This document shows positions 1 through 64,000 of a DNA stretch of 64,000 nucleotides, in pieces. Numbering within the stretch: the stretch's first letter is position 1; each line of letters starts with the position of its first letter. The stretch comes from Candidatus Kapaibacterium sp. (GTDB taxonomy: Bacteria > Bacteroidota > Ignavibacteria > Kapaibacteriales > UBA2268): contig JAMLHE010000010.1 in NCBI GenBank assembly GCA_023957315.1, positions 1-64,000 of the forward strand, given 5' to 3'. A model generated the notes under the pieces. It was not told where the DNA came from. It worked only from the letters and a program-made list of their open reading frames with translations, and did no database searches. The position numbers and the translations under genes were made by a program.

Positions 1-2
1 CT

Positions 3-206
3 GTAACTAAAGAGCAGAAGTTCAGTTTAATTAATACTGAGCAATTATGCAAATTGTTAGGAGTAAGCAGGATTATAATTTACAACTGGCGTAAAAAAGG
101 CATCCTTCCCTACAAAAAAATCTCCAAAATGGTTTACTTCGACCCCGTGGAAGTTCAACAAGCTCTAAAGAGTTTCAACTTAGGTTCTCTTCACACTTGT
201 ATTTAG
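3..206 (+). CDS. Partial helix-turn-helix (excisionase-like) protein
   Basis: The frame is open from the left window edge and stops at 204-206, so only the C-terminal 67 residues are seen. They contain a MerR/excisionase-type HTH: NTEQLCKLLGVSR followed by IYNWRKKGILPYKKI and a YFDPVEVQQAL helix, the usual pattern of HTH_17 DNA-binding domains in plasmid- and phage-borne excisionases or regulators. A truncated primase-like gene starts 16 bases downstream, an order common in integrative elements of Bacteroidota. It probably binds DNA as an excisionase or replication regulator; the exact target is not visible. The N-terminus lies outside the window. Confidence 0.65.
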   Translation, partial: VTKEQKFSLINTEQLCKLLGVSRIIIYNWRKKGILPYKKISKMVYFDPVEVQQALKSFNLGSLHTCI

Positions 207-222
207 AGGAGTGAGCTAAGAA

Positions 223-396
223 ATGAAGAACGAAAATCAAGGATCCAAATTAGAAAGTGTTTTATCGAAATTTAAAATAACAAAAAGCCTGAATAATAAT
301 CATCAGGCTGTTTGTCCGGCTCATGATGATGGCACAGCGAGTTTGACAGTAACAGAAGAAGTATTCAGTATTCATCTGAGGTTTAGTAGTGATTAA
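223..396 (+). pseudogene. Truncated primase-like (CHC2 zinc-ribbon) gene
   Basis: A 57-residue frame begins with ATG behind GAGGAGTGAG-like sequence just after the HTH gene. It carries LESVLSKFK, then NNNHQAVCPAHDDGTASLTV, which resembles the start of phage/plasmid primases (first half of the CHC2-type zinc ribbon, C-P-A-H-D-D-x-x-x-S-L). Such proteins normally continue for several hundred residues with the second cysteine pair, a Toprim domain and a helicase. Here the frame ends after HLRFSSD, and no continuation is seen in the following 500 bases. It is best read as a decayed piece of a mobile element. Confidence 0.5.
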
Positions 397-505
397 GAAT
401 TTCAAAATATTTTTTTTAAAAAAAGTGTCCGACGAAACAAGGGGTAAAAATTGAAAATCGCCGCATGTCTATTAAATTCTAATGGGTTACTGAGGGGGAG
501 AAGTG

Positions 506-763
506 TTGGAGATGTAAAACCTTCTCCAACAAGCATGGCTAACTATTATAAAATATTGATACTTACAAAACAGGATTTAGGGGAGAAGTGTTGGAGTTCT
601 AAAACCTTATCCAACACATTCCCAACGGTGAATTTTCGCCAAATTTTCGAGATGCGTACATCTCCAATACATTCCCCCTACATTTCCACTACATCTCCCC
701 TACATTTCCCCCATTGTAATTCTTTAGAAAATAAAAGAGATACAGGGATTTGTTGGAAAAGTA
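506..763. repeat. Cluster of 11-bp motif TTGGARATGTA, incl. 5 tandem units
   Basis: The stretch 397-947 holds no convincing gene, but it has strong repeat structure. Five units of exactly 11 bp lie head to tail at 657-711 (each starting TACAT and ending in a C-rich half; minus-strand consensus KKGGARATGTA). Forward copies occur at 506-516 (exact TTGGAGATGTA), 591-601 and 753-763; reverse copies at 519-529 and 604-614. The pairs 506/519 and 591/604 form two similar small inverted repeats inside a longer direct repeat (GGGGAGAAGTGTTGGAG...TAAAACCTT). Such spacing is typical of iterons or of arm-type binding sites for a recombinase; which applies is not decided by the sequence. Confidence 0.7.
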
Positions 764-947
764 CGAGTTTGTAACACAAAAAAATTCGTATAAGAAGAAC
801 ATATTAAGTCCAAAGCTCATCTTAGACTGATTGGTACAGCCTTTTCGATTTATCATACAAGAAACAACAAAATACGATTTGTCATAGTGAATACGACAAA
901 CCGTATTGATTTCAATATTGTCCAGCATGTCTGTACAGTTTCGGGAT

Positions 948-1256
948 TCAATTTAAAAAAATATTCCCTGTTGGGCGGAATACCACCGCAGGCTTAGGTT
1001 TAGGTTTACGAGTACTTATTTTGGCATGAAATAATTTTTCGGGAATTCCATCTAACACCTTTCTCAAGTTGTCTTCTTTAGACAAATCAAGTCCTATTAG
1101 CGATGATAAAATCCTCACGAAAAAATGAGGCGCTTTACTACCTCTTTCCATTTCTTTGACTGCACTGTCTGACATGTACATCCCAGTTTTTTCCGAAATA
1201 GTTCGCTGAGAATATTTGTTAAAACGTCTAATTGCCCTAAATTCACTTCCTGTCAT
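948..1256 (-). CDS. XRE-family HTH transcriptional regulator
   Basis: About 102 residues when started at MTGSEFRAIRR. The open frame extends upstream to 1382, but that extension looks untranslated; the internal ATG at 1271 is an alternative start. The N-terminal half has an XRE-like HTH (FRAIRRFNKYSQRTISEKTGM, then SDSAVKEMERGSKAP), with the recognition helix near residues 30-42. The tail is basic, with KPKPKP. It sits between element remnants and ssrA and could regulate the former element. No operator was identified. Function beyond DNA binding is unknown. Confidence 0.5.
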   Translation of the reverse strand: MTGSEFRAIRRFNKYSQRTISEKTGMYMSDSAVKEMERGSKAPHFFVRILSSLIGLDLSKEDNLRKVLDGIPEKLFHAKISTRKPKPKPAVVFRPTGNIFLN

Positions 1257-1538
1257 AATAACACCATTCATAAATGTATAAAATTTGAGGTTCCTATTGC
1301 CATTATCCTGAATTGTGGTTGCTGCACTCAATATTATACGACAAAAAATGAAATCTATTGCAGTTGTGATTTCAACTTCCAACCTCCACCCACACTTTTA
1401 GCCATAGTTAAAAATATCAGGCTATATCTAACTATGGCTCGATTTGTAAAAATGCGTTGTAGGGCATTTATGGCGGTCTGTAGTAAAATACCCTACTATA
1501 GCACTATTAATCCGGCATTTTGTATTTTTGCGTAACAT

Positions 1539-1681
1539 TGTGATTGTTCTGTGATTGTTCTTTGATAGGAAAGTTATTGTTGGTGATAAAATAGTTCCAA
1601 CTTCATTTGAAGTTTTCCTCGGAATCAAACTCAAAATACTTAGCTTTTGGGAAATTCTGTTGGAAATGTGTTGGAAACAAA
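1539..1681. repeat. Further 11-bp direct repeats next to ssrA
   Basis: Region 1257-1732 has no convincing gene. TGTGATTGTTC is repeated perfectly in tandem at 1539-1549 and 1550-1560. Two more members of the TTGGARATGTA family lie at 1660-1670 (TTGGAAATGTG) and 1671-1681 (TTGGAAACAAA), again with an 11-bp period. They abut the terminator of the tmRNA gene, and so flank the element on its ssrA side, opposite the cluster at 506-763. Confidence 0.6.
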
Positions 1682-1718
1682 AAACAAGCCCTCGTAACTT
1701 CTTATATTACAAGGGCTT
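1672..1718 (-). terminator. Rho-independent terminator of ssrA
   Basis: A 12-bp stem (1686-1697 with 1707-1718, one wobble/mismatch) is followed on the minus strand by TTGTTTTTTGTTT. It lies 15 bases downstream of the tmRNA 3' end. Confidence 0.85.
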
Positions 1719-1732
1719 AGCAAATCGTTTTG

Positions 1733-2092
1733 TGGAGATGGCGGGAGTCGAACCCGCGTCCGAAGAGTTTCAATCTGAGCCTCTACATGTTTATTCCGCT
1801 TTCTAATTTTCTTTCTTCGGGTGACCAACGGACGGGTCTCCGAAAACCTATCATTCTATTATTTCGCATGGGTACCGAATGAGAGCACACACACTATCCT
1901 GTTTGTTTGCGTCACCCTCGTAAGAACTAACAGGCAAGTCCTTAAAAGAATGTGGCTACGTTTTAATTAAGCAGCCAGAGCATAGTTATTGTCAGCATTT
2001 ATAGCTGTGTCAGTTGAATTTACGTGCGCCACCGACTAAGCACGACATGCCACATCAAACGTCCATCACCCCGTCGAATCCGTTACATCCCC
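1733..2092 (-). ncRNA. ssrA: Transfer-messenger RNA (tmRNA)
   Basis: tmRNA rescues stalled ribosomes by trans-translation together with SmpB. On the minus strand the 5' end GGGGATGTAACGGATTCGAC and the 3' T-arm with GGGTTCGACTCCCGCC and CATCTCC are the family hallmarks; the two ends pair as a 7-bp acceptor stem. Discriminator A is at 1733, and CCA is not encoded. The tag frame ends ...NNYALAA followed by UAA at 1967-1969. The in-frame stretch can be read upstream at least to GCT ATA AAT GCT GAC, giving AINADNNYALAA, but the true resume codon cannot be fixed by eye. The 3' end is a common integration site, which fits the element debris at 1-1681. Confidence 0.97.
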
Positions 2093-2239
2093 GGGTATTT
2101 TTAGTGACGAATTAAGTTCCGATTGTTGTATTGTACTCAATTATTGTTCAATTTTGACTCTTAGATACGATTTTTCTTGCTTATGACAATTTTTAGTGTT
2201 ACTTTTGAATCAGATTATTATATCTGTTTTGAGAATGAT

Positions 2240-3775
2240 ATGAAAAGATTATATAGAATATCGAAGTTTTTACATAAATATTCCAGCTTGGCGCTGATTG
2301 TGTTCCTTATTTGGATGAGCATCTCAGGAATTTTGATGAATCATCCCGAGCTTATAAGCGGACTATCTATTCCTTATAAGTATTTGCCAGATAATTATAG
2401 TGCCCACAATTGGGCAAGAAGCACTTTGAACAATGTTCAATTCTCAAATGACGACCAAAAGCTCGCTTATATCGGTGGTTTTGAGGGAGTTTGGAAAACT
2501 ACGGATGCCGGATTGAATTTTTCGAGCCTCAATGTAGAAGGTTTACCGGATTCGAGATATTACAGACGCGTCAAATCCATGATGCTCACAAACTTTGACG
2601 GGAATGAGTTGCTTTTGGCGGGTACATATGGCGGATTGTACTTTTACGAAAAGAGCATTAATAAATGGACAAATATCGAACTTGGCGGCAGCAATCCGAG
2701 AATTGCAAAAATACTTAGTTATAAGGATAGCATTGCGGTTTTTAGCGAATCGAATGCCTTCGTTAGCCATGCGTCATTGCCTTTGAATTTTCAGCAGAGC
2801 GATTTGATAAGGTTTGATGATGACAATAAACTGACAATGGTCGAATTCATGTTCAGCCTCCATACGGGCGAGCTTTGGGGATTACCGGGCAAGCTGCTGT
2901 TCGATGTTGCAGGCTTGATATTATTATTCCTCGCGATAAGTGGATTTTTCTTATGGATTACTCCCAAAAAGAGCGTATTTAAGCTCAAAATGCTTGAAAA
3001 ATATCGTAAATCTCGATGGACGCTGTATAAATTTTTCACAAAGTATCATCTGAAACTTGGCATTTATTCAGCGCTAATTCTCTTCATTTTCGGTTTGACA
3101 GGCTTTTTTATGCGTCCTCCGATGATTGCGATGATTTTTGGGAGTGATATTGATAAATCTTGGATAATCGGGATGGATAAATCTAATCCCTGGAATCATA
3201 GAATTCGCAACGCAATGTACGATGAGAAGCGAGATAAATTCATTATTGACACGAAAGACGGCTATTGGGTTTCTGACAGAGGCTTACGGGGATTTTACAC
3301 AAAGCAAGCACCTCCGGCGCCAATATTTGCGATGGGTGCTACTGTTTTTGAAACAGATTATGCCGGAAATCATTTGCTTGGTTCATTTGCAGGACTTTTC
3401 AAAGTTAATTACGAAGGTAAAATCGTTGATGTATCAACAGGAAAGCCGCCTTATAACGTAACTGCGCTCCGACCGGGTACTAATCTTGTTACCGGATATT
3501 TCAAAACTCCTGAAGGTGAAGAATATATTGCAACGCATTTTGCCGGATTGATTCCTGCTAACAAAAAGGCTGCTGAGAGCGATAAATTTCTAATGCCGGA
3601 GCATATTTTGAATACGGCTGAACTACCATTTTGGAATTTTTTGTTTGAATTGCATAATGGCAGAATTTTCCAAGCAATTCTGGGTCCATATCATATGCTG
3701 TTGATACCTTTAGCGTCGTTAGTCTTTATGATATTAATAATTACGGGAGTATTTGATTGGTTTTATCGCCGTTAA
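2240..3775 (+). CDS. PepSY-associated membrane protein with BNR-like periplasmic domain
   Basis: 511 residues starting at MKRLYRISKFLHKYSS; an upstream in-frame start at 2177 would add an unlikely hydrophilic 21-residue leader. Four transmembrane segments are visible: about 15-35, 215-240, 275-297 and 483-508. The first (LIVFLIWMSISGILMNHPE) and the later FHxK/YHLKLG-type helices resemble PepSY_TM proteins, a family often linked to iron uptake or ferric-siderophore reduction. The loop after helix 1 carries YIGGFEGVWKTTDAGLNF (77-94), an Asp-box/BNR repeat signature, and a second similar stretch (LLLAGTYGGLYFYE), so a beta-propeller-like domain is likely. A third set (HLLGSFAGLFKV) lies in the second loop. 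Convergent with the next gene, with 8 bases between them. Confidence 0.7.
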   Translation: MKRLYRISKFLHKYSSLALIVFLIWMSISGILMNHPELISGLSIPYKYLPDNYSAHNWARSTLNNVQFSNDDQKLAYIGGFEGVWKTTDAGLNFSSLNVEGLPDSRYYRRVKSMMLTNFDGNELLLAGTYGGLYFYEKSINKWTNIELGGSNPRIAKILSYKDSIAVFSESNAFVSHASLPLNFQQSDLIRFDDDNKLTMVEFMFSLHTGELWGLPGKLLFDVAGLILLFLAISGFFLWITPKKSVFKLKMLEKYRKSRWTLYKFFTKYHLKLGIYSALILFIFGLTGFFMRPPMIAMIFGSDIDKSWIIGMDKSNPWNHRIRNAMYDEKRDKFIIDTKDGYWVSDRGLRGFYTKQAPPAPIFAMGATVFETDYAGNHLLGSFAGLFKVNYEGKIVDVSTGKPPYNVTALRPGTNLVTGYFKTPEGEEYIATHFAGLIPANKKAAESDKFLMPEHILNTAELPFWNFLFELHNGRIFQAILGPYHMLLIPLASLVFMILIITGVFDWFYRR

Positions 3776-3783
3776 GTAAATAA

Positions 3784-5331
3784 TTAATTTCTTTTGAAAA
3801 TTACAAAATAGTCGTCTTGATATATCATGTGAAAATCATTGTGCAAAATATTCGATATTTGAGTATTCATATTAATTTTGTCGATAGTAGGCTCAATATA
3901 TCCACTTACAATTGGGTGCGAATCATCAGTTTGAATGATTAAAAAGTCTGAATTATCAATTTCGATAATGTATTCCTTGAGCCACTTATCACTTACACCG
4001 GATAATGGAAATAATGGCAATGGGAATTTTGAAATATCTTTGTTGTCTAAATAATAATTCAATGTCTGACTTCCCAAACTCATAACCATGATTTTATCAT
4101 TCTCATTATAATATTCAGAATTCTTAACATATTGGGCAATATTCTTCATTTCTTTATGAAGTACTGAATGAGTTTCCGGTTTATTATAATGTTCGAGATA
4201 TTTATCTTTATTCAAGTAGTAATGCGGTATTGGAGTCAGTACAGTCATATAACGCGGAAGAGGCGAAAAAAAGATGACAAAAGGAATTATAATAAGTATT
4301 ACTATGATTTTGGGGATAGTGATATTATTAAATTTATATTTTAATATTTTTATTAATTCATTTGTTCCGATAGAAAAAATGAATGATAAGGGGATGAATA
4401 TTCTGGTGAAGTGATAAGGAGCAAATTTTTTCTCGATAAAAACAGTTAATAATAGGAATAGAGCTATTGATAATAAAAGAAAGATTATCTGTTTTTGATC
4501 TTTATAGTTATTACTTTTGCTGAATATGTTAAATAGACCTATAATGATAACTGATACAAACAGCATAGATAAATGATTCCCGAAAAAATAAGTTACTTTC
4601 TCGTGTGCAAACTTGAATAATGCAAAATTTACTTCAGGTAGCTGTGCGTATAAATAAGTAAAATTCTGAACTTCCCAAAATCCTGTCCTGACTTCAGAAT
4701 CCAATAATAAAACAAAAGTCAGCCCGAATCCGATAACAACACCTAAAAGAATGATTAATTGCTCACGAATGAAAATTTTTGCTTGCTTTTTGGCAAATAA
4801 ATCTGCAAGAAACATTGCAGGATAAATTGCAATAAACGTATATTTCAATCCTCCCGATAGTCCAATAAATAGACCTTGGAGGAAAAGATTAAGATTGCTT
4901 TGATTTTTAATTCGCAAATATATAATTGGTAATATGAAAAGTGGCAAAAATGATTCAGTTTGAAATGTGTTTGAATGGGTCAGTGCACCATATGAAAGAG
5001 CGTAAAAAAATGTGCCATAAAAAGCTAAATTAGCCGAATCAAATACTTTTCGCATTAAGTAATATAATGATACAATTATTCCGGATTGGATAAAAAATTC
5101 TGCCAAACGTATGTTAATATCGGAATTACCAAAAATCGAATAAATAACAGAAAATATCATAAATAGGAAGGGCGGCTTCAAGTCCACAAAATCTTTAAAT
5201 ATTTTGCCACCTTCGGCAATTACTTGACCACCGGTGACATAAATCCACAAATCACCCGAATATGGAAAATAAATAACAGGGATAATAATTATAATACAAA
5301 TTACAATATGCCAAATTGATTTCATTTTCAA
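3784..5331 (-). CDS. GT39/ArnT-like membrane glycosyltransferase
   Basis: 515 residues, mostly hydrophobic, with about ten transmembrane segments starting at residue 5. The N-terminal loop contains GDLWIYVTGGQVIAEGG and FKDFVDLKPP, matching the first periplasmic loop of dolichol-/polyprenol-phosphate-sugar glycosyltransferases (PMT/ArnT, GT39 or GT83), in which acidic residues of this loop are catalytic. The hydrophilic C-terminal 120 residues would be periplasmic. Its start overlaps the stop of the upstream GlmU-like gene by 4 bases (ATGA), so the two are translationally coupled. It may transfer a lipid-linked sugar to an envelope acceptor; substrate unknown. Confidence 0.6.
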   Translation of the reverse strand: MKMKSIWHIVICIIIIIPVIYFPYSGDLWIYVTGGQVIAEGGKIFKDFVDLKPPFLFMIFSVIYSIFGNSDINIRLAEFFIQSGIIVSLYYLMRKVFDSANLAFYGTFFYALSYGALTHSNTFQTESFLPLFILPIIYLRIKNQSNLNLFLQGLFIGLSGGLKYTFIAIYPAMFLADLFAKKQAKIFIREQLIILLGVVIGFGLTFVLLLDSEVRTGFWEVQNFTYLYAQLPEVNFALFKFAHEKVTYFFGNHLSMLFVSVIIIGLFNIFSKSNNYKDQKQIIFLLLSIALFLLLTVFIEKKFAPYHFTRIFIPLSFIFSIGTNELIKILKYKFNNITIPKIIVILIIIPFVIFFSPLPRYMTVLTPIPHYYLNKDKYLEHYNKPETHSVLHKEMKNIAQYVKNSEYYNENDKIMVMSLGSQTLNYYLDNKDISKFPLPLFPLSGVSDKWLKEYIIEIDNSDFLIIQTDDSHPIVSGYIEPTIDKINMNTQISNILHNDFHMIYQDDYFVIFKRN

Positions 5332-6587
5332 ATTTGGCTCTCTCTTACTTTATCATATTCGATTTGCATAAGTTCAATTTCTTCGTCAGTTATTGATTTA
5401 TTTCTTCTTGCCATTACAATTTTGGCAGTTTCGATTGCTTTGTCGAATTTGTAAACAGGCGATGTTGATTTGCCACCCCATGAATATGATTTGATATAAT
5501 TTGGCAAAAACCATTCTTTTACCAGTATCCCACAAATACCTGCGGTAGTTCCTGTAGTGAACATGGAATTTATACCGCTTTTGGTATGGTCACCACACAT
5601 AAGACCCACAAAAATTTTGCCGGTATTGATTGATTTATGTGGTAATTCCATTGTAATTTCGGAATATGTATTTTTCAAATCGGAAGTGTTCGTATCAGCA
5701 CCCAGATTAACCCATTCGCAGATATAGGAATGACCGAGATATCCATCATGTTGTTTGTTCGAATAGCTTTGAATTATACTATTTTCGATTTCGCCACCTA
5801 ATTTGCAATGTGGACCGAAAATATTATTACCGTATATTTTTGCACCGATTTTAATTATAGTATTATCGCCTATTGATGTCGGGCCGATAATTGTAGAATT
5901 GGGCATAATTCGCACTCCGTCACCAAGAATGATGGGACCATCGGTAGCATCGAGCAGAACATTGGGCGAAATGCTAATATTTTTGCCGACAAGTACATTA
6001 TCAGGATTATGTGCATGAATCCCGTGGAATTGGGGCAAATACAATCTGTGGTAATTTTTGGTGACAATTTTTGCGTCTTTTGCAATATTCTCCGCTACCG
6101 TATCAAGCGTTTCCCAGAGATAATTGTATTGGATAATGCCCGGAAATTCAATTTCATCATATACTTTAAAAACATCGTCATCAAGATTTATATTTTGAGA
6201 ATTTAACGAAGATTTAAAATCATAATTTTCCGGTATAAAACATCCAAATCTTTTGCCGTTAGAAGTCAAAATAATCGGTTTATCGCCAATTGAATTCAAT
6301 TTTGATTCTAAAAGCTCGGGGAAATCATAATTGATATATGCATTTCCATCAATCAGCAGTGCATTTCCATCAATAATAGTATTTTTTAAGCCTTCGCGAG
6401 CAATAAAAGAGTCAATATGCAATGCTCTGCCTATAAATCCTAAGTTGACCTTTGGGAATAAATGTTGGACTCGGTCGCAATTTCTGAACACACCTGTCCG
6501 TAATTCCCAACTGCAATGCATAATTGAAAATGGATACAAATCACTTGTATTATTATTTTCGAACAATATGATGTTATTTATATCCAT
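5328..6587 (-). CDS. GlmU-family sugar nucleotidyltransferase / hexapeptide protein
   Basis: 419 residues. The N-terminal part (about 1-170: NIILFENNN, PFSIMHCSWELRTGVF) matches the nucleotidyltransferase-like domain of a Bacteroidota GlmU-like family. From about residue 190 on there are hexapeptide repeats of a left-handed beta-helix (VLVGKNISISPNVLLDA, GDGVRIMPNSTIIGP, SIGDNTIIKIGAKIYG). The typical GlmU N-terminal GxGTRM loop is not evident, so the activity could differ from UDP-GlcNAc pyrophosphorylase. The gene lies 7 bases after the pyrG C-terminal part, and CTP synthase is a plausible partner in nucleotide-sugar supply, although pyrG is a housekeeping gene anyway. Confidence 0.65.
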   Translation of the reverse strand: MDINNIILFENNNTSDLYPFSIMHCSWELRTGVFRNCDRVQHLFPKVNLGFIGRALHIDSFIAREGLKNTIIDGNALLIDGNAYINYDFPELLESKLNSIGDKPIILTSNGKRFGCFIPENYDFKSSLNSQNINLDDDVFKVYDEIEFPGIIQYNYLWETLDTVAENIAKDAKIVTKNYHRLYLPQFHGIHAHNPDNVLVGKNISISPNVLLDATDGPIILGDGVRIMPNSTIIGPTSIGDNTIIKIGAKIYGNNIFGPHCKLGGEIENSIIQSYSNKQHDGYLGHSYICEWVNLGADTNTSDLKNTYSEITMELPHKSINTGKIFVGLMCGDHTKSGINSMFTTGTTAGICGILVKEWFLPNYIKSYSWGGKSTSPVYKFDKAIETAKIVMARRNKSITDEEIELMQIEYDKVRESQI

Positions 6588-6594
6588 GCGGTGA

Positions 6595-6978
6595 TTAATC
6601 CTCAGCCTTTTTGGTTCGATTTGTCTTATTGTTAGATTGCAAAGCCGCTTTAATAAAGCTGATAAAAAGCGGATGTCCCGTAACGGCGCGAGATTTCAGT
6701 TCGGGATGGAACTGAACTCCGACAAACCAAAGATGATTTTTCAATTCTACAATCTCTACTAAATGCCCATCCGGTGAATGACCGCTCATAATCATACCAT
6801 TTGCAAGCAAATCGTCTTTAAAAGTATTGTTTAGCTCATATCTATGTCTGTGACGCTCGGAAATATCATAACTCTTATAGGCTTGGAATGCTTTGGTACC
6901 GGCTTCGATAGTGCAAGGATATGCACCCAGACGCATTGTTCCACCCTTATTCGTAATTTTTTTCTGCTCTTCCATCAT
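6595..6978 (-). CDS. pyrG: CTP synthase, C-terminal part (separated by frameshift)
   Basis: 127 residues in a different frame from the pyrG N-terminal piece upstream. It holds the end of the glutaminase domain: [31 protein letters not shown] and [11 protein letters not shown], whose His and Glu complete the Cys-His-Glu triad. Reading this frame further upstream gives [11 protein letters not shown], the family-conserved link, as far as the A5 run at 6999-7003. The piece therefore belongs to pyrG and is not an independent gene. ATG codons at 6976-6978 and 6973-6975 are available, but no good ribosome-binding site was seen for separate translation. Confidence 0.9.
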
Positions 6979-6983
6979 ATCGA

Positions 6984-8240
6984 TTACATTATGCTCGGTT
7001 TTTCGAATTCACCGGAATTTGCATCAGGCATATCGCAAACATTGCGAGCAAATTCGATAACTGCACATTGCATACCAAGGCAAATACCGAAAAATGGGAT
7101 ATTGTTTTCACGAACGTATTTAATAGCAGTGATTTTCCCTTCGATTCCTCTGTGACCGAATCCGGGACCAACCAATATGCCGTTCACGTTACCTAAAAGT
7201 TCGTCAACCGTTGCTTCGGTTATGCTTTCGGCGTTTATCAATTCTACATTTACACGCGTGTTATTTATCGAGCCCGCATGAATGAATGCTTCGAGAATGC
7301 TTTTATATGAATCTCTATATTTGGTATATTTGCCCACTAATGCAATAGTCACTTCGTGTTTGGGGCTTTTGATACGATTGACGAATTTTGTCCAAGTATC
7401 GAATTCCAATTTGCTTTCCGGAAGATTTAGTTTTTTAAGGACAATTTCTTCCAAACCTCTTTTGGCAAACATAATCGGAACTTCGTAAATAGTAGTATCA
7501 ACGTCAACAACTTCGACTACGGAATTTTCCTCTACGCTGCAAAAGAGAGCAATTTTTTGACGTACATCCTTAGAAAGCTTAGATTCGGAGCGGCATAACA
7601 AAATATCGGGTCTGATACCGAATTCCATAAGCGTTTTGACAGAGTGCTGCGTCGGTTTGGTCTTAACCTCTCCTGCAGACTTTATGTATGGCACATAGGT
7701 CAGATGCAAATTAATCGTTCTGCTCCAACCTAACTCAAGGTTGATTTGTCTTTGGGCTTCCAAAAATGGCAATGATTCAATATCGCCTACAGTTCCGCCA
7801 ATTTCGATAAGCACAAAATCGTACTCTCCTTCGAAACTGAAAATGCGTTTTTTAATTTCATCGGTAATATGCGGAATCACTTGAACCGTTTTGCCGAGAT
7901 ATTGTCCTTTGCGCTCTTTCGTGATAACTTCGAAATAAACCTGACCTGTAGTATGGTTATTTTTCTTGTTCAATGAATAGCCCAAGAATCTTTCGTAGTG
8001 CCCCAAATCCAAGTCAGTTTCGGCTCCGTCGTCAGTAACGAATACTTCACCGTGTTGAAAAGGGTTCATTGTTCCCGGGTCAACATTTATGTAGGGGTCG
8101 AGCTTCATCATCGTTACGCTGAAACCGCGTTGTTGCAAAAGCAATCCAAGTGACGCTGATGCAATGCCTTTCCCCAAAGAAGAAAGCACTCCGCCTGTTA
8201 TAAATACATACTTAGTCGTAAATTTTTCATTTTTTGACAT
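6984..8240 (-). CDS. pyrG: CTP synthase, synthetase domain and most of glutaminase domain
   Basis: CTP synthase aminates UTP to CTP with glutamine and ATP. The 418 residues contain the amidoligase domain ([52 protein letters not shown]) and the glutaminase domain start with the catalytic Cys in [10 protein letters not shown]. The frame then reads GEFEKPSIM and stops. Adding one A to the A5 run at 6999-7003 restores [16 protein letters not shown] and joins it to 6595-6978, giving about 548 residues, the normal family length. pyrG is normally essential, so a sequencing or assembly error in the homopolymer is the first explanation; transcriptional slippage or a real mutation are alternatives. 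Confidence 0.95.
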
Positions 8241-8375
8241 TATTATATTTCATTTGTTACAAAAATCTCTTACAAATTAACAAAATTACAAAGGATTATA
8301 AGTAAAAAAAAAGTCAGTTTTGAAAAATTTCTTATATTTAAATTTGAAACTTTCTCTAAATTTAAACTTTATACA

Positions 8376-9593
8376 ATGAAAAAGTTACTTATTATCATTT
8401 TGTCTCTTGTAGTAATATCGTGCTCCGAAAAAAAAGAACAGCCCGGAGAAACAGGAAAATTAGTCTTTTGGCACTTCTGGAGCGAACCAAACCACCGGAA
8501 AGTTCTGAAGGAAATCATAAACGGATTCGAGCAAGAATACGATTGCAAGGTCGAAACTGTCGAGCTTAGTTGGTCTGACGGCAAAACTAAATTGTTTGCG
8601 GCGTTCAATTCCTCTACTGCTCCCGATGTTTTGGAACTTGGCTCCGATTGGGTTGCACAATTTTCATCGGCGGGCGTTCTCGAAAAATTGACAGATGAGG
8701 AAGCAAATCTCAGTCAATATGTTGAATTTTCGACTGCACCATCATTGTGGAAAGACAGCATTTATGCCTTACCCTGGATAGTTGATACAAGGGTGCTGTA
8801 TGTCAACAAGGCTTTGTTGCATCAAGCAGGTATTGAAGATACGAAAGTTACCAACACAAAGCAATTGCTTGAAAATGCCGAAAAAGTAAATGCTATAGAA
8901 GGAGTCTATGGTTACGGGGCAACCGGTTCGGGCTCGCACATGATTTACAAAAAAGTCGTATCATTATTTTGGACTTATGGCGGTACAATTTTGGATTCGT
9001 CAGGCAAACCAGTCATCAATTCTGCCCAAAATATCAAAGCTCTCGAATCATACGTTCGACTTTCTCAAAATGGCTTAATAGAAACACAGCGTCAATTGGA
9101 TTCACGATTCGCCGAAGGTAAACTCGGATATTGGGTTTCCGGAGGTTGGCTCTTGGAAAAAATTAAGAACGAGAATCCTACGCTCAATTTTGAAGTTCAG
9201 TTGGTCCCGGGAGTAAATGACAGTCTCGGAATATCTTTTGCAGGTGGAGAATACCTTGCTATCAGCAAGTCAAGTCAAAATCGCGAACTGTCCTTGAAAT
9301 TTATCAAATATATGACTTCGGGCGAAAATGCCATCAAATTCAGTAGTAAGATTATCGAAGCAGGATTTCCTGCAGATAAAAATTATTACAGAGACGATTT
9401 TTACCAAAGTCAGCCAAATAGATTGGTCTTCGCAAATCAGCTTAATCATGCTTTGATGACACCGGTTCACCCGAAATGGTTAGATATCGAAGCAATAATT
9501 GAGGAAGCTGCAGTCGAAGCTCTATATGGAAAGAAAACTGCCAAGGAATCTTTGGATGATGCACAAGCAAAGTTATTGTTAATTTTTAAATAA
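8376..9593 (+). CDS. ABC transporter sugar-type solute-binding lipoprotein
   Basis: 405 residues. A lipoprotein signal (MKKLLIIILSLVVISCS, lipid-anchored Cys16) is followed by an extracellular solute-binding protein fold of the family 1/8 type: GKLVFWHFWSEPN, then FEQEYDCKVETVELSW, APDVLELGSDWVAQF, and SIYALPWIVDTRVLYVNK in the usual places. These proteins deliver sugars or oligosaccharides to ABC permeases. No permease or ATPase gene is adjacent: upstream is divergent pyrG, downstream the feo locus. It must work with components encoded elsewhere, or be an orphan. Ligand unknown. Confidence 0.85.
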   Translation: MKKLLIIILSLVVISCSEKKEQPGETGKLVFWHFWSEPNHRKVLKEIINGFEQEYDCKVETVELSWSDGKTKLFAAFNSSTAPDVLELGSDWVAQFSSAGVLEKLTDEEANLSQYVEFSTAPSLWKDSIYALPWIVDTRVLYVNKALLHQAGIEDTKVTNTKQLLENAEKVNAIEGVYGYGATGSGSHMIYKKVVSLFWTYGGTILDSSGKPVINSAQNIKALESYVRLSQNGLIETQRQLDSRFAEGKLGYWVSGGWLLEKIKNENPTLNFEVQLVPGVNDSLGISFAGGEYLAISKSSQNRELSLKFIKYMTSGENAIKFSSKIIEAGFPADKNYYRDDFYQSQPNRLVFANQLNHALMTPVHPKWLDIEAIIEEAAVEALYGKKTAKESLDDAQAKLLLIFK

Positions 9594-9620
9594 TAATGCA
9601 ATCTATACTTGCTTATTTAG

Positions 9621-9656
9621 TTAGATTTGTCTAATTTTGTAATTAGATTTTTCTAA
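9621..9656 (+). promoter_or_regulatory. Two palindromic DtxR-type operators before feoA
   Basis: TTAGATTTGTCTAA (9621-9634) and TTAGATTTTTCTAA (9643-9656) are 14-bp palindromes (TTAGA-N4-TCTAA), starting 22 bp apart, i.e. two helical turns, and ending 19 bp before the feoA ATG. DtxR/MntR/IdeR-type repressors bind TTAG...CTAA dyads and repress feo with Fe2+ bound. A DtxR-family gene lies at 11947-12600. Binding is inferred. Confidence 0.75.
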
Positions 9657-9675
9657 TGATTATTGTGTGTATCAA

Positions 9676-9927
9676 ATGAAAGAATTGAATTTACTTCAAG
9701 CTGAATTAGGTAGAAATTTTGTAATAGAAAAGATAGATCTAGACAGGGAATCAAAATTACGGCTGCATACTATGGGTATTCATGCACGTAATATTTACGT
9801 CAAAACCGGTGGCAACTCCGCAAGCCCTGTATTAATAAGCAATGTGTCAAATATGTCAACCCCGATAGCTTTAGGGCAAAATTTGGCATCTAACATATAT
9901 ATTTCCTACATCCATGCCCCACACTAA
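9676..9927 (+). CDS. feoA: FeoA ferrous-iron transport accessory protein
   Basis: 83 residues starting at ATG MKELNLLQ; a GTG three codons upstream is less likely. It has the small SH3-like FeoA fold pattern: LRLHTMGIHARNIYVKTGG then PVLISNVSN and PIALGQNLASNIYI. FeoA stimulates FeoB at the inner membrane by contacting its cytoplasmic domain. It overlaps feoB by 14 bases, so the two are translationally coupled. The two TTAGA/TCTAA operators immediately upstream suggest iron-dependent repression. Confidence 0.85.
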   Translation: MKELNLLQAELGRNFVIEKIDLDRESKLRLHTMGIHARNIYVKTGGNSASPVLISNVSNMSTPIALGQNLASNIYISYIHAPH

Positions 9928-11854
9928 AACTATAGCGATTGTCGGGCAACCAAACGCAGGGAAAAGCACTTTATTCAACGTACTTTCAGATTTGAAGACC
10001 TCTACTTCAAATTTTGCGGGTACTTCGGTTCAAATGTCCGAATCCTTGATTAATATCTATGGAGATTACTTCAAAATAGTTGATTTGCCCGGTACTTATT
10101 CGCTGAACTATTCCGATAACGCCGAAAAAGTGACTTATGATTACCTGCTTAATGAAAAGGTTGACCTAATCATAAATGTGATGGATGCATCGCTATTTGT
10201 TCGGAGCTTGGAAATGACCGTCGAGATAATGGAATTAGGCATTCCGATGGTGGTGGCTCTCAATATGATGGACGAAGCTAAGTTCAGCGGTTTGGAAATA
10301 AACCAAGAAATTTTGGCTGATGAACTCAAAATTCCAATCGTACCGATTTCGGCAATTTATGGCAAAGGGGTAAAAGCACTCACGACAAAATGCTATGAAG
10401 TACTCCGAAAAAGTGAAATAAATTTTTCGCGATTTCCATATACTCAGCATATGGAGAAACACGTACATCGAATCAGTGCGGAAATTCAAAATCGAAGCTC
10501 AAAATCGTATAGGGTTTCTGATGTGTTCTTGGCTATCAAAGCCATCGAAAATCCTGAACTATTGCCCTTAGAATTGCAATCATCTCTTAGTACAGCTTTG
10601 AAAGTAGTCGAAACTGAAATCAAACTCGAGCACAATGTTGATACTTACGAAGCTATCTCGTACGAACGACATCATTTATCAATGAAAATTGCCGAAAAAG
10701 CATCACGATTTACGCCTAAAGATAAACTGAACTTCATAGATAGACTTGATAGATTCATCATGAATCCGAAATATGGATTCTTGTCATTACCAATATTTTT
10801 CGGGCTGATGTTTGTAACGATATTTTACGTAGGGAATTTCCTAACAGAACTGATAGAACCTGCATTTGACTTCATAGGGAGCTTGTATTCGCCACTGAAA
10901 GAATGGAATATGTTCGCCTGGTTTACAGTAGATGGGATTGTTCAGGGGATTACGGGTGCAATCGGGATAGTATTGCCCTATTTCCTGCCGCTCGTGTTCC
11001 TCACTGCATTTTTCGAGGATACAGGCTATTTGGCTCGTTTAGCATTTTTAATCGACAACACAATCCACCGAATCGGCTTGCACGGCAAATCAGTAGCGGC
11101 ATTTATTTTGGGAGTCGGTTGCACTGTACCTGCAATTTATGCGACACGCATACTCGAATCACGACGAGACAGGATTTTGACTGGGATATTAGTACCATTT
11201 GTGCCATGTTCGGCAAGGATTGCCGTAATATTTGCACTCACAGCCGCATTTGCAGGACCAGTTTGGGCAATTGTAATATTTTTGTATGTGATTTTAGTAA
11301 TCGCAGTCAACGGCAAATTGATTTCATTATTCTTAAAGAAGCCGATTGGGCTGATTTTGGAAATTCCGGTACTTAGAATGCCGCAAATATCTATGACTTT
11401 TCGCAAGACTTGGTATAAAATCATCGAATTTCTCAAGGAAGCATTGCCGTTTTTGATACTTGGCAGCATATTTTTGGGATGGATAGAATATTTTGATATA
11501 GCTATGTATGTAGATTTGCTTTTCGCACCTATACTCGAGTATGTATTGAATTTACCTGAAGAATTGGGTTCTACATTAGTGTTTGGGTTCTTTCGCAAAG
11601 AGCTGATTTTGGTCATGGTCAACCAAGCATTAGGAGTAGAAAGTTTGGAACTTTTGCCGTTGACGACAGCTCAAGTTATGACATTCATTGCCTTTGTAAC
11701 TTTCTATTTTCCGTGTTTCACAACTTTTGTAGTCATCTGGAAGGAGTTTGGAGCAAAGGTAGCAACAGGTTCGGCGGTTTTAAGTATTTTGGTTGCAATC
11801 GGTTCCGCACTTATTTTTAGATTTTTATTTTATGTAATTGAATATTTTATTTAG
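9914..11854 (+). CDS. feoB: FeoB ferrous-iron transporter
   Basis: 646 residues. The N-terminal G domain shows G1 GQPNAGKST (11-19), G3 DLPGTYSL, and G4 NMMD in VVALNMMDEAK, followed by the helical GDI-like domain. From about residue 285 there are hydrophobic segments with the Gate motifs containing conserved Cys (GVGCTVPAIYATR; FVPCSARIAVI), followed by the C-terminal membrane helices. The length is near the short end of the family. FeoB imports Fe2+ across the inner membrane. It is the second gene of feoAB, followed 92 bases later by a DtxR-family regulator. Confidence 0.95.
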   Translation: MPHTKTIAIVGQPNAGKSTLFNVLSDLKTSTSNFAGTSVQMSESLINIYGDYFKIVDLPGTYSLNYSDNAEKVTYDYLLNEKVDLIINVMDASLFVRSLEMTVEIMELGIPMVVALNMMDEAKFSGLEINQEILADELKIPIVPISAIYGKGVKALTTKCYEVLRKSEINFSRFPYTQHMEKHVHRISAEIQNRSSKSYRVSDVFLAIKAIENPELLPLELQSSLSTALKVVETEIKLEHNVDTYEAISYERHHLSMKIAEKASRFTPKDKLNFIDRLDRFIMNPKYGFLSLPIFFGLMFVTIFYVGNFLTELIEPAFDFIGSLYSPLKEWNMFAWFTVDGIVQGITGAIGIVLPYFLPLVFLTAFFEDTGYLARLAFLIDNTIHRIGLHGKSVAAFILGVGCTVPAIYATRILESRRDRILTGILVPFVPCSARIAVIFALTAAFAGPVWAIVIFLYVILVIAVNGKLISLFLKKPIGLILEIPVLRMPQISMTFRKTWYKIIEFLKEALPFLILGSIFLGWIEYFDIAMYVDLLFAPILEYVLNLPEELGSTLVFGFFRKELILVMVNQALGVESLELLPLTTAQVMTFIAFVTFYFPCFTTFVVIWKEFGAKVATGSAVLSILVAIGSALIFRFLFYVIEYFI

Positions 11855-11871
11855 ATATTTGTAAAAAATTT

Positions 11872-11886
11872 CTTACTTTAGGTAAG
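11872..11886 (+). promoter_or_regulatory. Palindrome before DtxR-family gene
   Basis: CTTAC-TTTAG-GTAAG is a perfect 5-bp dyad 60 bp upstream of the regulator ATG. It differs from the feoA-side TTAGA/TCTAA boxes. It may be a promoter-proximal autoregulatory site or a chance dyad in AT-rich sequence. Confidence 0.35.
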
Positions 11887-11946
11887 ATTAAAAATTAGTT
11901 TCTTTTTATGTGTAAAATTATTGTGTTAAAATTATAAAAAAATGTT

Positions 11947-12600
11947 ATGTTAAGTCAATCAGTTCAAGACTACTTGAAAACAATCTATAAGCTGCAGGAA
12001 AATACTTCTGCAGTTTCTACCACTCAAATAGCCAAAGAGTTGGATATATCCGGTGCTTCAGTTACCGGCATGTTGAAGCGTTTAGCTGCTATGAAATTAG
12101 TGGACTATAACTCATACAAGGGTGTACGTTTGACCGAAGACGGAACCAAAGTTGCTCTTGAAATTTTACGTCACCACAGACTTTTAGAGCTTTACCTTAA
12201 AGAATCACTCGGCTTTTCATTAGCAAAAGTTCATGATGAAGCTTGTCGTTTGGAGCATTACGTTTCCGATGAATTCGTTGAGCGTATTGATGATTTGTTA
12301 GGTCGCCCCGAATACAGCCCATTAGGCAATCCTATTCCGACTAAGGAAGGCAGGATTCCCGAAAGCAGCTATTTGCCGGTGACAGATGCTGAACTCAACA
12401 AGCAATACATAATCAAGCGAATTGCCGATGACAATCATGAAATGGTTGCCTATTTTGAGGAAGTCGGATTGATTCCGGGCGTTGATATTATGGTGCTATC
12501 CAAAGCTCATTTCAACGGTCCTCTCACGATTAAGTACAGCGGTAAAGAATACATCGTTGGCAACGAAGTGGGTAGAAACATCTACGTTGACGCCATATAA
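11947..12600 (+). CDS. DtxR/MntR-family metal-dependent regulator
   Basis: 217 residues. An N-terminal winged HTH (SAVSTTQIAKELDISGASVTGMLKRLAAMKLVDY, about 18-52) and wing (GVRLTEDG) are followed by the dimerisation/metal-binding segment (LRHHRLLELYL, EACRLEHYVSDE), where His and Glu/Cys ligands of DtxR/MntR proteins lie. From about residue 145 an SH3-like FeoA domain follows (VGLIPGVDIMVLSKA, GNEVGRNIYVDAI). The three-domain layout fits IdeR/DtxR more than short MntR. By position it should control feoAB through the operators at 9621-9656. Fe2+ versus Mn2+ as co-repressor cannot be told from sequence alone. Confidence 0.9.
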   Translation: MLSQSVQDYLKTIYKLQENTSAVSTTQIAKELDISGASVTGMLKRLAAMKLVDYNSYKGVRLTEDGTKVALEILRHHRLLELYLKESLGFSLAKVHDEACRLEHYVSDEFVERIDDLLGRPEYSPLGNPIPTKEGRIPESSYLPVTDAELNKQYIIKRIADDNHEMVAYFEEVGLIPGVDIMVLSKAHFNGPLTIKYSGKEYIVGNEVGRNIYVDAI

Positions 12601-12617
12601 GATTGGGTTTCACATAT

Positions 12618-12658
12618 AAAAAAACGCTGTCTCGAACAATCAAGACAGCGTTTTTTTT
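12618..12658. terminator. Bidirectional terminator
   Basis: ACGCTGTCT pairs with AGACAGCGT across a 10-base loop, flanked by A and T runs, giving terminators for the DtxR-family gene (plus) and for the convergent lipoprotein gene (minus). Confidence 0.9.
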
Positions 12659-12671
12659 ATTTATACAAGAT

Positions 12672-13466
12672 TTATTCTGCTTTGACATTAGTTCTTAGCA
12701 AAATTTCTTCTCTGCCTTTAATCGGCACATTATATGTGCCTAATGGGGTAACCAACTTAACTAACAAAGGTTCGGCGCGATACTTAATCAAACCAATATT
12801 ATCGGCATAATAATATCTGATGTTAATCTTTTCGTCAATATCAACATCAACCGGCCAGCCAAATGATGTTATTGTGAATACGCCTGAAATATGGTTTTCG
12901 ACTATAAATTCTTGAGCATTATAAGATTGTCCCATAATTCCTGAAAGTTTTACTATTCCGCCTTTTCTACCAACGATTTTTAATGTACCAGTCAACTTGC
13001 CAGCAACACCCTCCATTTCAATCTCAAATTCATTTAATGCAAGCTCAAAAATATCCCAAGAGGATTGATTTTCATCAGCAATCTTCACCCATTGGTCATC
13101 AATTTCGCTATAAGGCAAAGGGAAATCATCCGGGTCTGGCAAAATCACATCCAACAAAGTATATAACTCAGTCTCAGTTTTATATTTATAAGTGTTTCCA
13201 ACGTGGTCATCACCTTCATAGTTTTTGAATTCAAAGCATTCTTTACCAAGTTTGGTTGTTGTCTTTGAAATAGCTACCGAATCAGTTGTAGTCGCTGTTA
13301 CTTTTCCTTCGCCATCAAGTTCTTTGGATTCATAAACCCAGTAAGAACCGGTAGTCATTGGGTAATATTCAGCATCGGTATTGGTATTTGGAGCTTTATC
13401 CTCCGAACAAGAAAAAAGTGCAAACAACGCAAAAGTTGTTAAGATGATAGTCAAAAATTTAGTCAT
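12672..13466 (-). CDS. Hypothetical lipoprotein
   Basis: 264 residues from ATG MTKFLTIILTTF, with a good ribosome-binding site (AGGTGGAG) six bases upstream; an in-frame GTG at 13478 lies inside that site and is rejected. Signal peptide and lipobox LFALFSC, then SEDKAPNTNTDAEYYPMTTGSYWVYESKEL. The phrase YYPMTTGSYWVY is common at the start of Bacteroidota secreted lipoproteins of unknown role. The rest is predicted beta-rich with no recognised catalytic motif. It probably sits in the periplasm or on the outer membrane. Confidence 0.75.
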   Translation of the reverse strand: MTKFLTIILTTFALFALFSCSEDKAPNTNTDAEYYPMTTGSYWVYESKELDGEGKVTATTTDSVAISKTTTKLGKECFEFKNYEGDDHVGNTYKYKTETELYTLLDVILPDPDDFPLPYSEIDDQWVKIADENQSSWDIFELALNEFEIEMEGVAGKLTGTLKIVGRKGGIVKLSGIMGQSYNAQEFIVENHISGVFTITSFGWPVDVDIDEKINIRYYYADNIGLIKYRAEPLLVKLVTPLGTYNVPIKGREEILLRTNVKAE

Positions 13467-13681
13467 AAGTATCTCCACCTATTATGTTTTAAAATATAAT
13501 GGTAAAACGGAACTCAAGAAAAAATGTTTCAAAGGATTTACATATAAATTGCAATGCTTGAAAATTTATTAGTTACCTATTGATTGCTCATTTCGTCTAT
13601 ACTATAAACAAACAAGAATTTGATTTTTTGAACGTTTATTAACAAGTTAAGTAATAATATTAAATATAGGTAGGAGTAATA

Positions 13682-15202
13682 ATGAAAAGGACTTTAGTAG
13701 TCTCAGTCCTGATGGTCGGAATCGGCATCTTCATGGGTGTCTTGCTTGTGTCCAACCTTAGTTTGGGCTCTTTAAACTCGCTTTTTGCAGACGAGAATAC
13801 AAAATTAGGAGCGGATAATCCACCAATCAAAGCGGACGAATCTGCTATGATTTTAAACAGAACTTTCGTTGCAGTAAGCGAAGCTGTACTGCCAACTGTA
13901 GTATATATTAGTGTTGATGCAGAAATTACTCGTGGTGGTGGCAGTTTGTTCGAACGATTTTTTGGACAACAACCCGATGGTCATCCCGATATTCGACCCG
14001 AACAACGTCGCCAACGTGGAAGCGGCTCGGGGGTTATCATATCGTCGAACGGTTACATCGTAACAAATAATCACGTTGTAGAAAATGCTACAAAAGGTGG
14101 AATAAAAGTAATGACTTACGATAAGAAAGAATATACTGCCAAAGTGGTTGGAACAGACCCATTGACAGACTTGGCTTTACTTAAAATTGAAGTTGAAGGA
14201 CTAAGCTCGGTTCACTTCGGAAATATCGATAATCTAAAAGTCGGTGAGTTGGTACTTGCAGTCGGCAACCCAATCGGGCTGAATCATACCGTTACAAGCG
14301 GCATTGTTAGTGCTACCGGTAGAGGCGCCCGTGGTAGGTCAGAACCAAACAGCATCGAACATTACATTCAAACTGATGCAGCAATTAATCCCGGCAATAG
14401 TGGCGGCGGGCTTTTCGACATAAACGGCTCGCTGATTGGAATCAATACAGCCATCGCAACAGAAACCGGTGCTTTCATGGGTTACGGGTTTGCAATTCCG
14501 GTTGATTTGGTGAAAGCTGTTGTAGATGATTTGATTGATGACGGAAAAATTAATCGCGGCTATATCGGGGTCTTTATCACAAATGTTGATGAATTGGTTG
14601 CCAAAGGATTTGGAATGCCAAAAGTTCAAGGGGTTTTGGTAGAAAATTTAGTCGAAGATGGCGCTGCCAGATCTGCAGGAGTTGAAAAAGGTGACGTAAT
14701 ACTCGAAATCGAAGGCAGAGAAGTCAATTCGCCCTCAGAATTACAAAGCCGTATTGTATTCCACAAAGCAGGCGACAAAGTAATGCTTACAATATGGAGA
14801 AACGCCGAAATTATAAAAATCCCCGTCAAACTTAAAGCAAGAGATGAAGATGAAGTAATTGCGGGCAGAACAAATATCCCCGATGAAAAAGAAGAAAAGG
14901 AAAATGACGTCGTAAAATTCGATAATCTCGGATTCACTGTAGAATCATTGACAAAAGATATAAAAGACGAATACGATGTCAAAAGCGGAGTATTGGTAAG
15001 CGATGTTGCAAGATATGGTGCAGCAGCCGAACGCGGTTTGATGCCAAAAGGAGTAATTACAAATATTGACCGCAAACCTGTAAATTCACCTAAAGAATTG
15101 AAAAAGATTTTAGACAGTAAAAAGAAGGGCGACGTAATAATTTTGAACGTTAAGTATCCCAACCGCAGCCAAATCGTAGCTCTCGAAGTCGGACCATCCT
15201 AA
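13682..15202 (+). CDS. htrA: HtrA/DegP-type periplasmic serine protease
   Basis: 506 residues. An N-terminal signal anchor (about 5-27) is followed by a trypsin-like domain with the catalytic triad His131 (TNNHVVEN), Asp163 (TDPLTDLALL) and Ser240 (INPGNSGGGLF). Two PDZ domains follow, about 285-370 (VLVENLVEDGAARSAG, GDVILEIEGREV) and 415-500 (GVLVSDVARYGAAAERG). This is the Do/DegQ layout used for periplasmic protein quality control. A ribosome-binding site (TAGGAG) precedes the ATG. It stands alone, between a divergent lipoprotein gene and a hairpin terminator. Confidence 0.95.
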   Translation: MKRTLVVSVLMVGIGIFMGVLLVSNLSLGSLNSLFADENTKLGADNPPIKADESAMILNRTFVAVSEAVLPTVVYISVDAEITRGGGSLFERFFGQQPDGHPDIRPEQRRQRGSGSGVIISSNGYIVTNNHVVENATKGGIKVMTYDKKEYTAKVVGTDPLTDLALLKIEVEGLSSVHFGNIDNLKVGELVLAVGNPIGLNHTVTSGIVSATGRGARGRSEPNSIEHYIQTDAAINPGNSGGGLFDINGSLIGINTAIATETGAFMGYGFAIPVDLVKAVVDDLIDDGKINRGYIGVFITNVDELVAKGFGMPKVQGVLVENLVEDGAARSAGVEKGDVILEIEGREVNSPSELQSRIVFHKAGDKVMLTIWRNAEIIKIPVKLKARDEDEVIAGRTNIPDEKEEKENDVVKFDNLGFTVESLTKDIKDEYDVKSGVLVSDVARYGAAAERGLMPKGVITNIDRKPVNSPKELKKILDSKKKGDVIILNVKYPNRSQIVALEVGPS

Positions 15203-15228
15203 GAAATTTGCTTGGGCTTAGTAATATG

Positions 15229-15261
15229 AACCTTCCGAAGGTTTGGAACCTTCGGAAGGTT
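15229..15261 (+). terminator. Hairpin terminator after htrA (palindromic repeat)
   Basis: AACCTTCCGAAGGTT, loop TGG, then AACCTTCGGAAGGTT form a perfect 15-bp stem, followed by a T8 run. A close relative sits at 18680-18712. A CTTCGACAGGCTCAGGG repeat, a type often seen dispersed between genes, follows at about 15319. Confidence 0.75.
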
Positions 15262-15350
15262 AAATGTTTTTTTTCTATTGATATTTAACCACTTCGTGGT
15301 AAAAGACCAAAAACCACCCTTCGACAGGCTCAGGGAGCGGATTTCGAAAT

Positions 15351-15959
15351 TTACACCATTTTACGCATAACGAACCAGCCACCGAAGCTTGCGAAAAGCA
15401 GTCCGAGAGCGATTAAGCCCCATTCGCCGAGAGTTGGTATGGTTGTGAAGATGCGCTGCTGACCGTAGAATGTGCCTTCGCTGTTCACCATGTAAGCACG
15501 AACGTAATATTTTGTGCCTAATTGCATACCGGTCAAATTTGATGCAAATATCGTAGAATTGCCTGATGTTGGTCCGGCTCCTTGTTCCGTTATACCGTCG
15601 TTGTCTAAAGTTGTTGGCATTGCTGAAGTTGACCAAACGACGCCTTTTTGGGTAACATCGTTGCCATCATCAATTAATTTGATGGAGCCGCCGCTTATTG
15701 CCGAATTATTTGTGATATTATAAACCGGTTGGGTTAAAATTATTGATTCGAGATACTGGGCATTTAGAAAACCTTCCTTATTTTTGTAGGAAGAATTTGA
15801 GCTTGTGCTCGCCGCAGGTTGACCAATAGTTCCGAAATTCTTGTACTGAGTATTATCCGATTGCCCACCACCGGCAGGAAACACATCTGTCTGGTTGGTT
15901 TGAGCAGAAAGCATCATCGGCAGCAGCATCAAAATCAAAATATACTTTATTATTTTCAT
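15351..15959 (-). CDS. Secreted protein with IPTL-CTERM sorting signal
   Basis: 202 residues. A signal peptide (MKIIKYILILMLLPMMLSAQ) is followed by a region with FPAGGGQSDNTQYKNFGTIGQPA, then a fibronectin-III-like segment (GVVWSTSAMPT, YYVRAYMVNSEGTFYGQ). The C-terminus, about 174-202, begins IPTLGEWGLIALGLL and ends with a hydrophobic helix and MRKMV: the IPTL-CTERM signature (motif, membrane helix, basic tail), processed by sorting enzymes in other bacteria. The processing enzyme is not in this window. It is likely displayed on the surface or retained in the envelope; its molecular role is unknown. Confidence 0.8.
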   Translation of the reverse strand: MKIIKYILILMLLPMMLSAQTNQTDVFPAGGGQSDNTQYKNFGTIGQPAASTSSNSSYKNKEGFLNAQYLESIILTQPVYNITNNSAISGGSIKLIDDGNDVTQKGVVWSTSAMPTTLDNDGITEQGAGPTSGNSTIFASNLTGMQLGTKYYVRAYMVNSEGTFYGQQRIFTTIPTLGEWGLIALGLLFASFGGWFVMRKMV

Positions 15960-16016
15960 ATGTATAGCCTAATCAATTTCTTCATAATTACTTACATTAC
16001 ACCAAAATGTTTACAA

Positions 16017-16850
16017 TTAAATTTTGTCAATCAAATAATTCACAAGATTTAAAATTCTATAAATTCCATCATAATTAATCTTACTTTCGGTATCACTTAA
16101 TTTGTGATAATCATCATGAATACCGGTAGTTAAGTTCAAAACATCTACACCATCTATAGCAAAGTATTTTAAATCCGACTTCATGATATTTTCATCATCA
16201 AACCTAAATGATATAAATTTATCATCATATTCATTCAATATTTCAGAGAATTTTAAATTCTTTATCGCACCACTAACTCTTAAAGTCGGGTTTGTAAGAT
16301 TTAATCTTCCTATCATATCAATATTTATAACAGCAGCAACTTTCAATGAACGATAAAATCCACTTCGAGTAAAAAATTCCGAGCCTAATAAACCAGCTTC
16401 GTGTCCAGACCAAGCAGCAATAATATAATTGTATTTTAATTTCTTATTCTTGCTTATTTGCTTTGATAACTCAAGAATCAATGAAACTCCAGACGCATTA
16501 TCATCAGCCCCAGGATGAATTCCTTTACGAACAATCTCGCGGGATTTATTAGAACCATTGCCGAGGTGATCGTAATGTGCACTAATAATTATGGTGCTAT
16601 CAGCTTGCCTATCAAAAATTCCAAGAATATTCGTGGCTTTGCTCTTCTCGAATGGAAATTTTTGAATATAAATTTCGCAATTGGATTTCAAAAGTTCACT
16701 GATAATATAATCTGCTGCAATTTGCTCTCCTTCAGTTGCTGGGTACCTACCATTTAATGAATCTGCTGTTAGGAATAGAATATGCTTTCTAAATTCTTGC
16801 GAATGAAGACTGACAAATGATAATAAGAAAAATATGATAAAAATTTTCAT
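16017..16850 (-). CDS. M28-family zinc aminopeptidase, secreted
   Basis: 277 residues with a signal peptide (MKIFIIFFLLSFVSLHSQ). The two-zinc site of M28 peptidases is complete: His92 and Asp94 in SAHYDHLG, the bridging Asp in HPGADDNASG (about 116), Glu151 in SGHEAGLLGS, Asp in INIDMIGR, and His in GIHDDYHK. A PA-like domain insertion is absent, so it is a compact member. It should cleave N-terminal residues from peptides in the periplasm or outside the cell. It follows the surface-protein gene at 16865 with 14 bases between, suggesting cotranscription. Confidence 0.9.
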   Translation of the reverse strand: MKIFIIFFLLSFVSLHSQEFRKHILFLTADSLNGRYPATEGEQIAADYIISELLKSNCEIYIQKFPFEKSKATNILGIFDRQADSTIIISAHYDHLGNGSNKSREIVRKGIHPGADDNASGVSLILELSKQISKNKKLKYNYIIAAWSGHEAGLLGSEFFTRSGFYRSLKVAAVINIDMIGRLNLTNPTLRVSGAIKNLKFSEILNEYDDKFISFRFDDENIMKSDLKYFAIDGVDVLNLTTGIHDDYHKLSDTESKINYDGIYRILNLVNYLIDKI

Positions 16851-16864
16851 AAATTTGAAATTTA

Positions 16865-18550
16865 TTATTTAGTTTGCTCTTGCATTGGTTCAACTTTAGG
16901 AGCTGCAGGAATAGTAGGAGCTGTATCGAAACGAACTTTATTACCATCCCACCATATAGAACCACCTGATTGTTCTTTATTGTTTTCGTCAAATAACACA
17001 TTGTTCATATTTGAGTCAAAGTTAATATTCGTGATTTCAGCTGGTACTTCTGCAATTTGATTAGCATCAATTCTCTTTCCGACAGCAATCCAGCTAAATC
17101 TTACATTTGAAATTCCTTCAGCTATACTCGAAGGAGCTAATGCTACCCAAAAACCATTCTGGTCAATACTTGCAATATACAAACTTGCAGGGGCTCCGAT
17201 TGGAGTTACAGTTGCAACAGGTACATCGCCAAGAATTGATGAAAATGTAGTTGGGAAAGCAACGTAAACAGGCTGCTGTTCGATTTGTGAAACCCCATAA
17301 GTATGGATTGAAAGCTCAGTGGAAGTCATTGAGTAAGCGGGTACTCTTGTTTGACCTGTATTTGGCTTTACTAAATCTGCAGAGTAGCCACTTGTATATT
17401 CGTTACCGACATTATAAGATGCAAACAACTCACCACTATTTACATTACCCATAATCATACCACGTGACCAAGAGCCGATTATGCCACCGAAGAAACCTGC
17501 TCCAATTCCCATAACTTCATTGTTCGAAAGAAATCCAGTTCCACTTGCATAAGCAGAAGTTCCATAAACTCCATAATTAATACTTCCACTACTCCTATAC
17601 CCTAATGAGCCCCAATAAGTACCTGAAACATCTGCCCCTAAAACGCCACCACACCGACTATAATCATTATAATTCCAACCACCGACACCAAAAGTATAAA
17701 GGTCGCCCCAAAAACTATGACCAGCTGAACCAGTGTTACTAGCATCTTGTGAATAACCAGTACCATCATTTTTAGAATCACGATTTCTATAACCCATTAG
17801 CGTATGTTGCCCGTCACCATTAGCAGTTAATTGCTGTCTATAAACATATAATTGGTATCCTGAAGCAATAGAAGTATTTATACTCGCACTTGTTCCATTA
17901 TCCTGAAAAAGAGAATTCCCAATAACAGAGCCACCAGTAGTCCATTTTGTCATGTAATTAGTTGTACCTGATCCAGTGATTCCTGAAGGTGTTTCCCAAC
18001 TCAAATCACCCGTTCCGTCAGTTACTAATACTTGGCCATCAGTCCCATCTTCGGAAGGGAATGCATATGTATTAGTTGTCCCAACTGTAAGTGCAGTAAA
18101 GGCACCGCTATTTGGAGTAGCAGAGCCAATTGCCATTGGCGTCGCCCATGCACTTGCTGTTAAATTATTTGATAATATCGAAAATGGTACACTGGTAATA
18201 CTTGTCCTTGGGAGAGTAGTAGACTTTACTCCGACTTCCAGATATGGCGTAATACCATTAAAAATGCTTGGTTCAATCACCTCGTCATTTCCAGATGCGG
18301 TACCAAGAATTACTGAATATAATCCATTTACTATGTCAATGGATTTCGTCGCAGCTGCATTACTTGGAGGCCATATTTTGTTGCCACCTGTTTCAGCATC
18401 ATATATAGCAAAAGTAAATGCTACAGCCGATTCGTTGACCGGCTTATCACTATTATCAAGCAGCTTACCTTGGTATGTTATAGTGGTTGGCTGCGAAAAT
18501 GCAAATGAATTGCATAATAGAAACAAAACGATGAAGGAGAATTTTTTCAT
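16865..18550 (-). CDS. Large exported surface protein of unknown function
   Basis: 561 residues from MKKFSFIVLFLLCNSFAFSQ; an upstream ATG at 18595 would put 15 residues before the signal peptide. After the signal comes PTTITYQGKLLDNSDKPV, a start shared by many Bacteroidota exported proteins resembling tail-fibre or collagen-like surface proteins. A Gly/Ser/Thr-rich middle follows (SGTTNYMTKWTTGGSVIGNSL), then alternating Gly-Tyr rich segments, and a short C-terminal region ending in Pro/Lys/Glu. No catalytic motif is seen. Probably an outer-surface structural or adhesive protein. Confidence 0.7.
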   Translation of the reverse strand: MKKFSFIVLFLLCNSFAFSQPTTITYQGKLLDNSDKPVNESAVAFTFAIYDAETGGNKIWPPSNAAATKSIDIVNGLYSVILGTASGNDEVIEPSIFNGITPYLEVGVKSTTLPRTSITSVPFSILSNNLTASAWATPMAIGSATPNSGAFTALTVGTTNTYAFPSEDGTDGQVLVTDGTGDLSWETPSGITGSGTTNYMTKWTTGGSVIGNSLFQDNGTSASINTSIASGYQLYVYRQQLTANGDGQHTLMGYRNRDSKNDGTGYSQDASNTGSAGHSFWGDLYTFGVGGWNYNDYSRCGGVLGADVSGTYWGSLGYRSSGSINYGVYGTSAYASGTGFLSNNEVMGIGAGFFGGIIGSWSRGMIMGNVNSGELFASYNVGNEYTSGYSADLVKPNTGQTRVPAYSMTSTELSIHTYGVSQIEQQPVYVAFPTTFSSILGDVPVATVTPIGAPASLYIASIDQNGFWVALAPSSIAEGISNVRFSWIAVGKRIDANQIAEVPAEITNINFDSNMNNVLFDENNKEQSGGSIWWDGNKVRFDTAPTIPAAPKVEPMQEQTK

Positions 18551-18679
18551 AAAGTATCTCTTATTAATTAATAAAAAAATTAGAAACCTAAACATTACTT
18601 ATCAAAAATACAAAATATTTTTAGAATTGCCTAAAATATTTTTTTGTCCCTGTTTTTGTTGCAAAGACAGGAAAAAATT

Positions 18680-18712
18680 AACCTTCCGAAGCTTTGAAAC
18701 TTTCGGAAGGTT
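18680..18712 (+). repeat. Palindromic repeat related to 15229-15261
   Basis: AACCTTCCGAAG...CTTTCGGAAGGTT imperfect hairpin followed by TTTATTTTT. The same stem sequence as the terminator after htrA indicates a dispersed intergenic palindrome family. Confidence 0.6.
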
Positions 18713-18780
18713 TTATTTTTGGAACTTTGTGGTCATAGTGACAAAGACTGTAAAAGCGTTTTGACCCATAAAAAAACAAT

Positions 18781-18800
18781 CCCATGAATAAATTCATGGG
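18781..18800 (-). terminator. Hairpin terminator of the DUF3160 gene
   Basis: CCCATGAATA/AATTCATGGG hairpin; on the minus strand it is followed by ATTGTTTTTTTAT, placed 14 bases past the DUF3160 stop. Related CCCAYGG...CCRTGGG hairpins with the same CTATGTTT flank lie at 33440, 33481 and about 45600. Confidence 0.65.
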
Positions 18801-18814
18801 CTATGTTTTCATTT

Positions 18815-21352
18815 TTACCTTATCAAATTCATTTTACCGGATTGAATTATTTTGCCAATCTTGAGAGTGTAAATATATATTCCTGACGGCACTGCTATGT
18901 CGTTCGCATTCAATCCGTTCCAAATCAAAGAATATGAATTTGCAGGAACAATTTGGTCGAATAAAGTGATAACCCTATTACCCTGAATATCGTAAATGCT
19001 TAAATTAGCTTTTTGACCATCCAAATTCCATGGGATTACAAAATTGATGACAGTTTTATGATTGAACGGATTTGGATGATTTTTCATCCTTATGTTATTT
19101 GTTGCCAATGGCAAATCTTCGGTGCTATTGCTAATATATGTGAATAATGACATTATATCGCCATCGGGCTTGGCACCATCTTTATCGGCTAGATATAAAT
19201 TTGTAGAAGCAGGGCGATATGCAGGGGCGCCGTCCATCTCTCGCCATTCTTCATTTGTAAGTCGTTTAAAATCATTGGAAAGAAATTCGTAATAGCTCGA
19301 AACAGGACCAATATATGAGCGCATTCCACCTTCGGGAGTGGGTGCAGTTATCACAGCCATATTAATTTTGCCTGTACCGGCGTGCAATACCCAACCCACT
19401 TCATTGCCAAATTCATCTGTGGGAATTGTGTGTACGTCTGCAACGACAGGTTTGTCGGATTCAAAACCATCACCTTTTAAATAATTATCATTGAATTCAT
19501 TTGCAGTGAGATACGCATATAGCCCAATATACCACCCGAGATTAGTGCCTCCGCAACTCCTATCTTCCTTAATAGTTGAACATAAAAAATCAACATCACT
19601 TTCAGAATATTTTTCTCCGGCAAGTATCTTTTCGGAAATTGCTTTAAGGTTATTGCAGGCATTTTCCCACTTGTGATATATATATGGAATACCATTTGGA
19701 AGAAATTCGTGAATATTTTTTATTACATTTTTTAATTCTTCGTATAATTCAGGGACGGGTTCTACATATCCATGAGGATATGAACAAATATTACCACTTG
19801 TATAAGGTTGCTTACCATATAATAGAAAGTCATGCCGCAGTTCAGCCCAAGAAGCAAGTTGTGTGTTCATTGTCTTTTGCCACCAAGCAGCAGTTTGCAT
19901 AAATGGAGGCAAATTGTCCCGCTTCACTGGCGGATTCAATGAACGTATTGTATTTATCCATCTGCCATATACATTTTCATTCCAAAAACTACCATCATAA
20001 GAATCAATAAGATAACGAAGTGCGGCTAAATTTGATGAATAAGGATACTTTTTTAATTCCTCGAGCATTAATTGAATTGCGGCATCATTTCCAAGTGAAA
20101 AAAGAATATCTAATGTCTGAGGTACCATTCTTTCGACTTTTTTTCCTTTATAAAGAATCTTGTCATATGTAACATTCGCAGTTATAAACCCGTCAATAAT
20201 CGGTCGTTGCCCCATTAGCAAAAATGCCGCAGGTGGAACTACTTGGTTCAGGTCGAAAGGGTCAGAAAATAGTATCTGAGAACTATATAGCTGATTTGCA
20301 GAATTTAATTCAAGAATTTTATTTCGGAAAAGTTCTAATTTATTAGTATCTGCAAGTTCAAGAGCTGTAATTTGGAGTTCATCCATAGCATTTATGATTT
20401 CCCATAAGTTAATGTTATCCTGTTTGCCGATGAGGATAACCAACATACTGTCTATCCACGCAAAATCCTTATCAGCTCCTGATTTATGAACTGTTTCTGC
20501 TATCACAGCTGTCAAAAGCGTCATTTGGTCAATGTCTTCTTTTGTGAATATATTTACCGGGTCATTTTTAGGAGCCGAGATTAAAATTTCCGTTCTACCC
20601 AGCCACATCATTGCTTGAAAATATCTTTCTAAGTACCAGCTTCTTGTGTAATGCCCACGAATTTGAAACTGACTGAAATCCAATTTGCGAGGACTGTTGC
20701 AGAAAAGAGCATAATCTAAAGGCGATAAATCTTTAACCATTTGCTTTATTTCTTCAACTTTAGCTTGATTATCGGGAAAATTACATTCAAAATCATGGTA
20801 AAGCAACATTTGAGTTACCGAGAAATATAAATCCATATCAAACAGAGCTTTATGGTAATTGTCCGGTATCTCATTTGTGTCAATGCTTTTCATATATTCT
20901 TTTACAGAATTGATGCCTATTCCAAGTCTTGTTGCTATCTCATACTCTTCAATATAAGGTAATAAACTACTATAAGTAAAATGTAGTGCATGAAGCATAG
21001 CATCGGCGGAAATATAAATAGGCATATCCTTGATGAAAACATCCCAAAATGCATGGATAAATGTCGGGAAATTCAATCTTTCCGTGACCATAAAGCCATG
21101 CTTTGAAATCAGAGCTTTCTCATAATCAGTCAATGTGAAAATGGAATCAATTTCTTTCGAATAATCGGCATTCATGAAATCAGTGTTTGCCTCTTTAAGA
21201 AAAGCTCCGGCAGGATACATCTCAAGCAAATCATCAACGCTCATATCCTTGTTCTCTTCGAGGAATTTGATATATTCCTCAACTTTAAAATTCGCATACG
21301 TCGAAGCCGAAACAAACAACAAAGCTAAAATAATAGTCAAAAACTTTTTCAT
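18815..21352 (-). CDS. DUF3160 exported protein with T9SS sorting domain
   Basis: 845 residues. A signal peptide (MKKFLTIILALLFVSASTYA) is followed by a large DUF3160-type body rich in aromatic and acidic residues (TERLNFPTFIHAFWDVF, YISADAMLHALHFTYSSLL, VADVHTIPTDEFG). The last 90 residues form a type IX secretion sorting domain (NHPNPFNHKTVINFVIP, LSIYDIQGNRVITLF, VPSGIYIYTLKIG, ending SGKMNLIR), so the protein should be exported through T9SS and attached at the surface. DUF3160 has no established activity. A truncated copy of its 5' part lies beyond the metal island at 32762-33160. Confidence 0.85.
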   Translation of the reverse strand: MKKFLTIILALLFVSASTYANFKVEEYIKFLEENKDMSVDDLLEMYPAGAFLKEANTDFMNADYSKEIDSIFTLTDYEKALISKHGFMVTERLNFPTFIHAFWDVFIKDMPIYISADAMLHALHFTYSSLLPYIEEYEIATRLGIGINSVKEYMKSIDTNEIPDNYHKALFDMDLYFSVTQMLLYHDFECNFPDNQAKVEEIKQMVKDLSPLDYALFCNSPRKLDFSQFQIRGHYTRSWYLERYFQAMMWLGRTEILISAPKNDPVNIFTKEDIDQMTLLTAVIAETVHKSGADKDFAWIDSMLVILIGKQDNINLWEIINAMDELQITALELADTNKLELFRNKILELNSANQLYSSQILFSDPFDLNQVVPPAAFLLMGQRPIIDGFITANVTYDKILYKGKKVERMVPQTLDILFSLGNDAAIQLMLEELKKYPYSSNLAALRYLIDSYDGSFWNENVYGRWINTIRSLNPPVKRDNLPPFMQTAAWWQKTMNTQLASWAELRHDFLLYGKQPYTSGNICSYPHGYVEPVPELYEELKNVIKNIHEFLPNGIPYIYHKWENACNNLKAISEKILAGEKYSESDVDFLCSTIKEDRSCGGTNLGWYIGLYAYLTANEFNDNYLKGDGFESDKPVVADVHTIPTDEFGNEVGWVLHAGTGKINMAVITAPTPEGGMRSYIGPVSSYYEFLSNDFKRLTNEEWREMDGAPAYRPASTNLYLADKDGAKPDGDIMSLFTYISNSTEDLPLATNNIRMKNHPNPFNHKTVINFVIPWNLDGQKANLSIYDIQGNRVITLFDQIVPANSYSLIWNGLNANDIAVPSGIYIYTLKIGKIIQSGKMNLIR

Positions 21353-21605
21353 AGTCTATCCTTCAATTTATCAAATTGGTACCTTCATATATTATATGAC
21401 ACATAAAAATACAATTTGTTCCCGGAAATTATTTTTTTTTGGTTTGTGTTGATATAAACTTGTCTGAATTATGATTTATATGATTATTATGATTAATCCC
21501 TTTTTTGTCCGGTCAGTTGTTACCAAGACTGCAAAAATCGTTTTGACTCCGAAGGAGTCACATGTTTATAGCAAAAAGTTAATAATATACATTCTACCTC
21601 TTCTA
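20966..21605. repeat. Left copy of ~0.6-kb direct repeat flanking metal island
   Basis: This segment (5' end of the DUF3160 gene plus its upstream region) recurs in the same orientation at 32774-33350 with a constant offset of 11,808 bases through the coding part. The coding portion is nearly identical; the signal-peptide and upstream parts are more diverged. The 338-base gap 21353-21690 holds this repeat, GACTCC/GGAGTC hairpin sequence and the promoter region of the next gene. Confidence 0.85.
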
Positions 21606-21690
21606 CATTTTGAAAAATAAAGTGAATAAGACACAATAATATTCAAATCTTTGCGTAGCTTAAAATAGAATACTAATTTGACGAAAGGAC

Positions 21691-22287
21691 TTGTTGAGCA
21701 TATTAAAACATATTGTAGCATTACTTCTCTTGGTGAGCCTACCAATATCAGCCACTGGGTTAAGTATTAATGTTCAAAAGTGCAATCATAAAGGAACTTT
21801 CCATTTAGCTTTTTTTGCTCCTCCTAAAGTACTACAACATAACAATTGCTGCTGCTCCGGAAGTGAAATGTCCCAAAAATCTCAGATAGAATCTTGTGGG
21901 TGCAGTGATGGAGTAGAATTAGGTTTGTATTCTTGTTGTGATAAGAATATGAATCAAGATGCTGCTATCTTGGTTTCAAAATTTCAATCAACTAATAATG
22001 CAGAATGTTCTCCGGTACAGGCAAAATGTTGCTCCACATCTGAAATATCAATTGCTCAAACCGGCAAAGTTCTTGTAACTGAAAAAGTGAAAATGAACTT
22101 TGAAGGATATGCAAATTCTTCTTGTCTAATCTCCAAAATGCAGTATGATTTCATAAATAACGATAAAAGTAAAATCAAAGCTATTCTATTCCCGCTCAAG
22201 GAACCCAATGATTTTATCATATCGTATATCCATACTACATCTCAATCTGATGATGAATCAGACATTCCCGCCTCTGATATTTGCTAA
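21691..22287 (+). CDS. Cys-rich exported protein, start of metal island
   Basis: 198 residues with a TTG start, required because an in-frame stop lies just upstream and no ATG occurs before the mature domain; AAAGGA lies just before it. Signal peptide about 1-22. The mature part is cysteine-rich: QKCNHKGTFHLAFFAPPK, NNCCCSGSE, ESCGCSDG, YSCCDKNMN and AKCCSTSE. The arrangement recalls the small Bacteroidota exported HYC_CC_PP-type proteins often found with metal genes (a Cys/His motif, CC motif), but it is longer and has extra CC pairs. Metal binding in the periplasm is likely; no enzymatic motif is seen. It opens the run of plus-strand genes up to 32409. Confidence 0.6.
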   Translation: MLSILKHIVALLLLVSLPISATGLSINVQKCNHKGTFHLAFFAPPKVLQHNNCCCSGSEMSQKSQIESCGCSDGVELGLYSCCDKNMNQDAAILVSKFQSTNNAECSPVQAKCCSTSEISIAQTGKVLVTEKVKMNFEGYANSSCLISKMQYDFINNDKSKIKAILFPLKEPNDFIISYIHTTSQSDDESDIPASDIC

Positions 22288-22396
22288 ATTTTCTTAGCAA
22301 AATCCCCTTTTTAGAATATTAAAAAATTAAAATCTTAGAAATCTATTAGATTTGCCTTAAACAGCAAATTATATTTATAGTCATAGGAGACTGGAA

Positions 22397-22774
22397 ATGA
22401 AACTGTATATAAACAAATGCAGGCAATTTCTTATTAGAAGTGCTGCAGTGCTACTTCTGGTATTCGCAATGGTGATAAGTTCATGCGAAAGAGATGAAAT
22501 TGCAATCGTGGACCCGATATTGATTGATAATGATTGTGATACGTTGAATGTATCATACTCTATTACTGTCAAATCATTATTCGACGATTGCGTTTCGTGT
22601 CATAATAGTTCAACAACGTACGGTGGAATTAATCTTGAAGATTTCGACAATATTAAATCTAACAAAGTCAAAATTAATAATCGAATTATATCAAGAAGCC
22701 ACTACTTTACCGGTTCAGATTGTGAAAGAATAAAAATTCAAGCTTGGATTAACCAAGGTTCTCAAAATAATTAA
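22397..22774 (+). CDS. Small lipoprotein with c-type haem motif
   Basis: 125 residues. Hydrophobic signal and lipobox (VFAMVISSC), then DCDTLNVSYSITVKSLFDDCVSCHNSST. The CVSCH motif (CxxCH) in the context LFxxxCVSCHNxxxxxGGINLEDF is that of single-haem cytochrome c-type domains found in Bacteroidota lipoproteins; the distal Met ligand is not obvious, and a His (SRSHYF) may serve. GGAGACTGGAA precedes the ATG. Next gene 12 bases downstream. A role in redox chemistry of the exported metal, such as Cu(I)/Cu(II), is conceivable but inferred from position only. Confidence 0.7.
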   Translation: MKLYINKCRQFLIRSAAVLLLVFAMVISSCERDEIAIVDPILIDNDCDTLNVSYSITVKSLFDDCVSCHNSSTTYGGINLEDFDNIKSNKVKINNRIISRSHYFTGSDCERIKIQAWINQGSQNN

Positions 22775-22786
22775 AAGGAGTTAAAA

Positions 22787-23374
22787 GTGAAAACAACACT
22801 TCAAATCAATTTAGCATTATTGCTAATATCAACTGCCTTGTTTTTAGGCTGCAGTAATATGATGGATAGCAATCCATCAAATCAGTTTGTCGAAAATTTC
22901 TTAACTATTTCCCCGACTGACAATTCTCAAGAAATTGGAATCAATGAGCCAATTATCCTCCAATTTGCTGCCCCGGTGGATGCGAACATAGTTGAAGAAA
23001 ATTTTGTCATAATCAACCAAAATTCTATCTCGGATATTGAATATATTGATGGAAAAAAAATGGACCATTCGGATATGAATTCAATGATGTCCGATGGTTC
23101 TATGTTGGCACATCTAAAAGAAAACCACTGTATAAAAGGTTCTTTTGAGTGGAATTCCGAAAAAACAAAGTGCGAATTCATGCCTGATTCCGGTTTTGAA
23201 GCTGACACTGACTATATGGTGTTTATGGATAGCCAAGTAATGAATCATATGAAATCAATAATGTCTGAAAGGAGAATGATGTCAAGTGGAATGGGTTTAA
23301 TGAATTGTGATTGTCATAAAAATGGACCGGGCAATTCAAATATCATAACACATTTCCGAACAAGAGGTAATTAA
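22787..23374 (+). CDS. Met/His-rich lipoprotein with SbsA-like Ig domain
   Basis: 195 residues, GTG start behind a strong AAAAGGAG. Lipobox ALFLGC, then SNMMDSNPSN. An Ig-like (SbsA/Big_5 type) domain is suggested by TISPTDNSQEIGINEPIILQFAAPVD and FMPDSGFEADTDYMVF. Inserted in and after it are metal-ligand-rich stretches: KKMDHSDMNSMMSDGSM, QVMNHMKSIMSERRMMSSG and MNCDCHKNG. Met- and His-rich segments are typical of periplasmic Cu(I)/Ag(I) binding proteins. Followed by a terminator, so it closes the first transcription unit of the island. Confidence 0.65.
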   Translation: MKTTLQINLALLLISTALFLGCSNMMDSNPSNQFVENFLTISPTDNSQEIGINEPIILQFAAPVDANIVEENFVIINQNSISDIEYIDGKKMDHSDMNSMMSDGSMLAHLKENHCIKGSFEWNSEKTKCEFMPDSGFEADTDYMVFMDSQVMNHMKSIMSERRMMSSGMGLMNCDCHKNGPGNSNIITHFRTRGN

Positions 23375-23382
23375 GACTTTTT

Positions 23383-23416
23383 GCAGGCAGAGAGGTAAAA
23401 GCTCTGCCTGCTTTTT
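23383..23416 (+). terminator. Rho-independent terminator inside metal island
   Basis: GCAGGCAGAG and CTCTGCCTGC form a perfect 10-bp stem followed by TTTTTATTT, separating the three small exported proteins from the cusA-copB-cusB unit. Confidence 0.9.
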
Positions 23417-23522
23417 ATTTATTCTACAATTTAACAAGTATAATAAGTATTAATAAAATAACTCATAGATAATAGACTCTATGCAAATAAATGGCAGTTA
23501 TTATTAGAAATAGGGATTTTTT

Positions 23523-26500
23523 GTGCTAAATAAAATAATCAAATACTTTTTAGAGAATAAGTTGGTTACGCTACTTGTTCTGCTTGGCTTAATAGCCTGG
23601 GGTATTGTTACCGCACCATTTGGATGGCAAGTAGGAGGCTTGCCATCCGACCCGGTTCCGGTAGATGCCATCCCCGACATCGGTGAAAACCAACAAATAG
23701 TGTTTACTCCATGGGCAGGGCGTTCACCACAAGATATTGAAGACCAAATCTCCTACCCGCTAACTACCTATTTGTTGGGTATTCCCGGAGTAAAGACTAT
23801 TCGGAGTTCCTCGATATTTGGGTTTTCGAGCATTTATATTATCTTTGATGAAGACATTGAATTTTATTGGTCACGCTCTCGCATCCTTGAAAAATTGAGT
23901 TCGTTACCGTCAGGTTTGCTCCCTGATGGTGTCCAACCTACCTTGGGTCCCGATGCAACTGCTTTGGGACAAATTTATTGGTACACGCTTGAAGGGAGAG
24001 ACAAAGAAGGCAATCCAACCGGTGGATGGGATTTGCATGAAATCCGTACCGTTCAGGATTTCTATGTAAAATATGGTCTGAATGCAAGCGAAGGAGTTTC
24101 GGAAGTGGCTTCCATTGGTGGTTTTGTACAGGAGTATCAGATTGATGTAAATCCCGATGCGTTGAAAGTATATAATATTCCACTATATAAAGTAATGCAG
24201 GCAGTCCAAAAATCAAACCGAGATGTTGGTGCAAAAACCATAGAAATCAATCAGGCTGAATATCTTGTACGCGGCTTAGGCTATGTTAAAAGTGTAGAAG
24301 ATATTGAAAAAGCAGTCGTTGCTGTTCAGGACAATGTCCCTATTCGCATTAAGGATATTGCTTTTGTAACACTCGGACCCGCCTCTCGCAGAGGTGTGCT
24401 TGACAAAGACGGAGCCGAAGTGGTGGGCGGTGTTGTTGTTGCCCGATATGGTGCCAACCCATTACAAGTCATTAATAATTTAAAAGATAAAATTAAAGAG
24501 ATTTCGCCCGGCTTACCCCAAAAAACACTTGCAAATGGAGTAGTTAGCCAACTAACAATTGTGCCTTTTTACGACCGTTCGGAACTTATTTATGAGACAT
24601 TGGGAACATTGGAAGAGGCTTTGTCACTTCAAATATTAATTACCATTTTGGTGATTATTGTTATGATTTATAATCTGAGGGCATCGTTGCTCATCTCGAG
24701 CCTATTGCCAATTGCAGTTCTTATGGTTTTTATTGCGATGCGTTATTTTGGGGTTGATGCCAATATAGTAGCCCTTTCCGGAATTGCCATTGCAATTGGG
24801 ACGATGGTTGATTTGGGCATTATCCTTACTGAGAATGTAATAAAACACCTTGATGAAGCTCCACCCGAACAAAAGCTAATTACAACCATATATAAGGGTT
24901 CGGCGGAAGTAAGCTCCGCAATTCTTACTGCGGTTTCGACCACCATTGTGAGTTTTATTCCTGTATTTACCATGCAGGCTGCCGAAGGTAAATTATTTGG
25001 TCCTCTTGCCTTTACCAAAACCTTTGCTTTGGTTGCTGCACTTATTGTTGCCTTATTCATTTTACCCACATTAGCACATTGGTTTTTTGGTTTTAAATTC
25101 AAAAATCTCCGCCTTATTAAATGGGTAAATTTTATCCTTGTTTTAGTGGGTATTATTGGATTATTACTTGGAATGGTATGGGCGGGTATCTTGCTTATGT
25201 TATTTGGATTAATCGGATTAATCAAACCACTAATCCAAGATAAGGAACTGTTTAAGAGTCGTTTTAATCGAAAAGTTATAGATAATGCAGAATTGATTTT
25301 AGTGGTTATCGGCGTAATTTGGCTTTTAGCAAAATACTGGTTACCGCTTGGAGCAGGCAATAGTCTTATACTTAACTTTATTTTTGTTGCCCTGTTGGTT
25401 GGTTTAATTCTGGGAGCATTTGGTTTATTACAACATTTCTACAAAAATATATTGCTTTGGTGTTTGAACAATAAAGTGATATTTCTCCTTATTCCGACCT
25501 TTTTAATTCTTTTGGCAGTAAATATCTGGATGGGCTTTACGAGCGTTTTTGGATTTTTAGCAAAAGGAACAGACCAGGTTGGCTGGAATGTCAGAACTAC
25601 TTCAGTTTGGTCGGGATTAACCCATACTTTCCCGGGATTAGGGAAGGAGTTTATGCCCTCACTGGATGAAGGTAGCTTTTTGCTTATGCCAACATCAATG
25701 CCTCATTCGGGCGTCGAATTTAACCGGAAAGTTGTAGCCCAATTGGATATGTTGCTTACAGGCATCCCTGAAGTAGAACTTGCTGTGGGTAAGCTGGGCA
25801 GAGTTGAATCGGCACTTGATCCGGCACCAATATCTATGTTTGAGAATTTAATTAACTACAAATCCGAATATGCACTCAATGAAAAGGGGCATCGCAAAAG
25901 ATTTAAAACTGATAATAAGAACCGTTTTATACTTACAAACGGAGATACTTTGACCAATGAAGAGGTGCTCTTACGTGGTATATCAACAAACGAACTGATA
26001 CCACATGAAAATGGCAGCTATTTCCGAAACTGGCGTACACACATCAAATCATCCAATGATATTTGGAAAGAAATAGTAGCTGTATCAAAAATACCGGGTG
26101 TTACTTCGGCTCCAAAATTACAGCCTATTGAAACCCGACTTGTAATGTTACAAACCGGAATGCGAGCACCTATGGGCATTAAAATTTTTGGACCCGACCT
26201 TGTAACTATCGAACAATTTGGTTTAAAGTTGGAAGGCATTCTTAAAGAAGTTCCATCGGTAAAAGCAGAAGCTGCATTTGCCGACAGGATTGTAGGTAAA
26301 CCATACATTCATCTGAATATCAATCGTGATGAAATTTCCCGATACGGCTTAAATATTGAAGATGTGCAACAAACTATTGAAACAGCAATTGGCGGAATGA
26401 AGATTTCCTCTACGGTTGAAGGACGCGAGCGTTTCCCGATAAGAGTGCGTTACCCGCGAGAACTCCGGGATGACCCTGAATCGCTAAGTAAAATCCTTAT

Positions 26501-27347
26501 ACCAACACCAACAGGGGCTCAAATACCACTTGGGCAATTGCTTGATATCGAATATGTACGTGGACCTCAAGCTATAAAAAGTGAAAATACTTTTCTGGTA
26601 GCTTATGTGCTTTTCGATAAGCGGGAAGGATTTGCTGAAGTAGATGTGGTGAACGATGCCCAAGAAATGATTCAACGTAGAATTGATGCGGGAGAACTCA
26701 TTGTTCCGGCAGGTGTGAATTACAAATTTTCAGGAAGTTACGAAAATCAGATACGTGCAGAAAAGCGATTAACAATCATTGTACCTATTGTGTTACTGAT
26801 TATTTTTCTGATTTTATATTTTCAGTTCAAATCAGTAACTACTTCACTCATGATTTTTTCCGGTATTGCTATGGCTTTCAGCGGAGGTTTTATTATGCTT
26901 TGGTTATACGGGCAGGGTTGGTTTGCCGATTTTTCGGTGTTTGGAATGAATATGCGTGAATTGTTCCAAATGCACACCGTTAACCTGAGTGTAGCAGTTT
27001 GGGTTGGTTTTATAGCCCTTTTTGGATTAGCAACCGATGATGGTGTACTTATGGGAACTTATCTCGACCAAAGTTTTGAACGAAATCCTACTAAAACTAT
27101 AAATGGGATAAAGCAGGCTGTTGTAGAAGCAGGAGAGCGTAGAATCCGCCCTGCTGTAATGACGACCGCTACTACAGTTATTGCCCTGCTGCCCATACTT
27201 ACTTCAACAGGTCGAGGTTCTGACATTATGGTCCCTATGGCGATTCCGGCATTCGGGGGTATGATAGTAGCTGCAATTACATACTTTATCGTCCCTACTC
27301 TTTACTGTATGCGTGAAGAATATAAACTTAAAAGACAATCATCATGA
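23523..27347 (+). CDS. cusA: CusA/CzcA-type heavy-metal RND efflux pump
   Basis: 1274 residues, GTG start. Inner-membrane RND pump expelling Cu(I)/Ag(I) or divalent metals with a CusB adaptor and CusC channel. Seen: the N-terminal helix, [25 protein letters not shown] and [18 protein letters not shown] of the porter domain, the TM4 proton-relay motif [14 protein letters not shown], and [12 protein letters not shown] and [13 protein letters not shown] in the C-terminal half. It is some 230 residues longer than E. coli CusA: an extra block of hydrophobic segments at about 535-680, between the two halves, accounts for most of this. Its stop overlaps the next gene by 4 bases. Confidence 0.9.
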   Translation: [1274 protein letters not shown]

Positions 27348-28579
27348 ACAAATATATAATAAAAATAATAATCGTCGCACTTTTGTGTAACTCATGGTGC
27401 TATGCCCAAACGCTGGACGACTCTTTTAAGATAGCCGCAGAAAACAATCCGGGCTTGCAGTCAGTATATAAGGAATACGAGGCTGCATTACAAAAAGTAC
27501 CACAAGTCAATTCCCTGCCTGACCCAACATTTACATTCGGGTACTTTATTTCTCCGGTAGAAACACGGGTTGGACCACAACAAGCAAGGTTCTCACTTGT
27601 ACAAATGTTTCCATGGTTTGGCACATTAAAAGCGCAGGGTGATGCCGCAGCATTAATTGCAGAAGCAAAATTTCAAAATTTCCTGGATGCCCGAAACAAA
27701 CTATATTTTCAGGTAGCTGCTGCATTCTATCCTTTGTATGAGCTAAATGATTTGATAGCCATTGAAAAGGAAAACATAGACATACTTGAATCATACAAAA
27801 GCATTTCAACCAAAAAATTTGAAAATGGAATTGGAACAATGGTTGATGTTTTAAGGGTGGAAATTATGCTCAAGGATGCACAGACTAATTTGAATATTTT
27901 AATTGATAAAGAAAAACCGTTATTAACCACTTTCAATAAGCTGTTGAATAGGTCAGAAAATGAGAAGGTGACAATGACTGATTCGCTCAAAACGGACTAC
28001 TTGACCGATGATTTCCGTAAGGATTCCTTGATTTCCGCAAATCCAATTTTAAAATCATTGGACTTGAAAATAAAGGCAAGCGAAGCCGGTGAACTGTCAG
28101 CACAAAAGCAAGGTATGCCAAAATTTGGTATTGGATTAGATTATGTGATGGTTGGTGAACGTCGTGATATAGTAATGCCGGATAACGGCAAAGATGCAAT
28201 AATGCCGATGATAAGTATTAGCATTCCCATTTTCAGAGGAAAATACGATGCTTCCGAGACAGAAGCTAAATTAATGCAGGAAAGCTATATGTATCAAAAG
28301 ATTGATTTAACAAATTCACTAATTTCAAATTATGAAATGGTGTGGTTTGAGATTCAACAACAACAACAACTATTATCACTTTATGAGCAACAAATACAAT
28401 TATCACAACAATCACTGAATTTAATCTTTACATCATATGGTAATTCCGGTAAGGAGTTCGAAGAGGTACTTAGAATGCAACAACAATTACTGAAATACCG
28501 GAAAATGAGAGCCACGGCTTTGACTCAATACCACATAGCAATAGCAAAATTGGATTATATCACATCAAAATCGAATTAA
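27344..28579 (+). CDS. cusC: TolC/CusC-type outer-membrane efflux channel
   Basis: 411 residues. Signal peptide (IIIVALLCNSWCYAQ) followed by two outer-membrane efflux protein repeats: SFKIAAENNPGLQSVYKEYEAA and LPDPTFTFGYF in the first, LISANPILKSLDLKIKASE and FGIGLDYVMVG in the second. A Gln-rich coiled stretch (QQQQQLLSLYEQQIQLSQQ) is near residue 345. No lipobox Cys at the mature start, unlike E. coli CusC. It should form the outer-membrane duct for the CusA-like pump. Overlaps cusA by 4 bases and is followed directly by copB. Confidence 0.85.
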   Translation: MNKYIIKIIIVALLCNSWCYAQTLDDSFKIAAENNPGLQSVYKEYEAALQKVPQVNSLPDPTFTFGYFISPVETRVGPQQARFSLVQMFPWFGTLKAQGDAAALIAEAKFQNFLDARNKLYFQVAAAFYPLYELNDLIAIEKENIDILESYKSISTKKFENGIGTMVDVLRVEIMLKDAQTNLNILIDKEKPLLTTFNKLLNRSENEKVTMTDSLKTDYLTDDFRKDSLISANPILKSLDLKIKASEAGELSAQKQGMPKFGIGLDYVMVGERRDIVMPDNGKDAIMPMISISIPIFRGKYDASETEAKLMQESYMYQKIDLTNSLISNYEMVWFEIQQQQQLLSLYEQQIQLSQQSLNLIFTSYGNSGKEFEEVLRMQQQLLKYRKMRATALTQYHIAIAKLDYITSKSN

Positions 28580-28580
28580 A

Positions 28581-30617
28581 ATGAAAAATAAACATCAAAA
28601 TCACCAAAAGAATCAATTATCTGATAATCAAACCAATAACAAATCAGATCATCAACATGGCAACCACGACCATCATGCCATGATGATTGAAGATTTCAAA
28701 AAACGTTTTTGGATTTCAATGGTCATAACATTGCCTATTGTAGTGCTTGCCCCAATGATTCAGGAACTGGTGGGTTATGAACTTCGCTTCATTGGTGACC
28801 GATACGTGCAGTTTGTACTTTCTTCTATCATCTTCTTTTATGGCGGATGGCCCTTTCTGAAAGGCTTGGTTAAAGAAATTAAAAAGAAAGCACCTGGCAT
28901 GATGACTTTGATTGCTCTTGCCATTTCGGTTGCTTACTTCTATAGTTCGGCAGTTGTATTTGGTCTTGGTGGCAAAATATTCTTTTGGGAATTGGCAAGC
29001 CTAATAGTCATTATGCTTTTAGGACATTGGATAGAAATGAAGTCGGTCTTGGGCGCATCTAACGCGCTTCAGGAATTAGCGAAAATGATGCCTTCCACAG
29101 CTCGGAGAATCAATAAAGACGGTGAACATGAAGATGTATCTATTGAAGACTTGCAAAGCAATGACATCATACTTGTACGACCGGGAGAAAAAGTACCTGC
29201 GGACGGAACGGTCATAGAAGGAGAAAGCCATGTCAACGAATCAATGCTTACCGGAGAATCGAAACCTGTTTCAAAGCATAAGGACGATCAGGTGATTGGT
29301 GGTTCGGTAAATGACAATGGGACTTTAAAAATCAAAGTCAAACACACTGGTGAAGACTCCTATCTGACTAAAGTGATTGGTATGGTCAAAGAAGCGCAGA
29401 AATCCAAATCCAAAACTCAAAATCTGGCTGATAAAGCTGCTGCATGGTTGTTCTACATTGCACTTGGAGGTGGGATTACCACTCTGATTGTTTGGTTAAG
29501 TTTGGGAAAAGAATTTGAGTATGCTTTAGAACGGATGGTTACTGTTATGATAATATCCTGCCCACACGCTCTTGGATTGGCGGTTCCATTGGTAGTGGCA
29601 ATATCTACGGCTGTTTCTGCCAAAAATGGATTATTGATTCGCAATAGAGCTGCCTTTGAGAATGCCCGAAAATTGACAGCTATTATTTTTGACAAAACTG
29701 GTACCTTAACAAAAGGAGAGTTTGGTGTTACGCGAGTCCAAAGTGTTTCAGATAAATTGTCAGACAATGAATTACTCCAAATTGCAGCTTCGGTTGAAAG
29801 CAGTTCAGAACACCCTATTGCCGGGGGAATCGTTCGAAAAGCTAAAACAGATGGGTTGGAGTTCGACGAACCACAAAACTTTCAAAACATCACAGGTAAA
29901 GGCATAAAGGCAACCTTAAAAGGGCAAGAAATCAAAATAGTAAGTCCCGGAATGCTGAAAGAACAAGGAATTGAGAGTCCATTAGAAGCATTCAAATCAG
30001 AAGATGAAACAGTAGTCTTTATTTTGATTGACGACAAGTTAGCAGGGTTTATCGCCCTGGCAGATGAAATCAGACCTGAATCCTTGTCTGCTGTTGAAAC
30101 CCTGAAGAAAAAGGGGATTAAAGTATTGATGGCTACAGGCGACAACCATCAAGTAGCAAAAGCGGTTAGCGAACAACTTTCATTAGATGACTTCTATGCA
30201 GAAGTGCTACCGGAAGATAAGCAACGTATTATTAAAGAACTTCAGGAGAAGGGAGAGTTTGTAGCAATGACCGGTGATGGAGTAAATGATGCACCTGCAC
30301 TTGCACAAGCAAATGTTGGCATAGCAGTAGGGTCAGGCACTGATGTAGCCGCTGAAACTGCTGATATCATATTAGTTAATAGCAATCCCAAAGACATTGC
30401 TAATCTGATTTTATTTGGAACTGCGACTTACAATAAAATGATGCAAAACCTGTGGTGGGCAGCAGGTTACAACATTGTAGCAGTGCCTTTGGCAGCCGGA
30501 GTATTGGCAGGTGTCGGTATAATTCTTAGTCCTGCTATTGCTGCTGTTTTGATGAGCCTAAGCACCATTATAGTTGCCCTCAATGCACAATTACTGAAAA
30601 AACAAATCAAGGGGTAA
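28581..30617 (+). CDS. copB: CopB-type P1B copper-exporting ATPase
   Basis: 678 residues. The His-rich N-terminal tail (residues 4-33, NHDHHAM and others) replaces the Cys-based metal-binding domains of CopA. Family marks: TGES in the actuator domain, Cys327-Pro-His329 in ISCPHALGLAVP, the phosphorylated Asp371 in DKTGTLT, SSEHPIAGG, and TGDGVNDAPAL. The CPH motif defines the P1B-3/CopB group that moves Cu(I)/Cu(II) or Ag(I) out of the cytoplasm. It lies between the cusC- and cusB-like genes with spacings of 1 base on each side, so one polycistronic message is likely. Confidence 0.95.
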   Translation: MKNKHQNHQKNQLSDNQTNNKSDHQHGNHDHHAMMIEDFKKRFWISMVITLPIVVLAPMIQELVGYELRFIGDRYVQFVLSSIIFFYGGWPFLKGLVKEIKKKAPGMMTLIALAISVAYFYSSAVVFGLGGKIFFWELASLIVIMLLGHWIEMKSVLGASNALQELAKMMPSTARRINKDGEHEDVSIEDLQSNDIILVRPGEKVPADGTVIEGESHVNESMLTGESKPVSKHKDDQVIGGSVNDNGTLKIKVKHTGEDSYLTKVIGMVKEAQKSKSKTQNLADKAAAWLFYIALGGGITTLIVWLSLGKEFEYALERMVTVMIISCPHALGLAVPLVVAISTAVSAKNGLLIRNRAAFENARKLTAIIFDKTGTLTKGEFGVTRVQSVSDKLSDNELLQIAASVESSSEHPIAGGIVRKAKTDGLEFDEPQNFQNITGKGIKATLKGQEIKIVSPGMLKEQGIESPLEAFKSEDETVVFILIDDKLAGFIALADEIRPESLSAVETLKKKGIKVLMATGDNHQVAKAVSEQLSLDDFYAEVLPEDKQRIIKELQEKGEFVAMTGDGVNDAPALAQANVGIAVGSGTDVAAETADIILVNSNPKDIANLILFGTATYNKMMQNLWWAAGYNIVAVPLAAGVLAGVGIILSPAIAAVLMSLSTIIVALNAQLLKKQIKG

Positions 30618-30618
30618 A

Positions 30619-32409
30619 ATGAAAAAAATAAATAAATCAACCGTTATAATAGCCGTAAGTACACTTGCGGTTGGCTTACTGCTTGGATGGCTACTTTTCA
30701 GCACATCCGGTCAATCAAGTGCCGATGACCACAATCATTCTGTAGGCGATGAATCGGAAACTATTTGGACTTGCTCTATGCACCCACAAATTCGACAAAG
30801 CGAATCGGGCGATTGTCCCATTTGTGGAATGGATTTAATTCCATTGGAGGATGACCAAAACAGTGAAATTGACCCGATGGCAATCATAATGTCTCCAACT
30901 GCTATGAAATTAGCCAATGTAAGCACTGCTTTTGTTGGTAAAATGAATCCCGTAAAACAAGTAAGGTTAAGCGGGAAAGTGCAGGCTGATGAACGATTGG
31001 CTTTTTCACAAGCATCACATATTCCCGGAAGGATAGAAAAACTATTTGTGAATTTCACCGGCGAGTTTGTAAGCAAAGGGCAAACCATTGCTAACATTTA
31101 TTCTCCTGATTTGGTAATGGCTCAAGAAGAGTTATTTGAAGCACAGAAAATCAGAGAATCCCAACCTCAGCTTTTTCTTGCTGCCAAAGAAAAGTTGAAA
31201 AATTGGAAACTTTCCGATAATCAAATAGAAGGAATATTAAAAAATGGTAAAATACTGGAAGAATTCCCAATACAAGCAGATGTCTCCGGTTATGTGACCA
31301 ATAAAACAATCAATTTGGGCGATTATGTCCGAAAAGGAGAAACTATTTATGAAATTACAAATCTGACTAAAGTTTGGGTTTTATTTGATATATATGAATC
31401 AGATATGGCATGGATAAAAAAAGGTGACAAGGTTCAATTTACTATAGCGTCCATTCCCGGAAAAAGTTTTGAGGGGAATATTTCATATTTAGACCCAATA
31501 ATTGACCCAAAAACAAGGGTCGCGAAAGCAAGAGTAGAGTATAACAATACCAATGGTAATCTTATGCCTGAAATGTTCGTATCAGGAGTGGTTGAGGCAA
31601 AACTAAAGACAAGCTCTAATGCGCTTGTTGTGCCGAAAACTGCTGTAATGTGGACAGGAAAGCGCTCTGTTGTTTACATCAAAACAGATACTGAAAACGG
31701 AGTAAGTTTTATCATGCGTGAGATAACTTTAGGTACCACACTGGGAGAAAGTTATATTGTTGAAAGCGGTTTACAGGAAGGCGAAGAAATTGCTGTTAGT
31801 GGAACCTTCAGTATTGATGCCGCCGCTCAACTTGCAGGTAAACCCAGTATGATGAGCCCGGAAGGAGGTGCAGTAATCACAGGACACGACCATGGAGAAA
31901 CGAAAGACAGTAAAGCTCCTGCTACACAACAAGTTGAGCAAGTAAATGAAACTAAGTCTATCGGTCAGCAGGCGAAAAATGCACTTCAACCGATTTATGT
32001 TCAATACTTAAAACTGAAAGACGCTCTTGTAGCTGATAATTTGGAAAATGCCAAAAAGGCGGCTGTATCCATGCAAGAAAATCTCGCAAAAGTGGATATG
32101 ACTTTATTTAAAGGTGAATCACACAATAAGTGGATGAAATTCGACAAAGAATTAAAAAGCAATCTGCAACATGTGCCTCATTTATCAAATCTGGAAGAAG
32201 TCAGAGAGAAATTTCGGCATATTTCCATGACTATGATTGAAATGACGAACAGTTTCAACCCCTTTAATAAAACGCTGTACATCCAACATTGCTTAATGGC
32301 TAATGACAACAAAGGCGCCGATTGGCTGAGTTCCGAAAAAGAAATTAAGAATCCGTACTTCGGGAAGTCTATGCTTACATGCGGAGATGTAACTAATGAA
32401 ATCAAGTAA
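30619..32409 (+). CDS. cusB: CusB-type RND adaptor with metal-binding and DUF3347 domains
   Basis: 596 residues. An N-terminal membrane anchor (about 8-28) is followed by a short heavy-metal-binding domain (49-77: IWTCSMHPQIRQSESGDCPICGMDLIPLE split as WTCSMHP and CPICGMDL), then a membrane-fusion protein body (VRLSGKVQADERLAF, SHIPGRIEKLFVNFTGEFV, NLTKVWVLFDIYE, VPKTAVMWTG). The last 140 residues form a DUF3347-like helical domain (YVQYLKLKDALVADNL). CusB adaptors take up periplasmic Cu(I) through Met ligands and activate CusA; the extra domains probably add metal-binding capacity. Last gene of the island. Confidence 0.9.
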   Translation: MKKINKSTVIIAVSTLAVGLLLGWLLFSTSGQSSADDHNHSVGDESETIWTCSMHPQIRQSESGDCPICGMDLIPLEDDQNSEIDPMAIIMSPTAMKLANVSTAFVGKMNPVKQVRLSGKVQADERLAFSQASHIPGRIEKLFVNFTGEFVSKGQTIANIYSPDLVMAQEELFEAQKIRESQPQLFLAAKEKLKNWKLSDNQIEGILKNGKILEEFPIQADVSGYVTNKTINLGDYVRKGETIYEITNLTKVWVLFDIYESDMAWIKKGDKVQFTIASIPGKSFEGNISYLDPIIDPKTRVAKARVEYNNTNGNLMPEMFVSGVVEAKLKTSSNALVVPKTAVMWTGKRSVVYIKTDTENGVSFIMREITLGTTLGESYIVESGLQEGEEIAVSGTFSIDAAAQLAGKPSMMSPEGGAVITGHDHGETKDSKAPATQQVEQVNETKSIGQQAKNALQPIYVQYLKLKDALVADNLENAKKAAVSMQENLAKVDMTLFKGESHNKWMKFDKELKSNLQHVPHLSNLEEVREKFRHISMTMIEMTNSFNPFNKTLYIQHCLMANDNKGADWLSSEKEIKNPYFGKSMLTCGDVTNEIK

Positions 32410-32650
32410 ATATAGTCTAATAGAAATTTTCAATTATTAAACGAACCTCAAAAACTTCTGTAGTTTTCGGTGTTGAAATTTCTAATACTCAATAAATATT
32501 GAAAATTTGCAAACGGGATTGTATTTCGTAAGGGTAGGCAATAAAGTGGTGAAGTTTGTGAAGTGGTAAGAAGAGAGCTGTTGGGAATAATAAGTTTGAA
32601 ATTTACCACGAAAATTAGCTTACAACCAAGAATATCTCTCTAACTTAGTT

Positions 32651-32684
32651 GCTGAATATCGCTGTAAACACAGTGCTATTCAGC
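32651..32684 (+). terminator. Hairpin downstream of cusB-like gene
   Basis: GCTGAATA...TATTCAGC stem extended by CGCTGT/ACAGTG, loop AAAC, then ATCTTTTGTC. Strong hairpin but short T run, 240 bases past the stop. The rest of 32410-32761 holds no gene that I can support. Confidence 0.5.
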
Positions 32685-32761
32685 ATCTTTTGTCTCATAC
32701 TATAGACATTTTGAGATATTTACTTACAATTTTCAGACAATTTCAGATTTTTTAGAACAGT

Positions 32762-33160
32762 TTAGTGTAATATACTACTATAAGTAAAATGTAGTGCATG
32801 AAGCATAGCATCGGCGGAAATATAAATAGGCATATCCTTGATGAAAACATCCCAAAATGCATGGATAAATGTCGGGAAATTCAATCTTTCCGTGACCATA
32901 AAGCCATGCTTTGAAATCAGAGCTTTCTCATAATCAGTCAATGTGAAAATGGAATCAATTTCTTTCGAATAATCGGCATTCATGAAATCAGTGTTAGCCT
33001 CTTTAAGAAAAGCTCCGGCAGGATACATCTCAAGCAATTCATCAACGCTCATATCCTTGTTCTCTTCGAGGAATTTGATTTATTCCTCAGCTTTAAAATC
33101 CGCTTGCGTCGAAGACGAAACAAACAGCACTGTTAAAATAATAGTCAAAAACTTTTTCAT
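32762..33160 (-). pseudogene. Truncated DUF3160 gene copy
   Basis: The region 33160 down to 32774 repeats the first 129 codons of the DUF3160 gene at 18815-21352 without insertions or deletions. The start codon and signal peptide are present, but codon 27 or so is TAA in place of Tyr (KAEE-stop-IKFLEENKD), and the copy ends abruptly after HALHFTYSSI, where sequence identity stops. Only an internal 96-residue frame remains open. It is a dead fragment; its high identity to the intact copy in the body (nearly every base) points to recent duplication or gene conversion. Confidence 0.9.
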
Positions 33161-33350
33161 ATTCTTTCCTTCAAATTTTCAAATTTGTACCTACATATCT
33201 TATATGACACATAAAAATACAATTTGTTCCCGAGAATGTGATTTTTTTGTTTCGTCAGGTGTAACAAAGACTGTAAAAGCATTTTGACTCTGAAAGAGTC
33301 ACATGTTTATAGCAAAAAATGTTTAAATTATACATTCGACCTCTTCGAGG
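32774..33350. repeat. Right copy of ~0.6-kb direct repeat flanking metal island
   Basis: Homologous to 20966-21605 in the same orientation. It covers the broken DUF3160 start, its upstream region (TATATGACACATAAAAATAC is shared exactly) and the GTAACAAAGACTG...GAGTCACATGTTTATAG segment. Together the two copies bracket 21.6-32.7 kb. Confidence 0.85.
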
Positions 33351-33530
33351 TCGCACCGCAACGAGTATAAATAATTTTCTATAAACATGTAATCTCTTCG
33401 AGATTAAGCCACTAAAAATGAAAACCCATAAAAAATAATCCCACGGTTAAAACCGTGGGCTATGTTTACGTTTATTTTCACCCACGGTTGAAACCATGGG
33501 CTATGTTTCGGACAGAACGCTGTTCTGTCC
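33289..33530. repeat. Cluster of short intergenic palindromes
   Basis: Gene-free stretch 33161-33543 contains: an inverted pair ACATGTTTATAG (33301-33312) / CTATAAACATGT (33379-33390) enclosing the hairpin CGACCTCTTCGAGGTCG (33337-33353); AATCTCTTCGAGATT just outside it; hairpins CCCACGGTT/AACCGTGGG (33440-33459) and CCCACGGTT/AACCATGGG (33481-33500), each followed by CTATGTTT; and GGACAGAACG/CGCTGTTCTGTCC (33510-33530). The last also occurs at 45622-45642. The 33440 hairpin has a minus-strand T-rich flank. Confidence 0.75.
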
Positions 33531-33543
33531 CTACAATTCACAT

Positions 33544-34725
33544 CTAATCTATGCTTTGCAGAGCGTAGAATTTTAAGTATGAGGTTTCGGGCATTGGCGG
33601 ATAAACCGGATGGTCTGGGGCTTGGGAGCCGCGATAAATCATATTAACGGTTTTGTCCGCTCGCAAAGCTGCTCTTGTGATGATGTCGTAAAAGACATCT
33701 TCGTAAATGTGGTGCGAGCAACTTGCAGTTAGCAAAATTCCATTAGGTGCTAAGGCTTCGAGAGCGATTTGGTTCATTTTCAAATACGCTGCTTTTGCAT
33801 TTGTTACAGATTTTTTATTCTTTGCAAAAGCCGGAGGGTCGAGTACAATTATATCCCATTTTTTATCGGGATTATTTTTGAAAAAGTCGAAAACATCTTG
33901 AGTAACAAAATTAATATTATAATTATTATTTGCTGCATTTTGCTTTGCTAATTCGATTGCCGGTGCAGATGAATCTACTGCCGTAATTTCTGCCGCACCG
34001 CCATAGGCTGCATTTAGGGCAAATCCGCCGATATGCGTAAAACAATCCAGCACATTTTTTCCGCGACTAATTTGTGATAATAAATGTCTGTTATTGCATT
34101 GGTCTAAGAAATATCCGGTTTTTTGCCCATCGGAAATATTAATATTTATTTTAATTTCTCGGTCGTTAATTTGAATTAATTCGGGAATTTCACCAAATAA
34201 TCTTTCATCAATTGTTGACAGACCCTCGATTTCGCGAGATTTTGAATTTGCTTTTAAAATAATTCCTTTGGCATTTGAATCAATTTCCAAAATTGTATCG
34301 GCAATTAATTTCTTCATTCCCTCAAATCCGGCAGACTGAATCTGAACGGCATAATATGAGCCGTATTTATCGATGATTAATCCCGGCAACAAATCCGATT
34401 CGCCAAACACCATGCGGTAGCTGTCTGAATGAGCTAATAATTGTTTGCGGCGATTATTTGCACCGATTATTCGATATTTAATTAATTCGGAAACATTTGA
34501 TTTCGCATCAGTTAGTAATAATCTCAATGAAATTAAGCTGTTTGGATTATAGAATGCAAGCCCAAGACTGACATTATCGCCGGCAATAGCTTCTACTAAA
34601 GTTCCGGCTTCAATTTTTGGAACCTCAACAAGCTCGTTGCTGAAAATCCACAAATACCCGCTTTGGTATTTGTTATGATATTTTTTTAATTGTATTTTCG
34701 GGATTAATTTGTCGGAGTCGCCCAT
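33544..34725 (-). CDS. rlmI: RlmI-type 23S rRNA cytosine-C5 methyltransferase
   Basis: 393 residues. N-terminal PUA-like domain (QLKKYHNKYQSGYLWIFSNELVE), a central domain, then a class I SAM-methyltransferase fold: SDGQKTGYFLDQCNNRHLL, VLDCFTHIGGFALNAAYGGA (SAM motif I), EITAVDSSAPAIELA, IIVLDPPAFAKNKK (catalytic-site PPAF motif) and LLTASCSHHIY with the reactive Cys. This order is that of RlmI, which makes m5C1962 in 23S rRNA. It overlaps rimO by 22 bases, so the two RNA/ribosome-modification genes are coupled. Confidence 0.85.
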   Translation of the reverse strand: MGDSDKLIPKIQLKKYHNKYQSGYLWIFSNELVEVPKIEAGTLVEAIAGDNVSLGLAFYNPNSLISLRLLLTDAKSNVSELIKYRIIGANNRRKQLLAHSDSYRMVFGESDLLPGLIIDKYGSYYAVQIQSAGFEGMKKLIADTILEIDSNAKGIILKANSKSREIEGLSTIDERLFGEIPELIQINDREIKININISDGQKTGYFLDQCNNRHLLSQISRGKNVLDCFTHIGGFALNAAYGGAAEITAVDSSAPAIELAKQNAANNNYNINFVTQDVFDFFKNNPDKKWDIIVLDPPAFAKNKKSVTNAKAAYLKMNQIALEALAPNGILLTASCSHHIYEDVFYDIITRAALRADKTVNMIYRGSQAPDHPVYPPMPETSYLKFYALQSID

Positions 34726-36014
34726 AAATCGTATTCTTCTGCTTTGTTAATAATAACTTCCATAATATCTCCATTTTGCAATTCGGCATCCGATTCGACA
34801 AACACAAAATTGTCCACTTCCGGTGCATCATGACGGCTTCGTGCTATATAATGCCCGTTTTCACGACCGTCAATCATGACTTCGATTTTTTTGCCGATTT
34901 TAGCATTATTTTTCTTGAGTGAAATTTCCTGCTGCACCAACATAAGTCTGCCACGGCGTTCATCTTTGACACTTTGTGGAATTGGGTCGCCAAGCGGATA
35001 AGCTGTAGTTCCTTCCTCGTGCGAATAAGTAAACACGCCGACTCTATCAAGTTCGGTCTCGCGAATAAAGTCTAAGAGCATCTCAAAATCTTGCTCCGTT
35101 TCGTTCGGATAGCCGACGATAAATGTGCTACGAATTGCGACATTCGGAATTTTTTCACGGATTGTTTCGACTAAATTCTTGATTTTAAATGCTTTAATTC
35201 CGCGTTTCATAGATTTAAGCACATTATCCGAAATGTGTTGGAGCGGTATATCAATATAATTACATAATTTTGGGTGATTTGCGATTACGTCTAATATTTC
35301 GTGAGGAAACTGGCGCGGATAAGCATACATCAGACGCACCCATTTCAGTTCTTCGATATCGGCAATATTTTGCAAAAGTTGAGCTAAAATCTGTTTTCCG
35401 GAGGCATCTTTTCCGTAATAGGTGCTGTCTTGGGCTATCAGTACCAATTCCTTGGTACCGTTTTTGGCAAGTCTGCGAGCTTCGTTCAGCAATTTTTCTT
35501 GTGGTTCGGAAATGTGCTTGCCCCGCATGAGCGGAATCGCACAAAATGAGCATTTTTGATTACAACCTTCCGAGATTTTCAGATAAGCATAATGCTTTGG
35601 AGTGAATAAGGCACGCTCGCCATGCAAAATGTATTTCGAGTCGCCTTTGAGGATTTTCAGAATTTTCTCGTCAGAATTTATACCCAGAAAAAAGTCAACA
35701 TTTTTAATTTGCGTGCTCAGTTCCTTGTTATAGCGTTCGCTCAGGCAACCGGTTACAATCAGCTTTTTCAATTTTCCGCGGCGACGCATATCTGCAGCTT
35801 GCAGTATCAGTTGTACGTTTTCCTCTTTCGCAGACTTAATAAAGCCGCAAGTGTTGATAATCAAAGCATCGGCTTTATCGGCATTGTCGGTATATTCAAA
35901 TCCGTTAGCCAAAAGCAAGCCCGTGAATCGCTCCGAATCAACAAGATTTTTAGCACATCCGAGTGTCATCACGTTGATACTTTTAATCGTTTTATCTATT
36001 TCAATCTTTCGCAT
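34704..36014 (-). CDS. rimO: RimO, ribosomal protein S12 methylthiotransferase
   Basis: 436 residues. The UPF0004 domain has the cluster ligands Cys20 (LGCAKNLVDSE), Cys56 (INTCGFI) and Cys90 (VTGCLSERY). The radical SAM motif is Cys151-Cys155-Cys158 (GCNQKCSFCAIP). LGCAKNLVDSE and CAIPLMRGKH distinguish RimO from the tRNA enzyme MiaB. A C-terminal TRAM domain follows (IGKKIEVMIDGRENGHYIARS). RimO methylthiolates an Asp of ribosomal protein S12 using two 4Fe-4S clusters. Start ATG MRKIEIDKTIKS. Confidence 0.95.
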   Translation of the reverse strand: MRKIEIDKTIKSINVMTLGCAKNLVDSERFTGLLLANGFEYTDNADKADALIINTCGFIKSAKEENVQLILQAADMRRRGKLKKLIVTGCLSERYNKELSTQIKNVDFFLGINSDEKILKILKGDSKYILHGERALFTPKHYAYLKISEGCNQKCSFCAIPLMRGKHISEPQEKLLNEARRLAKNGTKELVLIAQDSTYYGKDASGKQILAQLLQNIADIEELKWVRLMYAYPRQFPHEILDVIANHPKLCNYIDIPLQHISDNVLKSMKRGIKAFKIKNLVETIREKIPNVAIRSTFIVGYPNETEQDFEMLLDFIRETELDRVGVFTYSHEEGTTAYPLGDPIPQSVKDERRGRLMLVQQEISLKKNNAKIGKKIEVMIDGRENGHYIARSRHDAPEVDNFVFVESDAELQNGDIMEVIINKAEEYDLWATPTN

Positions 36015-36091
36015 AATCTCTAAGTATAAATACTACAATTATATATAGACGTCAGATTCTGATTTTATGATAAAATGATTGCGAAAGGAGT

Positions 36092-36472
36092 TTATTGTAG
36101 CGTGGATTTTCGAACCCAGATGTTTGTAAGATGCTTGATTCGGTTATTGCATCTGTCTTTGACGACTGCAAATTCTAGATTGCCGCCTATTAACACAAAC
36201 TGATAAATGCCTGTATCGCCCTTGCAGCGAACAGCATTGGGAGAGTTGAGGAAATAAACGTAGCCCTTATTGTGCCAGAGAGTGCCTTCGATTGTTAAAG
36301 CGGAACCGTCTTTAAGTTGGACAGCGAAAGTTTCTTCCTTTGTAATCATCAGCCTACTACCGTCAAATCGGCTAATCCAATCACCTTCGAGCTCTACATA
36401 CTTTTCGTCCTCGTCTTTGTGGGTACACGAGATAATCAACACAAAAAATAATATGTACATCATTTTCGCCAT
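36092..36472 (-). CDS. Small hypothetical lipoprotein
   Basis: 126 residues from ATG MAKMMYILFFVLIISC; the longer frame starts with TTG two codons upstream. Lipobox LIISC16, then THKDEDEKYVELEGDWISRFDGSRLMITKEETF, a lipocalin-like or META-like beta-rich pattern (GDWxxxxDGSxLxI). Two Cys in the second half (VRCKGD, DRCNNR) might form a disulphide. No known domain is recognised with confidence. Divergent from the carbonic anhydrase gene. Confidence 0.65.
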   Translation of the reverse strand: MAKMMYILFFVLIISCTHKDEDEKYVELEGDWISRFDGSRLMITKEETFAVQLKDGSALTIEGTLWHNKGYVYFLNSPNAVRCKGDTGIYQFVLIGGNLEFAVVKDRCNNRIKHLTNIWVRKSTLQ

Positions 36473-36620
36473 AGACAAAATTACATAAACTTTTGTAAAA
36501 AAGCAAAAAAAGTTTTTTTTTACTCTTCTCTCCTAATTCTTTTGTAGTTTTGAATAATATGTAATTTAGTTTTTTGAAAGATTCAAAAAACAAATTTTTA
36601 CACTTTTCATAAGGAGTGCT

Positions 36621-37319
36621 ATGAAAAAGTCCTATTTTATCGTGTTGTCACTAATTTTTGCTTTGATTCTCATTTCTTGTAATGAGAAGGTTAAGGTAGC
36701 AGAAAATGGCGAAATCCAAGACACTTTGCAAACTATCGAGAAGGTTCAGATATTAACGCCGGACGATGCTCTTGTTGAGCTCAAAGCCGGAAATCGCAGA
36801 TTTCTGTCAGAGAATCTGATAAATACTAATTATAGCGAGAATATTGAAGAAACTAAATCCGGTCAAAAGCCACATTCTGCTATTCTGAGTTGCATGGATT
36901 CGCGAGTGCCGCCGGAAATCATTTTCGACCAAGGGATTGGGAACATATTTGCGTTACGTAATGCAGGCAATATCGAAGATGAAAACATTCTTGGTAGTAT
37001 GGAATACGCTGTTGACCATGCAGGAGTCAAACTAATTGTCGTGATGGGACATAGTAGTTGTGGAGCAGTCACAGGTGCCATTCATGATGTGAAGTTAGGT
37101 AATTTGACTCAATTATTAGCTCAAATCAAACCTGCAATCAAAACTCCTTTGAGCCATTCTGATGTTATCAACGAAACGGCTAAAAATAATGTCAAAATGA
37201 CAATCGAAGATATTTTGTCCAAAAGTGCTGTAATAAGCGAGTATGTTAAGGAAAAGAAAATCGCTATTGTTGGTGCATTCTATGATATTGCAACCGGCGA
37301 AGTTCAATTCATGGAATAA
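36621..37319 (+). CDS. Lipoprotein beta-class carbonic anhydrase
   Basis: 232 residues. The zinc ligands and catalytic dyad of beta-carbonic anhydrases are complete: Cys91-x-Asp93-x-Arg95 (SCMDSRVPPE), His144 and Cys147 (GHSSCGAVTG). Unusually the protein begins with a lipoprotein signal (lipobox ILISC20) and a 25-residue linker, so it should be membrane-anchored in the periplasm, interconverting CO2 and bicarbonate there. TAAGGAG precedes the ATG. A single gene, convergent with the histidine kinase 7 bases downstream. Confidence 0.9.
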   Translation: MKKSYFIVLSLIFALILISCNEKVKVAENGEIQDTLQTIEKVQILTPDDALVELKAGNRRFLSENLINTNYSENIEETKSGQKPHSAILSCMDSRVPPEIIFDQGIGNIFALRNAGNIEDENILGSMEYAVDHAGVKLIVVMGHSSCGAVTGAIHDVKLGNLTQLLAQIKPAIKTPLSHSDVINETAKNNVKMTIEDILSKSAVISEYVKEKKIAIVGAFYDIATGEVQFME

Positions 37320-37326
37320 AATTTGG

Positions 37327-38235
37327 CTATTCATCCATATTAGCGGGAATTTCAATTTTTACTAAGGTTCCCTGACCAATTTTGGAATCAATCCAGAATC
37401 TTCCATTGTTTCTTTTGGTAATGTGATATGCTTTGGTCAGTCCGAAACCTCCACCTCTGGTTTGGATGTGAAGTACGTTATCTGCTCGATAGCCAAAATC
37501 TACAACTAAGTCTATCTCCTCATCGGGGATTCCGATTCCGGTGTCCTCGACTTCGATTGTAAGATTTACTCCATCGTTGATTAAGTGCGCTCTTATTTTG
37601 CCACCCGGTTCTGTATATTTGCGTGCATTTGCTATCAAATCACGAAAGACATCTTGCATAATAGAAGGCATATGAAGAATTTTGCCATCCGGGCTTTGGA
37701 TTTTTAAATCAACAAGATATGAGTTCTCGTCATGCTCATCAGCAGAGTAAACAATTTTATAACGACCTTTACTATTTTTTTCAATCGCAGCAAAGACATC
37801 CGAAAAATTTGTCTTTAGATGTGCTATGTCATGTACGACCCACTTTTCTTCAGAATCAAATCTATTCAAAATCTCTGTAATTCGTACCTTCAATATGCTA
37901 AAAATTGAGCGTAGATTATCACGAGCGATTTCGAAGATTGGTAGCTTGTCAGGTGGGAGCTGTTTGGCAAATTCATTCAGATGACGGTTGTTTTGTGATA
38001 TGAAATCATCAATCAAGTAAAAGCGTTTCATTCGTACTTTTTCTGAATACATATCCTTTGCAAATGATTGGTTTAGTTCAAGAGCTTCTTTCAGTTCATT
38101 GTCAAAGAAAGTGTCAATCTGCAACAAGTATATTTCGCTTACAATGATATTGATAATATTTATCAAACTATGCATATCTACTATCGTTTGTTGTGTTTTG
38201 TCTAACACTATCGGATGTAAAATTTCCTTTTTCAT
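37327..38235 (-). CDS. Soluble sensor histidine kinase-like protein
   Basis: 302 residues from ATG MKKEILHPIVL, preceded by AGAGGACA; the 12-residue upstream extension is rejected. The C-terminal half is a HATPase_c domain: DLIANARKYTEPGG (N box), VEDTGIGIPDEE (G1), and TRGGGFGLTKAYHI (G2). The N-terminal half is helical; His22 in VDMHSLINIINIIVSE is a plausible phosphoacceptor, but the usual HE[IL]RxP box is missing. No membrane segment or PAS domain. It is divergent from the response-regulator/phosphatase gene 170 bases away and is probably its partner. Confidence 0.75.
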   Translation of the reverse strand: MKKEILHPIVLDKTQQTIVDMHSLINIINIIVSEIYLLQIDTFFDNELKEALELNQSFAKDMYSEKVRMKRFYLIDDFISQNNRHLNEFAKQLPPDKLPIFEIARDNLRSIFSILKVRITEILNRFDSEEKWVVHDIAHLKTNFSDVFAAIEKNSKGRYKIVYSADEHDENSYLVDLKIQSPDGKILHMPSIMQDVFRDLIANARKYTEPGGKIRAHLINDGVNLTIEVEDTGIGIPDEEIDLVVDFGYRADNVLHIQTRGGGFGLTKAYHITKRNNGRFWIDSKIGQGTLVKIEIPANMDE

Positions 38236-38405
38236 ATTGTCCTCTTTTAAAGAAAAAACAAAACTAAGCAATTTTTTAATTAAAGCAATCGAATCCTATA
38301 AATTTTTTTCAGAAATTTGAAATAGTCCAATTTTGTCATTGAAAATCACTAACTATTTTTTAGTATGCGACAAATTCTTTACTTTGGAATATAAAGGAGA
38401 TGTCA

Positions 38406-39581
38406 ATGTCTGATAAATATAAGAATACTAAAAAACCGTTGATTTTGATTGTTGATGATGTGGTAAGAAATTTACAAATCATCGGTAATCATTTGATTGA
38501 AACCGGCTATGATATATCGCTGGCTATGACCGGTGAACAAGCTCTAACAACGGCAAAGTTAATCAAACCCGATTTGATTCTGCTTGACATAATGATGCCG
38601 AATATGGATGGTTATGAAGTATGCCGTCAGCTGAAACAAATGCCGGAAACGGCGGATGTTCCGGTGGTCTTTTTGACTGCGAAAAATGATATAGACGACA
38701 TTTTGAAAGGATTTGCTGTCGGTGGGACTGATTACATCACCAAGCCATTTCACAAGCAGGAAATCAAGGCGAGAATCAAAAGCCAAATTGAACTTAAACG
38801 CTCTCGCGACCAATTGAAAGCCTTTGCTGACGAAATCAATTTGTTGAACAATAAGCTCAACTCGGAGTTATCAATTGCTGCTGAGTATTTCCGCTCGCTA
38901 CTTCCCGATAGAATTGACAACAAATCAATTTCGACATATTGGCATTATGTCCCAACTCAAAAATTAGGTGGAGATGCTTTCGGGTATTTTATGCTCGATG
39001 ACGAAAATTTCGTTTTTTACCTATTCGATGTTTGCGGGCATGGTATTGCTTCGGGGCTTTATTCAGTATCATTATTGAATATTCTTCGCTTCCGCAATCT
39101 ACCAAATACAGATTTCCGCCAACCTAAAGATGTTTTTAATTCTTTGAACAAAATTTTCCAGACCACATCCCATCATGGAATGTATTTCACGATTTGGTAT
39201 GGTGTGTATAATATTCCCAGACGAGAGTTAAATTATTCTGCTGCCGGGCATCACCCATCAGTATTATTCAATTCTGATGATTCCTTTTCTAAGTTGGACG
39301 AGGGCAATTTCATCGTTGGTGGTATGGAGGAGTATAATTTCAAGCAAGAGACTTTGAAGTTAGAACCGGAGAGCGAACTATTTGTGTTTTCAGATGGCAC
39401 ATTTGAAATTGTCAAGTCTGATGGCACTCAATGGACTATAGATGATTTAATTCATTTCCTCGATACCCGAAAAGACAAAAAAGCATCGGAGCTAAATAAC
39501 TTGCATAATTACATATTGGGAATGTATGGCGAAACCATCCAAAAGGACGATTTCACCATACTTAAAATCGTATTTCATTAG
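38406..39581 (+). CDS. Response regulator with PP2C/SpoIIE-type phosphatase output
   Basis: 391 residues from the second ATG, seven bases past AAAGGAG; the ATG at 38400 abuts that site. The receiver domain (about 10-130) has the acidic pair VDD, the phosphoacceptor Asp61 (LILLDIMMPNMDG), Thr in VFLTAKND and Lys in YITKPF. A linker coil (about 135-165) leads to an RsbU/SpoIIE-like phosphatase domain with metal-site Asp residues in LGGDAFGYF, LFDVCGHGIASGL and VFSDGTFEI. Such proteins dephosphorylate anti-sigma antagonists in partner-switching networks. No anti-sigma or antagonist gene is adjacent. Confidence 0.9.
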   Translation: MSDKYKNTKKPLILIVDDVVRNLQIIGNHLIETGYDISLAMTGEQALTTAKLIKPDLILLDIMMPNMDGYEVCRQLKQMPETADVPVVFLTAKNDIDDILKGFAVGGTDYITKPFHKQEIKARIKSQIELKRSRDQLKAFADEINLLNNKLNSELSIAAEYFRSLLPDRIDNKSISTYWHYVPTQKLGGDAFGYFMLDDENFVFYLFDVCGHGIASGLYSVSLLNILRFRNLPNTDFRQPKDVFNSLNKIFQTTSHHGMYFTIWYGVYNIPRRELNYSAAGHHPSVLFNSDDSFSKLDEGNFIVGGMEEYNFKQETLKLEPESELFVFSDGTFEIVKSDGTQWTIDDLIHFLDTRKDKKASELNNLHNYILGMYGETIQKDDFTILKIVFH

Positions 39582-39587
39582 CTTTGA

Positions 39588-40667
39588 TTATAAAAAGGGA
39601 TAATCCACGTAACCTTCGGCACCACCACCGTAAAAAGTCCTTTTATGAGGTTCATTCAAAGATGTATTCAGTCTGAGTCGCTCGGGCAAATCGGGATTTG
39701 CTAAGAACAACCTTGCAAATGATACCAAATTGGCTTTGCCGGATTCGACAAATTCGATTGCCGTTTTGCGATTGTGGTTATTATTCGAAATCAAAGTGCC
39801 TTTGTAAATTTCACGAAAATGAGCGGCAACATTGGCAACGTAGTTTGGCAATTCCTTTGCGGCTTCATCTGCCTCCATAAGTTGGATGTGTCCCAAATTG
39901 TAGTCATTCAATTTGTTGATGAGATAGCCGAATGTTTCGGTAGGATTTTCATCACTCATCGAATTTCCGATATTTGAAGGAGATAGTTTAATGCCGATTC
40001 TCCATGAATCCATAAGTTCGGAAATAGATTCGATTATTTCAATTACAAATCTCGACCTATTTTCGACAGAACCGCCATATTCATCACTTCGTTGATTGGA
40101 ACCCGAGCACAAAAATTGGTCGGGAAGATAACCAAAAGCAGCGTGAATTTCTATACCGTCAAATCCTGCTTCCATAGCATTTTTAGCAGCATTCTTGTAA
40201 TCGTTGATTACGCTTTTAATTTCATCGCGACTCATTTCTCGCGGCTCCGAAAATTCTTTCCAACCGTCATCAGTATAGGTTTTGCCAATTGCCTTGATAG
40301 CTGAAGGCGCGGGTGGTTTGTCGCCATCATGAAAATCGGAATGAGATATTCGCCCTGTATGCCATAATTGCATAGAGATTTTGCCACCCTTCTCATGGAC
40401 AGCCTTGACAATCTTTGCCCAAGACGTGATTTGTTCATCGGTGTAAATTCCCGGACACCACAAATAACCGGCACTTCTGGGAGAAATATGTGTTCCTTCT
40501 GTGATAATCAATCCCGCAGAAGCACGTTGAGTATAATACAGTGAAGCTAATTCATGTGGAATGCCTCTTTCAAAAGCACGACTTCGTGTCATTGCTGCCA
40601 TGATAATTCTGTTTTTTAGTTCCATTCCATCATATTGGTACGATTCAAATAGCATATTTTCCGTCAT
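39588..40667 (-). CDS. Old yellow enzyme-family flavin oxidoreductase
   Basis: 359 residues, ATG behind GGAGGAAAA. A TIM-barrel FMN-dependent ene-reductase: LKNRIIMAAMTRSRA at the first strand, LIITEGTHISPRSAGY, QLWHTGRISH (catalytic region), FDGIEIHAAFGYLPDQFL (His and Asn/Ala positions), RFVIEIIESI, and SFARLFLANPDLPERL at the phosphate-binding end. NemA/OYE proteins reduce activated C=C bonds with NAD(P)H and often answer electrophile stress. It stands before a MarR-YceI pair on the same strand, with 130 bases between. Confidence 0.9.
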   Translation of the reverse strand: MTENMLFESYQYDGMELKNRIIMAAMTRSRAFERGIPHELASLYYTQRASAGLIITEGTHISPRSAGYLWCPGIYTDEQITSWAKIVKAVHEKGGKISMQLWHTGRISHSDFHDGDKPPAPSAIKAIGKTYTDDGWKEFSEPREMSRDEIKSVINDYKNAAKNAMEAGFDGIEIHAAFGYLPDQFLCSGSNQRSDEYGGSVENRSRFVIEIIESISELMDSWRIGIKLSPSNIGNSMSDENPTETFGYLINKLNDYNLGHIQLMEADEAAKELPNYVANVAAHFREIYKGTLISNNNHNRKTAIEFVESGKANLVSFARLFLANPDLPERLRLNTSLNEPHKRTFYGGGAEGYVDYPFL

Positions 40668-40796
40668 TTTTCCTCCGATTAAATTATATACTTATAAACA
40701 CTTAAGCGATGTATTTGTTTTAATAAAAAACGGAACATCAACGAATTATACTGATGCTCCGAATCATTAAAAAATGAAGTACTTTATAAGTTCTTC

Positions 40797-41405
40797 TTAG
40801 TTTGCAAAGCCTTTCAAATTCAACTCAAATTTAATGTCGTCGTAAATCATTGCGTCGCCTAAGCCACTGAACAAACTGCCTGAGTTATATTTTACATCCC
40901 ATCTTGTGCGGTCAATTGTAAATTCTGCATGAGCAGTAAAAGTTCTTTCATCAAAATTGATTTTTGCAGGGAAACGAATTTCGTTCGTAATTCCTTTGAT
41001 AATCAATTTGCCGGTTACCCAATAATTATAATTTTCTCCGGGTTTCGGGTTGTAAGGTGTTATTTTATCTAATAAAAATGTAGATAATTTGTAATTATCA
41101 ACGTTAAAGAAATCATCTGATTTCAAATGCCCCAAAAGTTTGGCATTTGATGCAGCATCTTTCAAATCATCAATTTTTATCGTTGTCATGTCAATGCGAA
41201 ATTCTCCGCGTGCTTGGTTATCGTTACGAATTAAGTGTCCTTGCTCAATTTTGATTGTTCCCCAGTGTTTGCCTATTACTTTTTCCCCAATCCATTTGAT
41301 TGAGCTGGATTTCACGTCTAAAGTGTATTTTTGTGCCTGCATAGCAGTCGCTGTAAACATCAGAAACGCTCCGATGAGAATGGTAAGTGCTTTTTGTGTA
41401 AACAT
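40797..41405 (-). CDS. YceI-family periplasmic protein
   Basis: 202 residues with a signal peptide (ALTILIGAFLMFTATAMQAQ). The YceI lipocalin-like barrel is clear: YTLDVKSSSIKWIGEKVIG, GHLIRNDNQARGEFRIDMTTI, HLKSDDFFNVDNY, GKLIIKGITNEIRFPAKI and FTIDRTRWDVKYNSGS. Family members bind isoprenoid-type lipids in the periplasm. It follows the MarR-type regulator gene by 29 bases on the same strand, so that protein probably autoregulates the pair. Confidence 0.9.
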   Translation of the reverse strand: MFTQKALTILIGAFLMFTATAMQAQKYTLDVKSSSIKWIGEKVIGKHWGTIKIEQGHLIRNDNQARGEFRIDMTTIKIDDLKDAASNAKLLGHLKSDDFFNVDNYKLSTFLLDKITPYNPKPGENYNYWVTGKLIIKGITNEIRFPAKINFDERTFTAHAEFTIDRTRWDVKYNSGSLFSGLGDAMIYDDIKFELNLKGFAN

Positions 41406-41434
41406 AATAAATCTCCTAAATTTATAATAAAAAC

Positions 41435-41884
41435 TTAATTTCTTAATTTGTCTAATAATTCATTGACGATTTTGGCTTCCTCTTGGGTAAGGACTTTGAA
41501 CGATTCGTTTTGATTGTCAAATACCTCGTCTAATTGTTTGAGCACTTCAAGCCCCTTTTTGCTGATGAAAACATCGCATTGACGTCTGTCATCTTCGCAT
41601 TGGACACGCTCGATAAAGCCTTTGATACGCAATTTTTCGACTAATCGCGATGCGTTAGACATTTTGTCCATCATCCTATCTTGAAGCAAAGTTATTGAAG
41701 CAGGATTAGGGTGCTGCCCTCTTAAAATTCTGAGTATATTGTATTGTTGCGGCGAAATACCGAATGGCTTCAACATTCTGGTATTTTGCAATTCAACCCA
41801 ATGAGCAGTAAAAATGATGTTCAAAACCATCTTGTGGTGCTCGCTTTTGAACTTATTTTGCTTTATTTCGTCTTCTAATTTCAT
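41435..41884 (-). CDS. MarR-family transcriptional regulator
   Basis: 149 residues. Winged HTH of the MarR family: FTAHWVELQNTRMLKPFGISPQQYNILRIL, then HPNPASITLLQDRMMDKMSNASRLVEKLRIKGFIER (recognition helix) and the wing VQCEDDRRQCDVFISKKGLEVL. The Asp/Arg pattern DRRQCDV in the wing is typical. It probably represses its own gene and yceI downstream; the ligand is unknown. A clear operator dyad was not found. Confidence 0.9.
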   Translation of the reverse strand: MKLEDEIKQNKFKSEHHKMVLNIIFTAHWVELQNTRMLKPFGISPQQYNILRILRGQHPNPASITLLQDRMMDKMSNASRLVEKLRIKGFIERVQCEDDRRQCDVFISKKGLEVLKQLDEVFDNQNESFKVLTQEEAKIVNELLDKLRN

Positions 41885-42070
41885 AGGTGCTTTTTAAATT
41901 ATGTGTAACAACAACTAATGTATTAACGTGCAATATTTTTTGTTATTGTAAGAGTGTAAAAATATTTGAATTTTTTTTGAGGGGATATGTGAATGTGTTT
42001 TTTGTTAAGATAAAAATGACCCAAAAAGCATATATTGCATTGTTTTGTAGTACATATTCAAGATTTTTAA

Positions 42071-42844
42071 ATGCTGTCTAAAAGTTCACAAAAGCAATAC
42101 CTCAAGAAGCGAACTAAGAAACTACTTCGCAGCTATCACCTTTTCAACGAATTCGAGAATCCCGAAGATTTGCATAAAATGCGTCTTGAAATGAAGAAAA
42201 TCTCATCATTTGTGCTGTTTTTGACTCTGATTAACAAAAACTCCAAATTGAAAAAGCAACTCAAATCAATTCGCCCTGTATTCAAAAAAGCCGGCTTAGT
42301 AAGGGTGGCTCAACTCAATTTGAATCTTGCAGAAAAATACGAGCTTGCCGACATCGAAATAATCGAGATGCAAAACGCAGTATTGGACAATCATCTGATG
42401 GAATTCAGGATGAAATACTACGATAATACTGAAAAATTAAGCCGCTCGTTGAAAAGAATCAATCGCGAAATCTCCCGAATTAAAGAAAAAGACATTAAGA
42501 GCTTTTACAAAAATCAAGTAAATGTATTGGCTGAGCTTTTGAATTCGTCTGAAATTGAGGAAAATCTCCACGAATGCCGCAAAAGAATCAAAAATCTGAT
42601 TTATACTTATCGCTTCATGCCCTCAAAACTCAAGGACAAAGTCTATCTCAATGTTGAATATCTTGATGAATTACAAGAGCAAATTGGAGATTGGCACGAC
42701 ATTGACGAGACAATTATGCTTTTCGAGAAAAATGATAGCAAGTTCGTCACCGATATAGCACTATTGGGCATTCACAGCGAAATCAAATTAGAAGAAATAC
42801 AGCGAATAGTCAAGCATTTCAAAATCAAAGTCAAAGCAAAATAG
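42071..42844 (+). CDS. CHAD-domain protein
   Basis: 257 residues, basic and helical. Two CHAD motif copies show the conserved His/Arg/Lys pattern: LHKMRLEMKKISSFV near residue 34 and LHECRKRIKNLIYTYR near residue 175, with DELQEQIGDWHDIDETI before the last helices. CHAD domains bind inorganic polyphosphate and often accompany CYTH phosphatases or polyP granules; no CYTH or polyphosphate kinase gene is in this window. Divergent from the MarR gene; no strong ribosome-binding site is visible. Confidence 0.85.
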   Translation: MLSKSSQKQYLKKRTKKLLRSYHLFNEFENPEDLHKMRLEMKKISSFVLFLTLINKNSKLKKQLKSIRPVFKKAGLVRVAQLNLNLAEKYELADIEIIEMQNAVLDNHLMEFRMKYYDNTEKLSRSLKRINREISRIKEKDIKSFYKNQVNVLAELLNSSEIEENLHECRKRIKNLIYTYRFMPSKLKDKVYLNVEYLDELQEQIGDWHDIDETIMLFEKNDSKFVTDIALLGIHSEIKLEEIQRIVKHFKIKVKAK

Positions 42845-42954
42845 CACCAAGGGAACGCTTTATACGGGAAAGTATAAATATGAAGCTTAGGAGTTGTTCG
42901 CGTCCCCTTGATGAAATCATTGACTTCTAAATTTTGATTTTAGTTTATGAAGTT

Positions 42955-43644
42955 CTATTTCCGCCTTCTAAATACTTTCTTCATTCTGCGAGCAAATATG
43001 CGAATTTTCATGATTGTGAGCTTGAGTTTCTCGGTTAGCGTAACTCGAGCGGAATTTTTGTTGAGATATACAGTATCTGATAAATCCATAAACCATTCTT
43101 GATAATCATTCCCGTGCATGAATGAACGTATTTTTTTTATATAGGGATTTGTATAATATTTGCCGTGTGTTTCGACTGATATTACCTTTGGCATACTTTT
43201 CATGTGCGACAATACGAACCATTCTGCACCTTCGATGTCTATACTGAGCAAATCAATCTTACCATCATCTAAATCCGAGAAAAGTACGCAATCAGTTTCA
43301 AATTCATTATCAGGTGCCTTTTGGTATGAATCATTGACCAATGCCGGGCTTTCGGTCAATTCTGATATGAATGTTGAAGCTTTGGCACGCGAGAGTTTCA
43401 CTCTCCCCCTTCGATTGAAGACCGCAACAGAGTGAATTGAAACACTCGGATAGTCGCCGAAACGTTTATTTATTAATGCAATTGACTCCGGGTCGGCTTC
43501 TATCAATGTAGTGCGTTTTCCTGTTTCTATAAAATCAATAACATTTGAACTCTCGGGCATATATACACCGACTTCGCAGGCGTGTTCGATTGTCAGCTGC
43601 TTGCTTGAGCATTTAGCGTATAAGTTATTATGTGTTCTATTCAT
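42955..43644 (-). CDS. FkbM-family methyltransferase
   Basis: 229 residues from ATG MNRTHNNLYAKC; the frame stays open upstream only because it runs through the tRNA gene, so later start is chosen. SAM-binding segment HACEVGVYMPESSNVIDF and TTLIEADPESIALI; the FkbM hallmark IDLLSIDIEGAEWFVL follows, then ISVETHGKYYTNP. The basic C-terminal tail (RIFARRMKKVFRRRK) may touch membranes or polymers. FkbM enzymes O-methylate sugars or small molecules; the substrate is unknown. The start is 8 bases past the 3' end of tRNA-Gly, so both may share a transcript. Confidence 0.8.
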   Translation of the reverse strand: MNRTHNNLYAKCSSKQLTIEHACEVGVYMPESSNVIDFIETGKRTTLIEADPESIALINKRFGDYPSVSIHSVAVFNRRGRVKLSRAKASTFISELTESPALVNDSYQKAPDNEFETDCVLFSDLDDGKIDLLSIDIEGAEWFVLSHMKSMPKVISVETHGKYYTNPYIKKIRSFMHGNDYQEWFMDLSDTVYLNKNSARVTLTEKLKLTIMKIRIFARRMKKVFRRRK

Positions 43645-43651
43645 ATTTAAG

Positions 43652-43724
43652 AGCGAAAGACGGGAGTCGAACCCGCGACCTACGGCTTGGGAAGCCGACG
43701 CTCTACCAACTGAGCTACTTTCGC
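43652..43724 (-). tRNA. tRNA-Gly(CCC)
   Basis: Cloverleaf on the minus strand: acceptor GCGAAAG/CTTTCGC, D arm GCTC...GAGC, anticodon loop TTCCCAA (anticodon CCC, reads GGG), T arm GCGGGTTCGACTCCCGT, discriminator T. CCA is not encoded. The top pair of the anticodon stem is T-T. Confidence 0.95.
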
Positions 43725-43812
43725 AAAATGTAAAATTAGCAAAAGTTCTGATAATAAAAAAATTATATTTTGTAAATTTCAAGTGTGTCAATAATGGTAA
43801 ATTAACGACAAT

Positions 43813-43868
43813 GTGACAATGTCGCATTTTATGCTGACATTTTGTCAAAATATTTGCGACATTGTGTC
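43813..43868. promoter_or_regulatory. Nested palindrome upstream of hsp20 genes
   Basis: ACAATGTCGC (43816-43825) and GCGACATTGT (43856-43865) form a perfect 10-bp inverted repeat. Centred inside it is TGACATTTTGTCA (43835-43847). The shared centre suggests a dyad operator or enhancer, or a stem-loop, about 90 bp before the presumed transcription start. Confidence 0.6.
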
Positions 43869-43900
43869 TTTAATTTGTGCCATTTCGGCACTTTTTTCGT

Positions 43901-43917
43901 TTGGCACGCTTTTCGTA
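43901..43917 (+). promoter_or_regulatory. Candidate sigma-54 promoter of hsp20 pair
   Basis: TTGGCACG matches the -24 element fully; after 4 bases comes TCGTA, 3 of 5 matches to the -12 element TTGCA. Transcription would start near 43930, about 45 bases before the ATG. A GTGCC/GGCAC hairpin with T6 lies just upstream (43877-43897). Confidence 0.45.
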
Positions 43918-43977
43918 ATTTAACTTTCGAATTTGAAAATGTTATTTCACAAAATATTATACAAAAGGAGTTTTAAA

Positions 43978-44406
43978 ATGGGATATTACAGAATGAATCC
44001 TGCACGCGGCATCGAAGAATTTGTTAAGCAATTTCAAGGAATTGCCGACTCAATCGAAAAAGGTATCACTGTCGAATCGGGCAATTTCAGCCCCAGACTT
44101 GATGTTACCGAAAACGATGCTAATTTTATTGTTCATATCGAATTGCCCGGTGTGGCTAAAAGCGATGTGAAAGTATCGGTCAACGACGAATATTTGATGA
44201 CTATCGAAGGCGAAAAGAAACGTTCCGATGAATCAAATCTATTACGTAGCGAACGTGTTTTCGGAGCTTTCAAACGCAATTTGCAATTGCCCGAAACTGC
44301 CGATGTCGAGAAAATCAAAGCTACATACAACCAAGGTGTATTGGAATTGACAATTGACAAAAAAATACCCGAAACACCAAAACAATATGAAGTTATTATT
44401 AATTAA
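43978..44406 (+). CDS. Hsp20/alpha-crystallin small heat-shock protein
   Basis: 142 residues from ATG MGYYRMNPARGIEEF, six bases past AAAGGAG; a start at 43933 is rejected. The alpha-crystallin domain runs from about 40 to 135: FSPRLDVTENDANFIVHIELPGVAKSDVKVSV, the GVLEL motif (GVLELTIDKK) and the A/GxxxxGxL pattern are present. It binds unfolding proteins without ATP. Paired with a second hsp20 21 bases downstream, behind the sigma-54-like promoter. Confidence 0.95.
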   Translation: MGYYRMNPARGIEEFVKQFQGIADSIEKGITVESGNFSPRLDVTENDANFIVHIELPGVAKSDVKVSVNDEYLMTIEGEKKRSDESNLLRSERVFGAFKRNLQLPETADVEKIKATYNQGVLELTIDKKIPETPKQYEVIIN

Positions 44407-44427
44407 TCAATCAAAGGAGGTATAACA

Positions 44428-44895
44428 ATGACTTACTTAAGATTAGACCCTTTCAAAGGGTTCGAGAAATTAACTCGCAGAATGGCAAATATTGCCGATG
44501 AATTCGATAAAGGATTTTCAATCGAGTACGGTCCTTTCGCTCCAAGGATTGACATTAGCGAGGACGAAAATAATCTCTACTTTACAGCCGAATTACCCGG
44601 TGTGAAGAAAGAAGATGTGAAAGTGACCGTAAGCGACGACAAAATCATCTATTTCAAGGGCTCAAAGAAAAGTCCGTATGCCAATGAAGAAGTTGTTGAC
44701 GGTGAAGTTCAAAAGCCCGAGAGAACTTACATCAGAGCCGAAAGGGCATATGGTGACTTCACTCGCTCGTTTACTTTGCCCGACAATATAAATAAGGACA
44801 GCATTTCAGCAAAGTATGATGATGGCATTTTGACTGTGACTTTGGCGAAGATTGAGCCTGTCAAACCAAAGCAAATAGAAGTTTCGATTGATTAA
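44428..44895 (+). CDS. Second Hsp20 small heat-shock protein
   Basis: 155 residues, start behind AAAGGAGGTATAAC. Same architecture as the upstream gene: FAPRIDISEDENNLYFTAELPGVKKEDVKVTV, ERAYGDFTRSFTLPDNIN and GILTVTLAKIEP. A 15-residue longer central loop (KKSPYANEEVVDGEVQ) separates it from its neighbour. The two likely formed by tandem duplication and may make mixed oligomers. A strong terminator follows. Confidence 0.95.
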   Translation: MTYLRLDPFKGFEKLTRRMANIADEFDKGFSIEYGPFAPRIDISEDENNLYFTAELPGVKKEDVKVTVSDDKIIYFKGSKKSPYANEEVVDGEVQKPERTYIRAERAYGDFTRSFTLPDNINKDSISAKYDDGILTVTLAKIEPVKPKQIEVSID

Positions 44896-44918
44896 GTAAA
44901 GTGGCTCTAAATATTAAT

Positions 44919-44952
44919 GGCAAGGTATGTGTTACATGCCTTGCCTTTTTTT
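44919..44952 (+). terminator. Rho-independent terminator after hsp20 pair
   Basis: GGCAAGGTATG and CATGCCTTGCC form an 11-bp stem with one wobble pair, followed by TTTTTTTG. Confidence 0.92.
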
Positions 44953-45066
44953 GATTTTAGCTTCATTGTTAAATTAAAATATCCTCAAAAATATTTTTAC
45001 CAAACAAATCTGTTAATTTATCGTTAAGTAAATAGAGATGTTTAAATATGGTATATATATACAACG

Positions 45067-45474
45067 ATGAATACAGAGACTCAAATCATAGATTACGGTT
45101 TAATAGACAAAAAGCTCGACATTAATTCAATTTATGCTTGGATTGAAGCCCACGGATTAAAACAAGCAGAATTCAAAAAGGGGCGTGATTATGTTTCCAC
45201 ATATTGGGGCAATCGTACAATTGGATTCAAGTTAATCGAAAGGGAAAATTACCGTACTTATTATATTGTAGGACCCAAAGGCTCGCTCATTGTCCTTGAG
45301 ATTGCAATAGAAGGCAATAAAATTCTATATGATTTTTATAGCCCAATCTGGCTTTTCGGCATTTGGACTATCAAGCTGAAATTAAAGCCCGATGCTCCTT
45401 GGTATGCAAGTTACCTAAGTATAGGGTACAAGATACAAGAAAAGTTCGAGAAAAGATTCAATATGTTGCTCTGA
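45067..45474 (+). CDS. Hypothetical protein
   Basis: 135 residues, soluble, no signal peptide. I recognise no family. Visible: an acidic/aromatic N-terminus (TQIIDYGLIDKKLDINSIYAWIEAHGLKQ), RTIGFKLIERENYRTYYIVGPKGSLIVLEIAI and a Trp-rich stretch (YSPIWLFGIWTIKLKLKPDAPWYASYL). The preserved frame and independent spacing (terminator before it, repeat element after) suggest a real single-gene unit. No usual ribosome-binding site is evident. Confidence 0.55.
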   Translation: MNTETQIIDYGLIDKKLDINSIYAWIEAHGLKQAEFKKGRDYVSTYWGNRTIGFKLIERENYRTYYIVGPKGSLIVLEIAIEGNKILYDFYSPIWLFGIWTIKLKLKPDAPWYASYLSIGYKIQEKFEKRFNMLL

Positions 45475-45493
45475 TTATTGGCATTTTGCGGTC

Positions 45494-45642
45494 CCGTCAG
45501 TTGTTCCATAGTTAGTGAATCGTCTTTGTTACATCTGACACTATAATACAGATTCATCAATATCCATTAGTTGTAACAACTGACGGTACAGAAAACGAAT
45601 GAATTCATGGGCTATATTTTCGGACAGAACGCTGTTCTGTCC
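45494..45642. repeat. Intergenic repeat element with 12-bp inverted ends, plus hairpin
   Basis: CCGTCAGTTGTT (45494-45505) and AACAACTGACGG (45575-45586) are perfect inverted repeats 93 bp end to end, a small-element shape. A hairpin GGACAGAACG...TGTTCTGTCC follows (45622-45642), identical to that at 33510-33530. Related GTCAGTTGTTAC/GTTACAACTGAC text is at about 21510 and 60309. Confidence 0.65.
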
Positions 45643-45653
45643 CTACGATTTTA

Positions 45654-48548
45654 TTACATTTCCATATTTTTCAAGTAAGGAATTTCGACAAAGAAAGTTG
45701 TCCCTTCGTCTTTGTTGGACTCAAAGTCAATCTTGCCGCCAAGAATATCTACCAAACCCTTAGAAATTGCCAGCCCAAGCCCGGTACCGTCCACTTGTTT
45801 GTCCGGGCGTTCTAATTGCATGAAACGCTCAAATACTCTTTCTCTAGCCTCTTCGGGTATTCCGATTCCTGTATCCTTGACGTAGAATATGATTTTCGCT
45901 TCTTTGATTTTGTATCCAATTTCAATACTTCCGGTATCGGTATATTTGATAGCATTTCCGATTAAATTGGCAAGAATCTGATATACTCTTTGTTCGTCAG
46001 AAACAATGAGCGTTTCCTGATTCGGTAAAGCGATTTCTTTTGATAATTTTAAGGATTTCGCTTCTGCAATTGGCTTGAAGAAGATATATAAATCATTAAA
46101 AGTCTTATTTAAGTCGAATTGGGAGAATTTGGCTTTTATGTTTCCTGACTGAATTTTGGACAAATCAATAATATCATTCACTAATGCTAACAATCGTTTA
46201 CCGCTACTATTAATTATCTCGAAAAATTCAAATTGTTCAGTGACAGTAAAATCCATTTGTTTCAGTAACTCCGAAAAACCGATGATACCATTAAGCGGTG
46301 TTCTGATTTCATGAGACATGTTTGCAAGGAAAGCCGATTTCAGCTTATCATTCATTTCTGCTCTTTCTTTTGCTTCTATCAATGTTTTCTGAGCATTGAT
46401 TCTTTCGGTAATGTCAATTACCAACATGACTCTTGCATCAATACCTTGCCAACTAATTTTATCGGTTAAAACATCAGCAACAAAAGATTCGCCGGATTTT
46501 TTTTGTAGGCATTTGAGCTTTTCCCAACCCGGACCATAAAAGGACTTCACTTGAATTAGATTTGCACTGTCTTTAGATTTAATTGAACTTAGTTTAATGT
46601 TTATGAATTCTTCGTAGCTAAACCCAAAGTGCTTAATTGCAGCATCATTGACTTCCAATATATTTTCGGTTTCCATATCATATACCATCATCGGCTGCGG
46701 ATTTGAGACAAACATTGTTTTGAATCGCTGTTCGCTATCACGAATCGCCTGAATGTATTGGTGCTCATTAGTAACATCCAATAATTTCAAGAAAATATAT
46801 TGCCTTTCTTTCTGTTCGAATAAATCAAGGAAAAGCAACATCTGTCGTACTTCACCGGTTCTGGTAATGACTTCAACTTCGTGCTTTGTGATTTTTTTCA
46901 ATGTCATTAATGTACTCATCTGTTCAATAATGGATTCGGGGTGCATCCAAATTGGCAGATGATAAAAGCTCTTATTTAATACGTCTTCCGGTGCATATCC
47001 AATTATATCGGTAAAACTGTCGCTAATATTAAGGTACAGCATCTCATCAGCGTTCAAAATGGCAGTAGGCAAAGGCGATAAGTTGAACATTCTGACAAAA
47101 AACTCGCGGGATTCGTTAATTTGATTTTGGGCAAGACGTTCTTCAGTTTGGTCACGAAATACTAACACCACGCCAAATATTTCGCCCTCTTCATTTTTGA
47201 TAGGAGCACCACTATCAACGATTGGAATTTGATTTCCATCTTTTGAAATTAGTAATGTATGATTTGCTAATCCTACAATTTTTCCTTTTTGGAGAACAAT
47301 CCTTACGGGATTTTCTACCCTTTTTAAGTCATCTTCATTAACAATTCTGAAAACTTTCTCTACATTCAGTCCTAATGCTTCAGATTCGAGCCAACCCGTG
47401 AGTTGTTCGGCAATTTTGTTCATTCTTATAATATTTCCATCCACACCTGTGGTGATTACTGCATCGCCAATACTGTATAATGTGGTTCTGAAAATCTCGT
47501 TAGTCTCGCGTAGTGCCTTTTCTCTCTGATACAATTTTTGGAAAATCTGTTGTTTTCGATTCTTATAAAATATTAATAAGCCGAGTATAAGAATTATTAT
47601 TATAACCCCTACAGCAAACATAATATTAAATTCACGCTTACGCAATTCACTCACAACTTCATCCATATCAATTTCGGTGATAATGAACCAATTTGTATTC
47701 TTGATGGGCTGAGCGTGAGCCAGTACCTGCACACCTCTGTAATCTTCGCCCACTATTTTGCCACTTTGCCCACTAACAGCCTTGACCGCAGTATTCTCGA
47801 CAAATCGCAAAGGAATAGTAAGTTTTAGGGCTGTATTTTGGGCATGACGCAATTCGTTCAACACAAGCAGTTCGTCATTTTGATATCTTACTAAGAAAGA
47901 TTCTGCCGATGGACTTGGTCCGGGCCATTCAACAATCAGAGGATAAAAATTAATTGAAGGGTCAATTCTGAATAACATAATTGCTCGGACAATTCCGGAA
48001 CTATCTCTTATTGGGGCAATAAGGTCAATAAAAATCACTTCTCGAACATCATCTTTATATAAATCGCTCAATACAATACTATCTGCGTAAATGGCTTTGT
48101 CAATATATGAATCAAGAATCGAAGGCATCAATGAAGAACCGTTTTTGAGTGATAATGAAATTTTGCGATTTGTATCCAAAATTATTATATCATGGTATCT
48201 ATCATTGAGCAATACAGGCTCGAGAATATCAATAATTTGGCTTTCGAGTTCATCAGAATGGGCTTTGCTGTTGTATTCGACTATCAAGTCACTGAGATAT
48301 TTGTTATTCGAGAAGAATTTAATATCGGAATGTCGCTCAAATAGCCATTGATTGATGCGAGTTGCTTTGATTTGGCATAAAGTCTTCAACTCACTATACT
48401 TCTCGTTTACTACTATTTCACGCGTTGAACTGTAGTAATAGTAAGCAATCGAAATCAATAGAATACAAATTCCTGCAACAAATATTATCAGGAATGACTT
48501 ACGTAATGGCTCTATTTTACTCTCCGAATCAACTTCTGTGATTTTCAT
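45654..48548 (-). CDS. Membrane-bound multi-PAS sensor histidine kinase
   Basis: 964 residues from [13 protein letters not shown]; an upstream start would add 19 residues. Two transmembrane segments (about 18-38 and 315-335) bracket a periplasmic sensor of the double-Cache type ([26 protein letters not shown]). Cytoplasmic part: three PAS domains (about 350-470 [22 protein letters not shown]; 480-600 [16 protein letters not shown]; 605-715), a HisKA domain with His in [20 protein letters not shown], and a HATPase domain ([38 protein letters not shown]). No receiver domain and no adjacent response regulator: an orphan kinase. Confidence 0.9.
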
Positions 48549-48891
48549 AAGCAACTTTATAAAGTTATATATAACAAAGATATATAATAATTTAATTGTA
48601 TGCAAGTTAATTTTTCAGTTAATGAAATTTAATCGATGAATTCAAATGTGACATAATGTTGATATTTAATGTGACAGATGATACAATAAACTTAGTTACG
48701 CTTAACATCATTCTTCGCAAGTCCTTAATTATTAAAGCGTTTATTTTGTTACTGATACGATTTTCTTTTGCCATGTAAAGAAAATTTCGTAATTTTAAAT
48801 GTAACAAAATGGTAAAAAACATTTTTTTATGAGATAAGATTAGCATAATAGCTAACATTTAGTAACATCGTAGAAAAGAACGAGGTAAAAC

Positions 48892-49152
48892 ATGGCAAAA
48901 GTAATGGGCGAAATCATAATTGATATCGAAAGGTGCAAGGGTTGTGAACTATGCTTCGATGCATGCCCGAAAGAAGCTATACAGTTGAGCGACACGATAA
49001 ATTCCAAAGGATACCAATTTGCAATCAAGGTCAACGACTTATGCAATGGCTGCGCAAGTTGTGCATTGGTATGCCCTGACGCTGTAATTACAGTTTACCG
49101 TAAGGTGGACAAAACAAAAAGACCTGTCAAAGTAATAGAAATTGAAGATTAA
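48892..49152 (+). CDS. korD: 2-oxoacid:ferredoxin oxidoreductase ferredoxin subunit
   Basis: 86 residues with two 4Fe-4S motifs, CKGCELCFDACP (about 15-26) and CNGCASCALVCP (about 47-58). First of four same-strand genes with intergenic gaps of 15, -4 and 1 base. It passes electrons between the TPP-containing subunits and external ferredoxin. Start behind GAGGTAAAAC. Confidence 0.9.
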   Translation: MAKVMGEIIIDIERCKGCELCFDACPKEAIQLSDTINSKGYQFAIKVNDLCNGCASCALVCPDAVITVYRKVDKTKRPVKVIEIED

Positions 49153-49167
49153 CTAAAAGGAACAGAA

Positions 49168-50241
49168 ATGGGCGATCTAAAGCTTATGAAAGGAAACGAA
49201 GCACTCTCCGAGGCAATGATTAGAGCCGGATGTGATGCATATTTCGGTTATCCTATCACTCCGCAATCCGAAGTACTCGAATATCTTGCTCGTGAAGCAT
49301 CGCAACGCACCGGAATGGTGGTACTGCAAGCCGAGAGTGAAGTTGCGGCTATTAATATGATTTACGGTGCTTCAGGCGCCGGAAGACGTGTTATGACTAC
49401 TTCATCAAGCCCCGGCATAAGTCTTATGCAAGAAGGGCTTTCATATATCGCAAGTGCCGAACTGCCTTGCCTCTTGGCAAATGTTGTCAGAGGTGGTCCC
49501 GGACTTGGCACTATTCAGCCTTCGCAAGCTGATTATTTTCAATCTGTCAAAGGTGGCGGACATGGTGACTATAAATTAATCGTTTTAGCTCCGTCAAGCG
49601 TTCAAGAAATGGTTGATTTTGTCAAGCTCGGATTTGAACTTGGCGAAAAATATCGCAATCCGGTGATGATTTTAACCGACGGTGCTATCGGACAAATGAT
49701 GGAAAAAGTCGTTTTGTTTGAGCAAATGCCACGAAAAACTGAATTCCCCGATTGGGCTACCGTTGGCAAAAAACCCGGCAAAGACAGAAATTATATTACT
49801 TCCTTGCATATTCAATCCGAAAAAATGGAAGAAATTAACCTTAGACTCCAAGCAAAATACAAAGAAATCGAAAAAAATGAAGTACGTTACCAAGCTGTCA
49901 ATCTTGACGATGCCGAATACGTTTTCACAGGATTTGGCTTAGTTGCTCGGATTTGTATCAAAGCTATGGAAATGGCTCGCGCCAAAGGATACAAAGTGGG
50001 CGTTATCAGACCGATTACAGTATTCCCATTCCCAACGCAAGTTTATGCTGACATTGCACCAAAACTAAAAGGAATTTTAGATGTGGAAATGAACGCAGGG
50101 CAAATGGTAGAAGACGTTCGCCTATCGGTAAATGGCGCCACAAGAGTTGAATTTTACGGCAGAATGGGCGGTATGATTCCCTCACCCGAAGAAATTCTCG
50201 AAAATTTTGAAAGAATCTACATCAAAGGAGAAACAAAATGA
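49168..50241 (+). CDS. korA: 2-oxoacid:ferredoxin oxidoreductase alpha subunit
   Basis: 357 residues. Pyrimidine-binding domain of the TPP site: LMKGNEALSEAMIRAGCDAYFGYPITPQSEVLEYL, then QAESEVAAINMIYGASGAGRRVMTTSSSPGISLM and the later GLVARICIKAMEMARAKGYKVGVIRPITVFPFP. The layout is that of KorA/VorB proteins acting on 2-oxoglutarate or branched-chain 2-oxoacids. The pair reacts 2-oxoacid + CoA + oxidised ferredoxin to acyl-CoA + CO2 + reduced ferredoxin, reversibly. Preceded by AAAAGGAAC; stop overlaps korB by 4 bases. Confidence 0.9.
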   Translation: MGDLKLMKGNEALSEAMIRAGCDAYFGYPITPQSEVLEYLAREASQRTGMVVLQAESEVAAINMIYGASGAGRRVMTTSSSPGISLMQEGLSYIASAELPCLLANVVRGGPGLGTIQPSQADYFQSVKGGGHGDYKLIVLAPSSVQEMVDFVKLGFELGEKYRNPVMILTDGAIGQMMEKVVLFEQMPRKTEFPDWATVGKKPGKDRNYITSLHIQSEKMEEINLRLQAKYKEIEKNEVRYQAVNLDDAEYVFTGFGLVARICIKAMEMARAKGYKVGVIRPITVFPFPTQVYADIAPKLKGILDVEMNAGQMVEDVRLSVNGATRVEFYGRMGGMIPSPEEILENFERIYIKGETK

Positions 50242-51062
50242 GCGAAAGAACATATGTTGATATAGAAGCTGAATTGACCGACCAACCAATCAATTTTGAC
50301 GAAGATATTTGTCTGGCAGAAAATGTGGTCTATATCAAACCACAAACTCTGATTGACGTCCCAATGCACTATTGCCCGGGTTGCGGTCACAGTACAGCAC
50401 ATAAAATTCTGATGGAAGTTGTGGACGAAATGGGAATTCAAGAAGAAATCATCGGCGTAGCGCCGGTTGGATGCTCCGTATTCGCCTATCACTACATGAA
50501 TGTAGATATGCAAGAAGCAGCCCACGGACGCGCTTGTGCAGTTGCAACCGGTCTCAAACGCATTATGCCCGAAAAATATGTCTTCACTTACCAAGGTGAC
50601 GGCGATTTGGCAGCAATTGGCACCGCAGAAACTGTTCACGCAGCAAATCGCGGCGAAAATATCCTGGTAGTTTTCATCAATAACGGTATTTATGGTATGA
50701 CAAGCGGTCAAATGGCTCCTACTACATTGCCCGGAATGGTGACTACAACTTCACCTTACGGTCGCGATGTCAAAACTCAAGGCTATCCGCTATATATTAG
50801 CAATTTATTGGCAAATTTGCCGGGTGTGGCATACGTCAGTCGTCATTCAGTCCATACTCCAAATAATGTCCGAAAAGCAAAAAAATCAATCGCAAAAGCT
50901 TTGGAATATCAAAAGCAAGGGCTCGGATTCTGCTTAGTTGAAATCGTGACTAATTGTCCGTCCAACTGGAAAATGACACCCAAGCAATCAAATCAATTCG
51001 TCGAAGAAAAAATGATTCCATTTTATCCGCTTGGCGATATAAAAGTTCCGGAGGGCAAATAA
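50238..51062 (+). CDS. korB: 2-oxoacid:ferredoxin oxidoreductase beta subunit
   Basis: 274 residues. TPP-binding subunit: YCPGCGHSTAHKILMEVV, VAPVGCSVFAYHYM, then the diphosphate/Mg site GDGDLAAIGTAETVHAANRGEN with NNGIYGMTSGQMAPTTLPG. The TPP loop and Cys pattern match KorB. It forms the catalytic core with KorA. The substrate (2-oxoglutarate versus 2-oxoisovalerate) cannot be settled by eye, but no separate 4Fe-4S insertion typical of pyruvate enzymes is seen. Confidence 0.9.
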   Translation: MSERTYVDIEAELTDQPINFDEDICLAENVVYIKPQTLIDVPMHYCPGCGHSTAHKILMEVVDEMGIQEEIIGVAPVGCSVFAYHYMNVDMQEAAHGRACAVATGLKRIMPEKYVFTYQGDGDLAAIGTAETVHAANRGENILVVFINNGIYGMTSGQMAPTTLPGMVTTTSPYGRDVKTQGYPLYISNLLANLPGVAYVSRHSVHTPNNVRKAKKSIAKALEYQKQGLGFCLVEIVTNCPSNWKMTPKQSNQFVEEKMIPFYPLGDIKVPEGK

Positions 51063-51063
51063 T

Positions 51064-51603
51064 ATGACACAAGAAGCAATTTTCGCAGGATTCGGCGGTC
51101 AAGGCGTACTTTCGATGGGAATGATTTTGGCTTATTCGGGCATGCTCGAAAATAAAGAAGTATGTTGGATGCCATCCTACGGACCCGAAATGCGCGGCGG
51201 TACAGCAAATGCCATTACAATTGTATCCGACGACTATATCAGTTCGCCCATTATATCGAGATTTGACTCAGTAATCGCACTCAATCAACCATCCGTTGAT
51301 AAATTCGAATCGAGAGTCAAACCCGGTGGTATGATAATTTACGACAGCACAAATATATTGACTCCGCCCACTCGTACCGACATCACAATTTACAATGTGC
51401 CCGGCAGCGAAGAAGCAGTAAAGCTCAAAAACATCAAAGTATTGAATATGCTGATGTTAGGTGCATTCGTTAGAGCTACAAAAATAGTAAAAGAAGAAAC
51501 AATCACCGAAGCACTCAAACAAGTGCTCCCCGAACGCTACCATAAATTAGTCCCACTGAACATGGAAGCATTCAATGTCGGCACAAGTTTCGTAACAAAC
51601 TAA
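51064..51603 (+). CDS. korC: 2-oxoacid:ferredoxin oxidoreductase gamma subunit
   Basis: 179 residues. Gamma-domain motifs AGFGGQGVLSMGMILAYSG and PSYGPEMRGGTANAITIVSDD are diagnostic. It completes the KorDABC complex, presumably involved in CoA and subunit packing. One base after korB; a terminator follows. The four-subunit, oxygen-sensitive enzyme indicates ferredoxin-based anaerobic or microaerobic central metabolism, or reductive TCA reactions. Confidence 0.9.
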   Translation: MTQEAIFAGFGGQGVLSMGMILAYSGMLENKEVCWMPSYGPEMRGGTANAITIVSDDYISSPIISRFDSVIALNQPSVDKFESRVKPGGMIIYDSTNILTPPTRTDITIYNVPGSEEAVKLKNIKVLNMLMLGAFVRATKIVKEETITEALKQVLPERYHKLVPLNMEAFNVGTSFVTN

Positions 51604-51633
51604 TCTCTCTATATCTCATAAGACCTCCTAATA

Positions 51634-51660
51634 CCGTCACTTTGTGGCGGTTTTTTTTTT
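51634..51660 (+). terminator. Rho-independent terminator of kor operon
   Basis: CCGTCAC-TTT-GTGGCGG hairpin followed by T10. Confidence 0.92.
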
Positions 51661-51798
51661 ATATTTAAGGTAAAGTGCGGAATTCACGTTAATAAAAATA
51701 ATTTGTATATATCATAAACTATTTTTACTTTGGAAAGTGATTGTATGCAATTTGAAAGATTTGTTGATGAAAATATTTTTTAACTAATGGGATGTGCC

Positions 51799-52527
51799 AT
51801 GAAAATACTATTAATTATTTTAGCCTTCATACTCGGCTCTTGCTCAGAAATTGAGAATCTCAAGAACAATATCTATGTTGAGGGCAACTATTGGCATTTC
51901 GCCTTAGAGACACACGACAAAACGGGCGATTCTGTAAAGCTATACACCAAAATTGATAAAGAGGAGAATTCAAGAAAAGGGGAACTTATAATTAAATGGC
52001 AGTACTATTCTTCGTTTTATCCAAATGGGAATCCGGAAAGAGAATACGTTGCTGCATCAGAAGTCTCAATTTTGAAGATTGAATTGTCAACTCCAAGCTT
52101 AACAGATGAACAGTTTTGGTCTTTATTGCCCAGATTACAAATTGACAAGTCACTAAAAGCAAATGAATCTGATGAAAAGACATTTTCAATTAAAAAATGG
52201 GAAACATCATCAAAAAGTTATGATGAAGAAGGAAATCTAATTGACGATGTTGATAATGCAAAATCAGAACCTCAAAAGATTGAATATCCCTATGAATTAA
52301 AGTATTTAGGCAAATCCTTTTCTTCAAATCCGGTAGTTAATGATAGCTGTGAACACTATCAAATCAGCTTTACATACAATGTAGATGGCGATAAATATAA
52401 TGGTGCAAAATTCTTGTACGATTATTATTTTCACGAAAAATATGGCTTCGTTTACATCAAAATCAATGTTGGTAACTCCGAGTTTTACGAAATGAATCTC
52501 AAAGAAATGAAGTTGAAGAAGGAGTGA
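51799..52527 (+). CDS. Hypothetical lipoprotein
   Basis: 242 residues from ATG MKILLIILAFILGSC (lipobox Cys15); the frame could start four codons earlier at 51787. After the lipobox come EIENLKNNIYVEGNYWHFALETHDKTGD and a beta-rich, Lys/Glu-rich body, ending NLKEMKLKKE. No family recognised. It opens a group of four small exported genes in very AT-rich DNA (51.8-54.1 kb) directly after the kor operon; base use differs from kor, suggesting accessory origin. Confidence 0.65.
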   Translation: MKILLIILAFILGSCSEIENLKNNIYVEGNYWHFALETHDKTGDSVKLYTKIDKEENSRKGELIIKWQYYSSFYPNGNPEREYVAASEVSILKIELSTPSLTDEQFWSLLPRLQIDKSLKANESDEKTFSIKKWETSSKSYDEEGNLIDDVDNAKSEPQKIEYPYELKYLGKSFSSNPVVNDSCEHYQISFTYNVDGDKYNGAKFLYDYYFHEKYGFVYIKINVGNSEFYEMNLKEMKLKKE

Positions 52528-52537
52528 GGGAAATAAA

Positions 52538-53010
52538 ATGAGACTAACAATTATCATACTGACTATATTTTTATTTTCATCAGTCGTGAAATCTCAAAAT
52601 GGTGATCCGATTAAATATATAGCTGTTAATTATACTGATTTGAGAATACATATTAATACCAATCTGACTATGGATTTTTTCATAGAAAAACTTCCCTTTT
52701 ATATATAAAGAGAGATACAATAACTTCTGATTCCTTATTGGACTTATTCGATGCTGAATTCAATAAATTCACAACACCCGTTAATATTAATTTTTGCAAT
52801 GATTATAGATTAGTTGCATTGATATTCAGAAAATCAGGTAAAATTGACACTTTGGCATTTGGAGAATGCTTTGATATAGTTTTTAATCAATATTTTTATA
52901 AGCCGAGAATACCACTATTAAAATTATTTACTGAGCGATTACCACCAATTTACCAAATAGATTATTATAATTATATAAAAAATTTGGAAAGTTATTTTGA
53001 ATGTGAATAA
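52538..53010 (+). pseudogene. Secreted hypothetical protein broken in a TA repeat
   Basis: From ATG at 52538 the frame reads a signal peptide (MRLTIIILTIFLFSSVVKSQ) and NGDPIKYIAVNYTDLRIHI up to EKLPFYI and a stop at 52706-52708. The rest (KRDTITSDSLLDLFDAEFNKF... ending NLESYFECE) continues in another frame. Removing one TA from the (TA)4 tract at 52700-52707 joins both into one 156-residue protein without any other change. It may be a sequencing slip, a real loss or phase variation. The protein family is not recognised. Confidence 0.65.
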
Positions 53011-53011
53011 T

Positions 53012-53344
53012 ATGAAAAAGATGAAAATATTAATATTAGCCTTCATAGTTATTGTTGCTATATTATTGTTATTTAAAGACAGAGCTATATTTGAGTATTA
53101 TGTTTGGAATCTTAGTTCTGAAAGTTTAGAGATTAGAGAAAATAGCGCAGCAAAAATAATTGATTTAGGCAATGAAGCTATTCCCAAACTACTCAATAAA
53201 CTTGACAGAAAATATATTTTTGAAACGGACTATATTGTATATTGTCTTGAAGAAATAACAAACGAAAGTGGCAAATACCAAACAAGCGATTCCGCAATTC
53301 ATTTTTGGAAAAATTGGGCTAAATTGAATAAATACTATGATTGA
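53012..53344 (+). CDS. Small membrane-anchored HEAT-like hypothetical protein
   Basis: 110 residues from ATG MKKMKILILAFIVIVAILLLF; an alternative start is 53000. After one N-terminal membrane helix comes SSESLEIRENSAAKIIDLGNEAIPKLLNKLD, which has the spacing of a HEAT-type repeat (RxNxAxxLxxLGxxAIPxLxxxL), followed by YCLEEITNESG and HFWKNWAKLNKYYD. Probably a periplasm-facing scaffold; no enzyme motif. It starts one base after the preceding (broken) gene ends, so it belongs to the same unit. Confidence 0.6.
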   Translation: MKKMKILILAFIVIVAILLLFKDRAIFEYYVWNLSSESLEIRENSAAKIIDLGNEAIPKLLNKLDRKYIFETDYIVYCLEEITNESGKYQTSDSAIHFWKNWAKLNKYYD

Positions 53345-53407
53345 GTTGTATAAACATATCCTTTCAATAGGAAATTTAAGTAACTTATCAAAATACTGGA
53401 ATGAAAG

Positions 53408-54115
53408 ATGAAAATGATGAAAAGAATACTATTTTTTTTTGGTCTATCAATTTTAATGCTTTCTTGCGATAATGAGAAGAAACTTAAAATTTATAAAGGA
53501 GCGTATTATGAGGATTTTCCTGAATACTATGATCATTTTATCAGATACACATTAACTGAAAATACTAAGTTATTAAATACTGACATAATAGGTAAAGTAT
53601 TAAATGATAGTTCAAATTTTATAAATTATCGCAAGATCAATGAAGTAGATACCACTCCATATTTAACTTGGCAATCAATAGAATACTATAAAGATAATAT
53701 TCGAGAATTTTTATTTTATAAATACATGATTTACTCAACAAATGATTATAATGGAATGTTATACCAAATTGAATATCCATTAGAATTATCAGGTAGAAAG
53801 AAAATGTTAATATTAGCTTTTGAACACAATTTAGATGCTTTCTCAAATGGTGCTGCTTATATTCAATGGTCTTCAAAACCCATGAATCTTTCTGATTTAA
53901 AGTATAACCCCGATGTTGCAATACCAAGATACTTATGGGGAATTAACAAACTCACTGACACAATAACTACAAATTTAAGTATGAAAACATTACAACAGCT
54001 TTATCCTGATTTCGAAGGAGTTTACATATATAAAAAATATAAAGAAATTACGATTGACCATAGCTATTCATCATTTGATAGAAGTTTATTTGAGCATATT
54101 GAGTTTGTGGAGTGA
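53408..54115 (+). CDS. Hypothetical lipoprotein
   Basis: 235 residues. Lipoprotein signal MKMMKRILFFFGLSILMLSC (lipobox LMLSC20), then DNEKKLKIYKGAYYEDFPEYYDHFIRYTL. Rich in Tyr, Asn and Ile; no known motif. Last gene of the AT-rich orphan set that starts at 51799. A 155-base gap then leads to the toxin-antitoxin genes. Confidence 0.65.
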   Translation: MKMMKRILFFFGLSILMLSCDNEKKLKIYKGAYYEDFPEYYDHFIRYTLTENTKLLNTDIIGKVLNDSSNFINYRKINEVDTTPYLTWQSIEYYKDNIREFLFYKYMIYSTNDYNGMLYQIEYPLELSGRKKMLILAFEHNLDAFSNGAAYIQWSSKPMNLSDLKYNPDVAIPRYLWGINKLTDTITTNLSMKTLQQLYPDFEGVYIYKKYKEITIDHSYSSFDRSLFEHIEFVE

Positions 54116-54270
54116 GAGGTTGCGAGCCGGAAAACAATACGGCGGGCATAACTGTTAACAAACTAGCTTTGGTATCCATATATTTTTGGAGTTTAACTTC
54201 AAATTCTATAAAAATACATTACTAAAAATTTCGTTTATAAATTATGTGTATAGTTATATTGGAATGACAA

Positions 54271-54480
54271 ATGAGTACAATTGCAGAAGTAGTCGAAACT
54301 TGGGAATCCTTAGATTATGAGGATAAGGAAATGACTTTGGAAATTCTCCAAAAAGGATTTGCAGAACTGAAGCGACAAGCCTTGGTGGACAGAATTTATG
54401 AAGCCGAGCAGAATTACACAGATGGAAAAGTAAAGAGTGGCTCCGCTGACGATTTGTTTGAGGAAATGAACAATGTATAA
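54271..54480 (+). CDS. Type II antitoxin (RelB/addiction-module type)
   Basis: 69 residues, acidic and helical: STIAEVVETWESLDYEDKEMTLEILQKGFAELKRQALVDRIYEAEQNY, ending SADDLFEEMNNV. The size, charge and overlapping RelE-like gene mark it as the antitoxin. The C-terminal DDLFEEMN stretch would wrap the toxin. No clear DNA-binding ribbon-helix-helix pattern was identified, so autoregulation is unclear. Confidence 0.8.
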   Translation: MSTIAEVVETWESLDYEDKEMTLEILQKGFAELKRQALVDRIYEAEQNYTDGKVKSGSADDLFEEMNNV

Positions 54481-54742
54481 GTTAGTTTGGGATGACTCTT
54501 TTTTGCGTAAACTAAGAAGACTCACAAAAAACAACCCCGAAATCGAGAGCATTTTTAGAGCTAAGATTAATATTTTGGAACTTGAACCTTACCACCCATC
54601 TTTAAAGACACACAAATTGCAAGGTAGATTAAAATCATACCTATCCTGTTCGCTCAATTATACTTACCGTTTAGTATTTAAATTACTAGATGACAGTATG
54701 ATTCAGCTAATAGATATCGGCACTCATGACGAAGTTTATTAA
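54473..54742 (+). CDS. RelE/YafQ-family toxin
   Basis: 89 residues. RelE fold pattern: YKLVWDDSFLRKLRRLTKNNPEIE, then LKTHKLQGRLKSYLSCSLNYTYRLVFKLLDD and the C-terminal IDIGTHDEVY. The KxHxLxGxL...YRLVF...IGTHDEVY order is typical of ribosome-dependent mRNA interferases of the YafQ/RelE/HigB type with terminal His/Tyr catalytic residues. Overlaps its antitoxin by 8 bases. Confidence 0.9.
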   Translation: MYKLVWDDSFLRKLRRLTKNNPEIESIFRAKINILELEPYHPSLKTHKLQGRLKSYLSCSLNYTYRLVFKLLDDSMIQLIDIGTHDEVY

Positions 54743-54831
54743 TTCGATTGACCCGCTGGATTCACCTTAACCAAAATAAAACATTCTCTTTAGTGTCCAT
54801 AAACTTAGTTTGTATGATAAGGAATTGTGAG

Positions 54832-55056
54832 ATGGGAACAGTGAATATACCTATAGAAGAATACAAGGCTCTGATTGATGAGATTCGTATTCTTAAGAAT
54901 CAAGACTTGTTGGTGAAAGTCAACCAAGTCATTGATTTGATGTATGAGAGCAAATATGGTTTGTATCTCGGCGATTTCACTGACGATTTGACTTCCGTTA
55001 CTATAGATGAATTAAGCGAGTGGCACTCAAAAGGCGATGTTTGGAATGAAGTATAA
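54832..55056 (+). CDS. Antitoxin paired with MazF-like toxin
   Basis: 74 residues from ATG MGTVNIPIEEYKALIDEIRILKN; an upstream in-frame ATG-like start at 54748 gives a non-conserved leader. EEYKALIDEIRIL fits the start of many Bacteroidota antitoxins; the acidic C-terminal half (GDFTDDLTSVTIDELSEWHSKGDVW) would bind the toxin. It overlaps the interrupted PemK/MazF-like gene by 11 bases. Confidence 0.65.
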   Translation: MGTVNIPIEEYKALIDEIRILKNQDLLVKVNQVIDLMYESKYGLYLGDFTDDLTSVTIDELSEWHSKGDVWNEV

Positions 55057-55390
55057 TCAACGCGAAATAGTATTAGTTCCATTTCCATATTCAGACTTGA
55101 CTTCTGTCAAAAGGCGCCCAGTTGTTATTTTGAGTAACAATCGTTTCAATGATAATAGTGAGGACTTGGTTGTAGCAGCAATAACAAGCAAGTAATTTAC
55201 TGATGAATACTCCGTAATTATAACTAATAATGAACTTGAATACGGTATATTGCCCGAGCCATCTGTAATCAAGATTTATAAACTATTCACAATTCATAAA
55301 AGCAAGATTGTGAAGAAATTCAGCATTTTAAACCATTCAAGCTTTGAAGAAGTAACGCAAAAGCTCCGGTTGTTATTCGAGAATAATTAA
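55046..55390 (+). pseudogene. MazF/PemK-type toxin with in-frame stop
   Basis: Starts MKYNQREIVLVPFPYSDLTSVKRRPVVILSNN, the standard MazF/PemK opening (xGDIVLVPFPFSDL...KxRPVVVLS). After VVAAITSK (codon 49) a TAA stands at 55193-55195; the same frame continues FTDEYSVIITNNELEYGILPEPSVIKIYKLFTI to a stop at 55388-55390, 114 codons in all, which matches family length. One base change at the stop would restore it. The toxin is probably inactive, leaving an orphan antitoxin. Confidence 0.85.
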
Positions 55391-55436
55391 TGTGAATCAA
55401 TTTCAGTCATTCAACTTTAAAAGATTCTACCCCCAC

Positions 55437-56261
55437 CTATTCGTATCTTGTCATTGTCGAAGAATGACCTATGAATAATCCTATGCCGTTGCCATGCACA
55501 TTCCACTGGACGTTTAAACCATCTGAGCCAAAGATTCCGCTGTTGCTGCTTCCATTGTGTCTTGAGTTGAAATAACTATAATACTGCTCATCATAAGAGT
55601 ATAACAAAAACTCATAATCTTTAATATAATTTTTTATAAACTCTTCGCCCATTGTTTCATCATAGGAGAATCGCAGTAATACCGTACGGATTTTACCTGC
55701 CGCATTTCTGTTATTATAGCTATAGATATCAAAATCGAATCTTAATTGTAGTGACTCAGAATTATAGCTCGTCTGATATACTGCACCGGGCTTTGGAGTG
55801 AATTCACCATATACAAAAACTTCTTTATACCTGAAGTTCTCGTATTCATATTTATGCTCGACAATTTCGTAGTAAATTTCATCAATTTCTACAGGTTCGG
55901 GGATTGTTGTTTGCGATGTCGCAACTTTTCCTTTCCATTCGGCTCTCAAATAATATGTTTTGCCAACTTCCACGAATATTTCTTCATTGCCATAGAATTC
56001 ACCGTCGAAGCTCAATTCATAATCATTGGTGCCATCTGAAATAGTTAATTTCGCATCTCTGACGATTGCATTTTCCTTGATGTACTCATCAAGCGGCGGT
56101 AAAGTGCGTTCGACTGTAATAGAATTGATTCCTTGTCCGGGACTTATAATTGCACGAATGACTAATTGTTCCACATATGGCAAAGTGACATCCGAAACTG
56201 TTTCTTCGCAAGAGTTTAGTGCGACGCTGAATATAATTGCTATTAATAATAAATATTTCAT
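55437..56261 (-). CDS. DUF4249 lipoprotein, TonB-receptor partner
   Basis: 274 residues. Lipobox VALNSC18. The body matches DUF4249: EQLVIRAIISPGQGINSITVERTLPPLDEYIKENAIVRDAKLTISDG, then YYLRAEWKGKVATSQTTIPEPVEID, and a C-terminal domain with repeated Tyr/Asp. DUF4249 genes almost always follow a TonB-dependent receptor gene in Bacteroidota, as here (15 bases after the receptor). It is probably a surface-exposed subunit of the receptor; the ligand is unknown. Confidence 0.85.
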   Translation of the reverse strand: MKYLLLIAIIFSVALNSCEETVSDVTLPYVEQLVIRAIISPGQGINSITVERTLPPLDEYIKENAIVRDAKLTISDGTNDYELSFDGEFYGNEEIFVEVGKTYYLRAEWKGKVATSQTTIPEPVEIDEIYYEIVEHKYEYENFRYKEVFVYGEFTPKPGAVYQTSYNSESLQLRFDFDIYSYNNRNAAGKIRTVLLRFSYDETMGEEFIKNYIKDYEFLLYSYDEQYYSYFNSRHNGSSNSGIFGSDGLNVQWNVHGNGIGLFIGHSSTMTRYE

Positions 56262-56276
56262 TTTATTTTCTCCGAA

Positions 56277-58595
56277 TTAAAATTTGAAACTAAGTCCGAG
56301 TGTCGGAATAATTGGAAACAACGTAACTTGGCGAACAGTCTTTTTATATTCGCCTGTTTCTTCGTCCCAATCGCTAATGTACCAAGCAAAAGGATTTTTG
56401 CGATTGTAAACGTTGTAAATATTCATCGAAAGTTGGAAAGGCAAATCGAACCATGAGAATTTGTACATGAAATTCAAATCCATTTTGTGAAATGCAGGCA
56501 ATCTGGCGCCGTTTCTGTCGGTATATTGATATTTCTCGTAACCGCCGTAATACTCATCACCAACATCGTTGAATGAATACACACCTGTCGGCATAGTAAA
56601 GGCTTGACCGGTACCATATACCCACGAAGCCCCAAGTTCCCAATGTTCGCCGAGTTGGTATGTCAATACTAAATTTACGTCGTGTCGTCTGTCATAACGC
56701 GGTGAAAACCATCTGCCACCATTAATTTCGTCAAATTGGCGTTTTGTCCATGCAAGTGTGTAGCCAATCCAACCTGTGAATGAGCCAATTTGCTTGTTCA
56801 AAAACAGTTCTAATCCGTATGCAACACCTCTGCCGGATGTGAATTGGTCTTCAATCGGGATTCCGAGAGAAAAATAGGAACCTTCCTTGTACTCATACAA
56901 ATTTTTCATATCCTTGTAATAAACTTCAGCTGAAAATAGGTATTCACCTTCGGCAAAAATATGTTCGACACCCAAAACTCCCTGCCAAGATTTGCTTGGT
57001 TTGATTTTCTCGGTCGAAGGGAACCACAAATCTGTTGGTAGAGTAATGTCATTTCGGACAATCAAATGTAAGAATTGATGCGCCAAAGCAAGCGAGCCTG
57101 TCATAGAAGTTTTGTCCGTAAGCTTATATGATGTAGATAGTCTCGGCTCGAAAGCAAAGTAATCGCCACCCTGAAAATAATACATCCTCGCACCAATATT
57201 GGCATTCATCAATTCTGAAACTTTCCATTCATCCTGTAAATACAAAGCTGCTTCGAGCGACTTCAGTTCCTTGCTCGTGAATTCATTTGAGACTTCATCG
57301 AACATATCGAAACCTAATTCGGAGCGGAAATTATGCCAAATCGTCTCGATGCCTGTTTTGATAGTATGATTTTGCGACGGGAAGTATTGAGCTTCTGCTC
57401 GCAACATAAAGTCTTTAATATGGGAACTAGTGTTGAAATTTTCGCTCGGTCTGTCTTTATTGTATATTTCAGTTCCAAAAGTATAATCGGTATAAATTAG
57501 CGAGAAATTAGTAAATATTTCGGGCGACATAATATGCATCCATCTTATATTTGCAGTAGAATTGCCCCAATTGATGCTAAAATTTTCTTTGGAAGATTCC
57601 GGCTCTTTCAGCACATCTCTTCCAAAAAATCCGCTGACAAAAAGTCGGTCTGAATCTGATAATTTATAATTTAATTTTGCATTCAAATCATAGAAGTAAT
57701 AAATCGGGACTTCTTCATTTGTGCCACCGCCTGCTAACCAAGTCAGAACATCGAGATACATCCTTCTGCCGGATACCATAAATGTGGAGTTATCGTTAAT
57801 CGGACCTTCCAGTGTAAGCCGGGAACTAATCATGCTAACGCCGCCTGAACCGGAGAATTTCTCTTTCGTACCCTCTTTCATCGTCATATCGAGCACGCTC
57901 GACAATCTTCCGCCGTATTCAGCCGGAAAGGCACCTTTGATTAGCTTAATATCGCGAAGTGCATCAGCATTGAAGACGCTCAGAAATCCACCCAAATGCG
58001 ATGGATTATAAACAATTACACCATCGAGTAGATTCAAATTTTGGTCCGGCGAGCCCCCGCGAACGTATAGCCCGCTTGAAAGCTCACTTGCTTGTTGCAC
58101 ACCGGGCAATAGTTGCAGCACTCTGAATACGTCAACTTCTCCACCAAGCGAGGGCATTTTGCTGACAAAATCCGGAGTGACTGTAACGGTGGAAATTCGT
58201 GCTACCGATGGCTCTTCACGTTGCGCTTCGACGGTTATTTCCTGCATCCGCACATCTTCTACTTTCATTTTGATATTTCGGCGTACTGATTCATTCGCTA
58301 CGATGGATATTTTTTCGATAAAAGTGGCATAACCAACGCCCCGAGCTACTAAATAATAGCTGCCGGGTTTTATTCTCGGAATAGAATAGTAACCGAATTT
58401 GTTCGAGACCGCTCCGGCAATAGGTTTTGAGCTTGTTACATTTGAATCGGGAAATATCGCGATTGTCAAGGAAATGACACTCTCGCCCGATAACTCTTCG
58501 GTTACCGAACCAGATAATGAGCCGAGACCGTCTCCTTGAGCATGAAGCATCATACTCGAAAACATCAGAAATATCAAAACAAATAATTTTTTCAT
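56277..58595 (-). CDS. TonB-dependent receptor with CarboxypepD_reg domain
   Basis: 772 residues. Signal peptide MKKLFVLIFLMFSSMMLHAQ. A carboxypeptidase-regulatory-like domain (about 25-110: GSLSGSVTEELSGESVISLTI, GYYSIPRIKPGSYYLVARGVGYATF) is followed by the plug (about 130-235: VFRVLQLLPGVQQASELSSGLYVRGGSPDQNLNLLDGV) and a 22-strand barrel (YGGRLSSVLDMTMKEG) to the terminal TLGLSFKF ending in Phe. Imports a substrate across the outer membrane with TonB energy; with the DUF4249 partner it forms a typical uptake pair. Substrate unknown. No canonical TonB box spotted. Confidence 0.95.
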   Translation of the reverse strand: MKKLFVLIFLMFSSMMLHAQGDGLGSLSGSVTEELSGESVISLTIAIFPDSNVTSSKPIAGAVSNKFGYYSIPRIKPGSYYLVARGVGYATFIEKISIVANESVRRNIKMKVEDVRMQEITVEAQREEPSVARISTVTVTPDFVSKMPSLGGEVDVFRVLQLLPGVQQASELSSGLYVRGGSPDQNLNLLDGVIVYNPSHLGGFLSVFNADALRDIKLIKGAFPAEYGGRLSSVLDMTMKEGTKEKFSGSGGVSMISSRLTLEGPINDNSTFMVSGRRMYLDVLTWLAGGGTNEEVPIYYFYDLNAKLNYKLSDSDRLFVSGFFGRDVLKEPESSKENFSINWGNSTANIRWMHIMSPEIFTNFSLIYTDYTFGTEIYNKDRPSENFNTSSHIKDFMLRAEAQYFPSQNHTIKTGIETIWHNFRSELGFDMFDEVSNEFTSKELKSLEAALYLQDEWKVSELMNANIGARMYYFQGGDYFAFEPRLSTSYKLTDKTSMTGSLALAHQFLHLIVRNDITLPTDLWFPSTEKIKPSKSWQGVLGVEHIFAEGEYLFSAEVYYKDMKNLYEYKEGSYFSLGIPIEDQFTSGRGVAYGLELFLNKQIGSFTGWIGYTLAWTKRQFDEINGGRWFSPRYDRRHDVNLVLTYQLGEHWELGASWVYGTGQAFTMPTGVYSFNDVGDEYYGGYEKYQYTDRNGARLPAFHKMDLNFMYKFSWFDLPFQLSMNIYNVYNRKNPFAWYISDWDEETGEYKKTVRQVTLFPIIPTLGLSFKF

Positions 58596-58702
58596 AATTT
58601 CCGTTTCTTAATAAAATACTGAAATGATACGAGTCAGTTAATTAAAGGTTTCAAAATGACAAATCTCAACATACTTTTTTTCTTTAAGTAAATATTTCTT
58701 GT

Positions 58703-60244
58703 TCAAATCTTTGATAAATTGCTCAAATTTTGTTTGATTTCATCAATTCCGGCAATTGCTACAAAGTTTATAATGCCAAAAACTCTTTCTTGCAATTTAC
58801 CATTAGGCAAAATCAGATTTCTAATTTGCATAAACCTATCAATGAACTCTTCGTTTGACTTTTTCTGAGACGTTATTGCTTTCTTTCTAATGTGGGTAAG
58901 TTGCTCTGCAGATTTCGTATAAGCCGATGCCATACTTTTTTCAAGATTCTTGTCAATTTTAATGATATGCCCGGACAATTCATCATAAATTTGTTTTAGA
59001 GTTAATTCAGCATTCAAGAACGCTAATTCAGCTTCGTCACTAAAAATATATTTTGGGATAATTTGCATAAACTCATCTTGGTGCGATTTGAATATTTCGG
59101 GATTAATATCATATTTTTCGATAAATCGTAAACTGCGATTATCCAAGATTGTGAAGCTGTGGCGAAGTATAATTCGCGGCATAATAATATTATAATAATT
59201 ATATAATTTATTTAATTGTGCTAAATATGCCAATTCGCCCGGACCTGCAATATATGCTGCAGTCGGTAAAATTGCGTCTTGCATCAATGGTCGCAATAAC
59301 ACTTTCGGGGAAAATAAATTTGGATTTTCTTTAAATAATTGTTTATAATCATCAAGATTTTCAGAAGTGATATTTTCGCGAATATTATTTCTGTGGTAAA
59401 ATAAATTAATATCGAAAACTTGTGCTTGCAAATGATAGCCGAGCGATAACAATTCATCATTTGTTTGATTAACAATATTTGCAGTTTGCCCGGTATTGTT
59501 GAGTTCTTTTTCAGCGAATTTTTCAAAAAGACCGTACTCCCGAAATTTTTCAGCCGAAATAAATACAAATCCGCATTCCGCAAGGAAATAGTTTATGAAC
59601 TTGACAAATGCTCCAGACCATGATTTGCCGACAACATATGAATCATCTAACATTTTTATAATTTCATCGGCATATTGAGTATTTTTAATCGCATCTGCCA
59701 CTTGCTCTTTTAACCCGGTGATATCATCGCCAAAGAATCGGTTTGCAATGCTAATATTTTCCGAATCATAATCTGCACTTAGATTTACAATGGATAAATT
59801 ACTATCAAAGATAGTTGCATTGCCCGCTTCTTCAGCGTCGTGGTCGTTATCTGCCACCCAATATACCGGAACAAAATCGTATTCGGGGTGTTTAATTTTC
59901 ATTTTCCGGGCATAATCGAATGCCGAAAAGGCTTTAGTCAGGCTGTAAATCGGACCTCCGAAAAGTCCCGGTTGCTGGCCTGTCACTACCGCTAATGCTT
60001 TCCCTGAGCATAATTTTTCGAGATTCTCGGATTGCAATTCATTCAAGGGCAAATTTTGCATCGTGCTCTTGCAAACTGCGCGAAGCCTTGAATAGTCTCC
60101 TTTACTCTTCAAAATAGCATCAAAAAAGTGCTTGTCATCGTGACGAGTATTATTCGGTAAAAAGCGCGCAGCAAAATTGTCAGAGCGGATATAATCCCGC
60201 ACTAATTTTGATGAGCCCCCCAATTCGTTTGCAATAAGTTTCAT
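58703..60244 (-). CDS. bshC: BshC, putative cysteine-adding enzyme of bacillithiol synthesis
   Basis: 513 residues. Rossmann-like core with the BshC hallmarks VVTGQQPGLFGGPIYSLTKAFSAF (about 90-112) and FVPVYWVADNDHDAEEAGNATIF, then the coiled coil LTLKQIYDELSGHIIKIDKNLEKSM and the C-terminal VFGIINFVAIAGIDEI. BshC joins Cys to GlcN-malate as the last step of bacillithiol formation, and is present in many Bacteroidota. It stands alone here; bshA and bshB are not in the window. Confidence 0.9.
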   Translation of the reverse strand: MKLIANELGGSSKLVRDYIRSDNFAARFLPNNTRHDDKHFFDAILKSKGDYSRLRAVCKSTMQNLPLNELQSENLEKLCSGKALAVVTGQQPGLFGGPIYSLTKAFSAFDYARKMKIKHPEYDFVPVYWVADNDHDAEEAGNATIFDSNLSIVNLSADYDSENISIANRFFGDDITGLKEQVADAIKNTQYADEIIKMLDDSYVVGKSWSGAFVKFINYFLAECGFVFISAEKFREYGLFEKFAEKELNNTGQTANIVNQTNDELLSLGYHLQAQVFDINLFYHRNNIRENITSENLDDYKQLFKENPNLFSPKVLLRPLMQDAILPTAAYIAGPGELAYLAQLNKLYNYYNIIMPRIILRHSFTILDNRSLRFIEKYDINPEIFKSHQDEFMQIIPKYIFSDEAELAFLNAELTLKQIYDELSGHIIKIDKNLEKSMASAYTKSAEQLTHIRKKAITSQKKSNEEFIDRFMQIRNLILPNGKLQERVFGIINFVAIAGIDEIKQNLSNLSKI

Positions 60245-60302
60245 ATTTCAAATTAAAATTTATACTAACTCAAAATTAACAAAAATATTGCTTTAGTAGC
60301 TT

Positions 60303-60490
60303 TTATTGTCCCGTCTTTGTTACAACTGACGGAAAGAGAAGTTCGCAAAGTTTGTATTCGTCATTCTGAAGACGAAGTCGAAGAATCAAGTTTTCATAAA
60401 GACATGGATTCTTCACTTCGTTCAGAATGACAAATACACCTACTGTCTTTGCATCAACTGACAGGACGTAAACAAAGATAGGACGAAAAC
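60303..60490. repeat. Intergenic inverted-repeat element and fragments
   Basis: GTCATTCTGAA...GAAGAATC (60360-60387) and GATTCTTC...TTCAGAATGAC (60407-60431) form an imperfect inverted repeat, a widespread dispersed palindrome type. It is flanked by GTTACAACTGACGG (from 60319) and CAACTGACAGGACG (about 60451), relatives of the repeat ends at 45494-45586, and by a tandem AAACAAAGA.AGGACG run at 60465-60503. The gap 60245-60817 holds no gene. Confidence 0.65.
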
Positions 60491-60817
60491 AAAGACAGGA
60501 CGTGAAAATTGTTCTTTTTTGAACATTCAAAGATAATAGTGTTCCTTTGAATGATGCTTTATATATATTACACTCTCTAATTTAAATGAAATAGTATATT
60601 TTAATTGGTGGAACACTATGCTATAACATAATTGTTAAGATTATCAATATGAATTAAATTTAATTTTTAGATTCATAGTTTATTATTACTTTAGACTTGG
60701 TGTATTTCCAAATTTTATATAAATGAGTGTTGTATTTCGCATCACCAAACAATCTACCACATTCATGCTAATTGACAATATGAAAACTATATTAATGTTT
60801 AGATTAGGAGTGTATTT

Positions 60818-63800
60818 ATGAAGAGAATTATTCAAGCTGTATTTATTGGATTCATGTTTTTGTTTGTTTTTGATTACGTTCAAGCACAAACAACATATTT
60901 CGTTAAGCATGACGCAGCAGGTGCTAACAACGGTTCAAGTTGGACTGATGCTTATATATCGTTCCAATCGGCACTTGACGTTGCTAATTCCGGTGATGAA
61001 ATCTGGGTAGCTGCCGGAACTTATAAGCCTTCTACAGATAATGGATTGGGTGATGAAAGTGATGCGAGATTATACCATTTTCGCATGATTAATGGTGTCG
61101 AAATCTACGGTGGCTTTGCCGGAACTGAAAGCAATGTGAGTGAAAGAACTGATTTCGGTAATGGAGGTGCTAACGAGACAATTTTGAGCGGTGACGTTGG
61201 AACTGAAGGAGTCCATACTGACAATTGTTACCACGTTTTCTATCATCCAAGCGGATGGGGACTAACAAGTAGTGCTGTTCTTGACGGCTTTACCATCCAA
61301 TATGGTTATGCAGACGGAGCTGCAGAACATCAGCGAGGTGGTGGTATTCATAATAATACAGCATCGCCCAATCTTAATAACCTGATTATTAAAAATAATT
61401 ATTCACCTAATCATGGCGGTGGATTGTATAACTTTGCTTCTGCTCCCAATGTAACAAATAGCGTAATTGAAGATAATACAGCTTATTGGGGTGGTGGAGT
61501 CTTTAATGGAGGTGCATCAAGTCCGATTTTAACAAATGTTATTATTCGCCATAATCAAGCAACATCAGGCGGTGGTGGTTTGTATAGTATTACTAACTCA
61601 TCGCCAACATTAATAAATGCATTAATTGTGAATAATTCGGCAGGCAGTAGTGGAGGCGGGATTGAAAATAGTTCTACAGCATCTGTTACCTTAGTCAATG
61701 TTACAATTGCAAATAATTCAGCAACTAATGGTGGCGGGATATTTTGCATCAGTTCTACTCCTTCTGAAATATACAATTCAATCATTTGGGGTAATAATGC
61801 TCCTTCCCAAGGTCATCAAATATATACAGATGGCAGTACAATTAATTTGTATTATTCTAATTACAAGAATAGCAGCGATGATGTGCAAGTAAATGGCTCC
61901 GGGGCAGTCAATCCTGACGCCAATACGATTTTTTCAGCTCCAAAATTTGTTGACCCCGATAATGAAGATTATCGTTTGGTTGGGTCTTCTCACAGTGTTA
62001 ATGCAGGAGACAATACCGAAAATTCTGAACTTTTCGATGTAAGAGGAGAAGCCAGAATTCAGAATACAACTATTGATATGGGTGCATTTGAATGGACAAG
62101 TACTGAAGATCCGGACAATATTTTAGTTTTCGTCAAACACGACGCAACAGGAAACAACGATGGTTCAAGTTGGGACGACGCATTAACTTCATTCCAAGCT
62201 GCTCTTGATGCTGCAGCTGCGGGTGATACAATTTGGGTAGCTGCCGGAACGTACTTCCCCTCTAAAGAAGCAGATGGTACTACTGATGAACCACTGTTTT
62301 TTACTTTTCAAATGATAAGCGGTGTCCAGATATTCGGAGGGTTTGCCGGAACCGAAAGTGCTGTCAGTGAAAGAACGGACTTCGGGGAAGGTGGTGCCAA
62401 TGAGACAGTCCTTAGTGGAGACTTATTGGAAGACGATATTTATTCAGGTAGCGGAGCAACTTTATCATTTCAAAATATGAGTGATAACTGTTATAATGTA
62501 ATTTATAATATGAGTGTTGATAATACTGCACTGCTTGATGGTTTCACAATTATGGGTGGAAATGCAATTGGACCTTACCCATTAACAGAAGGAGGCGGAA
62601 TCCATAATGAATTTTCATCTCCTGTTTTTAATAATTTAGTAGTAAAATATTGCAATGGATATTGGTATGGAGCTATTTCAAATAGAACTAACTGTTCAAT
62701 CACAATGAGTAATTCTATCATCAAATTAAACAAAACTAATGGTTCAGCTGCTTTGTTTTTATATAATGGTTCAAATGCTACTATTACAAATGTGCTTCTA
62801 TATGGCAATTTTTCTAATAGCCCTGGAGCAGCCTTCCGTTCCGAGGGTTCAAACACATTATTTAATAATGTAACAATTTCAAATAACCATTCAAATACTG
62901 GTGGTGGAGCAGGGTATATTAGAGGAAACACTGCGACAATGAATAATTGCATAGTTTATAATAATACGACCAATCAAAACGGTAATGAATTTTATTTAGA
63001 TAATAATAGTACTTTAAATCTAAACTATTCATGCTATTCTGATTTGACAAATTATATATATATAGAAGCAGGTAGTGCTTTTAATCCGGATATTAATTCA
63101 ATCACCTCAAATCCCAAATTTGTCAATCCGGCATCAGGTGATTTCCGAATTGCAAGTAATTCACCGGTTATAGATGCCGGTGACGATTCTTATAATTCGG
63201 AAGCATTTGATATTCGTGGCAATGGATTCCCTAGAAAATTAGATGGCACCGACTATACGCAAGTAGGAACAATTGATATGGGAGCTTATGAATACAATTC
63301 AGACACTGACCCTGATGGTACATTTATCTTTGTAAAACATGACGCAAGCGGCGCCAACAACGGTACAAGCTGGGATGATGCATTTACATCTTTCCAATCT
63401 GCACTTGATGATGCTCTGTCTGGCGACCAAATCTGGGTAGCCGCAGGAACTTACAAACCAAGCTATGATTACGGATTAGGAGGTGGTTCGAGATTCAATC
63501 ATTTCCGAATGATAGAAGGTGTAGAAATTTATGGCGGATTTGCCGGAACAGAAACTGCTGTAAGTCAACGAACAGATTTTGGCGAAGGAGGAGCCAACGA
63601 GACTATACTCAGTGGCGACCTGAACGGTGATGATATAGTTGATGATTTATTCACAAATAAAACTGACAATTGCTATCATGTTTTCTATCATCCGAATGGA
63701 TTGGCTTTGACTAATAATTCAGTATTGGATGGATTTACAATTTCCGGTGGATATGCTCTTGGTGCAGTTGATGAATTTCGTCGTGGTGCAGGTATTTACA

Positions 63801-64000
63801 ATAATAATTCCTCACCTATATTCTTTAATATAATCTTTACAAATAATAGAGCCAGTCAATTTGGTGGTGCAGTATTATTGACTAATTCTTCTTCATCTTT
63901 TACAAATTGCATATTTCTGAATAATAGGGGTAATTTGGGCGGAGCTGTGATGCAACTTCAAACCTGTAATTCAACTTACACTAATTGTTTGATGGCAAAT
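60818..64000 (+). CDS. Giant secreted parallel beta-helix protein, 5' part
   Basis: Open from ATG at 60818, behind GATTAGGAG, through the right window edge (at least 1061 residues). Signal peptide MKRIIQAVFIGFMFLFVFDYVQAQ. The mature protein consists of repeated modules of about 400 residues, starting at 60902 (FVKHDAAGANNGSSW), 62132 (FVKHDATGNNDGSSW) and 63332 (FVKHDASGANNGTSW); the periods are 1230 and 1200 bases. Each contains GDxIWVAAGTY, GGFAGTES...SERTDFG and ETILSGDL, then right-handed beta-helix repeats (GGGIHNN, NSSPTLINALIVNN), and ends with VNAGDN...DVRGEARI..TIDMGAFE. This is the layout of Bacteroidota surface adhesins or carbohydrate-binding/lyase-like proteins with PbH1 repeats; catalytic activity is not shown. 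Confidence 0.9.
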   Translation, partial: MKRIIQAVFIGFMFLFVFDYVQAQTTYFVKHDAAGANNGSSWTDAYISFQSALDVANSGDEIWVAAGTYKPSTDNGLGDESDARLYHFRMINGVEIYGGFAGTESNVSERTDFGNGGANETILSGDVGTEGVHTDNCYHVFYHPSGWGLTSSAVLDGFTIQYGYADGAAEHQRGGGIHNNTASPNLNNLIIKNNYSPNHGGGLYNFASAPNVTNSVIEDNTAYWGGGVFNGGASSPILTNVIIRHNQATSGGGGLYSITNSSPTLINALIVNNSAGSSGGGIENSSTASVTLVNVTIANNSATNGGGIFCISSTPSEIYNSIIWGNNAPSQGHQIYTDGSTINLYYSNYKNSSDDVQVNGSGAVNPDANTIFSAPKFVDPDNEDYRLVGSSHSVNAGDNTENSELFDVRGEARIQNTTIDMGAFEWTSTEDPDNILVFVKHDATGNNDGSSWDDALTSFQAALDAAAAGDTIWVAAGTYFPSKEADGTTDEPLFFTFQMISGVQIFGGFAGTESAVSERTDFGEGGANETVLSGDLLEDDIYSGSGATLSFQNMSDNCYNVIYNMSVDNTALLDGFTIMGGNAIGPYPLTEGGGIHNEFSSPVFNNLVVKYCNGYWYGAISNRTNCSITMSNSIIKLNKTNGSAALFLYNGSNATITNVLLYGNFSNSPGAAFRSEGSNTLFNNVTISNNHSNTGGGAGYIRGNTATMNNCIVYNNTTNQNGNEFYLDNNSTLNLNYSCYSDLTNYIYIEAGSAFNPDINSITSNPKFVNPASGDFRIASNSPVIDAGDDSYNSEAFDIRGNGFPRKLDGTDYTQVGTIDMGAYEYNSDTDPDGTFIFVKHDASGANNGTSWDDAFTSFQSALDDALSGDQIWVAAGTYKPSYDYGLGGGSRFNHFRMIEGVEIYGGFAGTETAVSQRTDFGEGGANETILSGDLNGDDIVDDLFTNKTDNCYHVFYHPNGLALTNNSVLDGFTISGGYALGAVDEFRRGAGIYNNNSSPIFFNIIFTNNRASQFGGAVLLTNSSSSFTNCIFLNNRGNLGGAVMQLQTCNSTYTNCLMAN

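Follow-up and report, generated by a model that had tools for sequence, protein, structure and literature searches.

Genes and Repeats at the Left End of the Contig

The window analyzed here covers the initial 64 kb of contig C10 and starts at the first base of that contig. An AlpA/excisionase-like HTH gene (3..206, plus strand; Pfam HTH_17, E=3e-8), the 5' end of which is lost at the contig start, is followed on the same strand by a 57-codon remnant of a primase-helicase gene (223..396), comprising its CHC2 zinc-ribbon part (profile match to primase residues 1-46; CHC2 zinc finger, E=5e-4). The HTH and primase remnants mentioned in the initial annotation were thus both recognized. The homolog of the AlpA-like gene carried by contig C47 of the congeneric genome G002 matches PHROG excisionase families. 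The element also carries a small gene for an XRE-like HTH protein (948..1256, minus strand; weak HTH_3 match, E=0.025), which is conserved in both G002 copies; read from a TTG codon, its ORF extends out to 1382.

The tmRNA gene ssrA (1732..2092; ARAGORN; Rfam RF00023), the integration target, lies on the minus strand with its 3' end facing the repeats described below. The ssrA sequences of two congeneric genomes, G001 and G002, match the window only as far as approximately position 1729-1730, past which they show a different terminator and unrelated genes, and their regions downstream of ssrA do not carry the element. Since the similarity ends at this point, positions 1 to approximately 1733 are best read as an insertion, namely the right-hand end of a mobile element integrated at the 3' end of ssrA, which is in line with the integration-prone site suspected initially. 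In G002, a phage gene of the tape-measure-like kind (L028:4894-8859) takes up the region downstream of ssrA, so that ssrA seems to be a common insertion site for different elements. A dispersed repeat is also present further along the window (33390-33508) and at L026:16128-16300; all three congeneric genomes contain it in dozens of copies.

Thirteen words of 11 bp, set on an 11-bp grid, were found across positions 495-763. The predicted iteron block A (495..529) consists of words at 495-505 and 506-516 on the plus strand and 519-529 on the minus strand. Block B (580..625), which begins 85 bp after block A, consists of words at 580-590 and 591-601 on the plus strand and 604-614 and 615-625 on the minus strand. 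Five tandem words on the minus strand (657..711, starting at 657, 668, 679, 690, and 701) and a lone word on the plus strand, TTGGAAAAGTA (753..763), complete the array. The A+T content climbs to 75-85% in the interval from block A to block B, although the entire region is A+T-rich. The initial annotation had counted about 12 copies, and all the sites it listed are present (506 +, 519 -, 591 +, 604 -, the five tandem words, 753 +, and the pair 1660/1671 +), but it had overlooked three words: GGGGAGAAGTG at 495 and 580 (plus strand), each exactly 11 bp ahead of 506 and 591, and TTGGGAATGTG at 615 (minus strand). The motif it had proposed, TTGGARATGTA, is exact at 506 and 657 alone and has to be taken as a loose one. 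The pair at 1660-1681 belongs to a sequence class distinct from that of the words at 495-763.

The 11-bp periodicity of region 495-763, reported initially for the tandem copies, is beyond chance: the best identity at lag 11 was 35/44, while 60 shuffles reached at most 26 at any lag. Allowing one mismatch, the motif occurs nine times in the whole window versus 4.5 expected, that is only twice the expectation, and the evidence therefore lies in the arrangement of the words rather than in their number. With up to two mismatches, eight matches fall into a single 500-bp bin (mean 0.72 per bin), although the corresponding Poisson probability of 9e-7 is optimistic, since six matches also fall into an unrelated stretch at 17.0 kb. 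That cluster of weak matches (17.0-17.4 kb) was considered as a further array and rejected because it is aperiodic. The genome-wide scan proposed in the initial annotation gave nine exact matches versus five with a reversed-pattern control, which shows that the motif is not one found generally along the chromosome; the count of the literal motif over the whole genome is otherwise uninformative.

Primase Genes and Arrays in Related Elements

Genome G002 holds two related islands, on contigs C47 and C8, each with an intact primase gene (740 and 734 codons, respectively). The window is 81% identical to C47 over 418-1699 and 79% identical to C8 over 767-1719. The two proteins contain the TOPRIM, D5_N, and DUF5906 domains (Pfam), and the cysteines of the zinc ribbon are visible in the alignment. 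The homology between the window and C47 breaks at window position 357 and resumes at 418, which corresponds to a point 86 bp past the stop codon of the intact primase gene: compared with C47, the window jumps from primase codon ~45 to beyond the stop codon, approximately 2.2 kb being deleted. This deletion is located near a contig end and could be the result of an assembly error.

The G002 contigs belong to JAGXRP01 (L059, L060), a record bearing the name "Desulfobulbaceae bacterium," which seems doubtful, given that the integrase of this genome is of the Bacteroidota type and that many of its proteins have C-terminal sorting-like ends. Both G002 islands (L026:1548-10869 and L027:8568-16343) carry defence-like cargo, including in each case a PLD/Snf2-type helicase and a type IIG-like methyltransferase; C8 additionally encodes an AbiD-like protein, and C47 has PDC-S02 and PDC-S05 candidates.

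When the family, the order, and part of the phylum were searched, further primases of identical architecture were identified in G032 (loci C272 and C74) and G036. A first scan of viral contigs with a two-sequence alignment gave no matches. The primase-array module of G032:C74 (L074:4141-18684) adjoins an integrase and a run of genes nearly devoid of PHROG matches, possibly an unusual prophage.

In all five relatives (G002:C47, G002:C8, G032:C272, G032:C74, and G036), an array of short words is present right after the stop codon of the intact primase gene, and the array of the window comes after the primase remnant. These are few relatives, compared on the basis of draft multi-contig assemblies, that of G002 being recorded as a MAG. 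Counted from the first word (> forward, < reverse), the positions in both the window and C47 are 0>, 11>, 30<, 85>, 96>, 115<, 126<, 168<, 179<, 190<, 201<, 212<, and 258>, those in C8 are 0>, 11>, 30<, 85>, 96>, 114<, 158<, 168<, 179<, 190<, 201<, and 247>, and those in G036 are 0>, 12>, 31<, 86>, 97>, 114<, 164<, 174<, 185<, 196<, 208<, and 253>. The layouts of G032:C74 and C272 are similar, with one additional forward word per block, and a lone word occupies the equivalent relative position in C47, C8, C74, and G036. Since the window and C47 are 81% identical in the array region, their equal spacing is partly due to descent, and the agreement in spacing with C8 and G036 is stronger evidence than that with C47.

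The words themselves differ from one element to another: NNGGARATGTA in the window, TAGGAAATGTA in C47, AGGAATTA/AGGATTTC in C8, TAGGAAAAG/TAGGATTTCG in C272, TAGGATTAGTA in C74, and TTGCAAGA in G036, the registers and short cores of the words having been picked by eye for each element, which introduces some selection into these comparisons. Word cores exactly 11 bp apart outnumber those of shuffled sequences in every element, weakly so in G036, which is also weak by the lag test. In C272, no 6- or 7-mer was repeated above the level of the control windows.

In the primases, residues 430-625 (helicase) are 43-90% identical among the relatives, whereas residues 626 to the end, which make up the C-terminal domain (the one that binds the origin in P4 alpha and SaPI Rep), are only 15-28% identical. 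In the closest pair, C47 and C8, the identity drops sharply past approximately residue 625, from 90% in the helicase to 28% in the C-terminus, and the words differ too. This joint difference in the C-terminal domain and the word is what would be expected if that domain reads the word. The structures predicted for this domain are of low confidence, with a pLDDT of 42 for the domain alone and values below 50 for most of it in the full-length model.

The Pair at 1660-1681, the Terminator, and the Ends of the Element

The tandem pair TTGGAAATGTG / TTGGAAAC (also given as TTGGAAACAAA), located at 1660..1681 on the plus strand at the right end of the element, is a predicted arm-type integrase site. 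In all the DNA compared, the full pair TTGGAAATRTGTTGGAA occurs only at window position 1660 and at both ends of the G002:C8 element. This 24.7-kb element is the sole relative with mapped ends: its flanks match G000:C9, on the first side as far as C8:39522 (where G001:C15 matches as well) and on the other from C8:64181 onward, it interrupts an ArsC/Spx-like gene which is intact in G000 and G001, and it is bordered by a 13-bp target duplication, TCTCTTCGAGATT. Its left end encodes a tyrosine integrase of 412 aa that includes an arm-DNA-binding domain. TTGGAAATGTGTTGGAA is situated ~130 bp inward from the left end. From the right end, TTGGAAATATGTTGGAA is ~57 bp away, a distance which is the same in the window. 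Because the pair is present at both ends of G002:C8, we take the copy at 1660-1681 to be an arm-type site of the tyrosine integrase of the element.

To the left of the window, where the initial annotation had suggested looking for an integrase gene, this contig has no sequence, and no integrase of the G002:C8 type was found upon searching the assembly to which the window belongs. The four integrases of G000 comprise two XerC/D-like proteins and two phage-type enzymes of other kinds (C20, C3); contig C3 was also checked as the partner contig end of the element and rejected. Upstream of more distant integrases, inspection by eye gave no clear common arm word.

Between the pair and the end of ssrA, a hairpin followed by a T-run on the ssrA strand (1686..1717, minus strand; -23.6 kcal/mol) replaces the ssrA terminators of G001 and G002, which differ from that of the window. 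This hairpin, a terminator borne by the element, would restore the termination of ssrA, an indication that an element can supply a terminator of its own to the tmRNA gene at which it inserts. Two G002 contigs share a copy of a hairpin resembling that of the right end (L049:4136-7975 and L048:1007-1070), in L049 near a tape-measure-like gene. The probable recombination core, GGAGATGGCGGGA (1734..1746), was placed in the 3' end of ssrA on the grounds that its distance from the hairpin is the same as that of the mapped 13-bp duplication of G002:C8.

In G000 (G000:C13:68664-68760 and G000:C8:62340-62438; L008, L009) and G001 (L030, L031), tRNA-Ser genes are followed by ~60 bp resembling the right end of the element. 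These stretches might be scars of past insertions, or they might belong to a host terminator family captured by the element. A core set 15 nt after GGGCTT reads GGAGATGGCGGGA in ssrA and GGAGAGGGAGGGA in tRNA-Ser, and this common placement makes the tRNA-Ser genes plausible alternative targets carrying old scars.

The pair could accordingly be read as the mere tail of a host terminator family rather than as an integrase site, an explanation which we consider unlikely. It would account for the stretch of ~60 bp, with TGTTGGAAACAAAAAACAAGCCC and the hairpin, found after tRNA-Ser(GCT) and tRNA-Ser(CGA) in G000 and G001, where no element adjoins it, but these tRNA-Ser sites show only a degenerate pair, as would be expected of scars left by past insertions, whereas the full pair is restricted to the ends of elements, and at one of these, the integrase end of G002:C8, no terminator of this kind was seen.

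A Putative Replication Origin That Has Lost Its Initiator Gene

Iteron origins located 3' of primase-helicase genes are already known. The P4 alpha protein, a TOPRIM primase-helicase, binds origin repeats via a winged-helix domain before unwinding and priming (PMC4234260). The C-terminal domain of SaPI Rep recognizes iterons directly downstream of the rep gene, and Cch2 of SCCmec binds repeats just downstream of its own gene in vitro (PMC7581432). The origins of PICIs lie 3' of rep, and their element-specific iterons flank an AT-rich stretch (PMC6092414). The layout observed here matches the scheme of P4 alpha, SaPI Rep, and the PICIs, and the array of the window was read in the same light: judging from the sequences compared, region 495-763 is very probably the iteron origin of a P4/PICI-like element, the initiator gene of which has been deleted, and the pair at 1660-1681 a separate arm-type site of its integrase. 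The initial annotation had proposed either arm-type recombinase sites or replication iterons for what it regarded as a single family; each of these proposals fits one part of the repeats, iterons in the case of the primase-linked words at 495-763 and an arm-type site in that of the pair at the element end, while the idea of a single family does not hold.

Two other explanations would give the array a different role. If the whole family, including 495-763, consisted of arm-type sites bound by the integrase of the element, the resemblance between the array word of the window, TTGGAGATGTA, and the arm word TTGGAAATGTG would be accounted for, as would the period of 11 bp shared by both. However, this resemblance is found in the window and C47 only: in G002:C8, the arm word is kept as TTGGAAATRTG, while the array word has changed to forms like AGGAATTA. 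In addition, ~1 kb separates the array from the end of the element, and in every relative it comes after the primase gene; we regard this explanation as very improbable. We give as little credence to the idea that 495-763 is an array of operators for the HTH regulators of the element (the XRE-like or the AlpA-like protein), to which the presence of the two HTH genes on either side of the array in the window lends itself. Directly past the array, no XRE-like ORF was seen in either G032:C74 or the short contig end of G036, the XRE-like ORF in G032:C272 faces the opposite way, and it is the primase which is the constant neighbor; moreover, 13 sites on one grid would be unusual for an operator.

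As regards the origin, we propose that the 13 iterons, the 11-bp grid of which corresponds to one helical turn, serve as a replication origin, which is placed immediately after the gene encoding a TOPRIM primase-helicase similar to P4 alpha. Upon excision of the element, the C-terminal domain of the primase-helicase would bind the iterons, and the enzyme would melt an AT-rich spacer, then unwind and prime, as P4 alpha and SaPI Rep do. With its own word and a matching C-terminal domain, each element could replicate independently of those co-resident in the cell. In the window copy, where the initiator gene is deleted, what is left would be an orphan origin firing only if a compatible initiator is supplied in trans, and this copy is presumably either inactive or functional only in trans. 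A further proposal, the chances of which we see as evenly balanced, is that the word and the C-terminal domain of the initiator change together while the 11-bp grid and the spacing of the blocks stay fixed, and that co-resident elements escape incompatibility in this way, possibly under diversifying selection.

A formerly unexplained cluster of repeats would thus become a replication origin with an initiator that can be named. The six natural versions of one layout with differing words provide a test set for studying how the specificities of initiator and origin change together, and also bear on the question as to how related islands coexist in one cell.

Comparison With Known Systems

The relatives of the element resemble P4 in that a single protein combines a zinc ribbon, a TOPRIM primase, and a D5/SF3-type helicase, that the repeats are probable binding sites, and that a short integrative element carries an AlpA-like gene. 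The words differ from those of P4, however, a single array with a fixed 11-bp layout lies here right after the gene, the element is larger, and no helper phage is known. The origins of PICIs and SaPIs likewise come immediately after the initiator gene and share element-specific iterons, which would also here flank an AT-rich stretch, together with a divergent C-terminal domain and an int-xis-pri-rep type gene set, whereas the present layout consists of three parts (two opposed blocks, five tandem words, and a single one), the host lineage is different, and neither terS nor phage induction came to notice. SCCmec Cch2 also has a D5-type helicase and a C-terminal domain binding direct repeats just downstream of its gene (in vitro in the case of Cch2, predicted here), but SCCmec has three 5-nt iterons, a separate primase, and serine recombinases. 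Elements with Bacteroidota-type tyrosine integrases have in common with those described here the Arm-DNA-bind_5, Phage_int_SAM_5, and Phage_integrase domains as well as short repeats close to each end and a short target duplication; they differ in that one tandem pair per end is found here and that this integrase was seen in G002:C8 only and not in the assembly of the window. In the open full texts searched, we did not find any description of the three-part 11-bp layout across changing words, of its presence in this lineage, or of an orphan copy at ssrA.

Arrays were also sought after more distant primases. By the test used, none was detected 3' of the primase genes L091, L092, and L161. On two viral contigs, in contrast, distant primase genes are followed by strong element-specific arrays: AAGTGCC/AGTGCCA occurs in 11 copies 3' of the gene in L154 (7449-7849; AAGTGCCA) and ATCCGTA in seven copies, with ~9-bp spacing, in L118 (7658-8158), as compared with at most four in the control windows. 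The primase-array arrangement therefore extends more widely than the lineage to which the window belongs.
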